This document shows positions 1 through 64,000 of a stretch of DNA of 64,000 nucleotides, one piece after another. This stretch comes from Pseudomonas wenzhouensis (lineage in GTDB: Bacteria; Pseudomonadota; Gammaproteobacteria; Pseudomonadales; Pseudomonadaceae). How positions within the stretch are numbered: the stretch's first letter is position 1; each line of letters opens with the position of its first letter. The stretch spans positions 1,984,001-2,048,000 of the forward strand of contig NZ_CP072610.1 in the NCBI RefSeq assembly GCF_021029445.1, read 5' to 3'. Both the position numbers and the translations under genes were made by a program. The notes beneath the pieces are model-generated. The model saw nothing but the letters and a program-made list of their open reading frames with translations. It searched no databases and was not told the origin of the DNA.

Positions 1-702
1 ACTGCCATGCGCGTGGCGGCCGGGGCCATCGCCAAGAAGTACCTGGCCAGCCAGGGCATCGTCATCCGTGGCTACATGAGCCAGCTCGGCCCCATCGAGA
101 TTCCGTTCAAGACCTGGGATTCGGTGGAGGAGAACGCCTTCTTCAGCCCCGACCCGGATAAGGTGCCTGAGCTGGAGGCCTACATGGATCAGCTGCGCCG
201 TGACCAGGATTCGGTCGGCGCGAAAATCACCGTGGTCGCCGAAGGCGTCATGCCTGGCCTCGGTGAGCCGATCTTCGACCGCCTCGATGCCGAGCTGGCC
301 CATGCGCTGATGAGCATCAACGCGGTCAAGGGCGTGGAGATCGGCGCAGGCTTCGCCTGCGTGGCTCAGCGCGGCACCGAGCACCGCGATGAGCTGACTC
401 CGGAGGGTTTCCTCTCCAACAACGCCGGCGGCATCCTCGGCGGTATCTCCAGTGGCCAGCCGATCGTTGCACACCTGGCGCTGAAACCGACCTCCAGCAT
501 CACCACACCGGGGCGTTCCATCGACGTCGACGGCAACCCGGTGGATGTGATCACCAAAGGCCGTCACGACCCGTGCGTGGGTATCCGCGCCACGCCGATT
601 GCCGAGGCGATGATGGCCATCGTGCTGATGGATCACCTGCTGCGTCACCGTGGTCAGAACGCCGACGTGCGCGTCACCACGCCGGTGCTGCCGCAGCTGT
701 GA
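1..702 (+). CDS. aroC: Chorismate synthase, C-terminal part (5' end outside window)
   Basis: This enzyme converts 5-enolpyruvylshikimate-3-phosphate to chorismate, the last common step of aromatic amino acid synthesis, using reduced FMN in the cytoplasm. The reading frame is open from base 1, so the ATG at 7 is internal and the N-terminal third is missing. Visible family hallmarks are SIGAK-like '[12 protein letters not shown]', '[17 protein letters not shown]', '[11 protein letters not shown]', '[15 protein letters not shown]' and the C-terminal '[13 protein letters not shown]'. The order aroC followed by an MFS carrier and an acireductone-dioxygenase-like gene matches what I recall of Pseudomonas. 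The identification is secure; only the start is unknown. Confidence 0.97.
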
Positions 703-715
703 TCCGGGCGGCGGC

Positions 716-1867
716 ATGAGCGCAGCCCTGCCGTACTGGCGGCTGTCCGGCTTCTACTTCTTCTACTTCGCTCTGCTCGGGGGTACGGCGCCGTTTCTGG
801 CGCTGTACTTCGATCATCTGGGCTTTTCCCCGGCGCGGATCGGCGAGCTGATCGCCATTCCCATGCTGATGCGCTGCGTGGCACCGAACCTGTGGGGCTG
901 GCTGGGCGACTACAGCGGCCAGCGCCTGTTGATCGTGCGCTTCGGCGCGCTCTGTACCCTGGTCTGCTTCGCCGGCATCTTCATCAGCCAGAGCTACGCC
1001 TGGCTGGCGCTGATCATGGCCACGCACGCCTTCTTCTGGCATGCGGTGCTGCCGCAGTTCGAGGTCATCACCCTGGCCCATCTGCGCGAACAGGCGGCGC
1101 GCTACAGCCAGATCCGCCTGTGGGGCAGCATTGGTTTTATCGTCGCCGTGGTCGGCCTCGGTCTGTTGTTCGAGTGGTTGAGCCTGGATGCCTACCCGGC
1201 GGCGCTGCTGCTGATCATGGCGGGTATCGTCGCCGGCAGCTTCTGGGTGCCCAATGCGCAGCCGCTGCAACGACCGAGTACGCCGGAGCAGGGCGGCTTT
1301 CTGCGCCAGTTGCGGCGCCCCGGCATTCTGGCCTTCTACGTCAGCGTCGGGCTGATGCAACTGAGCAACGGCCCGTACTACACGTTTCTCACTTTGCACC
1401 TGGAGGGTGTTGGCTACAGTCGCAGCGCCATCGGGCTGTTCTGGGCGCTGGGGGTGGTGGCGGAGATTCTGCTGTTCCTGGTCATGGCGCGCCTGCTACA
1501 GCGTTATTCGCTACGCGCCGTGTTGCTGGCCAGCTTCCTGATTACCGCCTTGCGCTGGCTGCTGCTGGGCAACCTGGCGCAGTATCTGCCCGTGCTGCTG
1601 CTGGCGCAGTGCATGCACGCTGCCACCTTCGGTGCCTTTCATGCCGCCTGTATTCATTTCGTGCAGCGCAGTTTCGCCGACCGCCAGCAAGGCCAGGGGC
1701 AGGCGCTCTATGCCAGCCTGGCCGGCATTGGTGGTGCCGTGGGCGCGCTGTATGCCGGTTACAGCTGGAAGGGGCTGGGCCCGGCCTGGACCTTCGCCAT
1801 CGCCAGTCTGGTAGCCTTGCTCGCAGCCTTCATCATTGCCACCCGTCTGCCGCCCGAGCGGCCCTGA
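716..1867 (+). CDS. MFS transporter, 3-phenylpropionate/nucleoside-symporter-like
   Basis: A 383-residue inner-membrane carrier with about twelve hydrophobic segments. It begins with MSAALPYWRLSGFYFFYFAL and has a loop after TM2 with 'PNLWGWLGD', typical of the MFS_1-like (HcaT-type) subfamily. The ATG at 716 is preferred over upstream in-frame starts because those overlap aroC in another frame and code for no hydrophobic sequence. It starts 13 bp after the aroC stop, so co-transcription is likely. The substrate cannot be told from sequence. Its placement directly after aroC is conserved in Pseudomonas as far as I recall, but that does not prove an aromatic substrate. Confidence 0.85.
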   Translation: MSAALPYWRLSGFYFFYFALLGGTAPFLALYFDHLGFSPARIGELIAIPMLMRCVAPNLWGWLGDYSGQRLLIVRFGALCTLVCFAGIFISQSYAWLALIMATHAFFWHAVLPQFEVITLAHLREQAARYSQIRLWGSIGFIVAVVGLGLLFEWLSLDAYPAALLLIMAGIVAGSFWVPNAQPLQRPSTPEQGGFLRQLRRPGILAFYVSVGLMQLSNGPYYTFLTLHLEGVGYSRSAIGLFWALGVVAEILLFLVMARLLQRYSLRAVLLASFLITALRWLLLGNLAQYLPVLLLAQCMHAATFGAFHAACIHFVQRSFADRQQGQGQALYASLAGIGGAVGALYAGYSWKGLGPAWTFAIASLVALLAAFIIATRLPPERP

Positions 1868-1883
1868 ATCGAGTGAACCCGTC

Positions 1884-2423
1884 ATGAGCAGCCTCGCCGT
1901 CCATCTGCATACCTCACCGGACCTGCCGAACAAGGTACTCAACCACGCCGACGACATCGCCAGCACCCTGGCGGCGGTAGGCATCGACTATCGCCGGCTG
2001 GAGTTGCCCGCCACGCTGCGCCCCGGCTGCGAGCAGGCCGAGTTCGATGCCGCTTATGGTCTGTGGCTGCAGGCCTTGATGGGCAAGGGAGGGTATGTGC
2101 AGCAGGAATTGTTCAACCTGCAGCGTAACCACCCGCAGAAACTGGAGCTGCGCGCGCGTTACCTGGACGAGCAATCGCAGCAGAGCGTGAGTGCCTGGCT
2201 GTTCATCGGCGGCTTCGCTCAGCTCAGTCTGCATCTGGATGGCTACGTGTACGTGCTGCAGGGCGAGCGTGGTGATCTGCTGACCCTGCCGGCCGGCACC
2301 CGGCACTGGTTCGATCTGGGCGAGGAACCGCATGTGCTGGCGCTGCGCCTGAGCACCAGCGATGAGGCTCCGGAGCGCACGGGTGAGGCTATCGCCAGCC
2401 GCTTCGCACGGCTGGGCGATTAG
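1884..2423 (+). CDS. Acireductone dioxygenase-like cupin lacking metal ligands
   Basis: A 179-residue protein that aligns without gaps to acireductone dioxygenase (MtnD), the methionine-salvage enzyme that oxidises acireductone in a metal-dependent way. Matching stretches include 'YVQQELFNLQRNHPQK', 'LSLHLDGYVYVL' and 'LTLPAGTRHWFDLG'. The normal His-x-His-x3-Glu ligand set is replaced: residues 97, 99 and 103 are Gln, Gln and Ser; only the fourth ligand, His141, remains. Catalysis of the usual reaction is therefore unlikely. The partner genes mtnB and mtnC, which I recall flanking mtnD in P. aeruginosa, are absent here. The start is the ATG 16 bp after the MFS stop. It may have a new function or be decaying, although the frame is fully intact. 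Confidence 0.8.
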   Translation: MSSLAVHLHTSPDLPNKVLNHADDIASTLAAVGIDYRRLELPATLRPGCEQAEFDAAYGLWLQALMGKGGYVQQELFNLQRNHPQKLELRARYLDEQSQQSVSAWLFIGGFAQLSLHLDGYVYVLQGERGDLLTLPAGTRHWFDLGEEPHVLALRLSTSDEAPERTGEAIASRFARLGD

Positions 2424-2476
2424 GCCGGCCTGCGACTATTCTGTTGATCCCAGTTGCCTTTCTCAGGAGTGTCGGC

Positions 2477-3127
2477 ATGGGCTCTAGCCTCATTGCTGCG
2501 TGTGGCCGGGGCAGTTCACTGCGCCATGGCCAGGCGCTGATCAGGCGCGTCAGGGCGCGTGCGGCGAAGTCGATATGGCTCATGGCGCTGTTGCTGTTGC
2601 TGCTGCCGCTGCCGGCGCTGGCCAGTGAAGCTACCGACGCCTGGCAGGCACTGCGTGAAGGCCGCGCGCTGCTGTTGATGCGTCACGCCACGGCGCCGGG
2701 TACCGGCGATCCGGCTGGTTTCCGACTTGGCCAATGCGCAACCCAGCGTAACCTCAACGAGCAGGGGCGCGCCGAGGCGCGGCGCTGGGGTGAGTTGCTT
2801 GCGCGCCAGGGGATCGAGCAGCCGCGTCTTCTCAGCAGTCGTTGGTGCCGCGCGCTGGACACCGCCAGTGGCATGCAGCGCGGCCCGGTACAAGCCTTCG
2901 CAGCGCTGGATTCGTTCTTCGGCCAGCCCGAGGATGGTGCCGCACAGACCGCCGAACTGATCCGTGCAATCAACGCATTAGCCGACGGCGCACCCCTGGT
3001 GCTGGTTTCCCATCAGGTCAATATCACGGCCCTGACCGGCATCTTTCCGGCCTCGGGCGAAGGGTTGATCCTGCCCTTACCACTGCGCCCGCAAACCAAG
3101 CCACTGGCTCGTGTCCGTGCGCCCTGA
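2477..3127 (+). CDS. Exported histidine phosphatase (phosphoglycerate-mutase-like)
   Basis: A 216-residue member of the histidine phosphatase superfamily, branch 1. The phosphorylated-histidine motif is 'LLMRHATAPG', the second catalytic histidine is in 'LVLVSHQVNITAL', and 'SRWCRALDTA' supplies the arginine of the pocket. A hydrophobic leader 'LMALLLLLLPLPALASEA' predicts export to the periplasm. The chosen ATG has AGGAG seven bases upstream (2465-2469). That gives an unusually long, arginine-rich n-region of about 35 residues, and an internal ATG at 2582 would give a conventional signal peptide but has no visible ribosome-binding site. The substrate is unknown. It ends one base before the convergent ogt stop. 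Confidence 0.75.
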   Translation: MGSSLIAACGRGSSLRHGQALIRRVRARAAKSIWLMALLLLLLPLPALASEATDAWQALREGRALLLMRHATAPGTGDPAGFRLGQCATQRNLNEQGRAEARRWGELLARQGIEQPRLLSSRWCRALDTASGMQRGPVQAFAALDSFFGQPEDGAAQTAELIRAINALADGAPLVLVSHQVNITALTGIFPASGEGLILPLPLRPQTKPLARVRAP

Positions 3128-3128
3128 T

Positions 3129-3626
3129 TTACCAGGGCAGCCTTGTCTGTGCCGGTTGCAGGGCACCCTCAAGCTCAAGCAATAGCTGTTTGCGCGGCAG
3201 GCCACCGGCATAGCCGGTGAGGCTGCCGTCCCGGCCGATCACCCGATGGCAGGGCACGATGATGGAAATCGGGTTGGCGCCATTGGCTGTTCCCACCGCA
3301 CGCACGGCCTGCGGCCTGCCGATGACATTGGCGAGCTCCGAATAGCTGCAGGTGCAGCCATAGGGAATGGCCAGCAGCGCCTGCCAGACGGCCTGCTGGA
3401 ATGCCGTGCCCTTGGGGGCCAGGCGCAGCTCGAACTGACGACGCTTGCCGGCGAAGTATTCGTCGAGTTGGCGGCACACGGCATCCAGTTCACGGCCAGC
3501 GGGCTGCCAATGTTCTTCGATGCGCCAGGGCCGGCTGTCCAGCTCCATCAGCAGCAGTTGCAGGCCGCTGTCGTCAGCTGCAATCAGCAGCGGGCCGACG
3601 GGGCTGTCGTGGTAGCGGTAATGCAT
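3129..3626 (-). CDS. ogt: Methylated-DNA--protein-cysteine methyltransferase
   Basis: A suicide repair protein of 165 residues that transfers O6-alkyl groups from guanine to its own cysteine. The active-site signature is 'IIVPCHRVIG' with Cys126, followed by 'GSLTGYAGGLPRKQLLLELEG', the conserved tail. The N-terminal ribonuclease-like half carries 'SPVGPLLIAADDSGL'. The start ATG lies two bases past the alkA stop, so the two are one repair operon transcribed leftward. Length is standard for the Ogt class without an Ada sensor domain. Whether it is best called ogt or ada-C-like cannot be decided here. Confidence 0.93.
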   Translation of the reverse strand: MHYRYHDSPVGPLLIAADDSGLQLLLMELDSRPWRIEEHWQPAGRELDAVCRQLDEYFAGKRRQFELRLAPKGTAFQQAVWQALLAIPYGCTCSYSELANVIGRPQAVRAVGTANGANPISIIVPCHRVIGRDGSLTGYAGGLPRKQLLLELEGALQPAQTRLPW

Positions 3627-3628
3627 GC

Positions 3629-4507
3629 TCAGCCTCCCGAATAGCTGTGCCAGAGATGCGCCGCAGCATAGGCGCGCCATGGGCGCCAGGCTTCGGCGCG
3701 TGCTTTCAGGCGACGTGCATCGATGCCCTCTGTTCCCCATACCGGTGCCTTGAGCAAGCCCAGGTCGCTGTCCGGAAAGGCGTCGGCCTCACCGAAAGCA
3801 CGCAGGGCAATGTACTGCGCCGTCCACGGGCCGATGCCGGGCAGGGCGCAGAGGCGTTCGATCAACACCGCGCTGCCTTCTTCAAGATCGAGTTTCAGGC
3901 TGCCCTCGGCGATGCACGCGGCAAAATACTGCAGGCACTGCACGCGTTTACCGGGCATGCCAATACCGGTCAGATCAGCTTCGGCCAATGCCTGCGGCGT
4001 CGGGAACAGGCGGTTGATACCCAGCGTTTGCGGCGTCTCGATCGGCGTGCCGAGACGTTGCACCAGGCGCCCGCTGATGGTCACCGCTGCTTTGACCGTG
4101 ACCTGCTGACCGACGATGGCGCGAACCGCCTGCTCGAACGGATCGAACGCCACCGGCAGGCGCAGGCCTGGGTTGCGCTGCAGCAGCGGGGCGAGCAGTG
4201 GGTCAGTGCTCAAGTGACGGGTGATGGCTTCGGGCTCGCAGTCGAGATCGAACATACGCCGCACGCGCTGTTCGAGCAGGTCAAGGTGAGCGGGCGAGGC
4301 CAGACGACAGCGCAACTCCAGCGCGTTCTGCCCAGGCAGCGGAGCGACCCTGAACCAGCCCGGTGCGCCATCGAGGCTGAAGCCACGGCTGTAGCTGTCC
4401 GCGCGCAGCGACTCCAGCCCGGGAATTGCGCGCAGAGCGAAATGGCCGTGGAACTGTTGCCAGTCCCAGGGCGGTTGATAGGGCAGAAGCAGCGTGATGA
4501 TGTTCAT
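3629..4507 (-). CDS. alkA: DNA-3-methyladenine glycosylase II
   Basis: Base-excision glycosylase of 292 residues removing alkylated purines. The AlkA N-domain ('LPYQPPWDWQQFHGHFALRA') is followed by the HhH-GPD fold with 'VGQQVTVKAA' and the helix-hairpin-helix 'LPGIGPWTAQYIALRAFG' at about 221-239. The likely catalytic aspartate is in 'FPDSDLGL' (Asp248 or Asp246). The start is the ATG at 4507; longer upstream frames run into intergenic repeat sequence. It overlaps no gene and drives ogt downstream. No Ada-type regulator gene is adjacent. alkA is the right-hand neighbour of the methionine-salvage genes in P. aeruginosa as I recall, which fixes the locus identity. Confidence 0.93.
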   Translation of the reverse strand: MNIITLLLPYQPPWDWQQFHGHFALRAIPGLESLRADSYSRGFSLDGAPGWFRVAPLPGQNALELRCRLASPAHLDLLEQRVRRMFDLDCEPEAITRHLSTDPLLAPLLQRNPGLRLPVAFDPFEQAVRAIVGQQVTVKAAVTISGRLVQRLGTPIETPQTLGINRLFPTPQALAEADLTGIGMPGKRVQCLQYFAACIAEGSLKLDLEEGSAVLIERLCALPGIGPWTAQYIALRAFGEADAFPDSDLGLLKAPVWGTEGIDARRLKARAEAWRPWRAYAAAHLWHSYSGG

Positions 4508-4578
4508 GGCTGGCACCCTAGCGCGGCGCTCGGGCCTTGTCAGCGTGAAGATGACTTTCAAACTCTGACGGCTTGGCC

Positions 4579-4666
4579 GGTGCGCATGGCGCACCCTACA
4601 TGAAGCGCGTATCGGAGGGCCAAGGTTCGGACGGATGAGCTTTTGCTAGGGTGCGTCGCGCGCACC
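4579..4666. repeat. Two copies of a GGTGCGC-n-GCGCACC palindromic repeat
   Basis: The 175-bp gap between alkA and the araC-type gene holds two small imperfect palindromes of the same kind, one at 4579-4599 ending in CCCTAC and one in the opposite orientation at 4647-4666 beginning TAGGG. Related copies are at 39215-39235, 39272-39292 and 48106-48120, always outside or at the very end of genes. They look like dispersed intergenic palindromes of the REP/BIME kind, not like a regulator site, because their neighbours have nothing in common. Confidence 0.6.
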
Positions 4667-4683
4667 AGGGACATCGCAAACCC

Positions 4684-5697
4684 TTAGGTGCCACGTTGAT
4701 AACGCCCCGGCGTGATGCCTTTCCAGCGCTTGAAGGCATGGATGAAGTTCGACAGTTCGCCATAACCCAGGCGCTCGGCGATTTCTTCCAGGCTCAGGCC
4801 ACCGCCTGCCAGCAGCTCTTCAGCCAGCGCCTGGCGCACTTCGTCCTGCAGAGCGCGGAAGCTGGTGCCTTCATCGAGCAAACGACGACGCAGGGTGCGG
4901 CTGCTCAGGTGCAGATGCTCTGCGATCCGCTCCATATCGGCTATCTGCCCTGGCGACTGCAACAGCAACTGACGCACGCGCCCGGCCAGACCCAGATGCC
5001 ATTGATGACGCGTCAGCAGCGCCTGGCATTGTTGTTCGCAGGCGCTGACCAGTTGCGGGTTGGCCCGTGGCAGTGGGTTGTCCAGCAGATCGGCGGCAAA
5101 GCCCAAGCGATTGCGCGCTGCACCGAAGCGCGGCACTTGGCCGAAGGCGGCGATGAAGGGCGACACATCCTCTGGTGCGGTCTGGCGTAGTTCCACGCTC
5201 AGCAGCCGCAGCGGAGTGCCGAGCAACTCGCGCACGACCACCATGGCGCCAAGCATGTCGCGCTGTACGATGAAATCACGCAGCGCCGGGGGCAGGGCGC
5301 CGTCGTCGAAGTTCAGGTTGGCGACGGTCTTGTCGAGGTTCAGGCTGATGTCAGTGAAGGCATAGGTCAGGCCGTGATAGCGCAAGCCCAACTCGGCGGC
5401 CTGACGTACCGTGGCACTGCTGAGAATGGCATAACCCCAGGCGCCGTAGGTGGTCAGGTGGTAGCGCCGACCGGCCTGCAGGCCCAGGTCTGCGACTGCG
5501 GGCAGCGCCTCGATCAGGTTGGCGATCAGGCGCAACTCGCTGCGGGCTTCGACGTCGCCATTGAGGCGGGTGAGTTGCACCGGGCTGAGGCCTGTTGCAT
5601 GCAGGCATTCGTCCAGGCTCAGGCCAAGGTCCAGCCCCAGCTGGGTGAGCAACTGAATGCTGATGATGCTGCGGCGTGCGGGCCAGGGGGCTGACAT
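4684..5697 (-). CDS. AraC-family regulator (Arabinose_bd N-domain, VirS-like)
   Basis: A 337-residue regulator. The N-terminal half is of the Arabinose_bd/ArgR-activator type ('LGLSLDECLHATGLSP', 'YGAWGYAILSSATVRQAAELGLRYHGL'); the last ~100 residues form two helix-turn-helices ('MERIAEHLHLSSRTLRRRLLDEGTSF' and 'LEEIAERLGYGELSNFIHAFKRWKGITPGRYQ'). The start ATG at 5697 was chosen because the sequence upstream belongs to the 98-bp divergent promoter shared with the monooxygenase gene. It very likely activates that operon in response to a hydrophobic effector. VirS of Mycobacterium tuberculosis has the same domain plan and the same divergent position next to a monooxygenase-esterase-SDR operon. 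Confidence 0.85.
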   Translation of the reverse strand: MSAPWPARRSIISIQLLTQLGLDLGLSLDECLHATGLSPVQLTRLNGDVEARSELRLIANLIEALPAVADLGLQAGRRYHLTTYGAWGYAILSSATVRQAAELGLRYHGLTYAFTDISLNLDKTVANLNFDDGALPPALRDFIVQRDMLGAMVVVRELLGTPLRLLSVELRQTAPEDVSPFIAAFGQVPRFGAARNRLGFAADLLDNPLPRANPQLVSACEQQCQALLTRHQWHLGLAGRVRQLLLQSPGQIADMERIAEHLHLSSRTLRRRLLDEGTSFRALQDEVRQALAEELLAGGGLSLEEIAERLGYGELSNFIHAFKRWKGITPGRYQRGT

Positions 5698-5795
5698 AGA
5701 TTGTCCGAAAATCACAATATCCTGGCCGACTATGCCATAACCTGGCTGCTGCGAGACAAGTAGCATCGCTTCATCGTCATACACGGGTCATCACA

Positions 5796-7271
5796 ATGAA
5801 TAACAACCCCCGTACGAATGCGCCCTGGCGTGTGTTGATCATCGGCAATGGCTTTGCCGGTGTTGGCCTTGCCATGCAGTTGCGCAAGGCCGGTGAAGAA
5901 GACTTTCTGCTGCTGGAAAAAGCCGCCGAGGTCGGCGGTACCTGGCGCGACAACAGTTATCCGGGCGCTGCCTGCGACGTGCCTTCGCATCTGTATTCCT
6001 TTTCCTTCGAAGCCAAGCACGACTGGTCGCGCAAGTTCGCGCCGCAGGCGGAAATCCACGCCTATATCCTGCAGTGCGTAGACAAGTACCGCTTTCGTCC
6101 GCATATCCGCCTGAACAGCGAAGTGCTCGGTGCCGAATTCGATGCCGCGCGTGGTGTCTGGTGTGTCGAGCTGGCCGGGGGTGAAGTGATCGAGGCGCAG
6201 GCGTTGGTCAGCGCCTGCGGCCAGCTCAATCGACCGGCCTACCCGAAGCTGCCCGGCCTGGCGAACTTTCGTGGAGAGGCTTTTCACTCGGCGCGCTGGC
6301 GGCACGATATCGACTTGACGGGCAAGCGTGTGGCGGTGATCGGCACGGGGGCTTCGGCGATCCAGTTCGTGCCGCAGATCCAGCCCAGGGTCGCCAGCCT
6401 GAGCCTGTTCCAGCGTTCGGCGGCTTATGTGCTGGCCAAGCCAGACCGTGTCTATCGCCCGTGGGAGATTGCCCTGAAACAGCGTTTCCCGCTGTTGCTG
6501 CGTACCGAGCGGCTGCTGCAGTACCTGCATCACGAGGGGCGTGCCGTGGCCTTTATCCGCTTTCCTTGGCTGATGCGCCTGTTTCGTCACAGTTTCACCC
6601 GTCATCTGCGGCGGCAGATGCCCGATGCCCACAAGCGCGCACAGCTGCAGCCTTACTACCCCATGGGCTGCAAGCGCATCCTGATCAGCAACGACTACTT
6701 TCCGGCGCTGGCGCAGGCCAATGTCGAGATTGTCGAGTCGGCCATTCGTGAAATCCGTGAACACTCGCTGGTGAGCGCCGATGGCCGCGAGCATCTCTGC
6801 GACGTGCTGATCTACGGCACTGGCTTCACGGCCAGCGACTTTCTCGCGCCGATGCGTATTCGCGGCCTCGAGGGGCTGGAGCTGAACCAGGCCTGGAAGG
6901 AGGGCGCCGAGGCTTACAAAGGCATCAGTGTCAGCGGCTTTCCCAACCTGTTCCTGCTGTATGGGCCGAATACCAACCTTGGCCACAATTCCATTCTCTA
7001 CATGCTGGAGAGCCAGTACGCCTACGTGCTGGGCTGCCTGCGGGCGTTGCGCGAGCAGGGGCTGCGTTATCTCGATCTACGCCCGGCCGTGCAGCGTCAC
7101 TTTAACGATGACGTGCAGCGCGCGACCCAACGCACGATCTGGGCGCAGGGCTGCGACAGCTGGTATCAGACCGCTACCGGCAAGCACACCAACAACTGGC
7201 CGGGCTTTACCTTTACCTATCGCCTGATGACCCGTAGCCCGGAGCTTGCCGACTATGACTGCGTCCGCTGA
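5796..7271 (+). CDS. Flavin-containing monooxygenase, Baeyer-Villiger type
   Basis: A 491-residue NADPH- and FAD-dependent monooxygenase. Two Rossmann motifs are visible, GNGFAG at 17-22 for FAD and GTGASA at 183-188 for NADPH. Between them lies 'FRGEAFHSARWRHD' (158-171), matching the Baeyer-Villiger fingerprint FxGxxxHxxxW. 'GGTWRDNSYPGAACDVPSHLY' is typical of the MymA / 4-hydroxyacetophenone monooxygenase group. It would insert oxygen next to a carbonyl to give an ester, and an esterase gene follows directly. The start at 5796 lies 98 bp from the divergent regulator. The substrate is not predictable; a ketone is inferred from family and context. Confidence 0.9.
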   Translation: MNNNPRTNAPWRVLIIGNGFAGVGLAMQLRKAGEEDFLLLEKAAEVGGTWRDNSYPGAACDVPSHLYSFSFEAKHDWSRKFAPQAEIHAYILQCVDKYRFRPHIRLNSEVLGAEFDAARGVWCVELAGGEVIEAQALVSACGQLNRPAYPKLPGLANFRGEAFHSARWRHDIDLTGKRVAVIGTGASAIQFVPQIQPRVASLSLFQRSAAYVLAKPDRVYRPWEIALKQRFPLLLRTERLLQYLHHEGRAVAFIRFPWLMRLFRHSFTRHLRRQMPDAHKRAQLQPYYPMGCKRILISNDYFPALAQANVEIVESAIREIREHSLVSADGREHLCDVLIYGTGFTASDFLAPMRIRGLEGLELNQAWKEGAEAYKGISVSGFPNLFLLYGPNTNLGHNSILYMLESQYAYVLGCLRALREQGLRYLDLRPAVQRHFNDDVQRATQRTIWAQGCDSWYQTATGKHTNNWPGFTFTYRLMTRSPELADYDCVR

Positions 7272-8184
7272 ATTCAAGGCCCCCACTGCCGAGCAGAGGC
7301 TGTTGCGCAGCCTGCTGCGGGGCTTTCTGCGCCTGTTCTTTCGCGGCCTGGTGCGTCCGCCGATGCCGGTAGCCGGGCAGCGCCGGATATTGCGTGTACT
7401 CACTGCCATCAACCTGACGCCGCGCGGCGTCAGCCGCAACAGCGCGACTCTGGCCGGGCGCCCTTGCGAGTGGCATCGCCCGCTCGTCAGCAGCGGCAGC
7501 GTACTGCTCTATCTGCATGGCGGCGCGTTCATGATCGGCGGGCCGGATACCCATCGCAGTATCTGCGCCAGCCTGGCCAAGCGTGCGGCCCTCGACGTCT
7601 GCGCGCTGGACTATCGCCTGGCCCCCGAGCATCCCTATCCGGCGGCGCGCGATGATGTGGTGGCGGCTTACCAGGCATTGCTGGAGGCCGGCTACAGGCC
7701 CGAACAGATCGCCATCGGTGGCGATTCGGCCGGCGGCAACCTGAGCCTCGTCGGTTGCCTGCAGATCGTCGAGCTCGGCCTGCTGCCGCCTGCCGCGCTG
7801 GTGTGCTTCTCGCCGGTCACCGATTTCACCGGTGAGCAGATGCATGAGCCGCCCGCCGGTGATCCGCTGCTCCACCCCAGCTGGATTGAGCAGGCCGCGC
7901 AGTTGTACTGCCCAGCCGACCTGCCGCGCAATGATCCGCGCCTATCGCCGCTGTTCGCTGATCTCAGCTGCCTGCCGCCAACGTTGATCCAGGTCGGCGA
8001 AGACGAATTGCTGCTGAACGACAGCCTGCGTCTGGCCGCGCGCGCCGAGGCAGCCGGTGCAGATGTGCGTCTGGAGCGTTACCCGGGGCTGTGGCACGTA
8101 TTCCAGGCGCATGTCGGCATGCTGCGCGCGGCGGATCGCGCGCTCGAGCGCGTGGCTAGCTTTCTTCGTGAGCGGGGCATGTGA
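7255..8184 (+). CDS. Alpha/beta hydrolase, hormone-sensitive-lipase family esterase
   Basis: A 309-residue esterase of family IV. The oxyanion motif HGGAF is at about 88-92, the nucleophile elbow GDSAGG has its serine near 158, and the remaining triad members are the Asp of 'VGEDELLL' and the His of 'GLWHVFQAHVG'. The ATG at 7255 overlaps the end of the monooxygenase gene by 17 bp; a TTG nine bases earlier is an alternative start. GGAG at 7241-7244 could serve either. In context it would hydrolyse the ester or lactone made by the upstream monooxygenase. This corresponds to LipR in the mycobacterial mymA operon. Confidence 0.88.
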   Translation: MTASAEFKAPTAEQRLLRSLLRGFLRLFFRGLVRPPMPVAGQRRILRVLTAINLTPRGVSRNSATLAGRPCEWHRPLVSSGSVLLYLHGGAFMIGGPDTHRSICASLAKRAALDVCALDYRLAPEHPYPAARDDVVAAYQALLEAGYRPEQIAIGGDSAGGNLSLVGCLQIVELGLLPPAALVCFSPVTDFTGEQMHEPPAGDPLLHPSWIEQAAQLYCPADLPRNDPRLSPLFADLSCLPPTLIQVGEDELLLNDSLRLAARAEAAGADVRLERYPGLWHVFQAHVGMLRAADRALERVASFLRERGM

Positions 8185-8945
8185 TGTACAACATTCTTAT
8201 CAGTGGCGCAGCGTCGGGCATTGGCGCTGCCACTGCACGCCTGTTTCACGCACGTGGCTGGCGCGTCGGCCTGCTCGACGTCGATCAACGGGCGCTGACA
8301 GCCTTGGCCGCCGAGCTGGACGGCGCCTGGCATGCGCCGCTGGATGTGGTCGATGGCGCAGCGGTGAAGGCCGTGCTGGCCAGCTTCTGCACGCAGAGCG
8401 GTGGCCAGTTGCGCCTGCTGTTCAATGGCGCAGGTATCCTGCGCACCGGCGCCTTCGCCGATATCGAGCAGGAGCAGCATGCGCGCCTGGTACAGATCAA
8501 CGTGCTCGGCGTGCTCAACCTTTGCCATGCGGCCTATCCCTATCTCAAGGTCACGCCGCAGGCGCAGGTGATCAATATGGGGTCGGCTTCGGGGCTTTAC
8601 GGGGTACCGCAACTGGCCAGCTATTCAGCCAGCAAGTTCGCCGTGCGTGGGCTGACCGAGGCGCTGGAGCTGGAGTGGCGCGAGCATGGCATCCTTGTCG
8701 GTGACCTGATGCCGCCCTTCGTCGACACGCCGATGGTCCGCAGTCAGGCGCAGCGTCCGCCGGTGATGCGTCGCCTGGGCGTACGCCTGGAAGCCGAGCA
8801 GATCGCCGAAGCGGCCTGGCAGCAAGCTCATGCCAGTAAGGTACATCGTCCCGTAGGCATGCAATTCTGGCTGCTGCACACGCTCGGGCAGATCACCCCA
8901 GGCTGGATCAATCGGTTGCTCATGGCCTGGCTCAGCCGCCCATGA
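8184..8945 (+). CDS. Short-chain dehydrogenase/reductase
   Basis: A 253-residue classical SDR. The cofactor motif is GAASGIG near the N terminus with an Asp ending beta-2 ('VGLLDVDQRAL'), suggesting NAD(H); the catalytic set is the serine of 'NMGSASGLYG' and YSASK. The usual NNAG is changed to NGAG. The start codon overlaps the esterase stop by one base, so the three genes are translationally coupled. It probably oxidises or reduces the alcohol released by the esterase. It is the counterpart of Rv3085 in the mymA operon. The C-terminal residues ('LHTLGQITPGWINRLLMAWL') look hydrophobic and may touch the membrane. Confidence 0.88.
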   Translation: MYNILISGAASGIGAATARLFHARGWRVGLLDVDQRALTALAAELDGAWHAPLDVVDGAAVKAVLASFCTQSGGQLRLLFNGAGILRTGAFADIEQEQHARLVQINVLGVLNLCHAAYPYLKVTPQAQVINMGSASGLYGVPQLASYSASKFAVRGLTEALELEWREHGILVGDLMPPFVDTPMVRSQAQRPPVMRRLGVRLEAEQIAEAAWQQAHASKVHRPVGMQFWLLHTLGQITPGWINRLLMAWLSRP

Positions 8946-9258
8946 CTTCAGGCGCTGCTTGCAGACGGGCCAATGGCCGCTGGTCGCCGGCTTTGTCACA
9001 AGGCCTTTCTGCATAGCGCGCATCTCTCGCACAGCGGCTATTCTACGGATGACGGTTTCAGTTCGGCGTTCTGCCGGACAGTCGTCGATACGCTTGCAGT
9101 AGACACATCGAGCACCCGCTCGATTCTCGGGGCGGCGCCAAAGGGGGCTTTGAAACGCAGGTCGTTTCAGGGGTTCCCGCCAGGCGCCGCGACACCGTCC
9201 TTGGGGCGGTCGCATTGGGAAAGCGGTTAATCCATCCATAGCCTGAGAGGGGTCGTTT
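8946..9258. other. Intergenic region before the RraB-like gene
   Basis: About 310 bp with no convincing gene. It must hold the end of the monooxygenase operon and the promoter of the next gene. GC-rich inverted stretches are present but none ends in a thymine run, so I could not assign a terminator. A purine-rich GAGAGGGG just before 9259 is the ribosome-binding site of the following gene. Confidence 0.5.
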
Positions 9259-9603
9259 ATGAGCACAGCCTTCCACGAAGACTCCAGCACCCTGGTGTTG
9301 CGTCGCATGAAAGAAGGGGGATTCGACTTCGCCCAGTTTCACCCGATCGAGTTCTACGCCATCTTTCCTGACGAAGAACGGGCCAGGCTGGCCGCCAGAA
9401 ACTTTCGCGGCGAGTCGCTCAACGCCCAGATATCCGCCCGTGAGGACGGCATCTGGCACCTGCAAATCAGCAAAGTGATGTACGCCACCCATGCCGGTAT
9501 CGGCGAGTTCGAACATGACCTGGAATCCATCGTCGTCCCGCTGGGCGGCAAGATGGACGGCTGGGGCGTTACCCAGGAGGTGAAAGCGTCAGCCATGCTT
9601 TAG
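9259..9603 (+). CDS. RraB-like ribonuclease E inhibitor family protein
   Basis: A 114-residue cytoplasmic protein. The pattern 'LRRMKEGGFDFAQFHPIEFYAIFPDEERA' followed by a ferredoxin-like core and ending 'GGKMDGWGVTQEV' resembles the RraB/DUF695 family, whose E. coli member binds RNase E and slows decay of some RNAs. RraB of E. coli is longer and strongly acidic; this one is shorter and less acidic, so the family assignment is good but the function is only inferred. It stands alone, with a 12-bp perfect palindrome downstream. Confidence 0.7.
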   Translation: MSTAFHEDSSTLVLRRMKEGGFDFAQFHPIEFYAIFPDEERARLAARNFRGESLNAQISAREDGIWHLQISKVMYATHAGIGEFEHDLESIVVPLGGKMDGWGVTQEVKASAML

Positions 9604-9631
9604 GGACTGCTGTTGCGTCCATTAGCTCAGA

Positions 9632-9657
9632 CCATCGGCCGGCCAGCCGGCCGATGG
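9632..9657 (+). terminator. Strong 12-bp hairpin after the RraB-like gene
   Basis: CCATCGGCCGGC and its exact complement are separated by two bases, 29 bp after the stop. The tract that follows is CTTCAATTCC, poor in thymine, so termination efficiency is uncertain. It could also be a transcript-stabilising end. Confidence 0.5.
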
Positions 9658-9722
9658 CTTCAATTCCCAGCCCATCTCGACTTGCCCATCCTTCTCGCGC
9701 AGACTGCGCGGCGGAGGTACGT

Positions 9723-10430
9723 ATGGCCGATGTTCTGATCCTGACGCATATCGATTATTGCCCGCCCGCTCACCTGGCGCAGGTGCTGCAGACGCGTGGC
9801 TGCAGTTTCGACGTGCTGCGCGTCGACCTGGGTGAACTGCACGGTTACGACCTGGCGCGGCCCAAGGCAGTTGCCGTGATGGGCGGGCCGATGAGCGTCA
9901 ACGACCCGCTGCCCTGGATCGCCGAGGAAGTGGCGGCGCTGCAGCATTTTATCGCGCGCGACATACCCATCATCGGCCACTGCCTGGGCGGCCAACTGCT
10001 GGCCAAGGCGCTGGGCGCCAGCATCCGCCGCATGCCTTACACCGAGGCCGGTTGGCAGCGCATGCAGCGCCGTTCAGAGGCAACGGACAGTCCCTGGCTG
10101 GCGCATCTGCCCGAGTCGTTCAGCATCTTCCAGTGGCATGGCGACACCTTTGCCCTGCCTGACGGCGCCCAGCCGCTGCTGAGCAGCCACTGGTGCGACA
10201 ACCAGGCCTTCGCCTGGGGTGACAGGGTACTGGCGTTGCAAGGGCATCCGGAGATGACTGAGGAGTTGATCGCGCTCTGGCTCGACCACTGGGCACACCT
10301 GCTCGATGCCAGCCAGCCCAGCCAGCAACGTATCGACGAGATGCGCGAAGGCCTGAGCGAGAAGGTCAGGGCACTGAACCAGGTGGCCGAGGGTTTCTAC
10401 ACGCATTGGCTGAAACTGGCTGGACTTTGA
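9723..10430 (+). CDS. Class I glutamine amidotransferase domain protein
   Basis: A 235-residue single-domain triad glutamine amidotransferase of the GMP-synthase-like group. The nucleophile elbow is 'IIGHCLGGQLLAKALG' (Cys87), an oxyanion glycine pair lies in 'AVMGGPMSVND', and His-Glu come from 'LQGHPEMTEEL'. GGAGG at 9713-9717, five bases upstream, fixes the ATG at 9723. No synthetase partner is adjacent, so it probably acts as a free hydrolase or gamma-glutamyl-type enzyme; the real substrate is unknown. The gene ends 43 bp before the IS110-family element. Confidence 0.85.
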   Translation: MADVLILTHIDYCPPAHLAQVLQTRGCSFDVLRVDLGELHGYDLARPKAVAVMGGPMSVNDPLPWIAEEVAALQHFIARDIPIIGHCLGGQLLAKALGASIRRMPYTEAGWQRMQRRSEATDSPWLAHLPESFSIFQWHGDTFALPDGAQPLLSSHWCDNQAFAWGDRVLALQGHPEMTEELIALWLDHWAHLLDASQPSQQRIDEMREGLSEKVRALNQVAEGFYTHWLKLAGL

Positions 10431-10479
10431 TCCCCATTCGAGGCGCGGCTTCTATGGTTGGACTGCTATGCAGTAATTA

Positions 10480-10558
10480 CATGGACTCGCCCACGCCGAG
10501 GCGTCAATGCGCCACGGTGGCAGTCTAAGAAGCCAACGGCAGCGAGGGCGAGTCCATG
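10480..10558. repeat. 13-bp inverted repeat pair spanning the IS leader and transposase start
   Basis: CATGGACTCGCCC at 10480-10492 is repeated as its exact complement at 10546-10558, ending on the ATG of the transposase. The outer member is the element's left inverted repeat; the inner member is an extra copy in the orientation of the right end. In RNA the two could pair and hide the start codon. Confidence 0.75.
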
Positions 10559-11659
10559 AAAAAGCATACAGCAACTAATCAATCCCAGGCCTTAAACGAT
10601 CTATCGGCCTGCACGACAGTGGCAGTCGATCTTGCCAAGCGGGTCTTTCAGGTGGCGGGAGAAGACGTTCTTGGTCAGGTGCGTTACGAGGCGCGGATCA
10701 AGTCGCGTGAGGCGTTCTACGAGTTTCTGTGCAAGTTGCCGCCGAGTGTCGTCGTGCTGGTTGAAACTGGCCCAGGTGCTCAGGCGTGGGCACGGCAGCT
10801 ACAGGGGCAAGGCAACCTGGCGCGGATTCTTCCGGCTCGTCTCGTCGAGGGTCACCGCAGCGGTGCGAAGAATGATCGTAACGATGCCCTGTCGATCTTG
10901 CGCGCCGGTCGCGATAGCAAGATTTCAGCCGTGCCCATCAAAAGCGCTGCCTCGCTGGCCATGCAGGCGCTGCATCGCGCTCGGCAGGGTTATGTGCGTC
11001 GGCGTACGGCGATGAGTAATCAGATGCGCGGTTTGCTGCTGGAGCACGGCGTGGCTCTGGCGCAAGGCGATGCGGCTATCAGCCACGTGATACCGAGGGT
11101 GCTGGAAGATGCAACGCAGCCACTGCCGGAGATACTGCGGGAGTTGATCGACGAATTGCTGGGTGAATGGCGGCAATTGGGCGAACGCATCAACGTCTTG
11201 AGCGGGCGCTTGGAAGCTGCTGCGAACGCGGACAAGACCGCGAAACGACTGATGACGGTGCGCGGAGTCGGCCCGATCATCGCCACCGCGCTGCTGGCCA
11301 AGCAAACCGAACCTGAACGTTTCGCCAATGCCCGCTTATATGCGGCTTACTTCGGCATGGTGCCTGATCAGCACAGCAGCGGAGAAAAGATCCGCCTGGG
11401 CAAGATGAGCAAGCGAGGCGATGGCTACATGCGCAGCCTGATGATCCAGGGCGCGCATGCGGTCCTCCGACAACTACGGCCTGATTCGCAGCAACCGGAT
11501 GATCGCCGCTTGCTGGGCTGGCTGAGTCGCCTGGGGCGCAAAGAGGCGGCGGTGAGGTTAGCCAACCGCAACCTACGGATCGCCTGGGTGCTGCTACAGA
11601 ATGAACAGACTTATCAACGCCAGCCAGTTAATGACAGGCAGGCGGAAATGAGTCACTGA
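10556..11659 (+). CDS. IS110/IS1111 DEDD transposase
   Basis: A 367-residue recombinase. The N-terminal RuvC-like DEDD domain shows Asp25 in 'AVDLAKRVF', Glu70 in 'VETGPG' and Asp107/Asp110 in 'KNDRNDALSI'. The C-terminal Tnp20 domain has 'MTVRGVGPIIATALLA' and 'YFGMVPDQHSSGEKIRLG' with the conserved Ser pair. Full length and uninterrupted, so probably active. An additional copy of the inverted repeat covers its start codon (10546-10558). Family enzymes use a guide RNA made from the element's own non-coding end. Confidence 0.95.
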   Translation: MKKHTATNQSQALNDLSACTTVAVDLAKRVFQVAGEDVLGQVRYEARIKSREAFYEFLCKLPPSVVVLVETGPGAQAWARQLQGQGNLARILPARLVEGHRSGAKNDRNDALSILRAGRDSKISAVPIKSAASLAMQALHRARQGYVRRRTAMSNQMRGLLLEHGVALAQGDAAISHVIPRVLEDATQPLPEILRELIDELLGEWRQLGERINVLSGRLEAAANADKTAKRLMTVRGVGPIIATALLAKQTEPERFANARLYAAYFGMVPDQHSSGEKIRLGKMSKRGDGYMRSLMIQGAHAVLRQLRPDSQQPDDRRLLGWLSRLGRKEAAVRLANRNLRIAWVLLQNEQTYQRQPVNDRQAEMSH

Positions 11660-11897
11660 TCCACCGAGTTCTGCCACCGGGGCGCGAAGTCGCTCCAACC
11701 TCTGCTAGAAAACATTGACCCCAGGTAAGACCGTTGCGGATTGATGCCTTGGCTCCTACTGGCCTTCGAGGTCTGAATGTAATAGGCATACCGCAAGCTC
11801 ACACAATGTTGGCCAGAAGCTGATGACAGCTTCCTCGAATAGGCCTGATACATAGATGCAGCCGGGTAGCAGTGTTGAAAAGCAGGTTTGACAGTGG
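11660..11897 (+). ncRNA. Candidate seekRNA/bridge RNA region of the IS1111 element
   Basis: Non-coding segment between the transposase stop and the right inverted repeat. IS1111-type elements are known to encode their guide RNA here. GGCTCCTACTG at 11751-11761 is exactly complementary to CAGTAGGAGCC, the insertion site reconstructed by joining 10471-10473 to 11913 onward. About 16 bases later, ATGTAAT (11777-11783) is complementary to ATTACAT in the element's own left end (10476-10482). This is the arrangement expected of a target-pairing and a donor-pairing segment. Transcript ends and fold were not determined. Confidence 0.6.
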
Positions 11898-11992
11898 GGG
11901 CGAGTCCATACATAGGAGCCCCGCCCTGGGGCGAGGCCTTTGCGGCGCCAGGATCTAGAGTCGTATGCGTCTGGGCATCCCGTCTTGCGCAA

Positions 11993-13540
11993 CTAAACCA
12001 GTCGCCACCTATGCGGCAGCAGCTCCGCAATCTCACTTGCCCGCTGCGTCGGCAGGCGCGTGAGGACGTCCTTCAAATAGGCGTACGGGTCATGCCCGTT
12101 GAGTCGAGCTGACTGGATCAAACTCATGATCGCCGCTGCCCGTTTACCGCTGCGCAGTGAACCTGCAAAGAGCCAGTTCTTGCGCCCCAACGCCCATGGC
12201 CGGATCTGGTTCTCTGCCCAATTATTGTCAATGGGTACGGCGCCGTCATCGAGATAGCGCGACAGCGCCGTCCAGCGTTTGAGGCTGTAATCCAATGCTT
12301 TGCTGATGGCCGAGCCATCGTGCACAAGTAGGCGCTGGGTGATCATCCAGGCATGCAAAGCGTCCATCACCGGTACGGCTTTCTCTTGTCGTATTCGGCG
12401 GCGTAAATCCGGTTCTAGGTCGCGGACTTCATGCTCGATTTCGTACAGCAGCTGGATGTACCTCAAGGCCTGCTCGGCAAGCTGGCTTTTATTGGTGGCG
12501 TGTAGCTCGAAGAATTTGCGCCGGGCGTGGGCCATGCAGCCGATCTCGGTGACACCTTGCTCGAAGCTGGCCTTGTAGCCTGCGAAGTCGTCGCAGACCA
12601 GATTGCCATTCCACTGACCAAGAAAATTGCGCGCATGCTCGCCGGCACGGCTGGGACTGAAGTCGTACACCACGGCCTTCAGATCGGCGAAGGGTGTGGT
12701 GCTGTAGGCCCAGACGTAAGCCCGATGGGTTTTCTTCTCGCCTGGGGTGAGCATTTGCACCGGGGTTTCGTCAGCGTGGATCACGCGTTGGCCCAGCACG
12801 GCTTCGCGCAGGGCATCGACTAGCGGCTGGAGCTGCACGCCGGTTTGTCCGACCCACTGCGCCAGTGTCGAGCGAGCGATGGCCAGGCCGGCACGGCCAA
12901 AGATTTTCTCTTGCCGATATAGTGGCAAGTGGTCGGCGAATTTGGCCACCATCACGTGAGCCAGAAGGCCGGCGGTTGGGATGCCCTTGTCTATCACCTG
13001 AGCCGGAACCGGTGCCTGGATCAGGGTTTCGCACTGATCGCAGACCCATTTGCCACGGATGTGCCGCTCAACGGTGAACACGCCCGGTGTGTAGTCGAGT
13101 TTCTCGCTGACATCCTCACCGATACGCTTGAGCGCGCAACCGCACTGGCAGTGGCTGTTATCGGGTTCATGGTGGATCAGAGTGCGTGGAAACTGTGGCG
13201 GCAAGGCGGTGCGCTTAGGTTTTTGCCGAACCTCAGTCGAAGCGGGAGCAGGTTTCAGCGCTTCAAGTTCTGCTTCGATGGCCGCAATGTCGGTGTCGAC
13301 CAGGTCATCAAGCAGACTGACTTGATCCGGGCTCAATTGCTCGCTGCGCTTGGCAAACTTGCAGCGCTTGAGCTGTGCAATCTCGTGGGTCAGCTTTTCG
13401 ATAAGCGTTTGGTCGCGGTGGATCTTCTTGCCCATTGTCTCGACTTTCTGATCGAGACTCTCGACACGTTGCATCAACTGCGCCGCCAGAGCGCGCAGTT
13501 GTTCAGGGGTCAGTTGGTCTAGATTGGGCAGCGAAGTCAT
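11993..13540 (-). CDS. tnpC: IS66 transposase TnpC
   Basis: The catalytic protein of the IS66 element, 515 residues. It has an N-terminal leucine-rich coiled region, a zinc-binding 'CQCGCALKRIGEDVSEKLDY' and 'WVCDQCE', and a DDE core: Asp in 'VIHADETPVQML', Asp in 'LVCDDFAGYKAS' and Glu in 'NNWAENQIRPWALGRKNWLF'. The start at 13540 (MTSLPNLDQLTPEQL) is more plausible than an upstream in-frame codon. Frame complete. Confidence 0.95.
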   Translation of the reverse strand: MTSLPNLDQLTPEQLRALAAQLMQRVESLDQKVETMGKKIHRDQTLIEKLTHEIAQLKRCKFAKRSEQLSPDQVSLLDDLVDTDIAAIEAELEALKPAPASTEVRQKPKRTALPPQFPRTLIHHEPDNSHCQCGCALKRIGEDVSEKLDYTPGVFTVERHIRGKWVCDQCETLIQAPVPAQVIDKGIPTAGLLAHVMVAKFADHLPLYRQEKIFGRAGLAIARSTLAQWVGQTGVQLQPLVDALREAVLGQRVIHADETPVQMLTPGEKKTHRAYVWAYSTTPFADLKAVVYDFSPSRAGEHARNFLGQWNGNLVCDDFAGYKASFEQGVTEIGCMAHARRKFFELHATNKSQLAEQALRYIQLLYEIEHEVRDLEPDLRRRIRQEKAVPVMDALHAWMITQRLLVHDGSAISKALDYSLKRWTALSRYLDDGAVPIDNNWAENQIRPWALGRKNWLFAGSLRSGKRAAAIMSLIQSARLNGHDPYAYLKDVLTRLPTQRASEIAELLPHRWRLV

Positions 13541-13621
13541 GCCGCCGATTTTGCCCGAGCAGGCTAAACCCGACGAGAGGCTCATCGGACAATTGCACGG
13601 TCAGGCAGGCCATGGCAGGCA

Positions 13622-13957
13622 TCACAGAATAGAAATTGCGCTATCCGGGCCAAGTCGTTGCCAGGGTAAACCCAGCACCAGGGCGTGTAGTTGTTCGGCA
13701 CCCAATTCCATCTGAGAGCCGTGTCGAGAACCGGGCCAGAAGAACTTGCCTTGATGCAGGCGCCGCGCCGCCAACCAAATACCCAACCCGTCGTGCACCA
13801 GCACTTTCATCCGATTGGCGCGGCGATTGGCAAACAGATAAGCACAGTGCGGCTGCGCCGCACCGAACACCGCCACCACCCGCGCCATTGCGGTGTCGGT
13901 GCCAGCACGCATGTCCATCGGCTCGGTGGCAAGCCAGATGGAGTCGATGCGGATCAT
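13622..13957 (-). CDS. tnpB: IS66 accessory protein TnpB (Orf2)
   Basis: A 111-residue protein of the IS66 Orf2 family, required together with TnpA for transposition but of unknown biochemical role. The signature is 'MRAGTDTAMARV' followed by 'CAYLFANRRANRMKVLVHDGLGIWLAARRLHQGKFFWP'. Its ATG overlaps the tnpA stop in an ATGA arrangement, so translation is coupled. Confidence 0.93.
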   Translation of the reverse strand: MIRIDSIWLATEPMDMRAGTDTAMARVVAVFGAAQPHCAYLFANRRANRMKVLVHDGLGIWLAARRLHQGKFFWPGSRHGSQMELGAEQLHALVLGLPWQRLGPDSAISIL

Positions 13958-14286
13958 CGCAGCAGATCTCGCAGAAAGGTCGCGCAGGCAGCGGCGCTTT
14001 CGGTCGGCCAGTTCACTTTGATGGTACCGCGCGGGTGTGGGATTTCCAGACAGATAGTCGATGACGCGGAGTCCGACTTTGCCCCGATAGCCTGCAAAGA
14101 CAGAGGAATGAAAGCAGGTTGCAGCGCCATGGCTTTCTGCGTGTGCACTCGGATCCATTTATGGACGAGGTTTGCGTTGAGGCTGTGGCTCAGCGCAACG
14201 CTGGCAATCGAGGCCCCGGGCTGGGCGCACTCTTGAATAATCTGGGCCTTGAAGGATCTGGAGTAGGAACGGCGTTGTGGCTGCAT
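13954..14286 (-). CDS. tnpA: IS66 accessory protein TnpA (Orf1)
   Basis: A 110-residue DNA-binding protein with an IS3/IS66-Orf1-type helix-turn-helix ('RSYSRSFKAQIIQECAQPGASIASVALSHSLNANLVHKWI'). It is the first gene of the tnpABC operon. The nested IS5-family element lies 23 bp upstream of its ATG and separates it from the native leader and inverted repeat, so its original promoter is probably cut off. Confidence 0.92.
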   Translation of the reverse strand: MQPQRRSYSRSFKAQIIQECAQPGASIASVALSHSLNANLVHKWIRVHTQKAMALQPAFIPLSLQAIGAKSDSASSTICLEIPHPRGTIKVNWPTESAAACATFLRDLLR

Positions 14287-14308
14287 GAAAGACCCGCTTA
14301 AAAGGCTA

Positions 14309-15163
14309 GGGTCTGTTGCCGTTTCACATGGGTAACCAGAGAAAGGCACAGGCCATGGCCACGACGCTTTCGTAATTTCTCTTGAGTTTGTCGAACCGAG
14401 ATGCCACAGCCCGGTAGTGCTTTAGCCGGGCGAAGGCGTTCTCCACCAAGTGCCGATTGCGGTAAAGACCTCTGTCCAGATCCGCGTTGCCTTTCACGGA
14501 GTTACGCCTTCTCGGGATCACGGCCTTGGCCCCTTGTTGCTCAATCTGCTCCCGAACTCTCTCGCTGTCATAGCCCTTATCCGCGACGATGGTTTCTGCC
14601 TCCGGGAGCTTGGCAATCAATGCGGGAGCCTGGGTGCAATCATTGATTTGACCGCCCGTAATTTCAAACTCGATGGGCAGTCCATGAGCATCAACTGCCA
14701 GGTGAATCTTGCTGGTATTGCCAGCTCGACTTTTTCCTATGGCCTCATCGTTGCCACTGGCAGCACCTGCACTGTGCTGGTGAGCCTTGGCATAGCTGCC
14801 ATCAATGAACACCCATTCCATGTCAGGCTGCGCCACAAGCACCTTGAAAACCTTGAGCCATTTTCCAGTTGCGGACCACGCATTGAAGCGTTTGTAGACC
14901 TTATTCCAGTTCCCGAACGCCTTGGGTAGATCTCTCCAGGGGCATCCCGTACGCATGCGGTACAGCATGCCCTCCACGGTCATTCGTAGATCACGCTTGT
15001 TGTAGATGGCCTTGTGCAGCAGAATTTCCCGCAGCTTCGACCAATGCTCATCACTGAGCAGTAATCGGGGCATTGCAAACTCGTATCGATGTTGGGTCAG
15101 AGCTTCAAAGATACGAGTTTGCTCATATATATCAATTGGTTAGCACGAAACGGCAACAGACCC
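14309..15163 (-). mobile_element. IS5-family element nested in IS66
   Basis: An 855-bp element with perfect 17-bp terminal inverted repeats GGGTCTGTTGCCGTTTC (14309-14325 and its complement at 15147-15163). A TA dinucleotide flanks each end (14307-14308 and 15164-15165), the duplication typical of the IS427 subgroup. It encodes one leftward transposase. Its position inside the IS66 leader shows that it arrived after the IS66. Confidence 0.9.
14324..15073 (-). CDS. IS5-family (IS427-like) transposase
   Basis: A 249-residue DDE transposase in a single frame, from 'MPRLLLSDEHWSKLREILLHK'. Catalytic residues are visible in 'VFIDGSYAKAHQHSAGA', 'TIVADKGYDSERVREQI' and 'HLVENAFARLKHYRAVASRFDK'. 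Most IS427-group elements make the protein by frameshifting between two frames; here a single uninterrupted frame codes for all of it. Confidence 0.94.
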   Translation of the reverse strand: MPRLLLSDEHWSKLREILLHKAIYNKRDLRMTVEGMLYRMRTGCPWRDLPKAFGNWNKVYKRFNAWSATGKWLKVFKVLVAQPDMEWVFIDGSYAKAHQHSAGAASGNDEAIGKSRAGNTSKIHLAVDAHGLPIEFEITGGQINDCTQAPALIAKLPEAETIVADKGYDSERVREQIEQQGAKAVIPRRRNSVKGNADLDRGLYRNRHLVENAFARLKHYRAVASRFDKLKRNYESVVAMACAFLWLPM

Positions 15164-15169
15164 TAGAAA

Positions 15170-15198
15170 TGGTGTCCACTTAAATCAGGTGGACACCA
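15170..15198. other. 10-bp hairpin in the severed IS66 leader
   Basis: TGGTGTCCAC and its exact complement are separated by nine bases. Removing the nested IS5 places it just upstream of tnpA, inside the IS66 leader. It may be an operator or a leader hairpin of the element; there is no thymine run. Confidence 0.45.
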
Positions 15199-15275
15199 TC
15201 GCCTTTGGCGTCGGGGCAGGAAGGTGTGTTGGCCGGACGGATACCTAGAGTCGTCAGCGCTAGTGTCTCCGGTTA

Positions 15276-15683
15276 CTACGGCCCCCAATAATTGAAGTAG
15301 TAGATATTGCCGGGTCTGATCTCGATATCGATCTCCCCGCCGCACTGGATCGTACGCGTCCCCGGCATGACTTCCCCAGCCTCGTGAAGCCGGTGAGGCC
15401 AGCGATTGCCATCTACCGAGAGCGACCCGCAGCCACCACCGTTATCGTGTTCAATCACCAGGTAGGTCTTGCCATCCGTGGATGGCTTGTAGCGGCCTCT
15501 GAACTCATAAGTGGCGTCCGCATCGCTGTCCTCGGTATCGCGGCAGCAACGAAAACATAAATGGCCTGTTCCGCCAGTATCTGCCCAAGGGCACAGATGC
15601 ATTACAACAGAACAAACGGCCGCGTAAGCACTTGACTTCAAGTGCCTCATCGAAGGTAAGAGTGAGCTGATGCAGTAGGCCAT
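15276..15683 (-). CDS. Hypothetical cysteine-rich protein, N terminus uncertain
   Basis: I do not recognise this 135-codon frame. The last ~85 residues look like a small secreted beta-rich domain ('TYEFRGRYKPSTDGKTYLVIEHDNGGG', ending 'IRPGNIYYFNYWGP'). The first ~45 residues are Cys-rich and irregular, and no candidate ATG has a ribosome-binding site. A conserved tail with a degenerate head, next to an IS66 insertion at 15245, suggests the 3' part of a damaged lipoprotein-like gene. It may therefore be a pseudogene. Confidence 0.4.
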   Translation of the reverse strand: MAYCISSLLPSMRHLKSSAYAAVCSVVMHLCPWADTGGTGHLCFRCCRDTEDSDADATYEFRGRYKPSTDGKTYLVIEHDNGGGCGSLSVDGNRWPHRLHEAGEVMPGTRTIQCGGEIDIEIRPGNIYYFNYWGP

Positions 15684-15742
15684 GGCTAAGCGGCATGATG
15701 CTTCAGATTCAACTCAAGTTCAGCACGGAAGGGGCAATAGTA

Positions 15743-16726
15743 CTAAGTTGCTTTTGGTGTAGCGTGCTTTCTAGCCGAAATGCTTGCTCGCACTTCACTT
15801 GCCGTGCATCCAAAATGCTTGCGGAAGCTGCGAGTGAACTGGGCCTGATCGCTAAAGCCCAATTGCAGGGCTAAATCACCAATCGAAAAATGGCATTGCG
15901 GATCATGTAGGCGGCGGTAGATGGCCTCAAGGCGCTGTAAGCGAATCCACTCCCCCAGGCTGTACGGCGTGCTTGTGAAGAGTTTGTGTACATAACGTAC
16001 TGAAAGCCCACAGGCGCTGGCTACCTGTTGCGGGCTGAGGTCGGGCGAACACAGATTTTGCTCAACATAGTGTTCGATACGCTGAAGGTGCAGGGCGGCC
16101 AGGTTCGAGCTTTCGCTGTTAAGTACCCGCTCATCTTGCCTTAGGGCCATCAGCAGTGTTGAAAGCGCCTGTTCCAGCAACATATGACGAGCCGCTTGGT
16201 CGCATTCGTCAAAGCGTGCAGCACACATCGCCAGCTGGTCGACAAAGATTCGCCCCAGGCTTCTTTTGGCGTCAAAGCAGAAGCGCGTGTAGCGTTCTGC
16301 CCCGCGCAGTTGTCCATGCAATGCACGCTCGGGAAGTTTGAATACCCAGAGGTCGTTATCGCTGGTGTAGTGGAAGCGATAGGGCGCGTCACCCCGTTCG
16401 AAAATAAAGCCACCCGGCTGGCAGTGCAGTTCACGGCCATCCTGTTCAAAGTGCACTTCGGTGCGCCTTGGAACCGTGACCAGATAGCAGGCCTCATGGT
16501 CATTGCTGACCTGGGCCTTGCTACGCGAATAGCCGAGCTGACTGGAGCGCAGGCGTGAGAGCGTCAGGGCTGTGCTATTGGTTTCCCAGATCTGCAGGCT
16601 GCCACTGAACGACGTATTGGGCGCAAATTCCAGCGAAAGCGGGAAGTAGGTACGGCGGATGACTTCTGCCCAACGCGGTTGGCGTTCGTTATCAGGCCAA
16701 TAGCGGGTGGAGAGTTGATGTGCCAT
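15743..16726 (-). CDS. AraC-family regulator next to hyuA (OplR-like position)
   Basis: A 327-residue regulator with an AraC_binding_2/FeaR-type N-terminal sensing domain ('CYLVTVPRRTEVHFEQDGRELHCQPGGFIFERGDAPYRFHY') and a C-terminal pair of helix-turn-helices ('LSPQQVASACGLSVRYVHKLFTSTPYSLGEWI', 'FSIGDLALQLGFSDQAQFTRSFRKHFGCTASEV'). It is co-directional with and downstream of hyuA, beyond a hairpin at 16760-16785. In P. putida an AraC regulator, OplR, lies beside the oplBA lactamase genes and responds to lactams. By position and family this is the likely counterpart, but orthology was not tested. Confidence 0.85.
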   Translation of the reverse strand: MAHQLSTRYWPDNERQPRWAEVIRRTYFPLSLEFAPNTSFSGSLQIWETNSTALTLSRLRSSQLGYSRSKAQVSNDHEACYLVTVPRRTEVHFEQDGRELHCQPGGFIFERGDAPYRFHYTSDNDLWVFKLPERALHGQLRGAERYTRFCFDAKRSLGRIFVDQLAMCAARFDECDQAARHMLLEQALSTLLMALRQDERVLNSESSNLAALHLQRIEHYVEQNLCSPDLSPQQVASACGLSVRYVHKLFTSTPYSLGEWIRLQRLEAIYRRLHDPQCHFSIGDLALQLGFSDQAQFTRSFRKHFGCTASEVRASISARKHATPKAT

Positions 16727-16759
16727 GGCCAGTCCTCGTCTGTTGTTATTGTGAGGACA

Positions 16760-16785
16760 GCGCCGAGCCTTAATGGGCTCGGCGC
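16760..16785. other. GC-rich hairpin between hyuA and the araC-type gene
   Basis: GCGCCGAGCC and its complement with a six-base loop. On the leftward strand it is followed by TGTCCTCAC, not a thymine run, so it may attenuate or stabilise the hyuA end and not terminate fully. The araC-type gene starts 34 bp further on. Confidence 0.5.
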
Positions 16786-16822
16786 CGCTGTTTTGCCATC
16801 ATTTCCCAGTGCTTAGACGGGG

Positions 16823-18913
16823 TCAATCACCGGGTGTCAGCCTATAGGTTGCCGAGGGCTCCAGGGTTGCGCGCCAGCCAGGCGGAACGACGATGTTGGT
16901 CGTCGGCTCTTCAATCACGCAGGGCCCCTGAATGCTTTGCCCGGCACGCAACCGATCACCGTTGTAGACCGGGGTGTCCTGCCACGGGGCGTCAGCACTG
17001 AACAACATGGGCCTGTGGCCTTCAGGCGCCGCTTCACAGGTCAGTGCTGGAACTTCCAGCTCAGGTAGGGGCGGTCGTTGCAAGCGGGCAATAACCGAGC
17101 ATTCGAGGTTGACAAGTTCAACCGGGCTATCCGGTTCGCTGTACGAGAACAGCGCTTTATGCCGCTGATGGAAGGCTTCGCGCAGTGCCGCCAGGCTGTT
17201 GCGGTCCAGTTGCTCACAGCTCAGCTCGACGTTGCATTCATGGATCTGGCCGAGATAACGAATTTCCAGGGTGTACTGGCAGTCCACCTGGTTGCCGGTG
17301 CTGAAACCATCATCACGCAGATTTGCCAAGCCGCGCTCACGCAGGTCATGCAGGGTCTTGTTCAGCAGCTCAAGATCGACATGGGCGTCATCGAGCAGCA
17401 TCGGCAGAGTCGTCAGCTGATCGTAGCGGATATCCGAAAGAATTTGTCCGAAGGCACATAGGCCGGAAGCCACCTTGGGGATCAGGACGACTTTGCTGCC
17501 GATTTCTTCAGCCAGGCGCATCACGTGCATGCCGGCGGCGCCACCGGCACCGATCAGGGCGAAGTCTCGCGGGTCATAGCCACGCTCAACGGAAACCCGA
17601 CGGATGCCGCTGACCATGTTCAGGTTAACCAGGGTGATGATGCCAATTGCCGCTCGCTCGACACTGATACCCAGTGGTTCGGCAATTTTGCTGCGAATGG
17701 CATCAATCGCGGCTTTGCGGTCGAGGCGGATACTGCCACCGAGCAGGGCACCGTCAGGCAGGTAGCCAAGCGCCAGATTGGCGTCGGTGACGGTCGGCTC
17801 TGTACCGCCTTTGCCATAGCAAACCGGGCCGGGTGTCGCCCCGGCACTGCGTGGGCCGACCTGAAGCATGCCGAAGTCGTCCAAATGCGCAATTGAGCCG
17901 CCCCCCGCACCGAGTGTCTCCACTTGGATCATCGGCACACCGATGCGATAGCGCAGGAAATCGCTGTCCTTGCTGAAGTTGGTGCGTCCGCCCTTGCTCA
18001 GGGTGATGTCGAACGAGGTGCCGCCCATGTCCACGGTGATGACGTTATCGATACCGAATGGCTGCGCCACGCACAGGCCTGCTTGTGGTGCGGAGGCGGG
18101 GCCGGAGTTGATCGCGTTGACCGCGCGCGTGCGCATCACCACACCCGGCGCCAAACCGCCGTTGGATTGGAAGTAACGCGTGGGTTGCTGCGCGCCCAGC
18201 TCAACGAACAGCGAGTCGATGCGCTCGATATAGCGAGCCATTACCGGGCTCAGGTAGGCGTTGACCACGGCCGTCGAGGTGCGCGTGTACTCACGTATCT
18301 GCGGGAATATCTCGTGGCCACAGCAAACAAAAACGTCTGGCAGTGCCGCACGTACCAGGGCCATTGCGCGTTGTTCATGGCGGGGGTTGCGTACTGACCA
18401 GACAAAGGAAATGGCGACCGCTTCAACCGCTTGTTCGCGGAAGTAATCGATGGCCGCCATGATGGCGGCTTCGTCCAGCTCGCTGTGTTCGGATCCATCG
18501 CTGAGGATGCGCCCACCGATAGGGCGGCGCAGGTGGCGCGGTACCAGCATATGAGCCGGTGGGTAAGTGGCGTCATAGCGGTGGCCGTCTTCTTTATGGC
18601 CCAGGCGGATTTCAAGGCTGTCCTCATGGCCGGCGGTGCACAGCAGGCCAACCTTGACCCCGGTCTTTTCGATCAGGGCGTTGAGCGCCACCGTGGTGCC
18701 ATTGATGCACAGATCGCAGTCGGCAATGATTTCAGCCGGGCTGCGGCCGATGGCATCGGCGATCTGAGCCAGGCCATTGCGGATTGCCAGCGTGCCATCG
18801 TGCGGGGTGGAGGGGGCCTTGAACAGCTGCACATTGCCACTGCGATCAGCGAGGATGAAATCGGTAAAGGTGCCGCCAGCATCGATGCCCAGGCGATATT
18901 GTTGTTTAGTCAT
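16823..18913 (-). CDS. Hydantoinase/5-oxoprolinase subunit A (OplA/CapA-like)
   Basis: A 696-residue ATP-dependent amidohydrolase subunit. The actin-like ATPase half shows 'LGIDAGGTFTDFILAD' at the N terminus and a second phosphate loop 'VDMGGTSFDITL' at about 294-305, then 'GAGGGSIAHLDD' and 'GAGGAAGMHVMRLAEEIG'. With subunit B it opens cyclic amides at the cost of ATP: hydantoins, 5-oxoproline, or lactams as in OplBA of P. putida and caprolactamase of P. jessenii. The ATG at 18913 has GAGGA eight bases upstream; a GTG overlapping the hyuB stop is the alternative. The gap to hyuB is 20 bp, so they form one operon. Confidence 0.9.
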   Translation of the reverse strand: MTKQQYRLGIDAGGTFTDFILADRSGNVQLFKAPSTPHDGTLAIRNGLAQIADAIGRSPAEIIADCDLCINGTTVALNALIEKTGVKVGLLCTAGHEDSLEIRLGHKEDGHRYDATYPPAHMLVPRHLRRPIGGRILSDGSEHSELDEAAIMAAIDYFREQAVEAVAISFVWSVRNPRHEQRAMALVRAALPDVFVCCGHEIFPQIREYTRTSTAVVNAYLSPVMARYIERIDSLFVELGAQQPTRYFQSNGGLAPGVVMRTRAVNAINSGPASAPQAGLCVAQPFGIDNVITVDMGGTSFDITLSKGGRTNFSKDSDFLRYRIGVPMIQVETLGAGGGSIAHLDDFGMLQVGPRSAGATPGPVCYGKGGTEPTVTDANLALGYLPDGALLGGSIRLDRKAAIDAIRSKIAEPLGISVERAAIGIITLVNLNMVSGIRRVSVERGYDPRDFALIGAGGAAGMHVMRLAEEIGSKVVLIPKVASGLCAFGQILSDIRYDQLTTLPMLLDDAHVDLELLNKTLHDLRERGLANLRDDGFSTGNQVDCQYTLEIRYLGQIHECNVELSCEQLDRNSLAALREAFHQRHKALFSYSEPDSPVELVNLECSVIARLQRPPLPELEVPALTCEAAPEGHRPMLFSADAPWQDTPVYNGDRLRAGQSIQGPCVIEEPTTNIVVPPGWRATLEPSATYRLTPGD

Positions 18914-18933
18914 GCTCTTATCCTCTGCTGTGC

Positions 18934-20679
18934 TCACTGCGCCGTGCGCAGGACGTGGGTGGCGAGTTCATCAAAACGGCCCTGGCTGTCGATGACCACG
19001 CCGTACTCCAGGCGAGCGCCTTCGTGTGAAACCAGCCCGTTGCGCACATCATTGAGTACCGCAGCAACCGGTCGTCGCAGTGGGTTGCCATAGCCACCAC
19101 CGCCCGGGTTGATGTTGATAACCCGCTCGCCCGGTTGCGCGGTGAGCATGGTGTTCTGGATGAAGTGGCTTTCTTCGCCATCGGCACGCTGGTGAATCAG
19201 ACGGCCAAGTTTGGGTTCAATCAGGGTGTTCTTGGCACCGGCAGCACCGGCGGCCGGGAGTTGGCGACCTTCACCGAAGCCCACCACAGTCATGGCATGT
19301 TGCAGCGGTTCAATTTCCAGCCGGGTACCGGAGCCACCGCGGTATTCGCCGGCACCGCCGCTGTCGGCCATCAGGCTGTAGCGATGGATCAGGATGGGGT
19401 AGGAGTACTCAAGCAGTTCGATATCCCCGGACATCAGCGCCCCGAAGCAGCACAGCGGACCACAGGCCGGCCAGCCATCCATGCCCTTGTTGGCACCGGC
19501 GCCGGAGATGATCGAGGCGAGCACCATGGTCACGTATTCTTGATTGCCGTTGCGCGGGTCGTGACCGGCGATGTTGATGCCGCTTGCATGGCCCCAGGAT
19601 GCCGTGACCCGTTCCGGTGCTGCCTGTTCCAGTGCCTGGCGCACGGCGTCGGCGAGGGTTTCCATCGGTGTTGTGGTGCTGTTGACATGCGGCGCTGGCT
19701 CTTGGGCATTGCACAGCGTACCGGGTTGGCCTAGGTCAACCGTGACACAGCGGTACAGGCCTTCGTTATACGGCGGCGGCACCTGGGCGAACATCATCAG
19801 GCCCAGATAAACACCGGAAACGGAGTTGCCCTCATAGGAGTTGATAAAGTAGGGCACCTGAGGCGGGCTTTCGATTAGCACATGGGCTTCATCACCCCGG
19901 ATCTCGACACGCGCCGTGATCGCCAACTCGCCCAGGCCATGCCCGGAGTCTTCGAGAACGGCGGTGCCTGAGTAGAAGCCGTCCGGTACTTCGCGCAGTA
20001 GGGCACGCATATGGCGGTCGGCCATGTCCTTCAGCTCGCTGATGCAGGCGCGGACCTGCTCAACGCCATAGCGGTCGAGCAGCTCGATCAGGTGGCGTTC
20101 ACCCACGCTGCAGGCACCGTACTGGGCATTCAGATCGCCTTCCTGATAAGCACGCGCCCGCATGTTGGTCAGCAGCAGGTTGACCACGTCCTCGCGGCGC
20201 TTGCCCTGCGACCACAACTTGACCGGCGGAATACGCAGACCTTCAGCGTAGATTTCCTTGGCATCCGGGTTGTAACCTGCAGGCACAGGGCCGCCGATAT
20301 CCGTCAGGTGGCCCTTGCAGACGGTCCAGAATACCAACTCGCCTTTGTAAAAAACGGGCTTGTACATGCAGCAGTCGAGGATGTGACTGCCTTTATAGGC
20401 GGGGTCGTTGTGATAGATGACGTCACCTTCGGCAATGTCATCGCCGAAGAAGCCGGCCACACATTTCATGGCTGGAATCAGCGAGCCAAGGTGAATGGGG
20501 ATGTCTTGGCCCTGCAGGATCATTTCCGGCAGATGGTCAAACAGTGCATTGGAGTAGTCGTGGGCGAGGTTGAACACGCTCGAACGACTGGTCTTCTCCA
20601 GCGTCAGGGTCATTTCTCGCTGGGCGGTTTCGAGTGCACCGCGCACGACTGCCAGGGTGATCGGATCTACTGTGCTCAT
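18934..20679 (-). CDS. Hydantoinase/5-oxoprolinase subunit B (OplB/CapB-like)
   Basis: A 581-residue HyuB-family protein, first gene of the operon. Family marks are 'DPITLAVVRGALETAQREM', 'LAHDYSNALFDHLPEMILQGQDIPIHLGSL', 'GDVIYHNDPAYKGSHILD', 'GHLTDIGGPVPAGYNPDAKEIYAEGLRIPPVKL' and the C-terminal 'NINPGGGGYGNPLRRP'. This subunit carries the metal-binding hydrolytic site and A activates the amide with ATP. The neighbouring genes for transamination and glutarate oxidation suggest a lactam substrate; hydantoin or 5-oxoproline remain possible. Confidence 0.9.
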   Translation of the reverse strand: MSTVDPITLAVVRGALETAQREMTLTLEKTSRSSVFNLAHDYSNALFDHLPEMILQGQDIPIHLGSLIPAMKCVAGFFGDDIAEGDVIYHNDPAYKGSHILDCCMYKPVFYKGELVFWTVCKGHLTDIGGPVPAGYNPDAKEIYAEGLRIPPVKLWSQGKRREDVVNLLLTNMRARAYQEGDLNAQYGACSVGERHLIELLDRYGVEQVRACISELKDMADRHMRALLREVPDGFYSGTAVLEDSGHGLGELAITARVEIRGDEAHVLIESPPQVPYFINSYEGNSVSGVYLGLMMFAQVPPPYNEGLYRCVTVDLGQPGTLCNAQEPAPHVNSTTTPMETLADAVRQALEQAAPERVTASWGHASGINIAGHDPRNGNQEYVTMVLASIISGAGANKGMDGWPACGPLCCFGALMSGDIELLEYSYPILIHRYSLMADSGGAGEYRGGSGTRLEIEPLQHAMTVVGFGEGRQLPAAGAAGAKNTLIEPKLGRLIHQRADGEESHFIQNTMLTAQPGERVININPGGGGYGNPLRRPVAAVLNDVRNGLVSHEGARLEYGVVIDSQGRFDELATHVLRTAQ

Positions 20680-20986
20680 GGGTCACCACAAATCTTGTTT
20701 TTGTCCGTGTGAGGGCCGTGACGGATGTCTTGCCCACGCCGCTAAAACTACGCCGCGCGGGCATTACTGGCTTGTCGCCTGGCGCACTGTTTATTGCTGT
20801 GTGGTGCACTGATCCGGCGGGGTGACGATGATGAAAGCGGGGGCCTGTGGCGTGCTGGCTGATCTGCGCTGCAGCCGTGGCAAGCATTGGAGCCAAGCGC
20901 TTTTATTGGCGGCGGCAACATAAAAAAGCCAGCGCGAGGCTGGCCAAAACAGGAGCATCAGGAGGCATGAATGCCGGTCAATGGCC
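20680..20986. other. Intergenic region between porin and hyuB
   Basis: 307 bp without a gene. It should contain the leftward hyuBA promoter and the end of the porin transcript (hairpin at 20928-20944). I see no clear sigma-70 boxes or dyad that I would assign to the regulator. Confidence 0.5.
20922..20944 (-). terminator. Rho-independent terminator of the porin gene
   Basis: On the leftward strand, GCCAGC and its complement with a five-base loop are followed by TTTTTTA. It starts about 40 bp after the porin stop, so porin and hyuBA are probably separate transcripts. Confidence 0.8.
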
Positions 20987-22165
20987 TCAGAAGTAGTAAC
21001 CGATGTTGGCGTACAGCTGGTTTTCCCAACGGTCGCTGCCGCCTTCACCGAGGCTCTGGGTGTAACTTCCGCCACCGATGTAGGGATCGTGTTTGCCATG
21101 CAGCCACTCGACGGCGATCCACAGGTCTTTCACCGAGAAGGACGTACCGAGAATGAAGCGTTGGGAGTCCTCAAAGCGGGCTTTGTCCTTGTCGAAGAGG
21201 CTGTAGTTGCCATAGACCTTAACGCCGGAGACCCAGCCGAAGTTGCCGGCAATGTCGTAGCTCAGGTCGGCCACATACAAGTTGCCCTTGGCCGCTACGT
21301 TAAAGGTGCCGTCGAAACTGCCAAAGCTAACCAGATCGTCACGGCCAGGATTGTCCGGCGACATCACTTGCCGGGTGGCCTGGAGTTGAATGCCCCACGG
21401 TCCGTTTTTGCCCATGTAGTGCGCCGCTAAGGCATTGCGTCGACCGCTGTCGCGGGTGTCCTGGTTTTCAAGTGTGGAACTCAGCAATGACGCGCCGATC
21501 TCCGATTGCCAGGGACCCAGGGCCACGTTGTGGGCCAGGCGCGCCACAAAAATGTCGTGCTCGTGGTTGTCGCTGCCATCGACCACATAGTCGTCGGCGG
21601 TGGCCACGCTGGTCGAGTAGGTGCGGCCGCCACGACTGGTTCCCTGGCCCTGATCGGCCGGGCTCAGGTAGTAGCCGAGTTGCAGATTCCAGTCATCCTG
21701 CTGGTGGATGTATTTGACCCCCAGATTCTGGATGTCCTCGATACCGATTACGTTGCCCAGCGACTGAAAAAAGGTACTGCCGATATAGGGTTGCAGGCCG
21801 AAGGGAATCTTGTTCAAGCCAGCATGAATTTCACCTGCCGCATCGAACTTGTAGCCAACCCATGCGTACTCGGCGAAGGAGATATCACCCACCTCCTGCG
21901 TGTACTGGTAAGGATAGGCATCGCCGTAGAAACGGTATTTGGCGGCGCCTATCCAGCTGTCTGAGGTGTAGGTCGCGGTGATGAACGCCGTATCGAAACT
22001 GAGCTTGTCGATGTTGCGATCAGGATCGATATCAACGCGGGCGCGTACCGCGCCCCCGATATCCAGGTTGTCGTTGATGGCAACAGCACCTGCCGGCAGT
22101 GCGATGCTGGCGACCAGCGGCAGGGCAGTCATGATCAGGAAGGGGCGGGCGTTGCGTGTGGTCAT
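20987..22165 (-). CDS. Outer-membrane porin
   Basis: A 392-residue beta-barrel protein with a signal peptide ('LIMTALPLVASIALPAGAVA'), many alternating amphipathic strands and the terminal phenylalanine ('LYANIGYYF') recognised by the BAM machinery. The ATG at 22165 has AGGAG eight bases upstream; a longer frame exists but lacks this. The family looks like the DcaP/alginate-type substrate-specific porins rather than OprD. Its place between hyuB and the NCS1 permease suggests that it admits the same cyclic amide or a related solute. Confidence 0.82.
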   Translation of the reverse strand: MTTRNARPFLIMTALPLVASIALPAGAVAINDNLDIGGAVRARVDIDPDRNIDKLSFDTAFITATYTSDSWIGAAKYRFYGDAYPYQYTQEVGDISFAEYAWVGYKFDAAGEIHAGLNKIPFGLQPYIGSTFFQSLGNVIGIEDIQNLGVKYIHQQDDWNLQLGYYLSPADQGQGTSRGGRTYSTSVATADDYVVDGSDNHEHDIFVARLAHNVALGPWQSEIGASLLSSTLENQDTRDSGRRNALAAHYMGKNGPWGIQLQATRQVMSPDNPGRDDLVSFGSFDGTFNVAAKGNLYVADLSYDIAGNFGWVSGVKVYGNYSLFDKDKARFEDSQRFILGTSFSVKDLWIAVEWLHGKHDPYIGGGSYTQSLGEGGSDRWENQLYANIGYYF

Positions 22166-22299
22166 GGGGCGACTCCTTTGCATTATTTGTGTTGTTTTTT
22201 GCAATGCAGCGGCAAACCGCGGCACCTGCCGAGGTCTGGGCTCAATCGCTGTGTTCAGGGAGAAGGCCACCGGCTAAGCCGGTGGCAGAGACGGCGAAG

Positions 22300-23661
22300 T
22301 CAGCTGCAATGAGGACTCAGAAACCAGCTGCGTTTTGCATTGCCCAGCAGTAGCCAGTAAGCGGCAAAGGCACTGATAAAGGTCACAGGGGCTGAGTAGG
22401 AGGCCAAGGCCGCTCCGTTGAGATTGAGCAGCGCAATGCCAAGGCCGGCGGCAAAAAACCATGCAGACAGGCCGCAGAAGTTGAACGAGGCAACACGGTC
22501 GCTCTGGTATTCCAGTTTGCCGTCGAACAGTTGCTCGTATTTGGGCGAGAAAATGTGCGCCAGTGCGATAGCGACCCAGGCCACGACAAAGATGCTCTGG
22601 TACGCCAGCGCTTGCAGGATGTAGCTGAATACATTGAGCAGCATCAGCGCATAGACCACGACGCCCACGACAACCGCCCACATCACATAAGGCACGCTGG
22701 CCAGGCCAAAGCGGCTGAAAAATGCCTGCATATTGCTGGCGGCCAAGAAGAAGTTGGCGGTATTGATTCGCGTCTGGCTGACCCAGACGAACAGCAGACC
22801 CCAAACCCCCATAAGCTCGACGATGGCCAGCACCACCGAAACTTCCGATAGACCGCCCTGAGTGGGAATGGTCGCCGCCAGGAAAATCCCGACCAGCCCG
22901 TTGACCAGAAAGGTAAAGACGTAAAACGGCAAACCGAAGTTGAAGGTGGCGTGGTAGCGGGCATCTTCCTGGCGGCCAAAACGGGCGTAGTCCCAGGTGT
23001 ACATCATGAGAATCCACACGCCCATGAAATAGGTGAAGCAATCCCACCAGCCATTGCTGACAGGGCCGCTCTCGGGTCCCATCTCCAGCCAGGCATTGCT
23101 GTAGCCGTACTCCCCGACAGCCATGATGACCACGGCAACCAGGCCTACAAGATAAAGCGGTAGCAGTACGCCGTTGAACTTGTCCAGCCAGGTTTGCACG
23201 CTGCCAAACACCAGGGGCACGCTGTACAGCACCACCAGGAAATAGGCCTGGCCGAGGCTTAAGCCGGAGAAGTAGTTCTGGATGGCAATGGCAATGACCG
23301 AGCCCTCGAACACGCTGTAGTAAATGGCGGTGGCGAAAAAGATCAGGGTGGCCAGTGCGGCCCCCGTTTTGCCGAATAAGACGCGGGAAAACAGGGCTAC
23401 TGACAGCCCGGTCTTGATGGCATAGCGGGCAATGACGCCATTGATGGCGGCGTAAGTGACCACCGAGAGTAGCAAGCCAATAATGGCGTTCTGCGTGCCA
23501 AAGTTCATGGCCAGGGTGGCGGACACCACCAGCCAGAACATGGCGCTGCACAGTGCCCACCAGGCCATGGTGAGTGAGCCTTTGCTCATGCGTTGAGTGG
23601 CGGGAACCGCCACGAGGGCACAGTCGGCAGTTTCGCCTTGTTTCTTGATATTTGCGGCCAT
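22300..23661 (-). CDS. NCS1-family cytosine/hydantoin-type permease
   Basis: A 453-residue inner-membrane symporter with about twelve transmembrane segments. The run 'MAWWALCSAMFWLVVSATLAMNFGTQNAIIGLLLS' and 'WWDCFTYFMGVWILMMYTWDYARFGR' resembles purine-cytosine permeases. This family carries nucleobases, hydantoins and allantoin, all cyclic amides, so a lactam or hydantoin is a reasonable cargo next to a HyuAB enzyme. The porin gene lies 134 bp downstream on the same strand and the two may be co-transcribed. Upstream it is separated from gabD by a terminator. Confidence 0.83.
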   Translation of the reverse strand: MAANIKKQGETADCALVAVPATQRMSKGSLTMAWWALCSAMFWLVVSATLAMNFGTQNAIIGLLLSVVTYAAINGVIARYAIKTGLSVALFSRVLFGKTGAALATLIFFATAIYYSVFEGSVIAIAIQNYFSGLSLGQAYFLVVLYSVPLVFGSVQTWLDKFNGVLLPLYLVGLVAVVIMAVGEYGYSNAWLEMGPESGPVSNGWWDCFTYFMGVWILMMYTWDYARFGRQEDARYHATFNFGLPFYVFTFLVNGLVGIFLAATIPTQGGLSEVSVVLAIVELMGVWGLLFVWVSQTRINTANFFLAASNMQAFFSRFGLASVPYVMWAVVVGVVVYALMLLNVFSYILQALAYQSIFVVAWVAIALAHIFSPKYEQLFDGKLEYQSDRVASFNFCGLSAWFFAAGLGIALLNLNGAALASYSAPVTFISAFAAYWLLLGNAKRSWFLSPHCS

Positions 23662-24002
23662 GACTCTTCTCTTGTTGTTGTGGGAGAGATTGGAGTCATG
23701 ATCCTAGGGCGGGCCTTGCCTAAAAAATTGCAGCTGGCGGCCCCGTTTTTTGTCATCCAGTGAACTCGGTTTGAGCGCCGATGCACGGAGACAAACCGGC
23801 CCTGTTCAGCCGCTGGTGGCTGCATCATGTGCGCCCGGCGCGGAGCTTTCCGGCCATAAAAAATGCGGCTCACGTTCGCCGTGGCCGCATTTTCAGTGCT
23901 GAAGCAGAGTCGGTAAGCGGTTTACCAATACCGTGAGTCGACACTGTCAAAACGAGGATGGCGCGTCGCGTAAACGCGCTTGCACACGCGCCAGGCGGTT
24001 GT
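23662..24002. other. Intergenic region between gabD and the permease
   Basis: 341 bp holding the gabD-side terminator (23860-23893) and, nearer 23662, the leftward promoter of the permease gene. A short open frame here overlaps both signals and has no recognisable protein features. Confidence 0.5.
23860..23893 (-). terminator. Terminator of the csiD-lhgO-aminotransferase-gabD operon
   Basis: AAAATGCGGC and its exact complement flank an inner CAC/GTG stem; on the leftward strand the outer stem ends in a T-rich stretch. It lies about 110 bp past the gabD stop and separates the glutarate genes from the permease gene. Confidence 0.75.
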
Positions 24003-25451
24003 TCAGATGCCCAGGCACAGGTATTTCAGTTCCAGATAATCCTCAATGCCGTATTTGGAACCTTCACGACCCAGACCGGAGGCTTTGACCCCGCCAAACG
24101 GTGCGACCTCGGTGGAAATGACCCCGGTATTGATACCGACCATGCCGTATTCAAGTGCCTCTGCGACGCGGAATACCCGTCCCAGATCGCGGGCATAGAA
24201 GTAAGAGGCCAAGCCAAACTCCGTGTCATTGGCCATCGCGATCACCTCGGCTTCATCTTTGAAACGGAACAAGGGGGCGAGGGGGCCAAAGGTTTCTTCC
24301 TTGGCTACGGCGGCATGGTTGGGCACATCAACCAGAATGGTCGGCTCGAAGAAGGTGCCGCCCAGTGCGTGAGGCTGGCCACCTGCGACCAGGCGGGCGC
24401 CTTTGGCGAGCGCGTCGGCAATGTGCTCCTGGACTTTGGCCACGGCCTTGGCGTCGATCAGCGGCCCTGTGGTGGTGCCATCATCCAGGCCGTTGCCGAT
24501 TTTCAGTTTCGCCACCGCGGCCTGCAGCTTTTCAACAAAGGCGTCGTAGACACTGTCCTGAATGTAGAGACGGTTGGCGCATACGCAGGTCTGGCCATTG
24601 TTGCGGTACTTGGAAATCAGCGCGCCTTCGACTGCGGCATCCAGATCGGCATCTTCGAAGACAATAAAGGGCGCGTTTCCACCCAGTTCGAGGGACACCT
24701 TTTTGATGTCCTGAGCGCACTCGGCCATTAGTTGCCGACCGATTTCAGTGGAGCCGGTAAAAGTCAGCTTGCGAACGATGGGGTTGTCGGTCAGCTCACT
24801 GCCGACTTCGCTGGCGCTGCCGGTGACAACGCTGAAAACCCCTGCAGGAATTCCGGCCTGTTCAGCCAATGCCGCCAGCGCCAGGGCAGAGTATGGCGTT
24901 TGCGATGCCGGCTTGAGCACCATGGTGCAGCCCGCCGCCAGCGCCGGGCCGGCCTTGCGGGTGATCATGGCTGAAGGAAAGTTCCACGGGGTAATAGCCG
25001 CTGTCACGCCGATCGGTTGCTTGAGCACGAGGATGCGCTTGTCCGGCTGATGACCCGGAATGGTATCGCCGTAGACACGTTTGGCTTCTTCGGCAAACCA
25101 TTCGAGGAACGACGCGGCATAGGCAATCTCGCCCTTGGCTTCACTGAGGGGTTTGCCTTGTTCGATCGTCATCAGCCGACCCAGGTCATCCTGATTGTCC
25201 ATTATCAGCTCGAACCAGCGACGCAGGCGGCCAGCCCGCTCTTTTGCGGTCAGCGCACGCCAGGCGGGAAGGGCGCGTTCGGCGGCGAGAATGGCACGGC
25301 GGGTTTCTTCCCGGCCCATTTTCGGTACATGGCCGATGATCTCGCCGGTGGCGGGGTTGTTGACGGCAATGGTCTGGCCGTTATCAGCATCCAGCCACTG
25401 ACCGTCGATATAGGCTTGCTGGCGAAACAGGGCAGCGTTGTTCAGTTGCAT
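24003..25451 (-). CDS. gabD: Succinate/glutarate-semialdehyde dehydrogenase
   Basis: A 482-residue NAD(P)-dependent aldehyde dehydrogenase. The catalytic Glu is in 'VSLELGGNAPFIVFEDADLD' and the nucleophilic Cys in 'NNGQTCVCANRLYIQD'. 'AITPWNFPSAMITRKAGPALAAGC' and the C-terminal 'APFGGVKASGLGREGSKYGIEDYLE' are GabD/DavD hallmarks. The ATG at 25451 has GGAG eight bases upstream. It would oxidise glutarate semialdehyde to glutarate (or succinate semialdehyde to succinate) after the aminotransferase encoded 69 bp upstream. It is the last gene of a leftward operon. Confidence 0.93.
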   Translation of the reverse strand: MQLNNAALFRQQAYIDGQWLDADNGQTIAVNNPATGEIIGHVPKMGREETRRAILAAERALPAWRALTAKERAGRLRRWFELIMDNQDDLGRLMTIEQGKPLSEAKGEIAYAASFLEWFAEEAKRVYGDTIPGHQPDKRILVLKQPIGVTAAITPWNFPSAMITRKAGPALAAGCTMVLKPASQTPYSALALAALAEQAGIPAGVFSVVTGSASEVGSELTDNPIVRKLTFTGSTEIGRQLMAECAQDIKKVSLELGGNAPFIVFEDADLDAAVEGALISKYRNNGQTCVCANRLYIQDSVYDAFVEKLQAAVAKLKIGNGLDDGTTTGPLIDAKAVAKVQEHIADALAKGARLVAGGQPHALGGTFFEPTILVDVPNHAAVAKEETFGPLAPLFRFKDEAEVIAMANDTEFGLASYFYARDLGRVFRVAEALEYGMVGINTGVISTEVAPFGGVKASGLGREGSKYGIEDYLELKYLCLGI

Positions 25452-25520
25452 AAGGGACTCCGGAGGCATGTGCACCGTTTTTTGTTGGAGTGAGTCCGGC
25501 AGGCCGCAGCCTGCCCGGCG

Positions 25521-26891
25521 CTAGCGGATCAGCTGAGCGGTGTCATCGAGGGCCTGGGCAAAACGCTGCAGGATCAGGCCGATCTCCGCCTCTTGGACAA
25601 TCAGTGGCGGGCAAAAGGCCAGTGCATCGCCCATGGCGCGGCTGATCATGCCGTGTTCCTGCGCCCGTGCGGCCATGTGTTTGCCCAGGGTGCCGAGGCT
25701 CTGGAACGGGGCCTTGGTCGTGCGGTCAGCCACCAGTTCGACTGCCGCAATCAGCCCACAGCCACGGATCTCGCCCACCAGTGGGTGGTCAGCAAACTGA
25801 TGCAGGCCCTTGTGCAGCAGCTTGCCCATCTCGGCGGCATGCTCGACCAGGTTTTCTTCTTCGATGATTTTGAGGTTTTCCAGCGCCACCGCAGTAGCCA
25901 CCGGATGGCCGCTGCCAGTAAAGCCATGGCCAAGGGTGCCGAGGCTGTGGCTCTGGTCGGCGATGCCCTGAAACACCTGCTCGTTAATCAGGATGGCGGC
26001 CAGAGGCTGGTAGGAAGACGACAGCTGCTTGGACAGCACCATGATGTCTGGCTGGATATCAAAGGTCTGGCTGCCGAACATATTGCCGGTTCGGCCGAAA
26101 CCACAGATGACTTCGTCGGCGATCACCAGAATGTCGTAGCGCTTACAGATGCGCTGAATCTTTTCCCAGTAGGTGCGCGGCGGAACGATCACGCCACCGG
26201 CGCCCATGACCGGCTCACCGATAAAGGCGGCAATGGTTTCCGGGCCTTCACTGAGGATTTTCTGTTCAAGTTCAGCGGCCAAACGGTCGGCAAACTGCTC
26301 CTCGGTCTCGCCAGGCAGGGCATGGCGATAGTGGTGCGGGCAGCCGACATGGAGAAAACCGGGCAGCGGCAGATCGAAGCCGCGTTGATTGACCGGCAGG
26401 CCGGTCAGGCTGGCACTGGCGACGGTAATGCCGTGGTAGCCGTTGACCCGGCTGATGAACTTCTTCTTGGCCGGGCGCCCCATGGCATTGTTCATGTACC
26501 AGACCATCTTCACCACGGTGTCGTTGGCTTCTGAGCCGGAGTTGGTAAAGAACACCTTGCTCATCGGTACGGGCGCCATTTGAACCAACTTCTCGGCCAG
26601 TTCAATGCTGGGTTGGTGCGATTTATGGCTGAACAGGTGATAGAACGGCAGGGTATGCAGCTGTTTCTCCGCGGCCGCGATCAGGCGCTGGTTGCTGAAG
26701 CCCAGGGCGACACTCCACAGGCCTGACATCGCCTCGATGTAGCCTTTGCCCTGCTCGTCGTACACATACACACCTTCTCCCCGCTCGATAATCAGGGGGC
26801 CGACTTCCTGATGCAGGCGTGCGTTGGTGTAGGGGTGGAGTTGGTACTGAATGTCTTTGCTTTGCAACGAAGAAGAAACTGGCTGGTTCAT
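25521..26891 (-). CDS. Class III omega-aminotransferase
   Basis: A 456-residue PLP enzyme. The cofactor lysine is in 'MVLSKQLSSSYQPLAA', the phosphate-binding region is 'TNSGSEANDTVVKMVWYMNNAMGRP', and 'VIADEVICGFGRTGNMFG' holds the ring-stacking Asp. Length and sequence fit the beta-alanine:pyruvate / putrescine-type omega-aminotransferases better than the ~425-residue GabT. In this operon it should take 5-aminovalerate (or 6-aminohexanoate) to the semialdehyde. It occupies the gabT slot of the E. coli csiD operon but comes before gabD. The gap to lhgO is 159 bp. Confidence 0.88.
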   Translation of the reverse strand: MNQPVSSSLQSKDIQYQLHPYTNARLHQEVGPLIIERGEGVYVYDEQGKGYIEAMSGLWSVALGFSNQRLIAAAEKQLHTLPFYHLFSHKSHQPSIELAEKLVQMAPVPMSKVFFTNSGSEANDTVVKMVWYMNNAMGRPAKKKFISRVNGYHGITVASASLTGLPVNQRGFDLPLPGFLHVGCPHHYRHALPGETEEQFADRLAAELEQKILSEGPETIAAFIGEPVMGAGGVIVPPRTYWEKIQRICKRYDILVIADEVICGFGRTGNMFGSQTFDIQPDIMVLSKQLSSSYQPLAAILINEQVFQGIADQSHSLGTLGHGFTGSGHPVATAVALENLKIIEEENLVEHAAEMGKLLHKGLHQFADHPLVGEIRGCGLIAAVELVADRTTKAPFQSLGTLGKHMAARAQEHGMISRAMGDALAFCPPLIVQEAEIGLILQRFAQALDDTAQLIR

Positions 26892-27050
26892 GGCACGATC
26901 TCGACTTGAGTGACTAGGCAGGGCTGGCCCGGCTCGGATTTTTTTAGAATGAGTGCCCTGTTGGGCACATGCGCCGCAGGCTACTGCAAGGCAGTGGCGC
27001 CGGGCTTGTCGCTGGGTGCAGTGTTTTTTGCACCGGCGGTACTGCCGGTT

Positions 27051-28292
27051 TCAAGCTGGCACGGCAGCTGTTTGCCGGGTTCTGTTGAAGCCCGTCAGGT
27101 CCAGGACCTGTGTGTTGACCTGATCAATGATGTAGGCGCCAATCGGCAGCGCCGACGTTGCGGCCGGCGACGGCGCGTTACAGACGTTGACGCTGCGGCG
27201 GGTGTTACGGAACAGGAAGTCTTCGATCAACTTGCCATCCCTGGACACCGCCTGGGCGCGCACCCCGGCCGGGTAGGGCTGCAGGTCCTTGATGCTGATA
27301 CTCGGGCAGTACTTGCGAACCTGCTGCAGGTAGCCGCGCTTGAACAGCGAGTTCTTCATCTCGCCCAGACCGGGACGCAGATTGTCGCGCAACACCTTGC
27401 GGATACCCGGATCGCCGAGCATGGCCAGGGTGTCGCTGATGGAAATATCGCGCTTGCGGTAGCCCTCACGCTTGAATGCCAGTACCGCGTTCGGGCCGAC
27501 GGTCACGCTGCCGTCGATCATGCGTGTCAGGTGAACCCCGAGAAACGGCATGGACGGATCAGGGATCGGGTAGATCAGGTGATTGACGATCTGATTGTGC
27601 TGTTCCGGCAGCTGATAGTATTCGCCGCGGAAGGGGCAGATGCTGAAGCCGGGGTCCAGTCCGAGCAGGCGTACGATGCGGTCAGCCATCAAGCCTGAGC
27701 AGGAAATCATCAACTGGCAGTTGAAGTCACCGGCGGAGGTCTGCACCTGCATTTCCGTGGGGCGCTCCTGCAGCCCGGTCACTTCGCAGCCATAGCGGAT
27801 TTCGCCACCACGACGCTGGAACTCGCGCGCCATGGCGGACGCGACTTCTTTGTAGTCAACGATGCCGCTTGAGGGCACGAAGATGCCGCCGATGCCGCTG
27901 ATATTCGGCTCGCGTTCGCGCAGTTCGCCCGCACTCAGCCAATGCCGCTCCAGGCCATTAGCGGCTGTGCGTTCCCACAGCGCCTGCATGCGCTGCATTT
28001 CCAGGTCATTGGTTGCGACCAGCAGCTTGCCGCAATTGTCGAAGCGAATCCCGTGCTGATCACAGAAGGCTTTGGTGGCACGGTTGCCCTCAAGGCAGAA
28101 TCGGGATTTCAGGGTGCCCGGCGTGTAGTACACACCGGCGTGAATCACGCCGCTGTTGTGGCCGGTCTGGTGCATTGCCGGAGCCTGCTCCTTCTCCAGC
28201 AGCAGTATGCGGCTGTCGGGATAGGCCTGGATCAGCTGCATGGCGGTGGACATGCCGATGATGCCGCCGCCAATGATGATGAAGTCGTACAT
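27051..28292 (-). CDS. lhgO: L-2-hydroxyglutarate oxidase/dehydrogenase
   Basis: A 413-residue FAD enzyme that oxidises L-2-hydroxyglutarate to 2-oxoglutarate and feeds electrons to the quinone pool. The FAD Rossmann motif is 'IIGGGIIGMSTAMQL'; 'AMHQTGHNSGVIHAGVYYTPG' and 'RGEYYQLPEQ' are LhgO hallmarks; 'PYPAGVRAQAVSRDGKLIEDF' closes the substrate site. It lies 93 bp downstream of csiD, the enzyme making its substrate. Both length and motifs are normal. Confidence 0.93.
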   Translation of the reverse strand: MYDFIIIGGGIIGMSTAMQLIQAYPDSRILLLEKEQAPAMHQTGHNSGVIHAGVYYTPGTLKSRFCLEGNRATKAFCDQHGIRFDNCGKLLVATNDLEMQRMQALWERTAANGLERHWLSAGELREREPNISGIGGIFVPSSGIVDYKEVASAMAREFQRRGGEIRYGCEVTGLQERPTEMQVQTSAGDFNCQLMISCSGLMADRIVRLLGLDPGFSICPFRGEYYQLPEQHNQIVNHLIYPIPDPSMPFLGVHLTRMIDGSVTVGPNAVLAFKREGYRKRDISISDTLAMLGDPGIRKVLRDNLRPGLGEMKNSLFKRGYLQQVRKYCPSISIKDLQPYPAGVRAQAVSRDGKLIEDFLFRNTRRSVNVCNAPSPAATSALPIGAYIIDQVNTQVLDLTGFNRTRQTAAVPA

Positions 28293-28385
28293 GCCGTTAC
28301 CTGCGATCTTTAGGTGATTGTCCGAAAGCCTTGGCCTGGCGGCCGGCAGGCTTCGGACAGAGCAGCGGAAGTCAAGGCCGCAGCG

Positions 28386-29363
28386 TTACTGACGCGGGTT
28401 ACGCAGCACTTTGGCGTGGGTGAAGTAGCCGCGCTGGCGCATCAGCTCACGGCGCAGGCCCGGATGCGCAGTGAAACGGTCGCGGCCGTGCAGCCAGAAG
28501 TGGTTGTTGATGAGCAGGAAGCTGCCCACCGGCACTTCGACCGAAATCTTGTGTTGGCTGTTTTCCAGCGACTGGCACAGGTCTGTCAGCCAGTTGCCTT
28601 CCTCGAAATTGCGCGGCTGCACGAACTGGTCGATGTAGCTGATGATCGGACGGCCCTGGTTGTCGGTGTCGAACACCGGGTGAAACACATCTTTGTCAAC
28701 GCGCTTGCTGGGCGGTGCGCTCCAGCGCATATCGCGACGGGCCAAGGGGTGGCTATTGAAGGTTTCAAGGTGCTCCCAGTCATCAAGGTGCAGCAGCAGG
28801 GAGTTACCGCCTTCCATGTTTTGCTCGTCGATCTTCATCATCAGCACGTAGTCGGTGTCTTGCTCGACAAAGGTGCCGTCGGTGTGCAGTTCCAATACCC
28901 GGTGTGGCTGGCGCAGGTAGCTGTCGGAGTTATCGACGTTCTGCACCACAAAGCGAGCGTAATACTGGCCACTCATCGCGTCGTAGTTGGAGCGGCCAAA
29001 CAGGTGGGCCACGGCCGTCGCCAGCTTCACCATGTCTTCGGCCTGCTCGACGTTGTCCAGTCCGGTCGGCTTGATCAGCAAACCACCGGTGCCGCGATCG
29101 ACCAGGGTGTTCACCAGCACCGGCTGCAGGGTGCCTTCGCACAATTCATCAAGCACTTTGGCCACGTGAAAGCGCAAGAACGACTTGTATTCAAGCGCCT
29201 GCACTGGCACATCGGCCAGCGCCGTGAGGAAGGCTTCGATTGTGGCTTGATGGAACGTCAATTCCAGCAGACGCGGCGAGCACTGGCTCGGTTCGAGGGT
29301 GAAACCCTTGAGCTCCTGCGGCAGCGGAACGACGAGATCTTTGACGGGAACAAAACGGGTCAT
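28386..29363 (-). CDS. glaH: Glutarate 2-hydroxylase (CsiD/GlaH)
   Basis: A 325-residue Fe(II)/2-oxoglutarate dioxygenase that hydroxylates glutarate to L-2-hydroxyglutarate with release of succinate. The iron ligands fit His and Asp of '[14 protein letters not shown]' and the His of '[15 protein letters not shown]', with an Arg soon after for 2-oxoglutarate. Start supported by AGGAG upstream. First gene of the leftward operon with lhgO, the aminotransferase and gabD; its promoter region is shared with divergent csiR. Also known as csiD. Confidence 0.94.
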
Positions 29364-29424
29364 GGCGATTCTCCTAGGCGGGGAGTGCGGCGGTGTGGGG
29401 TCGGATTAATTTCGACTAAGTGCA

Positions 29425-29440
29425 AAAATATCGACATTTT
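29425..29440. promoter_or_regulatory. Near-perfect dyad, putative CsiR operator
   Basis: AAAATATCGACATTTT reads AAAATRTCGAYATTTT on both strands with a single asymmetric base pair per half. It lies between divergent glaH and csiR, 62 bp before glaH and 94 bp before csiR. GntR/FCD repressors bind such short dyads and CsiR is known to be released by glutarate; binding here is inferred from position. Confidence 0.6.
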
Positions 29441-29533
29441 AAGTATGTGTCAATAAAACCGTCCGCGCGGATGTCAGCCGCTCTTGGGGCGTGATTCGGT
29501 ATGATGGCGGGGTATGAAAAAAGGGCTGTTTAG

Positions 29534-30226
29534 ATGCAAGCACCAGTTTCTCGGGAAAACTCCGCTGTGCGTGGCTATGACGTGCTCAAGCGAGACATCA
29601 TTCGCGGGCTGTTCAAGCCCGGCGAAAAGTTGTTGATGAGTGGTTTGAAGGAGCGCTACGGGCTGGGGGTTGGGCCGTTGCGCGAAGCGTTGTCACAGTT
29701 GGTGGCAGAGCACCTGGTGGTGGCCATCAGTCAGCGTGGCTACCGTGTTGCGGCCATGTCGCTGCAAGAACTGGCGGACATCTACGATGCCCGTGCCCAT
29801 CTGGAGGCGATGCTCCTGACCCTGGCGATTGAGCGCGGCGACGACAGTTGGGAAGCAGAGATTCTGGCCCGCGACTATGCCCTGGCCAAGGTTGTCGAGG
29901 TGCGTAACGCTGAAGAAATGCTCAGCCTCTGGGATGCCCGGCACAAGGCCTTCCATGAGGCCATCGTGGCAGGCTGCGGCTCACACCACTTATTGAAAGT
30001 GCGTGCATCGCTGTTCGATCAGGCTGAGCGCTATCGCCATCTCTGGTTGCAGCACACGGTCTTTTCCGACCAGGCATTACAAGCCAAGCGTCAGGAGCAT
30101 GCGGTTTTGGTCGAGGCGATCCTCGCGCGTGATGCCGTGCGTGCCAGCCGCATTATGCGTGAGCACCTGCTCGGGCCCGTGCCGATCATCACTGCTTTGA
30201 TGAGGCAACGCGGTCTGGCTGGTTAG
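29534..30226 (+). CDS. csiR: GntR/FCD-family repressor CsiR
   Basis: A 230-residue regulator with an N-terminal winged helix ('YDVLKRDIIRGLFKPGEKLLMSGLKERYGLGVGPLREALSQLVAEHLVV') and a C-terminal FCD effector domain ('DARAHLEAMLLTLAIERGD', 'HKAFHEAIVAGCGSHHLLKVR', 'QEHAVLVEAILARDAVRASRIMREHL'). FCD domains bind carboxylates through metal-coordinating histidines; E. coli CsiR senses glutarate. Divergent from glaH. An IS66 end begins two bases after its stop, so its 3' untranslated region and terminator come from the transposon. Confidence 0.88.
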   Translation: MQAPVSRENSAVRGYDVLKRDIIRGLFKPGEKLLMSGLKERYGLGVGPLREALSQLVAEHLVVAISQRGYRVAAMSLQELADIYDARAHLEAMLLTLAIERGDDSWEAEILARDYALAKVVEVRNAEEMLSLWDARHKAFHEAIVAGCGSHHLLKVRASLFDQAERYRHLWLQHTVFSDQALQAKRQEHAVLVEAILARDAVRASRIMREHLLGPVPIITALMRQRGLAG

Positions 30227-30273
30227 ATGTAACCGCTCCATAAACCCCACCTACTGCTGATGGAGCGGGTCTG

Positions 30274-31830
30274 TCAGGATGCGCTCACTGGCGAGCAATT
30301 CCACGGCAGCAGCGCTTCGTAATCCTCGACGCTATTGGCGGTCGGCAGGCGTTCGAGGATGTGGCGCAGCCAGGCGTAAGGCTCCTGGCCATTGGCCTTG
30401 GCGGTTTCGATCAGGCTGTAGATCTGCGCGCTGGCCGTGGCCCCCTTGGGCGTGTCACTGAACAGCCAGTTCTTGCGCCCGATAACGAACGGGCGGATGG
30501 CGTTCTCCGCGCGGTTGTTGTCGATCGGCAGATGTCCACCTTCGACGTAGCGCTCAAGCCGGCTCCAGTTGCTGGCCAGGTAGTTCACTGCTTTGCCCAG
30601 GGCATTCTGCGCCGTGACCTGCGGCCGGGTCTTGTCTAGCCAGGCCTTGAGTTGGGCGAGTAGCGGCTGGCTGCGTTGCTGGCGGGCGGCCAGTCGCTCG
30701 TTATCGTTGGCCTCTTTCAGCTCACGCTCGATGCCGTATAGCTTGTTGATCAGGTTCAGCGCCACGTCGGCCCGGCCGGTCTTGCCCTTGGGCTGCACTT
30801 TCTGCGCTTCGACGAACTTGCGCCGCGCATGCGCCCAGCAGGCCAGGCGCTCTATCCCTTCCCGGGCGGCCACAGCGTTGTAGCCGGCGTAGTCGTCGGT
30901 CATCAAATAACCGCGATAGTCCGCCAGCAGGCGCAACGGCACCTCCTGCGCGCGGCTGGTGGAATAGTCAAAAAGGATCACTGGCCTGCCTGGTGGGCCA
31001 CCGGTTTGCACCCACATCCAGGATTGGCTATCAGGATCGCGCCCATGCTCCTTCAGCACCTGCACACGAGTCTCGTCGCAGTGAATCACCGGGCTGTCCA
31101 GCAGCTGATCGCGCAGCAGGTTGAGTAGTGGCTGCAACTGCTCGCCGCACTGGATCACCCAGCGCGCCAGGGTCTGCCGGGAGAGGTCGATACCGTGCCG
31201 AGCCAGTACCCTTTCGAAGCGGTGCAGGGGCAGGCCATCGACATACTTGGTGGTCAGCAGCATGGCCAGCACGCTGGGGCTGGCTAGGCTCTTCTCGATC
31301 AGTTGTGCCGGCTTGTCGGCGGTGACCGGGGCGGTTTCGCAGGCCTTGCAGGCGTATGTCTTGCGGATATGGCGGATCACCTGAACCCGCATTGGGATGA
31401 TTTCCAGCTGCTCACTGGTCTCCTCGCCGATCACCTGTTTGCGGCAACCGCATTCGCAGGTCAGTTCGTGCTCGGGCAGCTCGTAGATGACTTCGACACG
31501 CGGTAGCTCGGCCGGCAACAGTTTGCGCTTACCGCGAGGCGTGCTCGTTGCAACGACTGCCTCCTCGACCTCATCGGCAGGCGCTTCAGGCGCCGCTTCG
31601 GCCAAGCCCTCGGTCTCGTTGAACATCGCCAACTGCGGTGAATCCGGGTCGCTGCTCTGCTCGGATTTGCGACCGAACAGGCGCTGGATCAGCAGCGCGT
31701 TTTGTTCACGCAGGCGTTCGATTTGCCCGTCTTTGTCCTTGGCTAATTCCTGCGCCGACGACAACACCCCAGCGAGCAACTGTTTAAGCGCGGCGGGGTC
31801 ATTAGGAAGGGTTTCGGGCATGGAAATCAT
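30274..31830 (-). CDS. tnpC: IS66 transposase TnpC (second type)
   Basis: A 518-residue DDE transposase: coiled N-terminus ('[23 protein letters not shown]'), zinc motif '[20 protein letters not shown]', Asp in '[16 protein letters not shown]', Asp in '[12 protein letters not shown]' and Glu in '[20 protein letters not shown]'. The frame is intact. An alternative start lies three codons in. Confidence 0.95.
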
Positions 31831-31848
31831 GCCGTTGATTATACCGGC

Positions 31849-32208
31849 TTAGGTGACGAATCGCGGGGTCAAAACCTGGTGCGGCCGGTTGCGCCAGAGG
31901 TCGATACCGTCCAACAACCAGTTCAACTCCTGGGCTGTCAGCACGATGGCATCATCGCCGGGCTCTGGATGCGATTTGAAGCGTTCAGCCTCCAGTCGCT
32001 TCAGCCACAGGCAAAAGCCGTTGCGCTCCCAATACAAAATCTTCACGCGATTGCGCGCCCGGTTGAGGAAGACGAACAGCACCGGGTCGAACACCGCGAC
32101 CTCGATATCCAACTCGACCAGGGCGGCCAGGCCATCGATAGACTTTCGGAAATCCACCGGTTTGGGGTAGAGATAGACTTTTTCGACTTTCGCGTCGGGA
32201 CGTATCAT
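31849..32208 (-). CDS. tnpB: IS66 accessory protein TnpB
   Basis: A 119-residue IS66 Orf2 protein: 'VYLYPKPVDFRKSIDGLAALVELDI', 'VFLNRARNRVKILYWERNGFCLWLKRLEAERF'. The start MIRPDAKVEKVYL is preferred; the frame runs a little further upstream into the IS30 junction. Its usual partner tnpA is missing. Confidence 0.92.
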   Translation of the reverse strand: MIRPDAKVEKVYLYPKPVDFRKSIDGLAALVELDIEVAVFDPVLFVFLNRARNRVKILYWERNGFCLWLKRLEAERFKSHPEPGDDAIVLTAQELNWLLDGIDLWRNRPHQVLTPRFVT

Positions 32209-32235
32209 TACCACGGGCTCCAGAATTAATCGGGA

Positions 32236-32860
32236 GCGCAGCATCAGCTTTGCCCTTGATCAGATCGCCTTCTCAATGTCCTGGCATCTGGCGATCTTCG
32301 ATCTCTGGCGGACGCACATGAATACTGACCATATCGGATATCTGACCGCGGCGGTCTACACCGCCAGTACGAGGTCTGCGCGCAGTCTTACCCTGGCGTA
32401 GGCAGATGATCAGCTCCTTGCGCAGCTCGCCGACGGGCAAGGCATAAATCGCGTTGTAGATCGTCTCGCGACAGAAGTAGGCATCTCTGAGGTTGGGTAT
32501 GTTCATGCTGCGCAGCTTGCCGGCAATCTGCTCGGGAGACAAACGCTCACGCAGCATATGGGCCACCAACTCAAAGCGCTCGCTACCCGGCAACAGCTTA
32601 CGCATCGGCCGGCATACCTGACGCCGGGCCTGCATCTGTTGTTGAGCGAAACGGGCCGAATAAACGCAACGGACATCTCGGTTGCGGCGCACCTCTCGAC
32701 TGATTGTCGAGGGAGATCTCTTGAACAGACGAGCAATCCTGCGCAGGCCCAAGCCTTGGGCATGACCGATTTGAATGGTGGCGTGCTCTTCAACGCTGAG
32801 TTCGGCATATGACATAGGGGCAGCACCGTACCGGAAGGTCAGGTGTTGCACTCAGTTTTT
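32236..32860 (-). mobile_element. Truncated IS30-family element
   Basis: Only the transposase start and its upstream end remain; the rest of the DDE domain and one terminus are lost at the IS66 junction near 32235-32243. The GTGTTGCAC sequence near 32841 resembles IS30 terminal repeats, but I could not fix the end exactly. Confidence 0.6.
32240..32815 (-). pseudogene. IS30-family transposase, nonsense-mutated and truncated
   Basis: Starts MSYAELSVEEHATIQIG with the IS30 helix-turn-helix ('GLGLRRIARLFKRSPSTISREVRRN') and the central domain ('ERLSPEQIAGKLRSMNIP', 'ETIYNAIYALPVGEL'). Translation stops at a TGA at 32273-32275 exactly where IS30 proteins have Trp in 'GHWEGDLIKG'; the frame then continues EGDLIKGKADA before family similarity ends. 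So a TGG-to-TGA change and a later truncation both hit the gene, removing the catalytic domain. Confidence 0.85.
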
Positions 32861-33036
32861 GCCGCCGCCGTGCATAACCTGCGGGTGGCTTTGGTGGACA
32901 ATTTTCCTTGCCATTTTCAAGATTCTTCTCTATCCCGCGGCCTGCAGCGAGTCGGTGGGGTGTTCGGTAGGTATACACCCTGTCGGATAACCGCTGGGAA
33001 GTGGCAATTACACGACGGCGGGCAGGGTGGAGAAAG

Positions 33037-33059
33037 GCGCAGCGGTTAAACCGCTGCGC
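33037..33059 (-). terminator. Hairpin terminator downstream of aer
   Basis: GCGCAGCGGTT and its exact complement with a one-base loop centre, nine bases past the aer stop. On the leftward strand it is followed by CTTTCT. Confidence 0.65.
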
Positions 33060-33067
33060 ATTTTGTT

Positions 33068-34633
33068 TCAGCGGTTGAAGCGTTCGACCAGGGCGTATTG
33101 GCCCTGTGCGGTGTTGGTCAGGGCTTCGCTGAGTTTGGCGGTGCTTTGCGCTTCGCCGGCGGTCTGGTCGGACAGTTGGGCGATTGTGGTGATGTTCTGG
33201 TTGATTTCGTCGGCCACGGCGCTTTGTTCCTCGGCGGCGGCGGCGATCTGGTTGGCCATGTCGGCGATGTTGGCCACCGAGTCGCTGATACCGGATAGCG
33301 CCTGATCGGCCTGCAGCACGCGCTCGACACCTTCGTCGGCCTGTTTGCGGCCGATTTCCATGGTCAGTACGGCCTCTTCGGCAGTACGTTGCAGTTTGGC
33401 GATCAGGCCGTGGATCTGTTCGGTGGATTCGGCGGTGCGCTGCGCCAGTGAGCGTACTTCGTCGGCTACCACGGCGAAGCCACGGCCCATTTCACCCGCG
33501 CGTGCGGCTTCGATGGCGGCGTTGAGGGCGAGCAGGTTGGTCTGGTCGGCGATGCCTTTGATCACGTCGACCACGCCGCCGATCTCGCTGCTGTCCCGGG
33601 CTAGGCGGGTCACGGTTTCGCCGGTGTCACCCACCGATTGCGATAGGCGCTGAATGGCTTCGCGGGTTTCGGCGGCGATGCTGCGACCTTCGCTGGTCAG
33701 GCGGTTGGCTTCCTGGGTCGCGATGGCGGTGCGGGCGACGTTGCTGGCCACTTCCTGTGTGGTGGCGGCCATTTCGTTGACGGCGGTGGCGACCTGCTCG
33801 GTCTCCTGGCGCTGGCGTTCGAGGCCGGCCGAGCTGTTGTGCGCCAGCTTGTCGGCTTCGCGCGCTTGCTGGGTCAGATGTTCGGCGGTGTCCTGCAAGC
33901 GGGTGAGGCAGGTTTTCAGGCGTGCGTCCTGGCTGAGCATGGCCATTTCCAGGCGCGCCTCGGCGCCACGGCTGTCGGTGTACATCTGCGCGATCAGCGG
34001 ATCCGAGGTGGTTTGCTCTGCCAGCTTCAGCAGTCGCTTGGTGCCTCGTGTCTGCCAGGCGATACCGGCCAGGCCCAGCGGTACGGACAGGCAGGCGGCG
34101 AGGATGAAACCCCAGTTGCTGCCCATCCAGTGGCCGATCATAAAGCCGATCTGGCTGACCAGGATGAAGGGCATCCAGGCCTGCACGACGGGCAGCCACT
34201 GGTTGCTGGCAGGCACGGCAGACTTGCCGGTGTTGATGCGTCGATACAGCGTCTCGGCACGACGTATCTGTTCGGCGGTCGGCTTGACCCGGACGGACTC
34301 GTAGCCCACAACCTGGTTGTTTTCGGTGATGGGTGTGACGTAGGCGTTGACCCAGTAATGGTCTCCATTTTTGCTGCGGTTCTTGACGATACCCATCCAC
34401 GGAAGCCCGCTCTTGAGGGTCGTCCACATGTGGCTGAACACGGCGGACGGCACGTCGGGGTGACGCACGATGTTGTGTGGCGCGCGCAACAGCTCTTCAC
34501 GACTGAAACCACTGATGTCGACGAAGGCATCGTTACAGTAGGTGATTTGTCCCTTGAGATCCGTGGTGGAGATCAGGCGTTGTTGCGCAGGGAAGGTGCG
34601 CTCACGTTGGGTGACCGGCTGGTTGTTACGCAT
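33068..34633 (-). CDS. aer: Aer-like PAS-containing methyl-accepting chemotaxis protein
   Basis: A 521-residue energy-taxis receptor. The N-terminal PAS domain ('[43 protein letters not shown]') would bind FAD; two hydrophobic segments around 155-190 ('[41 protein letters not shown]') anchor it without a periplasmic domain. The signalling hairpin is '[38 protein letters not shown]'. It senses redox state and signals to CheA. aer next to acnA is conserved in Pseudomonas as I recall. Confidence 0.92.
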
Positions 34634-34813
34634 GGCAAGTGTCCGTCATTGTTATGCCCTTTCTTAATCGGCCGACAAGCGGTGAAGTTGAGGGCGAATC
34701 CGTTTTGCTGCGAGTGTAAACGCTTTATGACGGACGGCACGTTTATGTCGCGCCCTTGGCGCTGTCATGGTTCCAGGCAGAGCCCTGCCGCGCGGGGCGG
34801 CAGGGCAACTGCT

Positions 34814-37555
<2,742 letters not shown>

Positions 37556-37822
37556 TGCACATCTCCTTGGGCCCGCACGGTTCGGGCTGTGTCTGATGGC
37601 GCAGACCTTCAAGCTAGTTCGGCTTGGGCGGTCTGGCGAGCGCATATCCTTTATCGGTTGTGACGCGCTGCCGGTTTCGGGAGGGCCGGTTTTTACCGAA
37701 CCGCATTCGCTGGCGGTCAGTTTGCCGAGCCGTACTTGTGGGCAGCGCATATGTAACTGGACAGGTTTAGCGGCTCGGGGTTCCTGTCTCGGGTATCATG
37801 CGCGCCTCAAGGAGCCCCTCTG

Positions 37823-38878
37823 ATGAATACCCTGTTTCTACATTGCCGCCCCGGTTTCGAAGGCAAGGTTTGCGCCGAGATCGCCGACCTTGCCGCACGT
37901 CTGGACGTGCCGGGCTACTCCAAAACCAAGCCTGACAGCGCCTGTGCCGAGTTCGTCTGCAGCGAAGCAGCCGATACTGAGCGGCTGATGCGCAGCGTGC
38001 GTTTCAACCATTTGATCTTCCCCCGGCAGTGGGCACGTGGGGCCTACGGCAGCCTGCCGGAAAGCGACCGTATCAGCGTGTTGCTCGACGCCCTGGCTGA
38101 TTATCCGGTGTGCGGCAGCCTGTGGTTGGAGGTGGTGGATACCAACGATGGCAAGGAACTTTCGACCTTCTGCAAGAAGTTCGAGGCGCCGCTGCGCAAG
38201 GCACTGCTCAAGGCCGGCAAACTGGTGGACGATGCGAGGAAGCCACGCCTGCTGCTGACCTTCAAGAGCGGCCGTGAGGTGTTCGCCGGCATCGCCGAGG
38301 CAGACAACCAGGCGATGTGGCCGATGGGCATTCCACGTCTGAAGTTCCCGCGCGAGGCGCCGAGCCGTTCCACGCTCAAGCTGGAGGAAGCCTGGCACCA
38401 TTTCATCCCGCGCGAACAGTGGGATCAACGCCTGGCGCCGGGGATGACCGCCGTTGACCTGGGCGCAGCACCGGGCGGTTGGACCTGGCAACTGGTCAAT
38501 CGGGAAATTCGCGTCACTGCCGTGGACAACGGGCCGATGGCCGAAAGCCTGATGTATTCCGGCTTCGTCGTGCACCAGCGCGCTGATGGCTTCACCTTCC
38601 GCCCACGGCATCCGGTGCACTGGATGGTCTGCGATATCGTCGAGAAGCCGGCACGCACAGCGGCTATGATCGAGACCTGGCTGGGCGAGGGGCTGTGCCG
38701 CGAGGCGGTGGTCAACCTCAAGCTGCCGATGAAGCAGCGCTATGCCGAAGTGCGGCGTCTGCTCGATCGCATCGAATCGGGGCTGGTCGAGCGCGGCCTG
38801 AAGGTCAGCATCGGCTGCAAGCAGCTGTATCACGACCGTGAGGAAGTGACCTGCCACCTGCGTCGGCATGGCAAGTGA
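37823..38878 (+). CDS. rlmM: 23S rRNA 2'-O-ribose methyltransferase RlmM
   Basis: A 351-residue methyltransferase that modifies C2498 of 23S rRNA in E. coli. The N-terminal THUMP-like part begins MNTLFLHCRPGFEGKVCAEI; the Rossmann domain has the SAM loop 'AVDLGAAPGGWTWQLV' and 'WMVCDIVEKPART'. The catalytic Lys-Asp-Lys-Glu set fits 'KLPMKQRY' and neighbours. It diverges from acnA and precedes tusA, an order I recall from P. aeruginosa. Length is typical. Confidence 0.94.
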   Translation: MNTLFLHCRPGFEGKVCAEIADLAARLDVPGYSKTKPDSACAEFVCSEAADTERLMRSVRFNHLIFPRQWARGAYGSLPESDRISVLLDALADYPVCGSLWLEVVDTNDGKELSTFCKKFEAPLRKALLKAGKLVDDARKPRLLLTFKSGREVFAGIAEADNQAMWPMGIPRLKFPREAPSRSTLKLEEAWHHFIPREQWDQRLAPGMTAVDLGAAPGGWTWQLVNREIRVTAVDNGPMAESLMYSGFVVHQRADGFTFRPRHPVHWMVCDIVEKPARTAAMIETWLGEGLCREAVVNLKLPMKQRYAEVRRLLDRIESGLVERGLKVSIGCKQLYHDREEVTCHLRRHGK

Positions 38879-38946
38879 TGGTCTGCGCGCAGGTGACCTG
38901 AAGGTCAGCTTTGCGCGACAATGCGCGCTTGTTCGTGGAGCCCCTT

Positions 38947-39198
38947 ATGTCTGAAGCCCTGACCCTCAATCACGATGACCTGCTCGACGCCAGCGGCCTG
39001 AACTGCCCGGAACCGGTAATGATGCTGCACAACAAGGTGCGCGACCTGGCGCCGGGCGGTCTGCTCAAGGTGATCGCCACTGATCCTTCGACCCGTCGTG
39101 ATATTCCCAAGTTCTGCGTGTTTCTCGGCCACGAGCTGCTCGGCCAGGCCGAGGAAGACGGCACCTACCTGTACTGGATTCGCAAGAAGGCCGACTAG
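38947..39198 (+). CDS. tusA: Sulfurtransferase TusA
   Basis: An 83-residue sulfur carrier that passes persulfide sulfur from IscS toward tRNA 2-thiouridine synthesis. The active cysteine is in the family motif '[21 protein letters not shown]', and the C-terminal '[16 protein letters not shown]' matches TusA. The ATG at 38947 gives the standard length; an upstream start would add unconserved residues. It follows rlmM by 68 bp. Confidence 0.94.
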
Positions 39199-39214
39199 GC
39201 GACGCATGTCGCAT

Positions 39215-39292
39215 GTAGGGTGCGCCGTGCGCACCGGTGATGTGCCTTGATCCGTCTTAGCTGTGGTTATTGGTGTGCGCGGCGTACCCTAC
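39215..39292. repeat. Pair of GGTGCGC palindromic repeats after tusA
   Basis: Two copies in opposite orientation (39215-39235 and 39272-39292) of the element seen at 4579-4666, core GGTGCGCCGTGCGCACC. The second overlaps the last bases of the convergent DUF3080 gene. Paired opposite copies resemble a BIME. Confidence 0.6.
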
Positions 39293-40362
39293 GGCTCTGC
39301 ACCGTTTTCAGCGTTGTTCCATCCTGCCTGTCCCGGTGCCAGGCCGCAGCTGTTCAGTAACGTCTGCCAGGCCTTGACGTGACGCGCCGTGGCGGCGCGG
39401 AACTCCTGCCATAACGACTCCTGCTCGCCGGCCAGCCGCTGCAAGTGCTCGCGTGTGGCTGGAGGGATGCCGTCGATGCGCTGCAACTGCAGCAGCGCCG
39501 CCTGCCACTGCTGGCCACGCTGGTCGACCTGCGCTAGGTAGGGCTGCAGACCGCCCGCGTAGAACTTGACGAAGATATTCTGCAGGATGCGCCCGCGGGG
39601 CGTCGCCTGACCCAGTGGGCACAGCGGGCGATTCTGCAGGCGTTGTTCCAGCAGTTCGCTGCCGGCATTGAGCGTATGGCGCAGGCTGGCCAGGCTGGTG
39701 ATCAGCTGGCCGCCCTGTTCGCTGGCGTAGAGGGCGAAGAACAGCGGCTCCAGCTCGCTGGCGCTCGGCGGCAGTTGCTCCGGCAGGCTAGCACCGATGC
39801 TCGCCAGCCGCTGCAGGGCATTGAGGGCGGCGCTGTCTTCCTGGGTATCCACCGGCAGGGCCTGGTCGGCGAAGCGCAGGTAGTGCTCGAACTCCTGGCT
39901 GCCATTCAGGGCGTTCCAGAACACCGCTTGCAGTTGCTGGCGCTTGTCGCTGGCCAGGCGCTGTAGCGTGGCCTTGAGGCTGGAGTCGTCCTGCAGATGC
40001 GGCAGGCAGGCATCCAGGGCGCGTAGCAGCTCGCCTTCGTAACCCAGGCGTTGACTGGGCATCAATTGCTTGCCCAGGCTGCTGTTGCGCTGGCTGATCA
40101 GTTGCTGCAAGTGTGGGCAGCGCCGCGCATCGATCACCAGATCGAGCAGGCTGATGCGCAGCTCGGGAATCTCGCTGATTCGTTCACGCCTGGGCGGCAG
40201 GCGATACTGGCTGGCACTGCGGCTGTCGAAAGCAGGGGTGTCGGCTGCATCGAGCGAGCGTTGCAGGCGTTCGAGGTAGTCGCTCTGCAGGGCCAGGCCG
40301 TCATTGGCTGGGCCACAACCGGCAAGCAGAGTAAGGCAGAGGAGTAGGGCAGGTCGGATCAT
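39289..40362 (-). CDS. DUF3080 family lipoprotein
   Basis: A 357-residue lipoprotein: signal peptide MIRPALLLCLTLLAGC with the lipobox LAGC, so Cys16 would be lipidated. The remainder is helical and Leu/Gln-rich with 'ISLLDLVIDARRCPHLQQLISQRNSSLGKQ' and 'FVKFYAGGLQPYLAQVDQRGQQW', which I recognise as the DUF3080 family of pseudomonads. No function is known. It lies convergent with tusA and upstream of the MATE gene on the same strand. Confidence 0.8.
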   Translation of the reverse strand: MIRPALLLCLTLLAGCGPANDGLALQSDYLERLQRSLDAADTPAFDSRSASQYRLPPRRERISEIPELRISLLDLVIDARRCPHLQQLISQRNSSLGKQLMPSQRLGYEGELLRALDACLPHLQDDSSLKATLQRLASDKRQQLQAVFWNALNGSQEFEHYLRFADQALPVDTQEDSAALNALQRLASIGASLPEQLPPSASELEPLFFALYASEQGGQLITSLASLRHTLNAGSELLEQRLQNRPLCPLGQATPRGRILQNIFVKFYAGGLQPYLAQVDQRGQQWQAALLQLQRIDGIPPATREHLQRLAGEQESLWQEFRAATARHVKAWQTLLNSCGLAPGQAGWNNAENGAEP

Positions 40363-40401
40363 TTGCTCAGTCTAGAGCTGATTGCCTGCCTATCCAATCA
40401 C

Positions 40402-41775
40402 TCAGGCGGCCTGGCGAATGCGTTTGCGCGCGCTGCGTGCCAGGCGCACGGTGAGCATCGCGGCAGCGCAGGTCAGGCCAACCACCAGGCCCTGCCACAG
40501 GCCGCTGGGGCCGCTCGGTTCACCGAACAGGTCGGACAGCCCCAGCGCATACCCCACCGGCAGGCCGATACCCCAGTAGGCGAACAGGGTCAGCAGCATG
40601 GTGATGCGGGTGTCCTGATAGCCGCGCAGCGCACCGGCAGCGGTCACCTGAATGGCATCGGAGAACTGGAACAGCGCCGAATAGACGATCAGCGTGGCCG
40701 CGACTGCGATCACGGTTTTGTCCGGGGTGTAGATGTGTGCGATCTGTTCGCGCAGCAGGAACATCAGGCTGGCCGATATGCAGGCATAGCCCAGCGCCGC
40801 GGCCATGCTCACACCGGCGGCGAAGCGCGCCTCACGCGGCTCGCCACGGCCCAGTGCCTGGCCGACGCGTACCGTGGCGGCCATGCCCAGCGAGTAGGGA
40901 ATCATGAACACCATGGAGCTGAAATTGAGCGCGATCTGGTGCCCGGCGACCACGGTAGCACCGAGGCCGCCAATGAGCAGGGCAATGACCGCGAAGATAC
41001 TCGACTCGGCGAACACCGCCACGCCAATCGGTACGCCAATGCTCAACAGGCGCTTGATCACCGTCCACTGCGGCCAGTCGAAGCCGGTGAACAATGCGCT
41101 GGCGCGGTAGTAGGGCGCCCACTTCACCCAGACCAGCATGCCGATCAGCATGAAGCCCATCACCAGTGCGGTCGCCCAGCCACAGCCGACGCCGCCCATG
41201 GCCGGCAGGCCGAACTTGCCGTAGATGAAGATGTAGTTGGCGGGAATGTTCAGCAGCAGGCCGAGAATGCCCAGCACCATGCTCGGGCGGGTGTGGCCGA
41301 GGCCATCGCTGAAGCAGCGCAGCACGTGATAGAGCGCCACAGCCGGGAAACCCAGGGCCACAGCGCGCAGATAGCCCATCGCCGGAGTGATCAGCGCCGG
41401 GTCGACATTCGTGATGCGCAGGATGAATTCGGCGTTCCACAGCAGGGCGGCGGCACCGCCACCGACTGCCAGCGCCAGCCAAAGCGCCTGACGCACCAGT
41501 GGGCCGATGGCAGCTTCCTCGCCGGCGCCGAAGCGCTGCGCCACTTTGGGGGTGGTGGCCAGCAGGATGCCGGTCATCAGCAGGAATACCGGCACCCAGA
41601 TCGAGTTGCCCAGCGCAACGGCGGCCAGATCCTGCGGGCTGACGCGCCCGGCCATCAGCGTGTCGACGAAGCCCATGGCGGTGTGCGCCAACTGAGCGAT
41701 GATGATGGGGGTGGCCAGGATGAGCAGGCTGCGCAGTTCCGTGCGCACGCGGCCAAGGCGGGTGTCGGTGGACAT
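40402..41775 (-). CDS. MATE-family multidrug efflux transporter (NorM/PmpM-like)
   Basis: A 457-residue cation-coupled exporter with two MatE repeats of six transmembrane segments. Typical sequences are 'LATPIIIAQLAHTAMGFVDTLMAGRVSPQDLAAVALGNSIWVPVF' at the N terminus and 'GVPIGVAVFAESSIFAVIALLIGGLGATVVAGHQIALNFSSMVFMIPYSLGMAATVRVGQALG' at the repeat start; the acidic residue of the latter is the coupling Glu of NorM. Drug range is not predictable. It diverges from pdxB. Confidence 0.92.
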   Translation of the reverse strand: MSTDTRLGRVRTELRSLLILATPIIIAQLAHTAMGFVDTLMAGRVSPQDLAAVALGNSIWVPVFLLMTGILLATTPKVAQRFGAGEEAAIGPLVRQALWLALAVGGGAAALLWNAEFILRITNVDPALITPAMGYLRAVALGFPAVALYHVLRCFSDGLGHTRPSMVLGILGLLLNIPANYIFIYGKFGLPAMGGVGCGWATALVMGFMLIGMLVWVKWAPYYRASALFTGFDWPQWTVIKRLLSIGVPIGVAVFAESSIFAVIALLIGGLGATVVAGHQIALNFSSMVFMIPYSLGMAATVRVGQALGRGEPREARFAAGVSMAAALGYACISASLMFLLREQIAHIYTPDKTVIAVAATLIVYSALFQFSDAIQVTAAGALRGYQDTRITMLLTLFAYWGIGLPVGYALGLSDLFGEPSGPSGLWQGLVVGLTCAAAMLTVRLARSARKRIRQAA

Positions 41776-41924
41776 GTCGACTCTTAGGGATAGCAGGAAA
41801 CCGCGTAGCCTACGCTTTGACGCAGCGGTCAGGAAAGAACGATCTGCCCCTCTGTCTGGCGGCCTGTGGGCGACGCTGAGGTGTCAGCTGACTTAGAATG
41901 GCGACCTGCCTGATGGAGCCCAAC

Positions 41925-43055
41925 ATGCACATAGTCGCCGACGAAAACATTCCCCTGCTCGATGAGTTCTTCGCCGCGTTCGGCAGCATCCGTCGCCTGC
42001 CGGGGCGCAGCATCAGTGCGGCCGATGTGCGTGATGCCGACCTGTTGCTGGTGCGTTCGGTAACCCCGGTCAATCGCGCCTTGCTCGCAGGCAGTCGGGT
42101 GCGTTTCGTCGGCACCTGCACCATTGGCACTGACCATCTGGATCTCGATTATTTCGCCGAAGCCGGCATCGCCTGGAGCAGCGCACCGGGCTGCAACGCC
42201 CGTGGCGTGGTGGATTACGTGCTGGGCAGCGTGCTGACCCTGGCCGAGCGTGAGGGCGTTGACCCGGCTGCGCGCGTGTACGGTGTGGTGGGCGCGGGGC
42301 AGGTGGGTGGGCGCCTGGTCAAGCTGCTGCGTGGTCTCGGCTGGCAGGTGCACGTCTGTGATCCGCCGCGCCAGGCCGCCGAGGGCGGCGACTTCGTCAG
42401 CCTGGAGCAGATCATCGCCGAATGCGATGTGATCAGCCTGCACACGCCGCTGGACGCATCGACCCGTCACCTGTTCGACGCGACTCGCCTGGCGGCATTG
42501 AAACCGGGCACCTGGCTGATCAACGCCAGCCGTGGTGCAGTAGTGGATAACGCCGCGCTGCGAAGCCTGTTGCCACAACGACCGGATTTACAGGCCGTGC
42601 TGGACGTCTGGGAGGGTGAACCGCAGGCCGATGTCGAGCTGGCTGCCCTGTGCCAACTGGCAACGCCACATATCGCCGGCTACAGCCTGGACGGCAAGCT
42701 GCGCGGCACGGCGCAGATCTATCAGGCCTGCTGTCGGGCGTTGGGTGTGGCCGAGCAGGTGCATCTGGCCGATCTGTTGCCTGCGCCCTGGTTGAGCGAG
42801 CTGAGCATCGATGGCAGCGCGGCCCCTGCCTGGGCGCTGGCCAGCATCTGCCGCGCGGTGTACGACCCGCGCCGCGACGATGCGGATTTTCGCCGCAGCC
42901 TGGGCGGCGATGCCGATGCGCGTCGCGCTGCGTTCGATCGCCTGCGCAAGCATTACCCGATGCGCCGCGAAATCGATGGCTTACGCGTACGTGTGCAGGG
43001 TGATGCGCCGCAGTTGGCAGCACTAGTACGAGCGTTGGGCGCCACCGTTTCGTAG
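41925..43055 (+). CDS. pdxB: Erythronate-4-phosphate dehydrogenase
   Basis: A 376-residue D-2-hydroxyacid dehydrogenase acting in pyridoxal phosphate synthesis. It starts [19 protein letters not shown]-binding '[31 protein letters not shown]'; catalytic Arg in '[10 protein letters not shown]', Glu in 'VWEGEP' and His in '[16 protein letters not shown]'. The C-terminal DUF3410 dimerisation domain is present, specific for PdxB among this family. The ATG at 41925 is the conserved start. Confidence 0.96.
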
Positions 43056-43332
43056 GGTGAGTTAGCCGCCTGTCAGGTCTATCAATCAGTTTGCTAAGGC
43101 CGGTGCGGCGCGACCCACCATCGGCGCAACGCGATCCATCGCCCGGTGGGCTACGTGGGGCGGCCATCCGCGCGCGTTGAGCTCATCTGCGTCTGGAAAC
43201 TCGGCACTCGGCGCTGCTAACCCACGAAATAGCGTGTATTCGCATACCTTATTTTGCATTAATTAAATTGTATGCAATTTAATTGCTCGCTATCTTGTTC
43301 GTCACTTTCAGCCCATTCAGGACGATCCCCCC
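43056..43332. promoter_or_regulatory. gpx-ospR promoter region with perfect 10-bp dyad
   Basis: A 277-bp gap. The AT-rich part holds AATTAAATTG-TATG-CAATTTAATT (43261-43284), a dyad with perfect 10-bp arms. It matches in style the AATTG/CAATT operators of the OhrR/OspR MarR family, whose gene is second in the downstream operon. The GC-rich first part is repeat-like. The dyad is 48 bp before the gpx start, suitable for repression. Confidence 0.75.
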
Positions 43333-43818
43333 ATGAGCAATGCACTGTTCGATATCCCGGTTACCACCATCAAGGGCGAGCAGAAAACCCTGGCCGACTT
43401 CGGCGGCAAGGCCGTACTGGTGGTCAATACCGCCAGCAAATGTGGCTTCACCCCGCAGTACAAGGGCCTGGAGAATGTCTGGCAGCAATACAAGGACAAG
43501 GGGCTGGTCGTGCTCGGCTTCCCCTGCAATCAGTTCGGCAAGCAGGAGCCGGGTGATGAAGGCGCGATTTCCGAGTTTTGCGAGCTGAACTTCGGCGTCA
43601 GCTTCCCGCTGTTCAAGAAGGTCGATGTCAATGGTGCAGACGCTCATCCGCTGTTCGTGCAGCTGAAAAAGCGCGCGCCAGGCCTGCTGGGCAGCCAGGG
43701 CATCAAATGGAACTTCACCAAGTTTCTGATTGGCGAAAACGGCCAGGTGGTCAAGCGTTTCGCCCCGACCACCAAGCCGGAAGAATTGAGCAGTGAGATC
43801 GAAGCCCTGCTGAAATGA
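43333..43818 (+). CDS. Glutathione peroxidase-family thiol peroxidase
   Basis: A 161-residue peroxidase with the catalytic cysteine in 'NTASKCGFTPQYKGLE' (Cys37), Gln in 'GFPCNQFGKQEPG' and Trp in 'IKWNFTKFLIG'. A second Cys in 'EFCELNFGVSFPLFKK' would resolve, so thioredoxin is the probable reductant. It overlaps ospR by four bases, and in P. aeruginosa the homologous pair is controlled by OspR under oxidative stress. Confidence 0.94.
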   Translation: MSNALFDIPVTTIKGEQKTLADFGGKAVLVVNTASKCGFTPQYKGLENVWQQYKDKGLVVLGFPCNQFGKQEPGDEGAISEFCELNFGVSFPLFKKVDVNGADAHPLFVQLKKRAPGLLGSQGIKWNFTKFLIGENGQVVKRFAPTTKPEELSSEIEALLK

Positions 43819-44273
43819 GTGCGTTCGATACCGCCGGGCTGCAGTTGGATAACCAGCTGTGCTTCAAGCTCTACGCCGCCTCGCGCGCGGTGATCCGTGC
43901 CTACAAGCCGATGCTCGATGCCCTCGGTCTGACCTACCCGCAGTATCTGGTGATGCTGGTGCTGTGGGAGTGGCAGGAGCAGGCGCCCGGGCAGCCGACG
44001 CTCAAGGCACTGGGGCAACGCCTGCAACTGGACTCGGGCACCCTGACGCCGCTGCTCAAGCGCCTGGAACAGCTGGGCCTGGTGCAGCGGCGCCGCGCGC
44101 AGGCTGACGAGCGTGAGGTTCACCTGGCGTTGAGCGATGCCGGCAGAGTGCTGCAGGCGCAAGTGTTGCCGCTCAAGGTGCAGTTGCTGTGTCAGTTCGC
44201 GGATCAGGATCTGCTGGAAATGGAGGGGCTGCGGCGTAGTCTGGATCGCTTGCTGACGCGGCTCAGCGAGTAA
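43815..44273 (+). CDS. ospR: MarR-family oxidative-stress regulator OspR/OhrR
   Basis: A 152-residue redox repressor. The sensing cysteine is Cys16 in '[24 protein letters not shown]', next to the Tyr pair that hydrogen-bonds it in OhrR; a second Cys lies in '[16 protein letters not shown]'. The winged helix is '[47 protein letters not shown]'. It is coupled to gpx and probably binds the dyad at 43261-43284. Its 3' end overlaps the convergent sagS gene by 11 bp. Confidence 0.92.
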
Positions 44274-46584
44274 CTTCGCCAGGCAGCCAGGTGTCGAGCA
44301 TGGCTGCCAGTTCTTCACGGCGGAAGGGTTTGGCCAGGTAGTCGTTCATGCCGGCGGCGCGGCAGCGTTCACGTTCATCGGACAGCGCATTAGCGGTCAG
44401 GGCGATGATGGGCAGCTGTAGCCAGCGACCGTTGTTGCGAATGCGGCGGCTGGCTTCATAGCCGTCCATCACCGGCATGTTGCAGTCCATCAGGATCAGG
44501 TCGATGGGTTCCTGCTCCAGCATCTCCAGGGCTTCAGCGCCATGGGCTGCGACCTGAACCTGATAGCCGAGCTTGACCAGCATGCCCTTGGCGACCATCT
44601 GGTTGACCGGGTTGTCTTCGACCAGCAGCACGCGTGCAGTGCCCTCCCGTTCAGGCTGTGTCTGGGTACTGCCCTGCAGGGCGCTGTCGTCGCTGTAGAG
44701 CGTATGCCGCAATACCTGAAGCAAGCCGTTGCGTGCCAGTGGGCGGGCGATTTGCAGCAGCGGCATGAGGCGCTGCGCCTGTTCGAGCGGCAGGAAGTTG
44801 CCATAGGCAGTGACCAGCAGCACGGCTGTGCCTATCGCCGGACGCATACCCGGCAGGCATTCCGGGCAATCGCTGATCAGCAGGTCGGCTTGCACACCGA
44901 GCAGACTGGCATCGGTATCCAGGCGCTGATAGCTCAGTCCCCAGGTTGGCAGCCATTGGCTGAGCATCTGTTGCAAACCGCTGCTGGCCGGGGTCAGTGC
45001 GACGATGCGACCCTCCAGTACCGGCTGTGTACTGGCAGGCGTATGGGCGGGTAACGGCAGCTCGGCGCAAAACTCGCTGCCAAAGCCTTCTTTCGATTGC
45101 AGGTTCAGCTTGCCGTGCATGGCCTCGCACAGGCGCCTTGTCAGGGCCAGGCCAAGGCCGGTGCCGCCATATTCACGGGTGATGCCGATTTCGGCTTGGG
45201 CAAAGGGCTGAAAAATGCGTGCCTGGGCATCTTCGGCGATACCGATGCCGGTATCGCGCACACGGATGCAGATACCATCCGTGTTGCGCTCGACGATGAG
45301 GTCGACGCGACCGAAACGGGTGAATTTGAGCGCATTGGACAGCAGGTTGCTGACGATCTGGCGTACCCGCGTCGGATCGCCCAGCACCTGTGCCGGCAGT
45401 GCCGGGTCGATCAGGCAGGTCAGCTCCACTGCGCTGGCGGTGTTCTGCGACAGCAGGCTGGCGGTTTCCTCGGCCAGGGCGCCGAGGTCGAAGGGAATCG
45501 TCTCCAGCTCTAGCTGGCCGGCTTCGAATTTGGACAGGTCGAGAATGTCGTTGAGCAGTTCCACCAGCACCTTGCCGGAGTCATGGGCGATGCCCAGTTG
45601 CTGGCGTTGTTCAGTGCTTAGCGGGCCGTCCAGAGCCAGTGCCAGCATGCCGAGCAGACCATTGAGCGGCGTGCGGATTTCATGGCTCATGTTGGCGAGG
45701 AAGGCCGAGCGTGCCTGCGCCATGTTCAGGGCCATGCTGCGTGCCGTCTCCAGCTCGCTGTTGGACTGGCTGAGGCGGGCATTGGTGGCCTTGAGTTCGG
45801 CGGTGCGCGCCGAGACGATGTTTTCCAGCTCACTCAGGTACTGAGTAAGGCGATCCTCGGCATTGCGCCTGTGCGCGATCTCCTGGGCGATGCTCGACAG
45901 TTGGCGGTTGGTGACCTCTACCAGCGTACCGATCTCGTCACGCTTGTGGCCCTTGGGGCAGGGCACCGGGCGATGGTGCGGGTCTTGCGGGTTGCGCTCG
46001 CTGAGGGCGCGAATCACGCCGGTCAGCGGTTTGGTCAGCATGAAATAGAACAGCACCAGCAGAATCAGCGACAGCAGCAGGCTGCGGGCAAAACCGGTGA
46101 GCAGGGTCAGCAGCGAGCGTTTCAGGAAGTGGCTGCCGAAGGCGTAGGTGTCGATCTCCAGGCGCAGGAGGCCGAGCGCTTCGTCAGGTGCATGGGAGAC
46201 GAACAGCGGATCGTCGAAGGCGCGCTCGGCACCGAACAGGCTGTCGCTGAGGAAGCGGTAGCGGCTCTCGCTGCGTGGACGGCTGACGCTGGCCAGCACC
46301 AGGCCGCTGCTGTCGATCAGTTCGGCGCGGGTTACGGCTGGCGAGCGCAGCAGGCCGAGGACCAACTCCTGCGCCAGTTCGGCGTCGATGTTGTAGGCAA
46401 TGCGCGCAGCGGGGTTGTGGCTGATTTCCAGCAGCGCACGAATCTCGCGGTTGATGGAGGCCTCTTCACTGGCATAATCGACGGCCACCTGGGTGACGCT
46501 CAGCAGCGTGCCAAGGATAAATGCCACCAGCACGGTCAGACCGGCCTGTTTGAATGACAGGCGTTGGGTGAGCGAAATATCCAT
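44263..46584 (-). CDS. sagS: Hybrid sensor histidine kinase SagS
   Basis: A 773-residue inner-membrane hybrid kinase. Two transmembrane helices (about 15-35 and 160-183) frame a periplasmic HmsP-like sensory domain; HAMP and coiled coil follow. The kinase core has the phospho-acceptor His301 in 'FLANMSHEIRTPLNGLLGML', the ATP lid 'DTGIGIAEDAQARIFQPFAQAE' and 'GGTGLGLALTRRL'. A C-terminal receiver carries Asp in 'LILMDCNMPVMDG'. In P. aeruginosa SagS beside ospR-gpx directs the switch to biofilm via HptB and BfiSR. The start at 46584 is by similarity; an in-frame ATG 42 bases earlier is possible. Confidence 0.9.
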   Translation of the reverse strand: MDISLTQRLSFKQAGLTVLVAFILGTLLSVTQVAVDYASEEASINREIRALLEISHNPAARIAYNIDAELAQELVLGLLRSPAVTRAELIDSSGLVLASVSRPRSESRYRFLSDSLFGAERAFDDPLFVSHAPDEALGLLRLEIDTYAFGSHFLKRSLLTLLTGFARSLLLSLILLVLFYFMLTKPLTGVIRALSERNPQDPHHRPVPCPKGHKRDEIGTLVEVTNRQLSSIAQEIAHRRNAEDRLTQYLSELENIVSARTAELKATNARLSQSNSELETARSMALNMAQARSAFLANMSHEIRTPLNGLLGMLALALDGPLSTEQRQQLGIAHDSGKVLVELLNDILDLSKFEAGQLELETIPFDLGALAEETASLLSQNTASAVELTCLIDPALPAQVLGDPTRVRQIVSNLLSNALKFTRFGRVDLIVERNTDGICIRVRDTGIGIAEDAQARIFQPFAQAEIGITREYGGTGLGLALTRRLCEAMHGKLNLQSKEGFGSEFCAELPLPAHTPASTQPVLEGRIVALTPASSGLQQMLSQWLPTWGLSYQRLDTDASLLGVQADLLISDCPECLPGMRPAIGTAVLLVTAYGNFLPLEQAQRLMPLLQIARPLARNGLLQVLRHTLYSDDSALQGSTQTQPEREGTARVLLVEDNPVNQMVAKGMLVKLGYQVQVAAHGAEALEMLEQEPIDLILMDCNMPVMDGYEASRRIRNNGRWLQLPIIALTANALSDERERCRAAGMNDYLAKPFRREELAAMLDTWLPGEVTR

Positions 46585-46693
46585 GTATGCGCGCGTGGTC
46601 TCTGATCCTTGGCTCGTGCCAAGCATAGCTGATCGCGACCCTTCACTGGCAGATGCTGCACGATACGGCCGTGCATAACAGGAGAACTAGAGA

Positions 46694-47584
46694 GTGGATT
46701 CGCGATTGCTGGACTTTCTGGCCCGTGCCGAACAGGTGCTGGCGCGTCTCGAGCCCATGCTGCCCGCGCAGCGTCCCCAGCTGGACTGGAACACCTGCAT
46801 GGCCGCACGCTGGGTGCGTGATGGTCGCAGTGGTTATCTGCGGCCTTTGCAGGTCAGCCTCGATCTGTCGCTGAGTGACTTGCTGGGGGTGGATGCTCAG
46901 CGCGAGCAACTGGCACGTAACACGCGGCAGTTCGTGATGGGGTTGCCGGCCAATCATGCCTTGCTCTGGGGCGCGCGCGGTACCGGCAAATCCTCGCTGG
47001 TGCGTGCCTTGCTGGCCGAGCATGCCAGGGCCGGTCTGCGCCTGATCGAGATCGAGCGCGATCATCTGGCTGACCTGCCGCGTGTGGTGGAGCTGCTGGC
47101 CGGTTTGCCACAGCGTTTCGTGCTGTTTTGCGATGACCTGTCGTTCGAAGCGGGCGAGGGCGATTACCGGGTGCTCAAGAGTGTGCTCGATGGCTCGCTG
47201 GAGCAGGCGACGGATAATGTGCTGCTTTACGCCACCTCAAACCGCCGCCATCTGGTGCCTGAGCAACAGAGTGATAACGAGAACTGGACGAGGGTCGACG
47301 GCGAACTGCACCCCAACGAGGCTGTTGAGGACAAGATCGCACTGTCCGACCGTTTTGGCCTGTGGCTGTCGTTCTATCCCTTCAGTCAGGAGCACTTCCT
47401 GATCGTCGTGCGCCACTGGGTCGGCGTACAGGCGCGCCAGGTCGGACTGGACTGGAGCTGGGACGAGGCCCTGGAAAAGGCCGCCATCCGCTGGGCGCTG
47501 GGTCGTGGTAACCGCAACGGCCGCTGCGCCTATCAATTTGCCCGCCATTGGGTCGGGCTGCAACTGCTGGAGCAACAGATATGA
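46694..47584 (+). CDS. DUF815 AAA+-like ATPase
   Basis: A 296-residue P-loop protein: Walker A 'LLWGARGTGKSSLVRALLAEHA', Walker B 'FVLFCDDLSFEAGEGDYRVLKSVLDG', sensor 'VLLYATSNRRHLVPEQQSDNE'. These are DUF815 family hallmarks. It starts with GTG at 46694 with AGGAG about ten bases upstream. Function is unknown. Its stop overlaps the msrC start in ATGA, so the two proteins are made together. Confidence 0.85.
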   Translation: MDSRLLDFLARAEQVLARLEPMLPAQRPQLDWNTCMAARWVRDGRSGYLRPLQVSLDLSLSDLLGVDAQREQLARNTRQFVMGLPANHALLWGARGTGKSSLVRALLAEHARAGLRLIEIERDHLADLPRVVELLAGLPQRFVLFCDDLSFEAGEGDYRVLKSVLDGSLEQATDNVLLYATSNRRHLVPEQQSDNENWTRVDGELHPNEAVEDKIALSDRFGLWLSFYPFSQEHFLIVVRHWVGVQARQVGLDWSWDEALEKAAIRWALGRGNRNGRCAYQFARHWVGLQLLEQQI

Positions 47585-48063
47585 TTGACCTTTCCCAGGC
47601 CGGGGCTGACCTCGACGGCTATCCCCTGTTGAGCGCGCAACTGCAGGCGCTGCTTAGCGGTGAGCGTGACTTCATCGCCAATGCCGCGCAGTTTTCTGCC
47701 TTCCTGTTTCACGAGTTGCCTGACCTGAACTGGGCTGGCTTCTACTTGGTCAAGGACGGTGAGCTGGTACTCGGCCCGTTCCAGGGCAAGGTGGCCTGCG
47801 TGCGCATTCCCTTTGGGCGTGGTGTCTGCGGTGCTGCCGCGGCGAGCTTGCAGACGCAACGTGTCGAAGACGTGCATGCCTTCGCCGGGCACATCGCCTG
47901 CGACAGCGCCTCGAATAGCGAGCTGGTGGTGCCTCTGCTGAAGGAGGGACGCCTGATCGGCGTACTGGATCTGGACAGCCCGTCGCTGGGGCGCTTCAGC
48001 GAGGTGGATCAGGCGGGTATCGAAGGCTTGGCAGCGATCTTTCTGGCCGCCAGCGATTGCTGA
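47581..48063 (+). CDS. msrC: Free methionine-(R)-sulfoxide reductase (GAF type)
   Basis: A 160-residue GAF-domain enzyme that reduces free Met-R-sulfoxide. The three reactive cysteines are in 'GKVACVRIPFGRGVCGAAAA' and 'AGHIACDSASNSELVVPL', exactly the fRMsr pattern. Cytoplasmic, reduced by thioredoxin. Translation is coupled to the DUF815 gene by a four-base overlap. The stop is followed by a degenerate copy of the GGTGCGC repeat. Confidence 0.92.
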   Translation: MIDLSQAGADLDGYPLLSAQLQALLSGERDFIANAAQFSAFLFHELPDLNWAGFYLVKDGELVLGPFQGKVACVRIPFGRGVCGAAAASLQTQRVEDVHAFAGHIACDSASNSELVVPLLKEGRLIGVLDLDSPSLGRFSEVDQAGIEGLAAIFLAASDC

Positions 48064-48105
48064 GTAGGCCTTGGCTGCCGTTCTGGGTGGTTTCGAGCCG
48101 ATCCC

Positions 48106-48120
48106 ATAGGGTGCGCCATG
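48106..48120. repeat. Partial GGTGCGC repeat after msrC
   Basis: ATAGGGTGCGCCATG matches the left half of the repeats at 4647 and 39215; the right half has diverged. Confidence 0.4.
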
Positions 48121-48167
48121 TGTTCAGCCAGGCTGGACAAAGGGTGCACCTTGGGCAGCCGGTGTAT

Positions 48168-48830
48168 TCAGCGCCTGGCGCTGAGCTTCTCCAGCGTGCG
48201 CAGCTCGCCCGGTAGCAGTTGCTGCACGGACATACGGCTCTTGATGCGCTGATAGTGCGCCGCCAGCTTTGGCCATCGGCTGGCATCCAGCGTTTCACCA
48301 CTGTGCTCCATGTTGATCAGCTGACAAGCCAGCGCCAGATCCGCCATCGACAGTTGCTCGCCCAGGAAGAAGGGTGCATCACCCAGGGTACTTTGCAAAT
48401 AATCGAAATGGCTGGGTAGGGCTTGCTGGAGCGTCTCCTGCACTTTCTGTTCGTCGCATGGCTGGCCCATGCTGGCTTTCAGGACTCGATTGCGAAATAC
48501 GCTGAAGGTGCACAGTGGCGCCAGCTCGTAATCCGCATACTTTTCCAGCCAGCGCACTCTGGCGCGTTGCTCGGCACTTTCGCCATAGAGTGAGGGGCGT
48601 TCTGGATAGCGTTCCTCCAGGTACTGGCAGATCACACTGGAGTCGGCCAGTTTGACGTCGCCGTCGCTAAAGGCGGGAATCCGGCCCAGAGGATTGAGTT
48701 CGCGATACCAGTCAGGCTGGCCGAAGGGCATGATCACTTCGAGTTCGTAATCCAGACCTTTTTCGATCAGGCACAAACGGAGTTTACGGACGAAGGGGGA
48801 AAGGGGCGCCCCGTATACGGTCATGCTCAT
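48168..48830 (-). CDS. Glutathione S-transferase
   Basis: A 220-residue GST. The thioredoxin-fold N-domain has 'YGAPLSPFVRKLRLCLIEKGLDYELE', the cis-proline and glutathione-binding 'LNPLGRIPAFSDGDVKLADSSVICQYLEERYP'; the C-domain is all-helical with 'FFLGEQLSMADLALACQL', the N-capping box. A Ser (SPF) stands at the catalytic position. AGGAG precedes the ATG at 48830 by six bases. GST beside the tRNA block is a Pseudomonas arrangement. Confidence 0.93.
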   Translation of the reverse strand: MSMTVYGAPLSPFVRKLRLCLIEKGLDYELEVIMPFGQPDWYRELNPLGRIPAFSDGDVKLADSSVICQYLEERYPERPSLYGESAEQRARVRWLEKYADYELAPLCTFSVFRNRVLKASMGQPCDEQKVQETLQQALPSHFDYLQSTLGDAPFFLGEQLSMADLALACQLINMEHSGETLDASRWPKLAAHYQRIKSRMSVQQLLPGELRTLEKLSARR

Positions 48831-48894
48831 TGCCGCTCCTAATATTCGGTCAAGGTATCGGGCCGAGCGCTGGCGAAGGCTGCTCTGCCATCAC

Positions 48895-49662
48895 TCAGTC
48901 ATAGATGTTCTTCTTCTTCCAGCCGTTTTCTTCCAGGTCTTTCAGACCTTCGGTCAACTGGCTGGGTTCGGCTGCTGCGGGGGCATTCTTGTCGAGAACC
49001 ATGGCGTTGGCGCGTGCCAGTTGTTCCTCGAGACGCTTGAGTTGCGCCTGATAGGCTGCCGGTTCGGGTTGCTTACGCAAATATTGCACGCCCCGCTCGA
49101 ACGCCAGGCGAGCCTGCCCCGGCTGATTCTGTTGCAGCGCCGCCTGACCCAGGGTGGTGAACAGGTCGATGTGCACCTGCACCAGCATATGACGAACCTG
49201 CTTGAGCCAATGTTTGCCCACAGTGGCAGTGAGCAGGCCGCCCTGTACCGAACCAGTGATCAATGCATGGAAGTTTTCCAGGAGGAAACGTATTTCCTTG
49301 GCCTTGGCTTCGTTATTGATGGCCTGGGGCGGATTTTGCACGGTAATGGACTCACCCTTGGCGATCTCAGTCTTCAGGGTGGCGATATCGCTCTGCAGCG
49401 TGGCGTTCTGTTTATCCAGGGGTAGCAGGCGTTCGCTGACCTGCAGCTGTAGTTGGCTCAGCAGCAACTTCAGCTGAGGCGACATCAACTGGCCTGGCAT
49501 GCGCTCGGAAATATCCTGACAGCGCCGAATGCGGTCGAGCAGATCAGCGCGTTGGCGCGCCTTTTCCAGCTTGCTGCTCTCGACGGCATGGTTGACGTAG
49601 GCAATCACCATCAACAAGGCGATGCCTCCGACGATCAACATGGTTATCACGAGTGCGGACAC
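48895..49662 (-). CDS. Membrane-anchored coiled-coil protein, unknown function
   Basis: A 255-residue protein with one N-terminal transmembrane helix ('LVITMLIVGGIALLMVIAYVNHAV') and a long Leu/Gln-rich helical cytoplasmic or periplasmic part with coiled-coil stretches ('LSQLQLQVSERLLPLDKQNATLQSDIATLKTEI'). It ends Lys-rich ('ENGWKKKNIYD'). I recognise it only as a conserved pseudomonad protein between GST and tRNA genes. An IS5 element now lies 67 bp upstream of its start and may have displaced its promoter. Confidence 0.75.
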   Translation of the reverse strand: MSALVITMLIVGGIALLMVIAYVNHAVESSKLEKARQRADLLDRIRRCQDISERMPGQLMSPQLKLLLSQLQLQVSERLLPLDKQNATLQSDIATLKTEIAKGESITVQNPPQAINNEAKAKEIRFLLENFHALITGSVQGGLLTATVGKHWLKQVRHMLVQVHIDLFTTLGQAALQQNQPGQARLAFERGVQYLRKQPEPAAYQAQLKRLEEQLARANAMVLDKNAPAAAEPSQLTEGLKDLEENGWKKKNIYD

Positions 49663-49729
49663 AGCTTGGGAACCTCTCGAGAATCTGGCTTTTCGACCGA
49701 GTGTAGTGGCTTGGCTGCATGACTCCTAG

Positions 49730-51060
49730 CAGGCCGTTGAAAAAAGCCAGAGCCCGCGTGGCTCTGGCAAAATGGCGGCCATCCTCTTCTGCCGAAGCCA
49801 GCCCAAGCCGATGCGTGGACTCGACCTCAAACAAAACGAGCTGTTCAGTTATACGACGCTGGAGCAGCGCATCCCGAACGATCACCCGCTGCGTCCCCTG
49901 CGAGGCCTGGTCGATACCGTTCTGGCTTCGATGGATCGGGACTTCGACGGGCTGTACTCCACCCTGGGACGGGCCTCGATTGCGCCGGAGCGGCTGCTGC
50001 GCGCCTCGTTGCTGCAGGTGATTTACACCATTCGCTCCGAGCGGCAGTTGGTCGAGCAGATTGATTTCAACCTGCTGTTTCGCTGGTTCGTCGGCTTGTC
50101 GATGGACGAGCGCATGTGGGATCACTCGACCTTCAGCCAGAACCGTGACCGCTTGTTCAACCAGGATGTAGCGCGGCTGTTCTTCCAGCGCATCAAGTCG
50201 CTGGCCGCATGGTCCGAGTACGCCAGCAACGAGCATTTCAGCGTCGATGGCACGCTGATCGACGCCTGGGCCTCGCACAAGTCCTTTATCAAGAAGGATG
50301 GCGGCGACCCACCGGAGGATGGCACGCGCAACCCCGATGCCGACTTCAAGGGCGAGAAGCGCAGCAACGCGACCCACCAATCGACCAGCGATCCCGAGGC
50401 CCGGCTGGCGCGCAAGAGCAATGGCGATGCCAGTCGTCTGGCGCACATGGCCCACACGATGATGGAGCACCGCAACGGTCTGATCGTGGATGTGGAATGC
50501 ACCGAGTTCAATGGACGTGCCGAGGTAGAGGCGGCGCTGGAGATGCTGGAGCGCACGGCCAAGCCGGGCAGCACGGTAGGTGCAGACAAGAATTACGACC
50601 AGAAGCGTTTCGTGCAGAGGGCGCGCGAGCTGAAAGTGACACCGCATGTGGCGCAGAAGCGCAAGGGCAGCGCCATCGATGGGCGCACCACGCGGCATCC
50701 GGGGTATGCCGCCAGCCAGAAGATCCGCAAGCGGATCGAAGAAGGTTTTGGCTGGCTGAAGACGGTTGGCGGCCTGCGCAAGACCAAGCTGATCGGTCGC
50801 GCCAAGCTGAGTGCTCAGTTATTGCTGGGTTTCTCGGTCTACAACCTGATCCGACTGGGTAGCCTGTCGGGTTGGTGGCGAGGATCGCATGTATAGGGCG
50901 AGTTACGCCCAAAAAACGCCGAAAGGCGTGAGCGTGGTGCTGAAACCTGTCAAAAAGGCCTGAAGTCAGGCCTTGTGTGGACTCCGTTAGGCCAAAGCGC
51001 TTGAAAAAGCGCCAAACCGGACGGGTTGGGGCAGTTGAAGCCGAGTTTTTCAACGGCCTG
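49730..51060 (+). mobile_element. IS5-subgroup element with CTAG duplication
   Basis: A 1331-bp element with perfect 15-bp terminal inverted repeats CAGGCCGTTGAAAAA (49730-49744 and its complement at 51046-51060). CTAG occurs on both sides (49726-49729 and 51061-51064), the 4-bp duplication and CWAR target known for the IS5 subgroup. It sits between a membrane-protein gene and the tRNA promoter, 60 bp upstream of the -35 box. Confidence 0.92.
49811..50896 (+). CDS. IS5-family transposase
   Basis: A 361-residue DDE transposase starting MRGLDLKQNELFSYTTLEQRIP. Catalytic Asp in 'HFSVDGTLIDAWASHKSF', Asp in 'GADKNYDQKRFVQRA' and Glu in 'KRIEEGFGWLKTVGGLRKTK'. An in-frame ATG 39 bases upstream is an alternative start; neither has a clear ribosome-binding site. 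The frame is intact. Confidence 0.93.
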   Translation: MRGLDLKQNELFSYTTLEQRIPNDHPLRPLRGLVDTVLASMDRDFDGLYSTLGRASIAPERLLRASLLQVIYTIRSERQLVEQIDFNLLFRWFVGLSMDERMWDHSTFSQNRDRLFNQDVARLFFQRIKSLAAWSEYASNEHFSVDGTLIDAWASHKSFIKKDGGDPPEDGTRNPDADFKGEKRSNATHQSTSDPEARLARKSNGDASRLAHMAHTMMEHRNGLIVDVECTEFNGRAEVEAALEMLERTAKPGSTVGADKNYDQKRFVQRARELKVTPHVAQKRKGSAIDGRTTRHPGYAASQKIRKRIEEGFGWLKTVGGLRKTKLIGRAKLSAQLLLGFSVYNLIRLGSLSGWWRGSHV

Positions 51061-51120
51061 CTAGTGGCATATCGATTTATGACCTGAAGTCTTTGATTTT
51101 AAAAATTTTTTAGAGAGTGG

Positions 51121-51149
51121 TTGACGACCTCCAAAAGCCTCCATAGAAT
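51121..51149 (+). promoter_or_regulatory. Sigma-70 promoter of the tRNA operon
   Basis: TTGACG (51121-51126) and TAGAAT (51144-51149) separated by 17 bp, followed by the GC-rich GCGCGCC discriminator usual for stringently controlled stable-RNA promoters. Starts 61 bp after the IS5 end and so survived the insertion. Confidence 0.85.
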
Positions 51150-51221
51150 GCGCGCCACTTCCAGCGCAAAGCCAGATGCAGAGCGAAGGAAGCCGGAAAG
51201 TTGCTTGATGTTCCGGGGTGT

Positions 51222-51297
51222 GTCCCCTTCGTCTAGTGGCCTAGGACACCGCCCTTTCACGGCGGTAACAGGGGTTCGAGTCCCCTAGGGGACGCCA
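51222..51297 (+). tRNA. tRNA-Glu (TTC), first copy
   Basis: A 76-base cloverleaf with encoded CCA: acceptor GTCCCCT/AGGGGAC, anticodon TTC in loop CTTTCAC, T-arm GTTCGAG. Pairs with the following tRNA-Gly at 14 bp. Confidence 0.97.
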
Positions 51298-51311
51298 ATT
51301 CAAGTTGCACT

Positions 51312-51387
<76 letters not shown>

Positions 51388-51432
51388 AAATTTCGAAATG
51401 CTGCTTTTGCAGGGTTTCAAGCGAAGTTCCAG

Positions 51433-51508
51433 GTCCCCTTCGTCTAGTGGCCTAGGACACCGCCCTTTCACGGCGGTAACAGGGGTTCGAGTCCCCTAGG
51501 GGACGCCA
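51433..51508 (+). tRNA. tRNA-Glu (TTC), second copy
   Basis: Identical to the copy at 51222, including the 14-bp spacer after it, so the Glu-Gly unit was duplicated in tandem with a 211-bp period. Confidence 0.97.
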
Positions 51509-51522
51509 ATTCAAGTTGCACT

Positions 51523-51598
<76 letters not shown>

Positions 51599-51601
51599 AA
51601 T

Positions 51602-51639
51602 AAACGAAAACGCCGCTCAATCGAGCGGCGTTTTCGTTT
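51602..51639 (+). terminator. Terminator of the tRNA operon
   Basis: A 17-bp perfect stem with a four-base loop, core AACGCCGCTC/GAGCGGCGTT; the A/T-rich stem base supplies the U-tract. Confidence 0.9.
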
Positions 51640-51664
51640 CTGTCGTTTGTACAGGCACAAAACG

Positions 51665-51698
51665 AAAGGCCCGCCGGTTTACCGTGCGGGCCTTTTGT
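51665..51698 (-). terminator. Bidirectional terminator facing the hypothetical gene
   Basis: AAAGGCCCGC and its complement GCGGGCCTTT surround a 14-base centre. It lies 12 bp past the stop of the leftward gene at 51710 and is usable in both directions. Confidence 0.75.
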
Positions 51699-51709
51699 TT
51701 ATTGGCTGA

Positions 51710-52117
51710 TCAGTGCTTGGAGCCGTCTGTGGGCAGGGCTAGCAGCTGTTTTTCCTGGTTCCAGTCGAAGGGTTCGTCGTTCTCTTCGGCTTCGAAGCGG
51801 CGTTCGTCGAGGCTTTGGTACAGGGAGATTTCCTCGTCAGGCATGAAGTGCAGGCAGTCGCCGCCGAAGAACCACAGCAGGTCGCGTGGGACCAGATGGG
51901 CGATCTGCGGATAGCGGTGGAATACCTGGCTGATCAGATCCTGGCCCAGGTACTGGCTGGACACCGGATCGCGCGGCAGTTCGGCGAGCAGTTCGTCGTA
52001 GCGCTCGAGGAACAGGGCGTGGCTGTCGTCGAGCACCTGTTCGGCTTCGCCTAGGGCGACGAGAATGCCGCGCAGGTGGTTGAGCAGGGCGAGGTGGTGG
52101 TCGAGGTGGCTGGCCAT
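51710..52117 (-). CDS. Conserved hypothetical protein between tRNAs and fadE
   Basis: A 135-residue acidic soluble protein (MASHLDHHLALLNHLRGILVALGEAEQVLDDSH..., later 'DLLWFFGGDCLHFMPDEEISLYQSLDERRFEAEENDEPFDW'). It has no export signal or known motif. The same position next to fadE is occupied by a short conserved gene in P. aeruginosa as I recall. The start at 52117 avoids an upstream extension read from intergenic sequence. Confidence 0.75.
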   Translation of the reverse strand: MASHLDHHLALLNHLRGILVALGEAEQVLDDSHALFLERYDELLAELPRDPVSSQYLGQDLISQVFHRYPQIAHLVPRDLLWFFGGDCLHFMPDEEISLYQSLDERRFEAEENDEPFDWNQEKQLLALPTDGSKH

Positions 52118-52260
52118 GGTGCGATTTCCTGAAGGGTAAAACGGGCGCAGGAGTATAGAGTTCCTGGCGCCCGCTGTCCCGTTCGGCTGGCCTTTGCGTG
52201 GGAGGGGGCAGCCGCGATGCCAGAAACTCGCGGCTGAAGCCTCTCCCACAAACGGTAGCG

Positions 52261-54708
52261 TCAGCGCACCTTGCCGCGGCCGAGCTTGAGCTCGTCCTTG
52301 GCGAAGTCGTCGACGTCGATCACCCGACGCCGCGCCGCTTCGGCTGCTTGCAGGCGCTGGCCCTGTTCGCCGTCGAGAATGCCGGCAGCAATCGCGGCCT
52401 CAATGGCGTCCTGGCCCGGCGCCGGTTGCAGGCTGCCGTCCTTGAGCGCCTGATGCAGACGCTTGCGTGCGTCTCGGCTGGCTTGCACCAGACTCAGTGC
52501 ATGCTGCAGGGCGCCGACCGAATCCTGGTCGGCCTGCGGGCGATAGCAGCCTTCCAGCACCGACTCCAGCGCCGGGTCGCCGGCCTGGCGGCAGATGATC
52601 GCGGCTACCTCGGCGTCCAGCGCATCGCTCGGGCCGTGATGGCGGCGACCCAGCGGGAACACCAGCACTTTCAGCAGACAACCGAACAGGCGGTTGGGGA
52701 AGTTGCTCAGCAGGTCATCGAGTGCCTGCTCGGCGTGGTAGAGGTTTTCCTCCATGGCCCAGCGCAGCAGCGGTCTGACGGATTCCTGATAGTCCAAATC
52801 GTGGTAGCGCTTGAGTGCCGCCGAGCCCAGGTAGAGATAGCTGAGCACATCACCCAGGCGCGCAGACAGGCGTTCGCGACGCTTCAGGTCACCGCCGAGC
52901 AGCATCATGCTGCTGTCGGCGCACAGGGCGAAGGCCGCGGCCAGGCGGTTGAGCGCACGGTAGTAGGGTTGGCTGAGGTCATCACCGGGCACCAGGCCCA
53001 GGCGGCCTAGAGTCAAGCCGAGGAGGAAACTGCTGGCGGCATTGCCGACGGCGAAGCCGATATGGCTCATCAGCAGGGCGTCGAACTCGGTCAGTGCCTG
53101 GTCCTTGTCCTCGCGGTCGGCCAGGGCCATTTCCTTGAGCACGTAGGGATGGCAGCGGATGGCGCCCTGGCCGAAGATCATCAGGTTGCGCGAGAGAATG
53201 TTGGCACCCTCGACGGTGATGAAAATCGGCGCACCCTGCCAGGAGCGGGCCAGGTAGTTGTTCGGGCCCATGATGATGCCCTTGCCGCCGTGTACGTCCA
53301 TGGCGTGGCCGATGCACTCGCGGCCGCGTTCGGTCAGGTGGTATTTGAGGATTGCCGACAGTACCGAGGGTTTCTCGCCCAGGTCGACGGCGTTGGCGGT
53401 GAGGATCCGCGCGCTGTCCATCAGCCAGGCGTTGCCGCCAATGCGTGCCAGGGCTTCCTGGATGCCTTCGAAGGCGGCCAGCGGTACGTTGAACTGTTCA
53501 CGTAGCTGCGCGTATTGGCCGGTGACCAGGCTGGTGAACTTGGCCGCGCCGGTGCCGACTGCCGGCAGCGAGATGGAGCGGCCCACCGACAGGCAGTTCA
53601 TCAGCATCATCCAGCCCTTGCCCAGGTATTCCTGGCCACCGATCAGGTAATCCAGCGGAATGAAGACGTCCTTGCCCGAGTTGGGGCCGTTCATGAAGGC
53701 GGCGCCCAGCGGCAGGTGACGGCGGCCGATGTCCACGCCGGGTGTATCGGTGGGGATCAGCGCCAGGCTGATGCCCAGGTCTTCCTGGTCGCCCAGCAGG
53801 TGATCCGGGTCGTAGGCCTTGAAGGCCAGGCCGAGCAGGGTGGCCACCGGGCCGAGGGTGATGTAGCGCTTCTCCCAGTTCAGGCGCAGGCCGATCACTT
53901 CTTCGCCGTTGTACTGGCCCTTGCAGATGATCCCGGTGTCCGGCATGGCGCCGGCGTCGGAGCCGGCCAGCGGGCCGGTAAGGGCGAAGCAGGGGATGTC
54001 ATCGCCGCGTGCCAGGCGTGGCAGGTAATGGTTGCGCTGTGCTTCGGTACCGTAGTGCAGAAGCAGCTCGGCCGGGCCGAGGGAGTTGGGCACCATTACG
54101 GTGGAGGCCAGATCGCCACTGCGGGTGGCCAGCTTCATCGCCACTTGTGAGTGGGCGTAGGCGGAGAAACCCTTGCCGCCATATTCCTTGGGAATGATCA
54201 GGGCGAAGAAGCCATGCTGCTTGATGTGCGCCCAGGCCTTCTCCGGCAGGTCCATCTCCTGGCCGATCTGCCAGTCGCTGATCATCGCGCAGAGTTCTTC
54301 GGTGGGGCCGTCGATGAAGGCCTGTTCTTCCTCGGTCAGCCTGGCCTTGGGGTAGGCCAGCAGCTTGTCCCAGTCGGGCTTGCCACTGAACAGCTCACCG
54401 TCCCACCACACCGTACCGGCTTCGATGGCATCGCGTTCGGTGGCTGACATCGGCGGTAGTACGCGCTGGAACCAGGCAAACAGCGGGCGGGTGAACAGTT
54501 GCCGGCGCAGATCACCGAGCAGAATGAAGGCGGCGCCGGCGCCGGTGATGATCCACAGCAGCAGTTGCAGCCAGCCCGGTACCGGGCTGAACAATGCCAT
54601 GGTCAGCAGGTAGGCTGCGCTGATGCCGAGAGCGGTGTGGGCGGCGGTGCGGCGATGGGCCAGGTAGGCGACCCCGAGCAGTAGCCCCAATAACCAGATG
54701 ACGAGCAT
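52261..54708 (-). CDS. fadE: Acyl-CoA dehydrogenase FadE
   Basis: An 815-residue flavoenzyme, first step of fatty-acid beta-oxidation. N-terminal hydrophobic segments ('LVIWLLGLLLGVAYLA', 'LQLLLWIITGAGAAFILLG') anchor it to the membrane, as in the 814-residue E. coli protein. FAD/substrate regions include 'CFALTGPLAGSDAGAMPDTG' and 'GKGWMMLMNCLSVGRSISLPAVGTGAAK'; 'AMDVHGGKGIIMGPNNYLAR' and a DUF1974 C-terminal domain follow. The ATG at 54708 has GGAGGA six bases upstream, which rules out longer in-frame starts. Confidence 0.94.
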   Translation of the reverse strand: MLVIWLLGLLLGVAYLAHRRTAAHTALGISAAYLLTMALFSPVPGWLQLLLWIITGAGAAFILLGDLRRQLFTRPLFAWFQRVLPPMSATERDAIEAGTVWWDGELFSGKPDWDKLLAYPKARLTEEEQAFIDGPTEELCAMISDWQIGQEMDLPEKAWAHIKQHGFFALIIPKEYGGKGFSAYAHSQVAMKLATRSGDLASTVMVPNSLGPAELLLHYGTEAQRNHYLPRLARGDDIPCFALTGPLAGSDAGAMPDTGIICKGQYNGEEVIGLRLNWEKRYITLGPVATLLGLAFKAYDPDHLLGDQEDLGISLALIPTDTPGVDIGRRHLPLGAAFMNGPNSGKDVFIPLDYLIGGQEYLGKGWMMLMNCLSVGRSISLPAVGTGAAKFTSLVTGQYAQLREQFNVPLAAFEGIQEALARIGGNAWLMDSARILTANAVDLGEKPSVLSAILKYHLTERGRECIGHAMDVHGGKGIIMGPNNYLARSWQGAPIFITVEGANILSRNLMIFGQGAIRCHPYVLKEMALADREDKDQALTEFDALLMSHIGFAVGNAASSFLLGLTLGRLGLVPGDDLSQPYYRALNRLAAAFALCADSSMMLLGGDLKRRERLSARLGDVLSYLYLGSAALKRYHDLDYQESVRPLLRWAMEENLYHAEQALDDLLSNFPNRLFGCLLKVLVFPLGRRHHGPSDALDAEVAAIICRQAGDPALESVLEGCYRPQADQDSVGALQHALSLVQASRDARKRLHQALKDGSLQPAPGQDAIEAAIAAGILDGEQGQRLQAAEAARRRVIDVDDFAKDELKLGRGKVR

Positions 54709-54846
54709 GTGCATTCCTCCATGATTCGAGCGGGCGACGCCCCGAGCATAGCCATAAATGGCGAGAGGGGCGGTGAGCTTGGCCGGATCGTCGTGAGCAT
54801 CACGCAATTGGCGGATTAGACTGAAGCGAACTTCAGGAGCCCCGTC

Positions 54847-55509
54847 ATGCAGATCTATCTTCGCCCCGGCCGCTTCATTGACAGTGACCATCCATTGGTA
54901 GTCGAGTTCGCCGAGCGTTGGCGTGGCGCTTCACGAGAGCCGCGTAATCAGGCCATCGCACTCTACCTCGCCGTGCGCGACGAGATTCGCTACAACCCCT
55001 ATGCCTTCAGCCTCGATGCGCAGACGCTGAAGGCCAGCCACGCGCTGACGGCCGGGGAGTCCTACTGCGTGCCCAAGGCCAATCTGCTCGCGGCATGCGC
55101 AAGGCATTGCGGCATTCCTGCGCGTATCGGCCTGGCCGATGTGCGCAATCACCTGTCCACGCCGCGCCTGCTGGAGCTGCTGCGCAGCGAGGTGTTCGCC
55201 ATGCACGGCTACACCGAGCTGTATCTGGATGGGTGCTGGGTCAAGGCCACGCCGGCCTTCAACGAAGCGCTGTGCCGGGTGTTCAAGGTGGCACCGCTGG
55301 CGTTCGACGGTGTGCATGACAGCGTCTTCCATCCCTACAACGACAGGGGCGAGCGCTATATGGAGTACCTGCAGGATCACGGCCAGTTCGAGGATCTGCC
55401 CGAGCAACTGTTCTTCGAGCACCTGCGCGGGCGCTACCCGCATCTGTTCGAGGTCGGCGCGCTGGAACTGAGTGGCGACATGCAGCGTGAGGCCTGTGTT
55501 ATCGACTGA
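54847..55509 (+). CDS. Transglutaminase-like domain protein
   Basis: A 220-residue papain-fold protein. The Cys nucleophile is in 'AGESYCVPKANLLAACARHCGIPARIGLADV' and the His in 'FAMHGYTELYLDGCWVKATPAFN', the transglutaminase-core arrangement; the third residue of the usual Asp position is in 'KATPAFN' with no Asp, so the triad may use another acid or be incomplete. No signal peptide, so cytoplasmic. Substrate unknown. Confidence 0.82.
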   Translation: MQIYLRPGRFIDSDHPLVVEFAERWRGASREPRNQAIALYLAVRDEIRYNPYAFSLDAQTLKASHALTAGESYCVPKANLLAACARHCGIPARIGLADVRNHLSTPRLLELLRSEVFAMHGYTELYLDGCWVKATPAFNEALCRVFKVAPLAFDGVHDSVFHPYNDRGERYMEYLQDHGQFEDLPEQLFFEHLRGRYPHLFEVGALELSGDMQREACVID

Positions 55510-55663
55510 GTCGATAATCAAGATCGCCATCACGGCCTTTTCTCCGTGCGTCAGGGCCGGTAGGGTGCATGCCAGTAAAGCGCGGACGTAACACGCGGTT
55601 GCAATCGTGCGTCTTCATCCTCATCTATAACGATCTCACTCTCGCGCGGGAAACCCCTTCTTC

Positions 55664-56596
55664 ATGAGCTCCGCCCTGACCATTCGGCAGTTGACCAAGA
55701 CCTACGGAAACGGCTTCCAGGCCCTGCATGGCATCGACCTGGACGTTGCCGAAGGTGACTTCTTCGCCTTGCTCGGCCCCAATGGCGCTGGCAAATCCAC
55801 CACCATCGGCATCCTCTCCACGCTGGTGAACAAGAGCGGCGGCACGGTCAGCGTGTTCGGCCATGACCTCGACCGCGAGCCCTATGCGCTCAAGCGCTGC
55901 CTGGGCGTGGTGCCGCAGGAGTTCAACTTCAACCAGTTCGAGAAGGTGTTCGACATCGTCGTTACCCAGGCCGGCTACTACGGTATTCCACGCTCCATCG
56001 CCAAGGCGCGTGCCGAGCAGTATCTGACTCAGCTTGGCCTGTGGGAAAAGCGCAACGTCGCCTCGCGCGAGCTGTCTGGCGGCATGAAGCGCCGGCTGAT
56101 GATTGCCCGCGCCCTGGTGCATCAGCCGCGTCTGCTGATCCTCGACGAGCCCACCGCCGGCGTTGACATCGAGCTGCGCCGGTCGATGTGGAGCTTTCTC
56201 ACCGAACTGAACCAGCAGGGCATCACCATCATCCTCACCACGCATTATCTGGAGGAGGCCGAACAGCTGTGCCGCAATATCGGCATCATCGACCATGGGC
56301 GTATCGTCGAGCTGAGCAGCATGAAGGATCTGCTCAAGAAGCTGCATGTCGAGACCTTCCTGCTCGACCTCAAGGACTCCTACAGTGAGGCGCCGAACCT
56401 GCTGGGTTACCCCGTACGCCTGGTCGACCACCACACCCTGGAAGTGCAGGTGGAGAAGAGTCAGGGGCTCAATGCGCTGTTCCAGCAGTTGGCCCAGCAG
56501 CAGGTGCAGGTGCTGAGCCTGCGCAACAAGAGCAATCGCCTGGAGGAGCTGTTCGTCTCTCTGGTGGAAAAGAACCTGGCCAAGGTGGCGCAATGA
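55664..56596 (+). CDS. ABC-2 exporter, ATP-binding subunit (YadG-like)
   Basis: A 310-residue nucleotide-binding protein: Walker A 'LLGPNGAGKSTTIGILS', signature 'SRELSGGMKRRLMIARAL', Walker B 'LLILDEPTAGVDIELRR', switch His 'TTHYLEEAEQL'. The C-terminal ~80 residues are an accessory domain. It overlaps the permease gene by four bases. Substrate unknown; homologs are linked to drug or lipid export. Confidence 0.92.
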   Translation: MSSALTIRQLTKTYGNGFQALHGIDLDVAEGDFFALLGPNGAGKSTTIGILSTLVNKSGGTVSVFGHDLDREPYALKRCLGVVPQEFNFNQFEKVFDIVVTQAGYYGIPRSIAKARAEQYLTQLGLWEKRNVASRELSGGMKRRLMIARALVHQPRLLILDEPTAGVDIELRRSMWSFLTELNQQGITIILTTHYLEEAEQLCRNIGIIDHGRIVELSSMKDLLKKLHVETFLLDLKDSYSEAPNLLGYPVRLVDHHTLEVQVEKSQGLNALFQQLAQQQVQVLSLRNKSNRLEELFVSLVEKNLAKVAQ

Positions 56597-57387
56597 ATAC
56601 CCAGTACCTCAACAGCGAGTTCGCCGCCAACCTGGTGGCGCTACGCACCATCGTTCACCGCGAGGTGCGCCGTTTCCTGCGTATCTGGCCGCAGACCCTG
56701 CTGCCACCGGCGATCACCATGGTGTTGTACTTCGTCATCTTCGGTAACCTGATTGGCCGGCAAATCGGCGACATGGGCGGTTTCAGCTACATGGAGTACA
56801 TCGTGCCGGGGCTGATCATGATGTCGGTGATCACCAACAGCTACGGCAACGTGGTGTCGAGCTTCTTCGGCAGCAAGTTCCAGCGCAACGTCGAGGAACT
56901 GCTGGTGTCGCCAGTGTCGCCGCATACCATCCTCATCGGCTTCGTCGTCGGTGGCGTGCTGCGCGGGCTGGCAGTGGGTTTCATCGTCACGCTGCTATCG
57001 CTGTTCTTCACCCAGTTGCAGGTGCATCACCTGGGTGTGACCGTGCTGGTGGTGTTGCTGACGGCGACCATCTTTTCTCTCGGTGGCTTCGTCAATGCGG
57101 TGTTTGCGCGCAACTTCGACGACATTTCGATCATCCCCACCTTCGTGCTGACGCCTTTGACCTACCTGGGCGGGGTGTTCTATTCCATCACGTTGTTACC
57201 GCCATTCTGGCAGACGGTGTCGCTGGGCAACCCCATCCTGCATATGGTCAATGCCTTTCGTTACGGCATTCTCGGGGTGTCCGACATTCGCATTGGCGTG
57301 GCCATTGGCTTCATGCTGCTGGCCACCGCCGTGCTCTACACCCTGTGCATCCGTCTGCTGATCAGCGGTCGCGGCATGCGTCAGTGA
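56593..57387 (+). CDS. ABC-2 exporter, permease subunit (YadH-like)
   Basis: A 264-residue ABC-2 membrane protein with six transmembrane segments: 'TLLPPAITMVLYFVIFGNLIG', 'GFSYMEYIVPGLIMMSVITNSYGNV', 'VLVVLLTATIFSLGGFVNAVFARNFDDISIIPTFVLTPLTYLGGVFYSITLLPPFWQ'. The last block is the ABC-2 signature. Forms a half-transporter pair with the upstream ATPase, four-base overlap. Confidence 0.92.
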   Translation: MNTQYLNSEFAANLVALRTIVHREVRRFLRIWPQTLLPPAITMVLYFVIFGNLIGRQIGDMGGFSYMEYIVPGLIMMSVITNSYGNVVSSFFGSKFQRNVEELLVSPVSPHTILIGFVVGGVLRGLAVGFIVTLLSLFFTQLQVHHLGVTVLVVLLTATIFSLGGFVNAVFARNFDDISIIPTFVLTPLTYLGGVFYSITLLPPFWQTVSLGNPILHMVNAFRYGILGVSDIRIGVAIGFMLLATAVLYTLCIRLLISGRGMRQ

Positions 57388-57655
57388 CATTTTCCGCGTC
57401 TGTAGTAGGCGCGGATTTATCCGCGATTCTCGCGGCGTAACCGCCCCTAGACGTCAATATGCAGTCCGGATGAAGTCCGGGGGATGGCCGCTGTGCTCCC
57501 CGGATTTCATCCGGGCGAGCGTTGGATGCTCGCGGCCAAAGCCGCTCCTTAAGATTGTGGTGGCGCCCGAAAAAACATAGCGAAATAACTTGCGTACCTC
57601 TCATTGACACAGCTGCCGGTTAGACTTCCCCTCTACCAAGAAAAAGGGGGCGATC
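57388..57655. other. Intergenic region with repeats before the RND operon
   Basis: 268 bp containing CGCGGATTTATCCGCG (57411-57426) and further GGATTTCATCC / CGCGGC palindromic pieces of dispersed intergenic type. The promoter of the RND operon should lie near 57600, with AAGAAAAAGGGGG before the ATG as its ribosome-binding site. Confidence 0.55.
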
Positions 57656-58678
57656 ATGACGATGCTGTTGCGTGCTCTTCCATGGCTGTTACCGCTGGCG
57701 CTGGTGCTACCTGCAGTGGCTGCCGAAGGGCCAATGGTCGAAGTCGTCGAAGTCCGGCAGATGGAGGTACGTGACGAGCTGATTACCTTTGGTTCGCTGC
57801 GTTCCGATGAGTCGGTGATGATCCGCCCGGAAGTGGAGGGGCGCCTGGCTACCCTGCATTTTCGTGAAGGTCAGGCGGTAGCGGCGGGTGATCTGCTGAT
57901 CAGCCTTGACGATGCCATTGCCCGTGCCGAGTTCGCCCAGGCTCGGGCCAACCTCGACCTCGCCGAGAAAAACTACCAGCGTGCGCAGATGCTGTTTCAG
58001 CGTGGCGCCAGCAACGCCCAGGCGCGGGACGAGGCGCAAAGCCAGCTCCAGGCCGCGCGTGCCAGTCAGGCGCTGGCCCAGGCACGGCTCGACAAGACCC
58101 AGATCAAGGCGCCCTACGATGGCACGCTCGGCCTGCGCCAGGCCAGTGTTGGCGACTACCTCAGTGCCGGGCAGAACATCGTCAATCTGGAGGTGCTCGA
58201 CCCGCTCAAGGTCGATTTCCGTATTCCGCAGAAGGCCGTGGCTCAGGTGCGCCTGGGGCAGACCGTGGAAATCACCCTCGATACTTACCCGGATGAACGT
58301 TTTCGTGGCGAAATCTTCGCCATCAACCCGCGCCTGGATGAAGCCGGGCGTAGCCAGGCCATCCGTGCACATATCGCCAACGATGACCGCCGCCTGCGTC
58401 CGGGGCAGTTCGTGCGTGTCTCGGTGATTCTCGAAGAACGGCCCAACGCGCTGGTGATTCCCGAAGAGGCGGTGATGCCGCAGGGTGACAAGTTGCTGGT
58501 CAATCTGTTGGTCGATGGCAAGGTCGAGCGCCGTGAAGTGACGCTGGGCAAGCGTTTCGACGGCTTGGTCGAAGTGCGTGAAGGTTTGCAGGGCGACGAA
58601 ACCATTATCAGCGCCGGTTGGCAGCGTGTACGCGAAGGGCTGGCCGTGCGCAGCAAGAGTGGGGAGCGCCAGCTGTGA
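57656..58678 (+). CDS. RND efflux periplasmic adaptor
   Basis: A 340-residue membrane-fusion protein with a Sec signal peptide ('LPWLLPLALVLPAVAAEG') and no lipobox. A barrel-sandwich half 'VEGRLATLHFREGQAVAAGDLLISLDD', alpha-hairpin 'ARANLDLAEKNYQRAQMLFQRGASNAQARDEAQSQLQ', second half 'TQIKAPYDGTLGLRQASVGDYLSAGQNIV' and beta-barrel 'IRAHIANDDRRLRPGQFVRVSV' follow in order. It couples the inner-membrane pump to an outer-membrane channel. Its stop overlaps the GTG of the pump gene. Confidence 0.92.
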   Translation: MTMLLRALPWLLPLALVLPAVAAEGPMVEVVEVRQMEVRDELITFGSLRSDESVMIRPEVEGRLATLHFREGQAVAAGDLLISLDDAIARAEFAQARANLDLAEKNYQRAQMLFQRGASNAQARDEAQSQLQAARASQALAQARLDKTQIKAPYDGTLGLRQASVGDYLSAGQNIVNLEVLDPLKVDFRIPQKAVAQVRLGQTVEITLDTYPDERFRGEIFAINPRLDEAGRSQAIRAHIANDDRRLRPGQFVRVSVILEERPNALVIPEEAVMPQGDKLLVNLLVDGKVERREVTLGKRFDGLVEVREGLQGDETIISAGWQRVREGLAVRSKSGERQL

Positions 58679-61600
58679 CACTCTCTGACGTCTGCATTCG
58701 CCGGCCGGTATTCGCCACCGTCCTGTCGCTGATCGTGGTGCTGTTGGGGCTGATGGCCTACGACCGCCTCAATGTGCGTGAATACCCCAATATCGACGTG
58801 CCCATCGTCACCGTGCAGGTTACCTATCCCGGTGCCAGCCCGGAGATCATGGAGTCGCAGGTGGCGCAGCCAGTGGAAGACGTGCTGTCGGGTATCGAAG
58901 GGCTGGATTTCGTCACCTCCATCAGCCGTGCGGAAAACACCCAGATCACCGCGCAGTTCCGTCTTGGCCGCAGCGCCGACGAGGCCGCCAACGATGTGCG
59001 TGACCGCCTGGGGCGGGTGCGTAACCTGCTGCCCGACGAAGTCGACGAGCCCATCGTGCAGAAGGTCGAGGCCGATGCCCAGCCAGTGGTGTGGATTGCC
59101 TTCCATAGCCAGCAGCACAGTGCCATGGAGATCACCGACCTGCTGGAGCGGGTGATCAAGGATCGCCTGCAGACCATTCCCGGTGTTTCCGAAGTACAGG
59201 TGCGTGGTGCCCGTACCTTCTCCATGCGTATCTGGCTCGATCCGGAGAAACTCGCCGCGCACAACCTCACCGTGCAGGACGTGGAAGATGCCTTGCGCCG
59301 GCAGAACGTGGAAATCCCGGCCGGGCGCATCGAGTCGCGCGAGCGCGAGTTCAGCGTGCTGTCGGAAACCGACTTGCGCACGCCGGAGCAGTTCAACGAG
59401 CTGATTCTCGATGATTCGCAAGGCTATCTGCTGCGCCTGTCCGATGTTGGCCGCGCTGAAGTGGGGCCGCGCGACGAGCGCACCGTGGTGCGCTTCAACG
59501 GTCTGCCGGCGGTGACCCTGGGCCTGGTCAAGCAGGCCACGGCCAACCCGCTGGATATCTCCGACGGGCTCGAAGCGGCCTGGGACGACGTTCAGGCCTT
59601 GTTGCCCGACGGCATGAACATGACCGTGGCCAACGACAACTCGCAGTTCATCCGCGAATCCATCGACAACGTCTTCACCACCATCTGGGAAGCCGTGGCG
59701 CTGGTCATCCTGATCATCTTCATCTTCCTGCGCTCGTTGCGCGCGACGCTGATCCCGCTGGTGACCATTCCGGTGTCGCTGATCGGCGCCTTCGCCCTGA
59801 TGTCGCTGATGGGCTTCACCATCAACACCCTGACCCTGCTGGCCATGGTGCTGGCCATCGGTCTGGTGGTGGACGACGCCATCGTCATGCTGGAAAACAT
59901 CCATCGCCATATCGAGGCGGGGATGAAACCCATGCAGGCGGCCTTCAAGGGCAGCCGCGAGATCGCCTTCGCGGTGATCGCCATGACCCTGACCCTGGCT
60001 GCCGTGTTCGCCCCCATCGGCTTCATGCAGGGGACTACCGGCAAGCTGTTCACCGAGTTCGCCTGGACCCTGGCTGGCTCGGTACTGGTCTCCGGTTTCG
60101 TTGCCCTGACGCTGACGCCGATGATGTGCGCGGTGATGCTCAAACCTCACTCGCACGAGCAGCGCCATGGTCGCGTGTACAACCTGATCGAAGGTTTCCT
60201 CAACGGCCTGACCTACAGCTACAAGCACAGCCTGGATCGTGCCTTGAGTGCCTGGCCGCTGGTGCTGGCTGTACTGCTGGGGGCTTTCGTGCTGTGCGCC
60301 TGGCTGTTCGGCGGCTTGCGCTCCGAGCTGGCGCCAACCGAGGACACCGGCACCATCGTCGGCGTGTTCAATGGTCCGGACGGTGCCACCATCGATTACA
60401 CGGCGCGCTACGCCCGGGAGGTCGAGGCCGCTTACGCAAGCATTCCCGAGACCAATCGCTATCTGGTCATTGCGGGTTTTCCGACCGTGGCCCAGGGCAT
60501 TTCCTTCATGAAGCTGGAGGACTGGGGCGATCGTTCGCGTAACCAGTTCGAGATTCGCAACGAGTTGCTGCCGCAGTTGCAGGATATTGCCGGTATGCGC
60601 GTCACGCCGGTCAACCGTCCGCCGCTGGGGCAGAGCGCGCGCAACCAGCCGATCAACTTCGTCGTGCGCTCGTCCATGGAGTACGCCGAACTGCAGGGTT
60701 ACGTCGATCAACTGATGGAGCGCATGCGCGACTATCCGGGGGTCGAGGGCCTGGACAGCGACCTCAAGCTCAACTCGCCGCAGTTGCAGATTACCGTCAA
60801 CCGTGAGCAGGCCGCCGCCGTTGGCACCGATGTGTCGGTGATCGGCCGCAGTCTGGAAAGTCTGTTCGGCAGCCGTCAGGTGACCCGCTTCAAGCAGAAT
60901 GGCGAGCAGTATGACGTGCTGGTGCAGTTGCAGGACGTCGACCGCAGCAACCCGCAGGATCTGGATCGCGTCTACGTGCGTGACCGCGACGGTGGCATGG
61001 TGCAGCTCTCCAACCTGATCGAGGTGCGTGAGACCGTGGCGCCGCGCGAGCTCAATCATTTCAACCAGTTGCGCGCGGTGACCATCAGCGCCAACGTCGG
61101 TACGGGTTACACCCTGGGCGAGGCGCTCAATCACCTGGAAAGCGTGGCGCGCGAGGTGTTCCCGCCGGAGACGCAGTATGACTACACCGGCACGTCGCGT
61201 GATTTCAAGGAGTCCAGTTCGGGCATCCTGCTGATCTTCGCCCTGGCCCTGGCCTTCATCTTCCTGGTGCTGGCGGCGCAGTTCGAGAGCTTCAGCGATC
61301 CGCTGATCATCCTCTTCAGCGTGCCGCTGTCGATGGCCGGTGCCTTGCTGGCGCTGAAGCTGTTCGGTGGCACCTGGAATATCTATTCGCAGATTGGTTT
61401 GGTGACCCTGATCGGCCTGATCACCAAGCACGGCATCCTCATCGTCGAGTTCGCCAACCATCTGTTGCGTGAGGGCAAGGCGCTGCGCGATGCGGTGATC
61501 GAGGCGTCGGTGCAGCGCCTGCGGCCGATCCTGATGACCACCGGCGCCATGGTGTTGGGTTCGTTGCCGCTGGCCATCGCCACCGGCGCTGGTGCGGAAA

Positions 61601-61743
61601 GTCGTCAGCAGATCGGCCTGGTGATCGTTGGCGGGCTCATAGTCGGGACTTTCTTCACCCTGTATGTGATCCCGACGCTGTACCTGCTGCTGCGCCGCTG
61701 GGCGCCACTGCGCAAGATCGAGGAGGAGCCGGTGGCGGTCTGA
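58675..61743 (+). CDS. RND efflux transporter (HAE-1, AcrB/MexF-like)
   Basis: A 1022-residue proton-driven pump with twelve transmembrane segments and two large periplasmic loops. Start is GTG at 58675 (MTLSDVCIRRPVFATVLSL). The proton-relay Asp pair is in TM4 'LAIGLVVDDAIVMLENIHRHI'; 'TGTSRDFKESSSGILLIFALALAFIFLVLAAQFESF' and 'LITKHGILIVEFANHLLREG' are the second-half hallmarks. Translationally coupled to the adaptor. No outer-membrane factor gene follows, so it must borrow one such as OprM. Substrate unknown. Confidence 0.94.
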   Translation: MTLSDVCIRRPVFATVLSLIVVLLGLMAYDRLNVREYPNIDVPIVTVQVTYPGASPEIMESQVAQPVEDVLSGIEGLDFVTSISRAENTQITAQFRLGRSADEAANDVRDRLGRVRNLLPDEVDEPIVQKVEADAQPVVWIAFHSQQHSAMEITDLLERVIKDRLQTIPGVSEVQVRGARTFSMRIWLDPEKLAAHNLTVQDVEDALRRQNVEIPAGRIESREREFSVLSETDLRTPEQFNELILDDSQGYLLRLSDVGRAEVGPRDERTVVRFNGLPAVTLGLVKQATANPLDISDGLEAAWDDVQALLPDGMNMTVANDNSQFIRESIDNVFTTIWEAVALVILIIFIFLRSLRATLIPLVTIPVSLIGAFALMSLMGFTINTLTLLAMVLAIGLVVDDAIVMLENIHRHIEAGMKPMQAAFKGSREIAFAVIAMTLTLAAVFAPIGFMQGTTGKLFTEFAWTLAGSVLVSGFVALTLTPMMCAVMLKPHSHEQRHGRVYNLIEGFLNGLTYSYKHSLDRALSAWPLVLAVLLGAFVLCAWLFGGLRSELAPTEDTGTIVGVFNGPDGATIDYTARYAREVEAAYASIPETNRYLVIAGFPTVAQGISFMKLEDWGDRSRNQFEIRNELLPQLQDIAGMRVTPVNRPPLGQSARNQPINFVVRSSMEYAELQGYVDQLMERMRDYPGVEGLDSDLKLNSPQLQITVNREQAAAVGTDVSVIGRSLESLFGSRQVTRFKQNGEQYDVLVQLQDVDRSNPQDLDRVYVRDRDGGMVQLSNLIEVRETVAPRELNHFNQLRAVTISANVGTGYTLGEALNHLESVAREVFPPETQYDYTGTSRDFKESSSGILLIFALALAFIFLVLAAQFESFSDPLIILFSVPLSMAGALLALKLFGGTWNIYSQIGLVTLIGLITKHGILIVEFANHLLREGKALRDAVIEASVQRLRPILMTTGAMVLGSLPLAIATGAGAESRQQIGLVIVGGLIVGTFFTLYVIPTLYLLLRRWAPLRKIEEEPVAV

Positions 61744-61912
61744 ATCCTCCAGGAGGGGCTTTGGCGGCAGTCGCGTCTACGACTGCCGGGATGCAGGATG
61801 CCCGAGCTGAAAGCCCCTCCCATGGATTACCGTTCAGCTTCGGTCGGCGGGTGCAGTAGGACGGCCAACCCGCTAAACTCGCGCGGTTTTTCGCCACTCT
61901 GGATTGCGCGCC

Positions 61913-62743
61913 ATGCAGCACCCTGCCGAACACTCCCCGCTGGGCAAGTCCAGCCAGTACATCGCCGAGTACAGCCCCGAGCTGCTGTTTCCCATCTCGC
62001 GCACTACCAAGTGGGCGGAGCTGGGCCTGGATGGCACCAGTCTGCCGTATCAGGGGGTGGACTACTGGAACTGCTACGAGTTGTCCTGGCTGCTGCCGTC
62101 CGGCAAGCCGGTAGTGGCCATCGGTGAGTTCGCCATCCCGGCTGACTCGCCGAACATCATCGAGTCGAAGTCGTTCAAGCTCTATCTCAACTCGCTGAAT
62201 CAGTCGGTTTTCACCTCTTGGGATGAGGTACAGGCGACGCTGGTGCGTGATTTGTCAGCGGTGGCCGGCAAGCCAGTGGCGGTGCGTCTGCGCTCTCTGG
62301 CTGAGGTTTCCGAGGAAGGAGTGGCGACACTACCCGGTCAGTGCATCGATGAGCTGGATATCAGCGTCAGCCAGTACGATCACCCGCAGCCCGAGTTGCT
62401 GCGTTGCGACGCCGGTCGTGTGGTGCAGGAGCGTCTGCACAGCCATCTGCTCAAGTCCAACTGCCCGGTCACTGGCCAGCCGGACTGGGGCAGCCTGGTC
62501 GTCGAGTACCGCGGTGCGGCGCTGGATCATGCCAGCCTGCTGGCGTATCTGGTGAGCTTTCGCCAGCACGCCGATTTTCACGAGCAGTGCGTCGAGCGCA
62601 TCTTCCTCGATCTGCAGCGCCTGCTGCAGCCGCAGTCGCTGACCGTCTACGCGCGCTACGTGCGTCGCGGCGGGCTGGATATCAACCCTTACCGCAGCAC
62701 TGGGGCGATCACGCTGGAAAATTGCCGCCTGGCGCGGCAGTGA
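61913..62743 (+). CDS. queF: NADPH-dependent 7-cyano-7-deazaguanine reductase
   Basis: A 276-residue two-domain QueF making preQ1 for queuosine in tRNA. The nucleophilic Cys is in '[21 protein letters not shown]', substrate-pocket Glu/His lie in '[17 protein letters not shown]', and '[14 protein letters not shown]' is the QueF-specific motif. ATG at 61913 ([20 protein letters not shown]); a TTG nine bases earlier is in frame but not typical. Confidence 0.95.
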
Positions 62744-62779
62744 TCCGTGAAAAATGCCGCTTGGACAATGCGGCCATTG

Positions 62780-62804
62780 TAGGAGCCCCGCCCCGGGGCG
62801 AGGC
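62780..62804. repeat. TAGGAGCCCCGCCC palindromic intergenic repeat
   Basis: A GC-rich imperfect palindrome with CGCCCCGGGGCG at its centre. A near-identical copy at 11913-11937 is the sequence bordered by the IS1111-type element, so this one shows what that target looks like uninterrupted. Confidence 0.65.
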
Positions 62805-62930
62805 TTTTCCCGTCAGCTACGCCCTGGTTCGCGGCGGGGCGCCGCTGCTACACCTTCGATGCGTCGACGCTTGGCCAGGAGGCATTGGCTAGGCGGCGTG
62901 AAACGCCAGGTCTGAACCGGAGCAGGGCAT

Positions 62931-63197
62931 TCAGATGCCCATATTGGCCAGGCTCTGCATGATGTTGCGCAGGGTGCCGGCAAGCGTGGGATGGCTGGCT
63001 TCGAAGCGCTCCACTGCCAGATTGACGCCATCGACCAGCGTTGCATCAGGTGCTGCTGCGGCTTCGCGTGCCAGTTGTACTTCGATTTCCTGAGTCAGCA
63101 GGTAAAGCGATGCGCGTTCTTCCTCGCTGAGCGGGGTGTCCTGAGCCAGATGTTGATGGAGGGCTTCCAATTGCTGCTGCAGGTCACTTGCGGGCAT
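62931..63197 (-). CDS. DUF4404 family protein
   Basis: An 88-residue helical protein (MPASDLQQQLEALHQHLAQDTPLSEEERASL... ending 'HPTLAGTLRNIMQSLANMGI'), the DUF4404 pattern. No signal or membrane segment. Function unknown. Co-directional with the HAD gene upstream; AAGGAGA lies just before its ATG. Confidence 0.85.
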   Translation of the reverse strand: MPASDLQQQLEALHQHLAQDTPLSEEERASLYLLTQEIEVQLAREAAAAPDATLVDGVNLAVERFEASHPTLAGTLRNIMQSLANMGI

Positions 63198-63316
63198 AGC
63201 GTTTTCTCCTTATGGAATCGGCATAGGCAGTGACTCCCGGCATGGCCGGAAGTTTTCAATCCCGTAGCTGAAGGTTAATCCATGCGGGGCGGCTTTGCCT
63301 GATTCGAGTCAATGGC

Positions 63317-64000
63317 TCAGGGCTTTTCGCCCTTGCTGCGGCGTACGCCGATATCATCCAGGCTGGCCTCGATTTCCCCGAGGTGATCGACGACCGAATG
63401 CACGCCCAGGCGATAGAGTTGCAGCGTGGCCCTGGCGCGCAAATGCTCCTGTGCGCTCGTACCCAGTGTCTGCCACTCGGCCAGGCTGTAGCCGCACAGT
63501 GGCCCGCTAGCGGCCAGGCCGATGGTCCAGCAGCCGGCATTGAGTCCGGCTTGTAGCAGCAGGGGATTCGCGCTGACGACTACGCAGCCATCGAGGCGCT
63601 CGACCTTCAGTTGGCTCAATGCCTGCCAGCAACTGTCTGGCGCAGGCCATGGCCTGGCCTGACGCATCAGTACCGCTTCGATGGTGGTGGGCAACGCTTC
63701 TGCCAGGCGCAGGCTGGTATCAGCGGGCAGGTTATCCAGCCAGGCGCAGGACATGCCGGTGGCATGCAGGGTGTGCAGCAACTGTGCAGCACCGGGAGTC
63801 AACTCGGCATGCTCGCCGGCGACCTCGCTCATTGCCTGCAGCAGCGCTTGCAGCTGTGCTGCGCTTGCCGGCTTACCGAGCCAGGCGTCAAGTGCCTGTT
63901 GCGGGGTAGCCGCCAGGCTCGCAGTGGTGTCGCGGGGATGCAGCCGTTGCAGGGTGCCGGGCAGCAAGCGGGCGCCGAAGTCGACCAGGCAGCCGGACAG
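63317..64000 (-). CDS. HAD hydrolase, phosphonatase-like (5' end outside window)
   Basis: The frame stays open to base 64000 and reads ...SGCLVDFGARLLPGTL at the edge, equivalent to the post-nucleophile part of phosphonoacetaldehyde hydrolase (WAGTTVDFGS), so only a few N-terminal residues are missing. Later parts are a cap-like helical region ('LDAWLGKPASAAQLQALLQAMSEVAGEHAELTPGAAQLLHTLHATG') and 'AGLNAGCWTIGLAASGPLCGYSLAEWQTLG', the phosphonatase tail. The catalytic Asp lies beyond the window and cannot be checked. Recalled Pseudomonas neighbours queF and DUF4404 agree. Confidence 0.8.
   Translation of the reverse strand: MSGCLVDFGARLLPGTLQRLHPRDTTASLAATPQQALDAWLGKPASAAQLQALLQAMSEVAGEHAELTPGAAQLLHTLHATGMSCAWLDNLPADTSLRLAEALPTTIEAVLMRQARPWPAPDSCWQALSQLKVERLDGCVVVSANPLLLQAGLNAGCWTIGLAASGPLCGYSLAEWQTLGTSAQEHLRARATLQLYRLGVHSVVDHLGEIEASLDDIGVRRSKGEKP

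Follow-up and report, generated by a model that had tools for sequence, protein, structure and literature searches.

The question raised by this locus is whether the non-coding DNA that follows the transposase gene of an insertion sequence specifies the site into which the element inserts and, if so, with how many letters. A sequence-only reading of the window (the whole 64,000-nt stretch of DNA that was analyzed) had identified an IS1111 element and assigned to its 3' segment an 11-nt guide for its own insertion site. We hold with high confidence that the element is of the IS1111 type and that its 3' segment encodes a guide of the seekRNA or bridge-RNA kind, aimed at the REP repeats of the host. 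The mechanism is that of the published IS1111 seekRNA and IS110 bridge RNA systems (PMC11187229, PMC11208160), which makes the locus as such an ordinary one; that elements of this kind target REP has likewise already been published.

Structure of the Element

The element occupies positions 10474–11912 of the + strand (1439 bp). It begins with a 7-bp terminal extension, TAATTAC (10474–10480), followed by the left subterminal inverted repeat ATGGACTCGCCC (10481–10492), and ends with the right subterminal inverted repeat GGGCGAGTCCAT (11898–11909) and a 3-bp extension, ACA (11910–11912). The repeats are perfect over 12 bp, within the range of about 11–13 bp that is typical of the IS1111 family, and the extensions of 7 and 3 bp, found in all seven full copies of the element in its own genome, are a family feature also, as is the non-coding region of 253 bp (11660–11912) 3' of the transposase gene. 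The six other copies differ from that in the window by one to three bases. The transposase gene (10556–11659, + strand) encodes 367 residues with DEDD_Tnp_IS110 and Transposase_20 domains (matches to PF01548 and PF02371), and the product scores 268 bits against the NCBIfam model NF033542, "IS110 family RNA-guided transposase" (cut-off 140). It is a DEDD (RuvC-like) transposase with the C-terminal G--P----S(T)G motif of the family, present as GMVPDQHSSG at residues 267–276. The motif begins with GM, whereas GL is written for the IS1111 family in PMC11187229, and the protein is longer than the 330–350 residues quoted there, a descriptive rather than a defining feature. The repeats, the extensions and the DEDD transposase thus bear out the earlier identification. 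The IS110 type proper, with a left-end bridge RNA and very short repeats, does not fit the predicted right-end RNA segment and the 12-bp repeats.

A search of plasmid DNA with the element gave no close match and three distant, weak records, and in a search of plasmid proteins all of the best 5000 records listed had less than 60% identity. Adjoining the element are IS66-type-like open frames (11993–14349, - strand), and a DDE transposase-like open frame lies at 14324–15073 (- strand); both were named by eye. An Rfam search of the whole window at gathering thresholds returned four tRNAs only; tRNA-Glu(TTC) and tRNA-Gly(GCC) are duplicated in tandem at 51222–51598, with 211 bp between them.

Insertion Sites

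The copy in the window interrupts a REP-type repeat, TAGGAGCCCCGCCCTGGGGCGAGG, which continues at 11913–11936 (+ strand) and has its first G at 10473. The joined flanks of another copy, at position 2852660 of the genome (L004), correspond to uninterrupted DNA in the sister genome G254 (1686600–1686805, 99% identity), and this empty site is exact: the junction shows no gain or loss of bases and no target duplication. An empty site for the window copy was also sought in G254 and none was found; near the gene of its left flank there is no such site, since TAGGAGC does not occur there within 1001 bases. When the joined flanks of a further copy (L006) were searched in 57 relatives, only pieces of REP were found outside its own genome. 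Within the window, a target of the same form, GTAGGAGCC, lies unoccupied at 62779–62787 (+ strand) inside a REP-type repeat, and REP doublets of the form GTAGGAGCC ... GGCTCCTAC are seen in joined flanks and in an array of a relative.

Guide-Target Match at the Window Locus

Joining the flanks of the window copy gives ATGCAG|TAGGAGCC, and the 11-nt complement reported earlier, GGCTCCTACTG, is exactly where it had been placed, at 11751–11761 of the + strand, its single occurrence within the window. It had been called improbable by chance. Shuffling the whole window produced the 11-mer in 5 of 100 cases, and a junction-spanning match of at least 11 letters on either strand arose in 4 of 1000 dinucleotide-shuffled versions of the 253-nt non-coding segment, so that the match is indeed unlikely but, for a single locus, not extreme. 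The other copies in the genome are more informative about its length. All seven lie in the same kind of target, with the right flank TAGGAGCC throughout, whereas the letters at −3 to −1 are CAG in the window and GTG, CTG, TCG, GTG, TTG and CCG elsewhere. Since the letters at −3 and −2 vary, the seven insertions share no more than 9 of the 11 bases. The guide is therefore not 11 but 9 nt long, namely GGCTCCTAC at 11751–11759 (+ strand), complementary to G|TAGGAGCC; the final G of the longer match (11761) lies in the apical helix of the consensus structure described below. The two extra letters are scaffold that fits the window copy by accident.

Agreement of Guides and Flanks among Relatives

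Relatives were collected in two sets. The first comprised 33 loci from named genome contigs, of which 18 were used and 15 were left out as truncated, distant or not delimited. For the second, a covariance model built from eight sequences, including that of the window, was run on two overlapping draws of 398 genomes each and matched 22 genomes in the draw from the genus and 25 in that from the family. Ninety-eight of the places found were fetched and 82 used; the 16 dropped (L176–L191; model E values from 7e-6 to 8e-4) lacked the same inverted repeat or were not delimited. Further model matches were not used, many being at contig edges and some weak, and those in G128 are TH41 loci that had already been counted. 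Together with the seven copies in the genome of the window, 107 delimited elements were obtained, 106 of them distinct (L150 and L018 are one element recorded twice), and the internally deleted copies L034 (762 bp) and L113 (1377 bp) were retained in the counts. Among the dropped loci, L183–L188 (in G593 and G577) are weak model matches with a different inverted repeat, ATGGACTCTCCC, and their flanks resemble integron attC ends.

The 107 elements carry 11 different guides. At −1 the guide matches the flank in all 97 usable rows, and at +1 to +8 the two agree in 107, 106, 106, 105, 103, 103, 104 and 104 of 107, respectively. Outside this stretch agreement drops to background at −2 (14/96) and +9 (18/107), the value at −3 (60/96) is at the level of non-cognate pairs, and additional pairing on the left side at −3 and −4, for which the relatives were searched, found no support. 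Non-cognate pairs of guide and target agree at a rate of 0.27 at +8 and 0.64 at +6. Every element's segment was located by searching for TAC and then GGC. This procedure fixes the guide letters at −1, +1 and +2, columns that carry no covariation; the covariation that counts as evidence lies at +3 to +8. All nine positions agree in 99 of 107 elements, a count in which ten rows with no usable left flank were scored as agreeing at −1, and the proposal that the segment after the transposase is the target guide is thereby supported. Grouped by genome and guide, the elements form 29 rows (two of which, Schlor and G611, are one genome), and 28 of them agree, as compared with a mean of 4.3 and a maximum of 12 when the guides are permuted.

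Eight elements are off their guide (L100, L105, L113, L129, L138, L153, L156 and L168). In L105 (G254:C1:1791524-1793506), the terminal 73 bp at the right end are present twice in tandem, and the second unit begins at an internal TAGGCCTG directly after ACA, which looks like a joining of the end to a TAGG site inside the element. The genome G263 contains eight copies (L138–L145) with the guide CGCTCTTAC, and these lie in a different repeat that begins with TAAGAGCG in seven cases and TAAAAGCG in one, with shared sequence continuing after this start. REP of the GTAGGAGC type is therefore not the sole target.

These observations bear on the possibility that the transposase alone recognizes the foot of REP and that the matching segment was captured from REP and has no guide function. 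REP-binding proteins exist, the insertion target is the foot of the repeat, and GGCTCCTAC also occurs at the end of REP doublets in relatives. Against this, guide and target co-vary at +3 to +8 over 11 guides, the surrounding scaffold remaining unchanged, and the co-variation holds for the eight G263 copies in their other repeat; we regard this explanation as very improbable, and the guide reading is retained.

Predicted RNA Structure

The structured core of the predicted guide RNA was modeled over positions 11733–11865 (+ strand), which are the limits of the modeled stretch. In the consensus structure, the guide forms one strand of an internal loop bounded by the helix 11744–11748/11785–11789 and the apical helix 11761–11764/11770–11773. 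In an alignment of 26 sequences, 96.1% of the cells are paired, as compared with 29–43% for versions of the structure slid along the sequence, and 9 of the 27 pairs have changed on both sides. None of 500 shuffles reached the observed value on four of five measures of the structure; on the fifth, further pair types, 41 of 500 did. This test leans towards the structure, since the alignment had itself been fitted to the model. Folding of the non-coding segment as a single sequence was indecisive (z 0.03 relative to shuffles). Folding had been suggested as a check on the guide, and its outcome is divided: the single-sequence fold is no better than that of shuffled sequences, and the predicted internal loop that holds the guide is supported by covariation in the consensus.

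Probable Second Target Segment and Segments Matching the Element Ends

A second segment, ATGTAAT (11777–11783), had been recognized as the reverse complement of ATTACAT at the left end (10476–10482). The complementarity is real, but pairing to the donor end does not fit the relatives, in which GTAA is constant on the opposite strand of the loop in 26 of 26 aligned RNAs and the left ends of the elements fall into seven types. The constancy of GTAA is by construction in the agreement counts because GTAA served to locate segments. The region is probably better read as a second target segment that matches the bottom strand at TG|TA; the segment TGTA (11778–11781, + strand) is the same as the top strand at that junction, and the letter of this segment for position −2 agrees with the target in 75 of 96 rows. 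The IS1111 layout, a complement of the top strand followed by a match to the bottom strand, is thus found here with a firm first part (11751–11759) and a short second part (11778–11781), the bottom-strand match of only about 4 nt being shorter than in the elements of PMC11187229.

The probable donor segments lie further 3'. At 11803–11807 (+ strand) the window element has ACAAT, and the equivalents CCAAT, CTGAT, CCGAT and CGAT go with the left ends TAATTGG, TAATCAG, TAATCGG and TAATCG, respectively, so that the segment appears to follow the left end in relatives. Of the 93 rows with a reading for both segment and left end, two of them the duplicate L018/L150, 70 show a full fit, a count taken by eye from the tally. 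The fit extends to 4 of 5 letters in seven rows with TAATTGA or TAATTGT and in two Burkholderiaceae rows, and to 3 of 5 in the 14 elements with TAATTAC, including the window copy. The segment ATACATA (11848–11854, + strand), which probably corresponds to the right end, is identical to the right junction ATACA|TA. Among 90 tallied rows that end in ACA, it is ATACATA in 84, different in 1 and not found in 5; 15 further rows are outside this count. In two elements that end in ATA, the RNA has ATATA, after which one of them reads TA and the second AA; TA appears to be a shared core.

Predicted Circle Junction and Transposase Start Region

When the ends of the element are joined in silico they read TTGACA-17-CATAAT, in which TTGACA (11888–11893, + strand) and CATAAT, which lies across the joined ends, would form a −35/−10 pair with a 17-nt spacer in the predicted circle. 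In 82 rows from relatives, with the spacing fixed at 17, the −10 sequence is CATAAT or TATAAT in all 82 and the −35 sequence is exactly TTGACA in 14. A scan for promoters and terminators in the integrated element (10300–12000) identified neither a promoter-like site nor a terminator.

A third copy of the inverted repeat, GGGCGAGTCCAT at 10546–10557 (+ strand), overlaps the start codon of the transposase gene. The hairpin predicted between the left repeat (10481–10492) and this copy (10481–10558; −42.9 kcal/mol, z −4.85) could mask the ribosome site. The exact form of the third copy precedes ATGAAAAA in 33 of 86 rows, according to a loose tally. This strong hairpin over the start of the gene, together with the small RNA of about 180 nt that ISPpu9 of Pseudomonas putida makes in the sense direction at its 3' end and to which an antisense RNA pairs, as described in PMC8450116, would suit a 3' RNA that mainly regulates expression of the transposase, with the target match being secondary. 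Such a role predicts no covariation of guide and target, and for the IS1111 elements examined in PMC11187229 the RNA is reported to be indispensable to transposition; we give a mainly regulatory RNA even less credence than recognition by the transposase alone, although regulatory and guide roles need not exclude each other. Least credible of all is a match arising by chance, for which the few segment shuffles that reach 11 letters at a single locus can be cited; it is refuted by the same fit in six further copies in the genome and in relatives with other guides.

Comparison with Known Systems

The guide reading places the element with the IS1111 seekRNA elements described by Siddiquee et al. 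(2024; PMC11187229), in which ISEc11, ISPa11, ISKpn4 and ISPst6 share a layout determined by experiment. The features in common are a DEDD transposase, subterminal inverted repeats with 7- and 3-bp extensions, and a non-coding region after the transposase gene with top- and then bottom-strand target matches; a promoter at the circle junction is predicted here. That source also describes the circle promoter, the targeting of REP by ISPa11 of P. aeruginosa, which the window element resembles by description, and natural redirection of the guide between ISEc11 and ISXne4. As in the IS621 bridge RNA (Durrant et al. 2024; PMC11208160), the target is matched on both sides of an internal loop and segments of the RNA match the ends of the element; the same source mentions donor-binding letters in a multiloop for IS1111 RNAs. 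The IS621 RNA comes from the left end, whereas that of the window element would come from the right end of an element with long subterminal repeats, and sequence similarity of the transposase to the IS621 protein is limited to residues 228–297. ISPpu9 and ISPpu10 of P. putida KT2440 are IS110-class elements described as using one REP position, with seven copies each (PMC1525189, PMC8450116). ISPpu9 is similar by description in its 3' small RNA and structured 5' leader (PMC8450116); unlike the window element, both are described as having a 2-bp repeat where they insert and as lying at another REP position, between bases 9 and 10.

Proposed Mechanism

The element would leave its site as a circle, the joined ends of which would form a promoter for both the transposase and the guide. 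We infer that the RNA is transcribed, processed and bound by the transposase. The guide at 11751–11759, on one strand of the internal loop, would base-pair with G|TAGGAGCC on its top strand, the sequence with which the REP-type repeats of the host start. Across the loop, a short segment of about TGTA (11778–11781) would pair with the bottom strand of that junction. Transposase and guide RNA would then insert the circle between the G and the TA of the repeat with no duplication.

Guides and REP Repeats of the Host

Six 9-mers named by guides were counted in 22 genomes. G021, G469, G677 and G611, the guides of which are outside these six, were left out of the census, leaving 18. The 9-mer of the genome's own guide is the commonest of the six in 12 of 18 genomes (permutation mean 4.9; 1 of 50000 permutations reached 12) and reaches 100 copies or more in 16 of 18 (permutation mean 7.4; none of 50000 reached 16); the genomes share ancestry, so these permutations do not give a clean probability. 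For example, GTAGCAGCT occurs 238 and 222 times in the two genomes that have the matching guide, and 11–31 times in the other 20. A different 9-mer of the six is commoner in G181, G274, G103, G263, G045 and G128; the guide's 9-mer has 35 copies each in G263 and G203, and the sole element in G045 sits away from the 9-mer of its guide. In the genome of the window itself, GTAGGAGCC has 141 copies and is not commoner than its reversed control (146). The census suggests that guides follow the REP type of the host. That a single IS1111 lineage has been retargeted repeatedly through small changes in the 9-nt guide, each naming a REP subtype that is abundant in its host, is a proposal to which we assign about even chances; no paper on such co-adaptation of guide and host REP was found in the open-licence PMC literature.

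The relatives constitute a natural data set in which 11 pairs of guide and target on one RNA scaffold fix the guide at 9 nt (−1 to +8). The same set indicates the letters that match the ends of the element and supplies pairs already tested in nature for guide design, and the fit of guides to host REP makes natural reprogramming testable. If the proposed retargeting is correct, the guide loop would evolve as a trait of adaptation to the host, and the pool of REP in the host would decide where the element can live.
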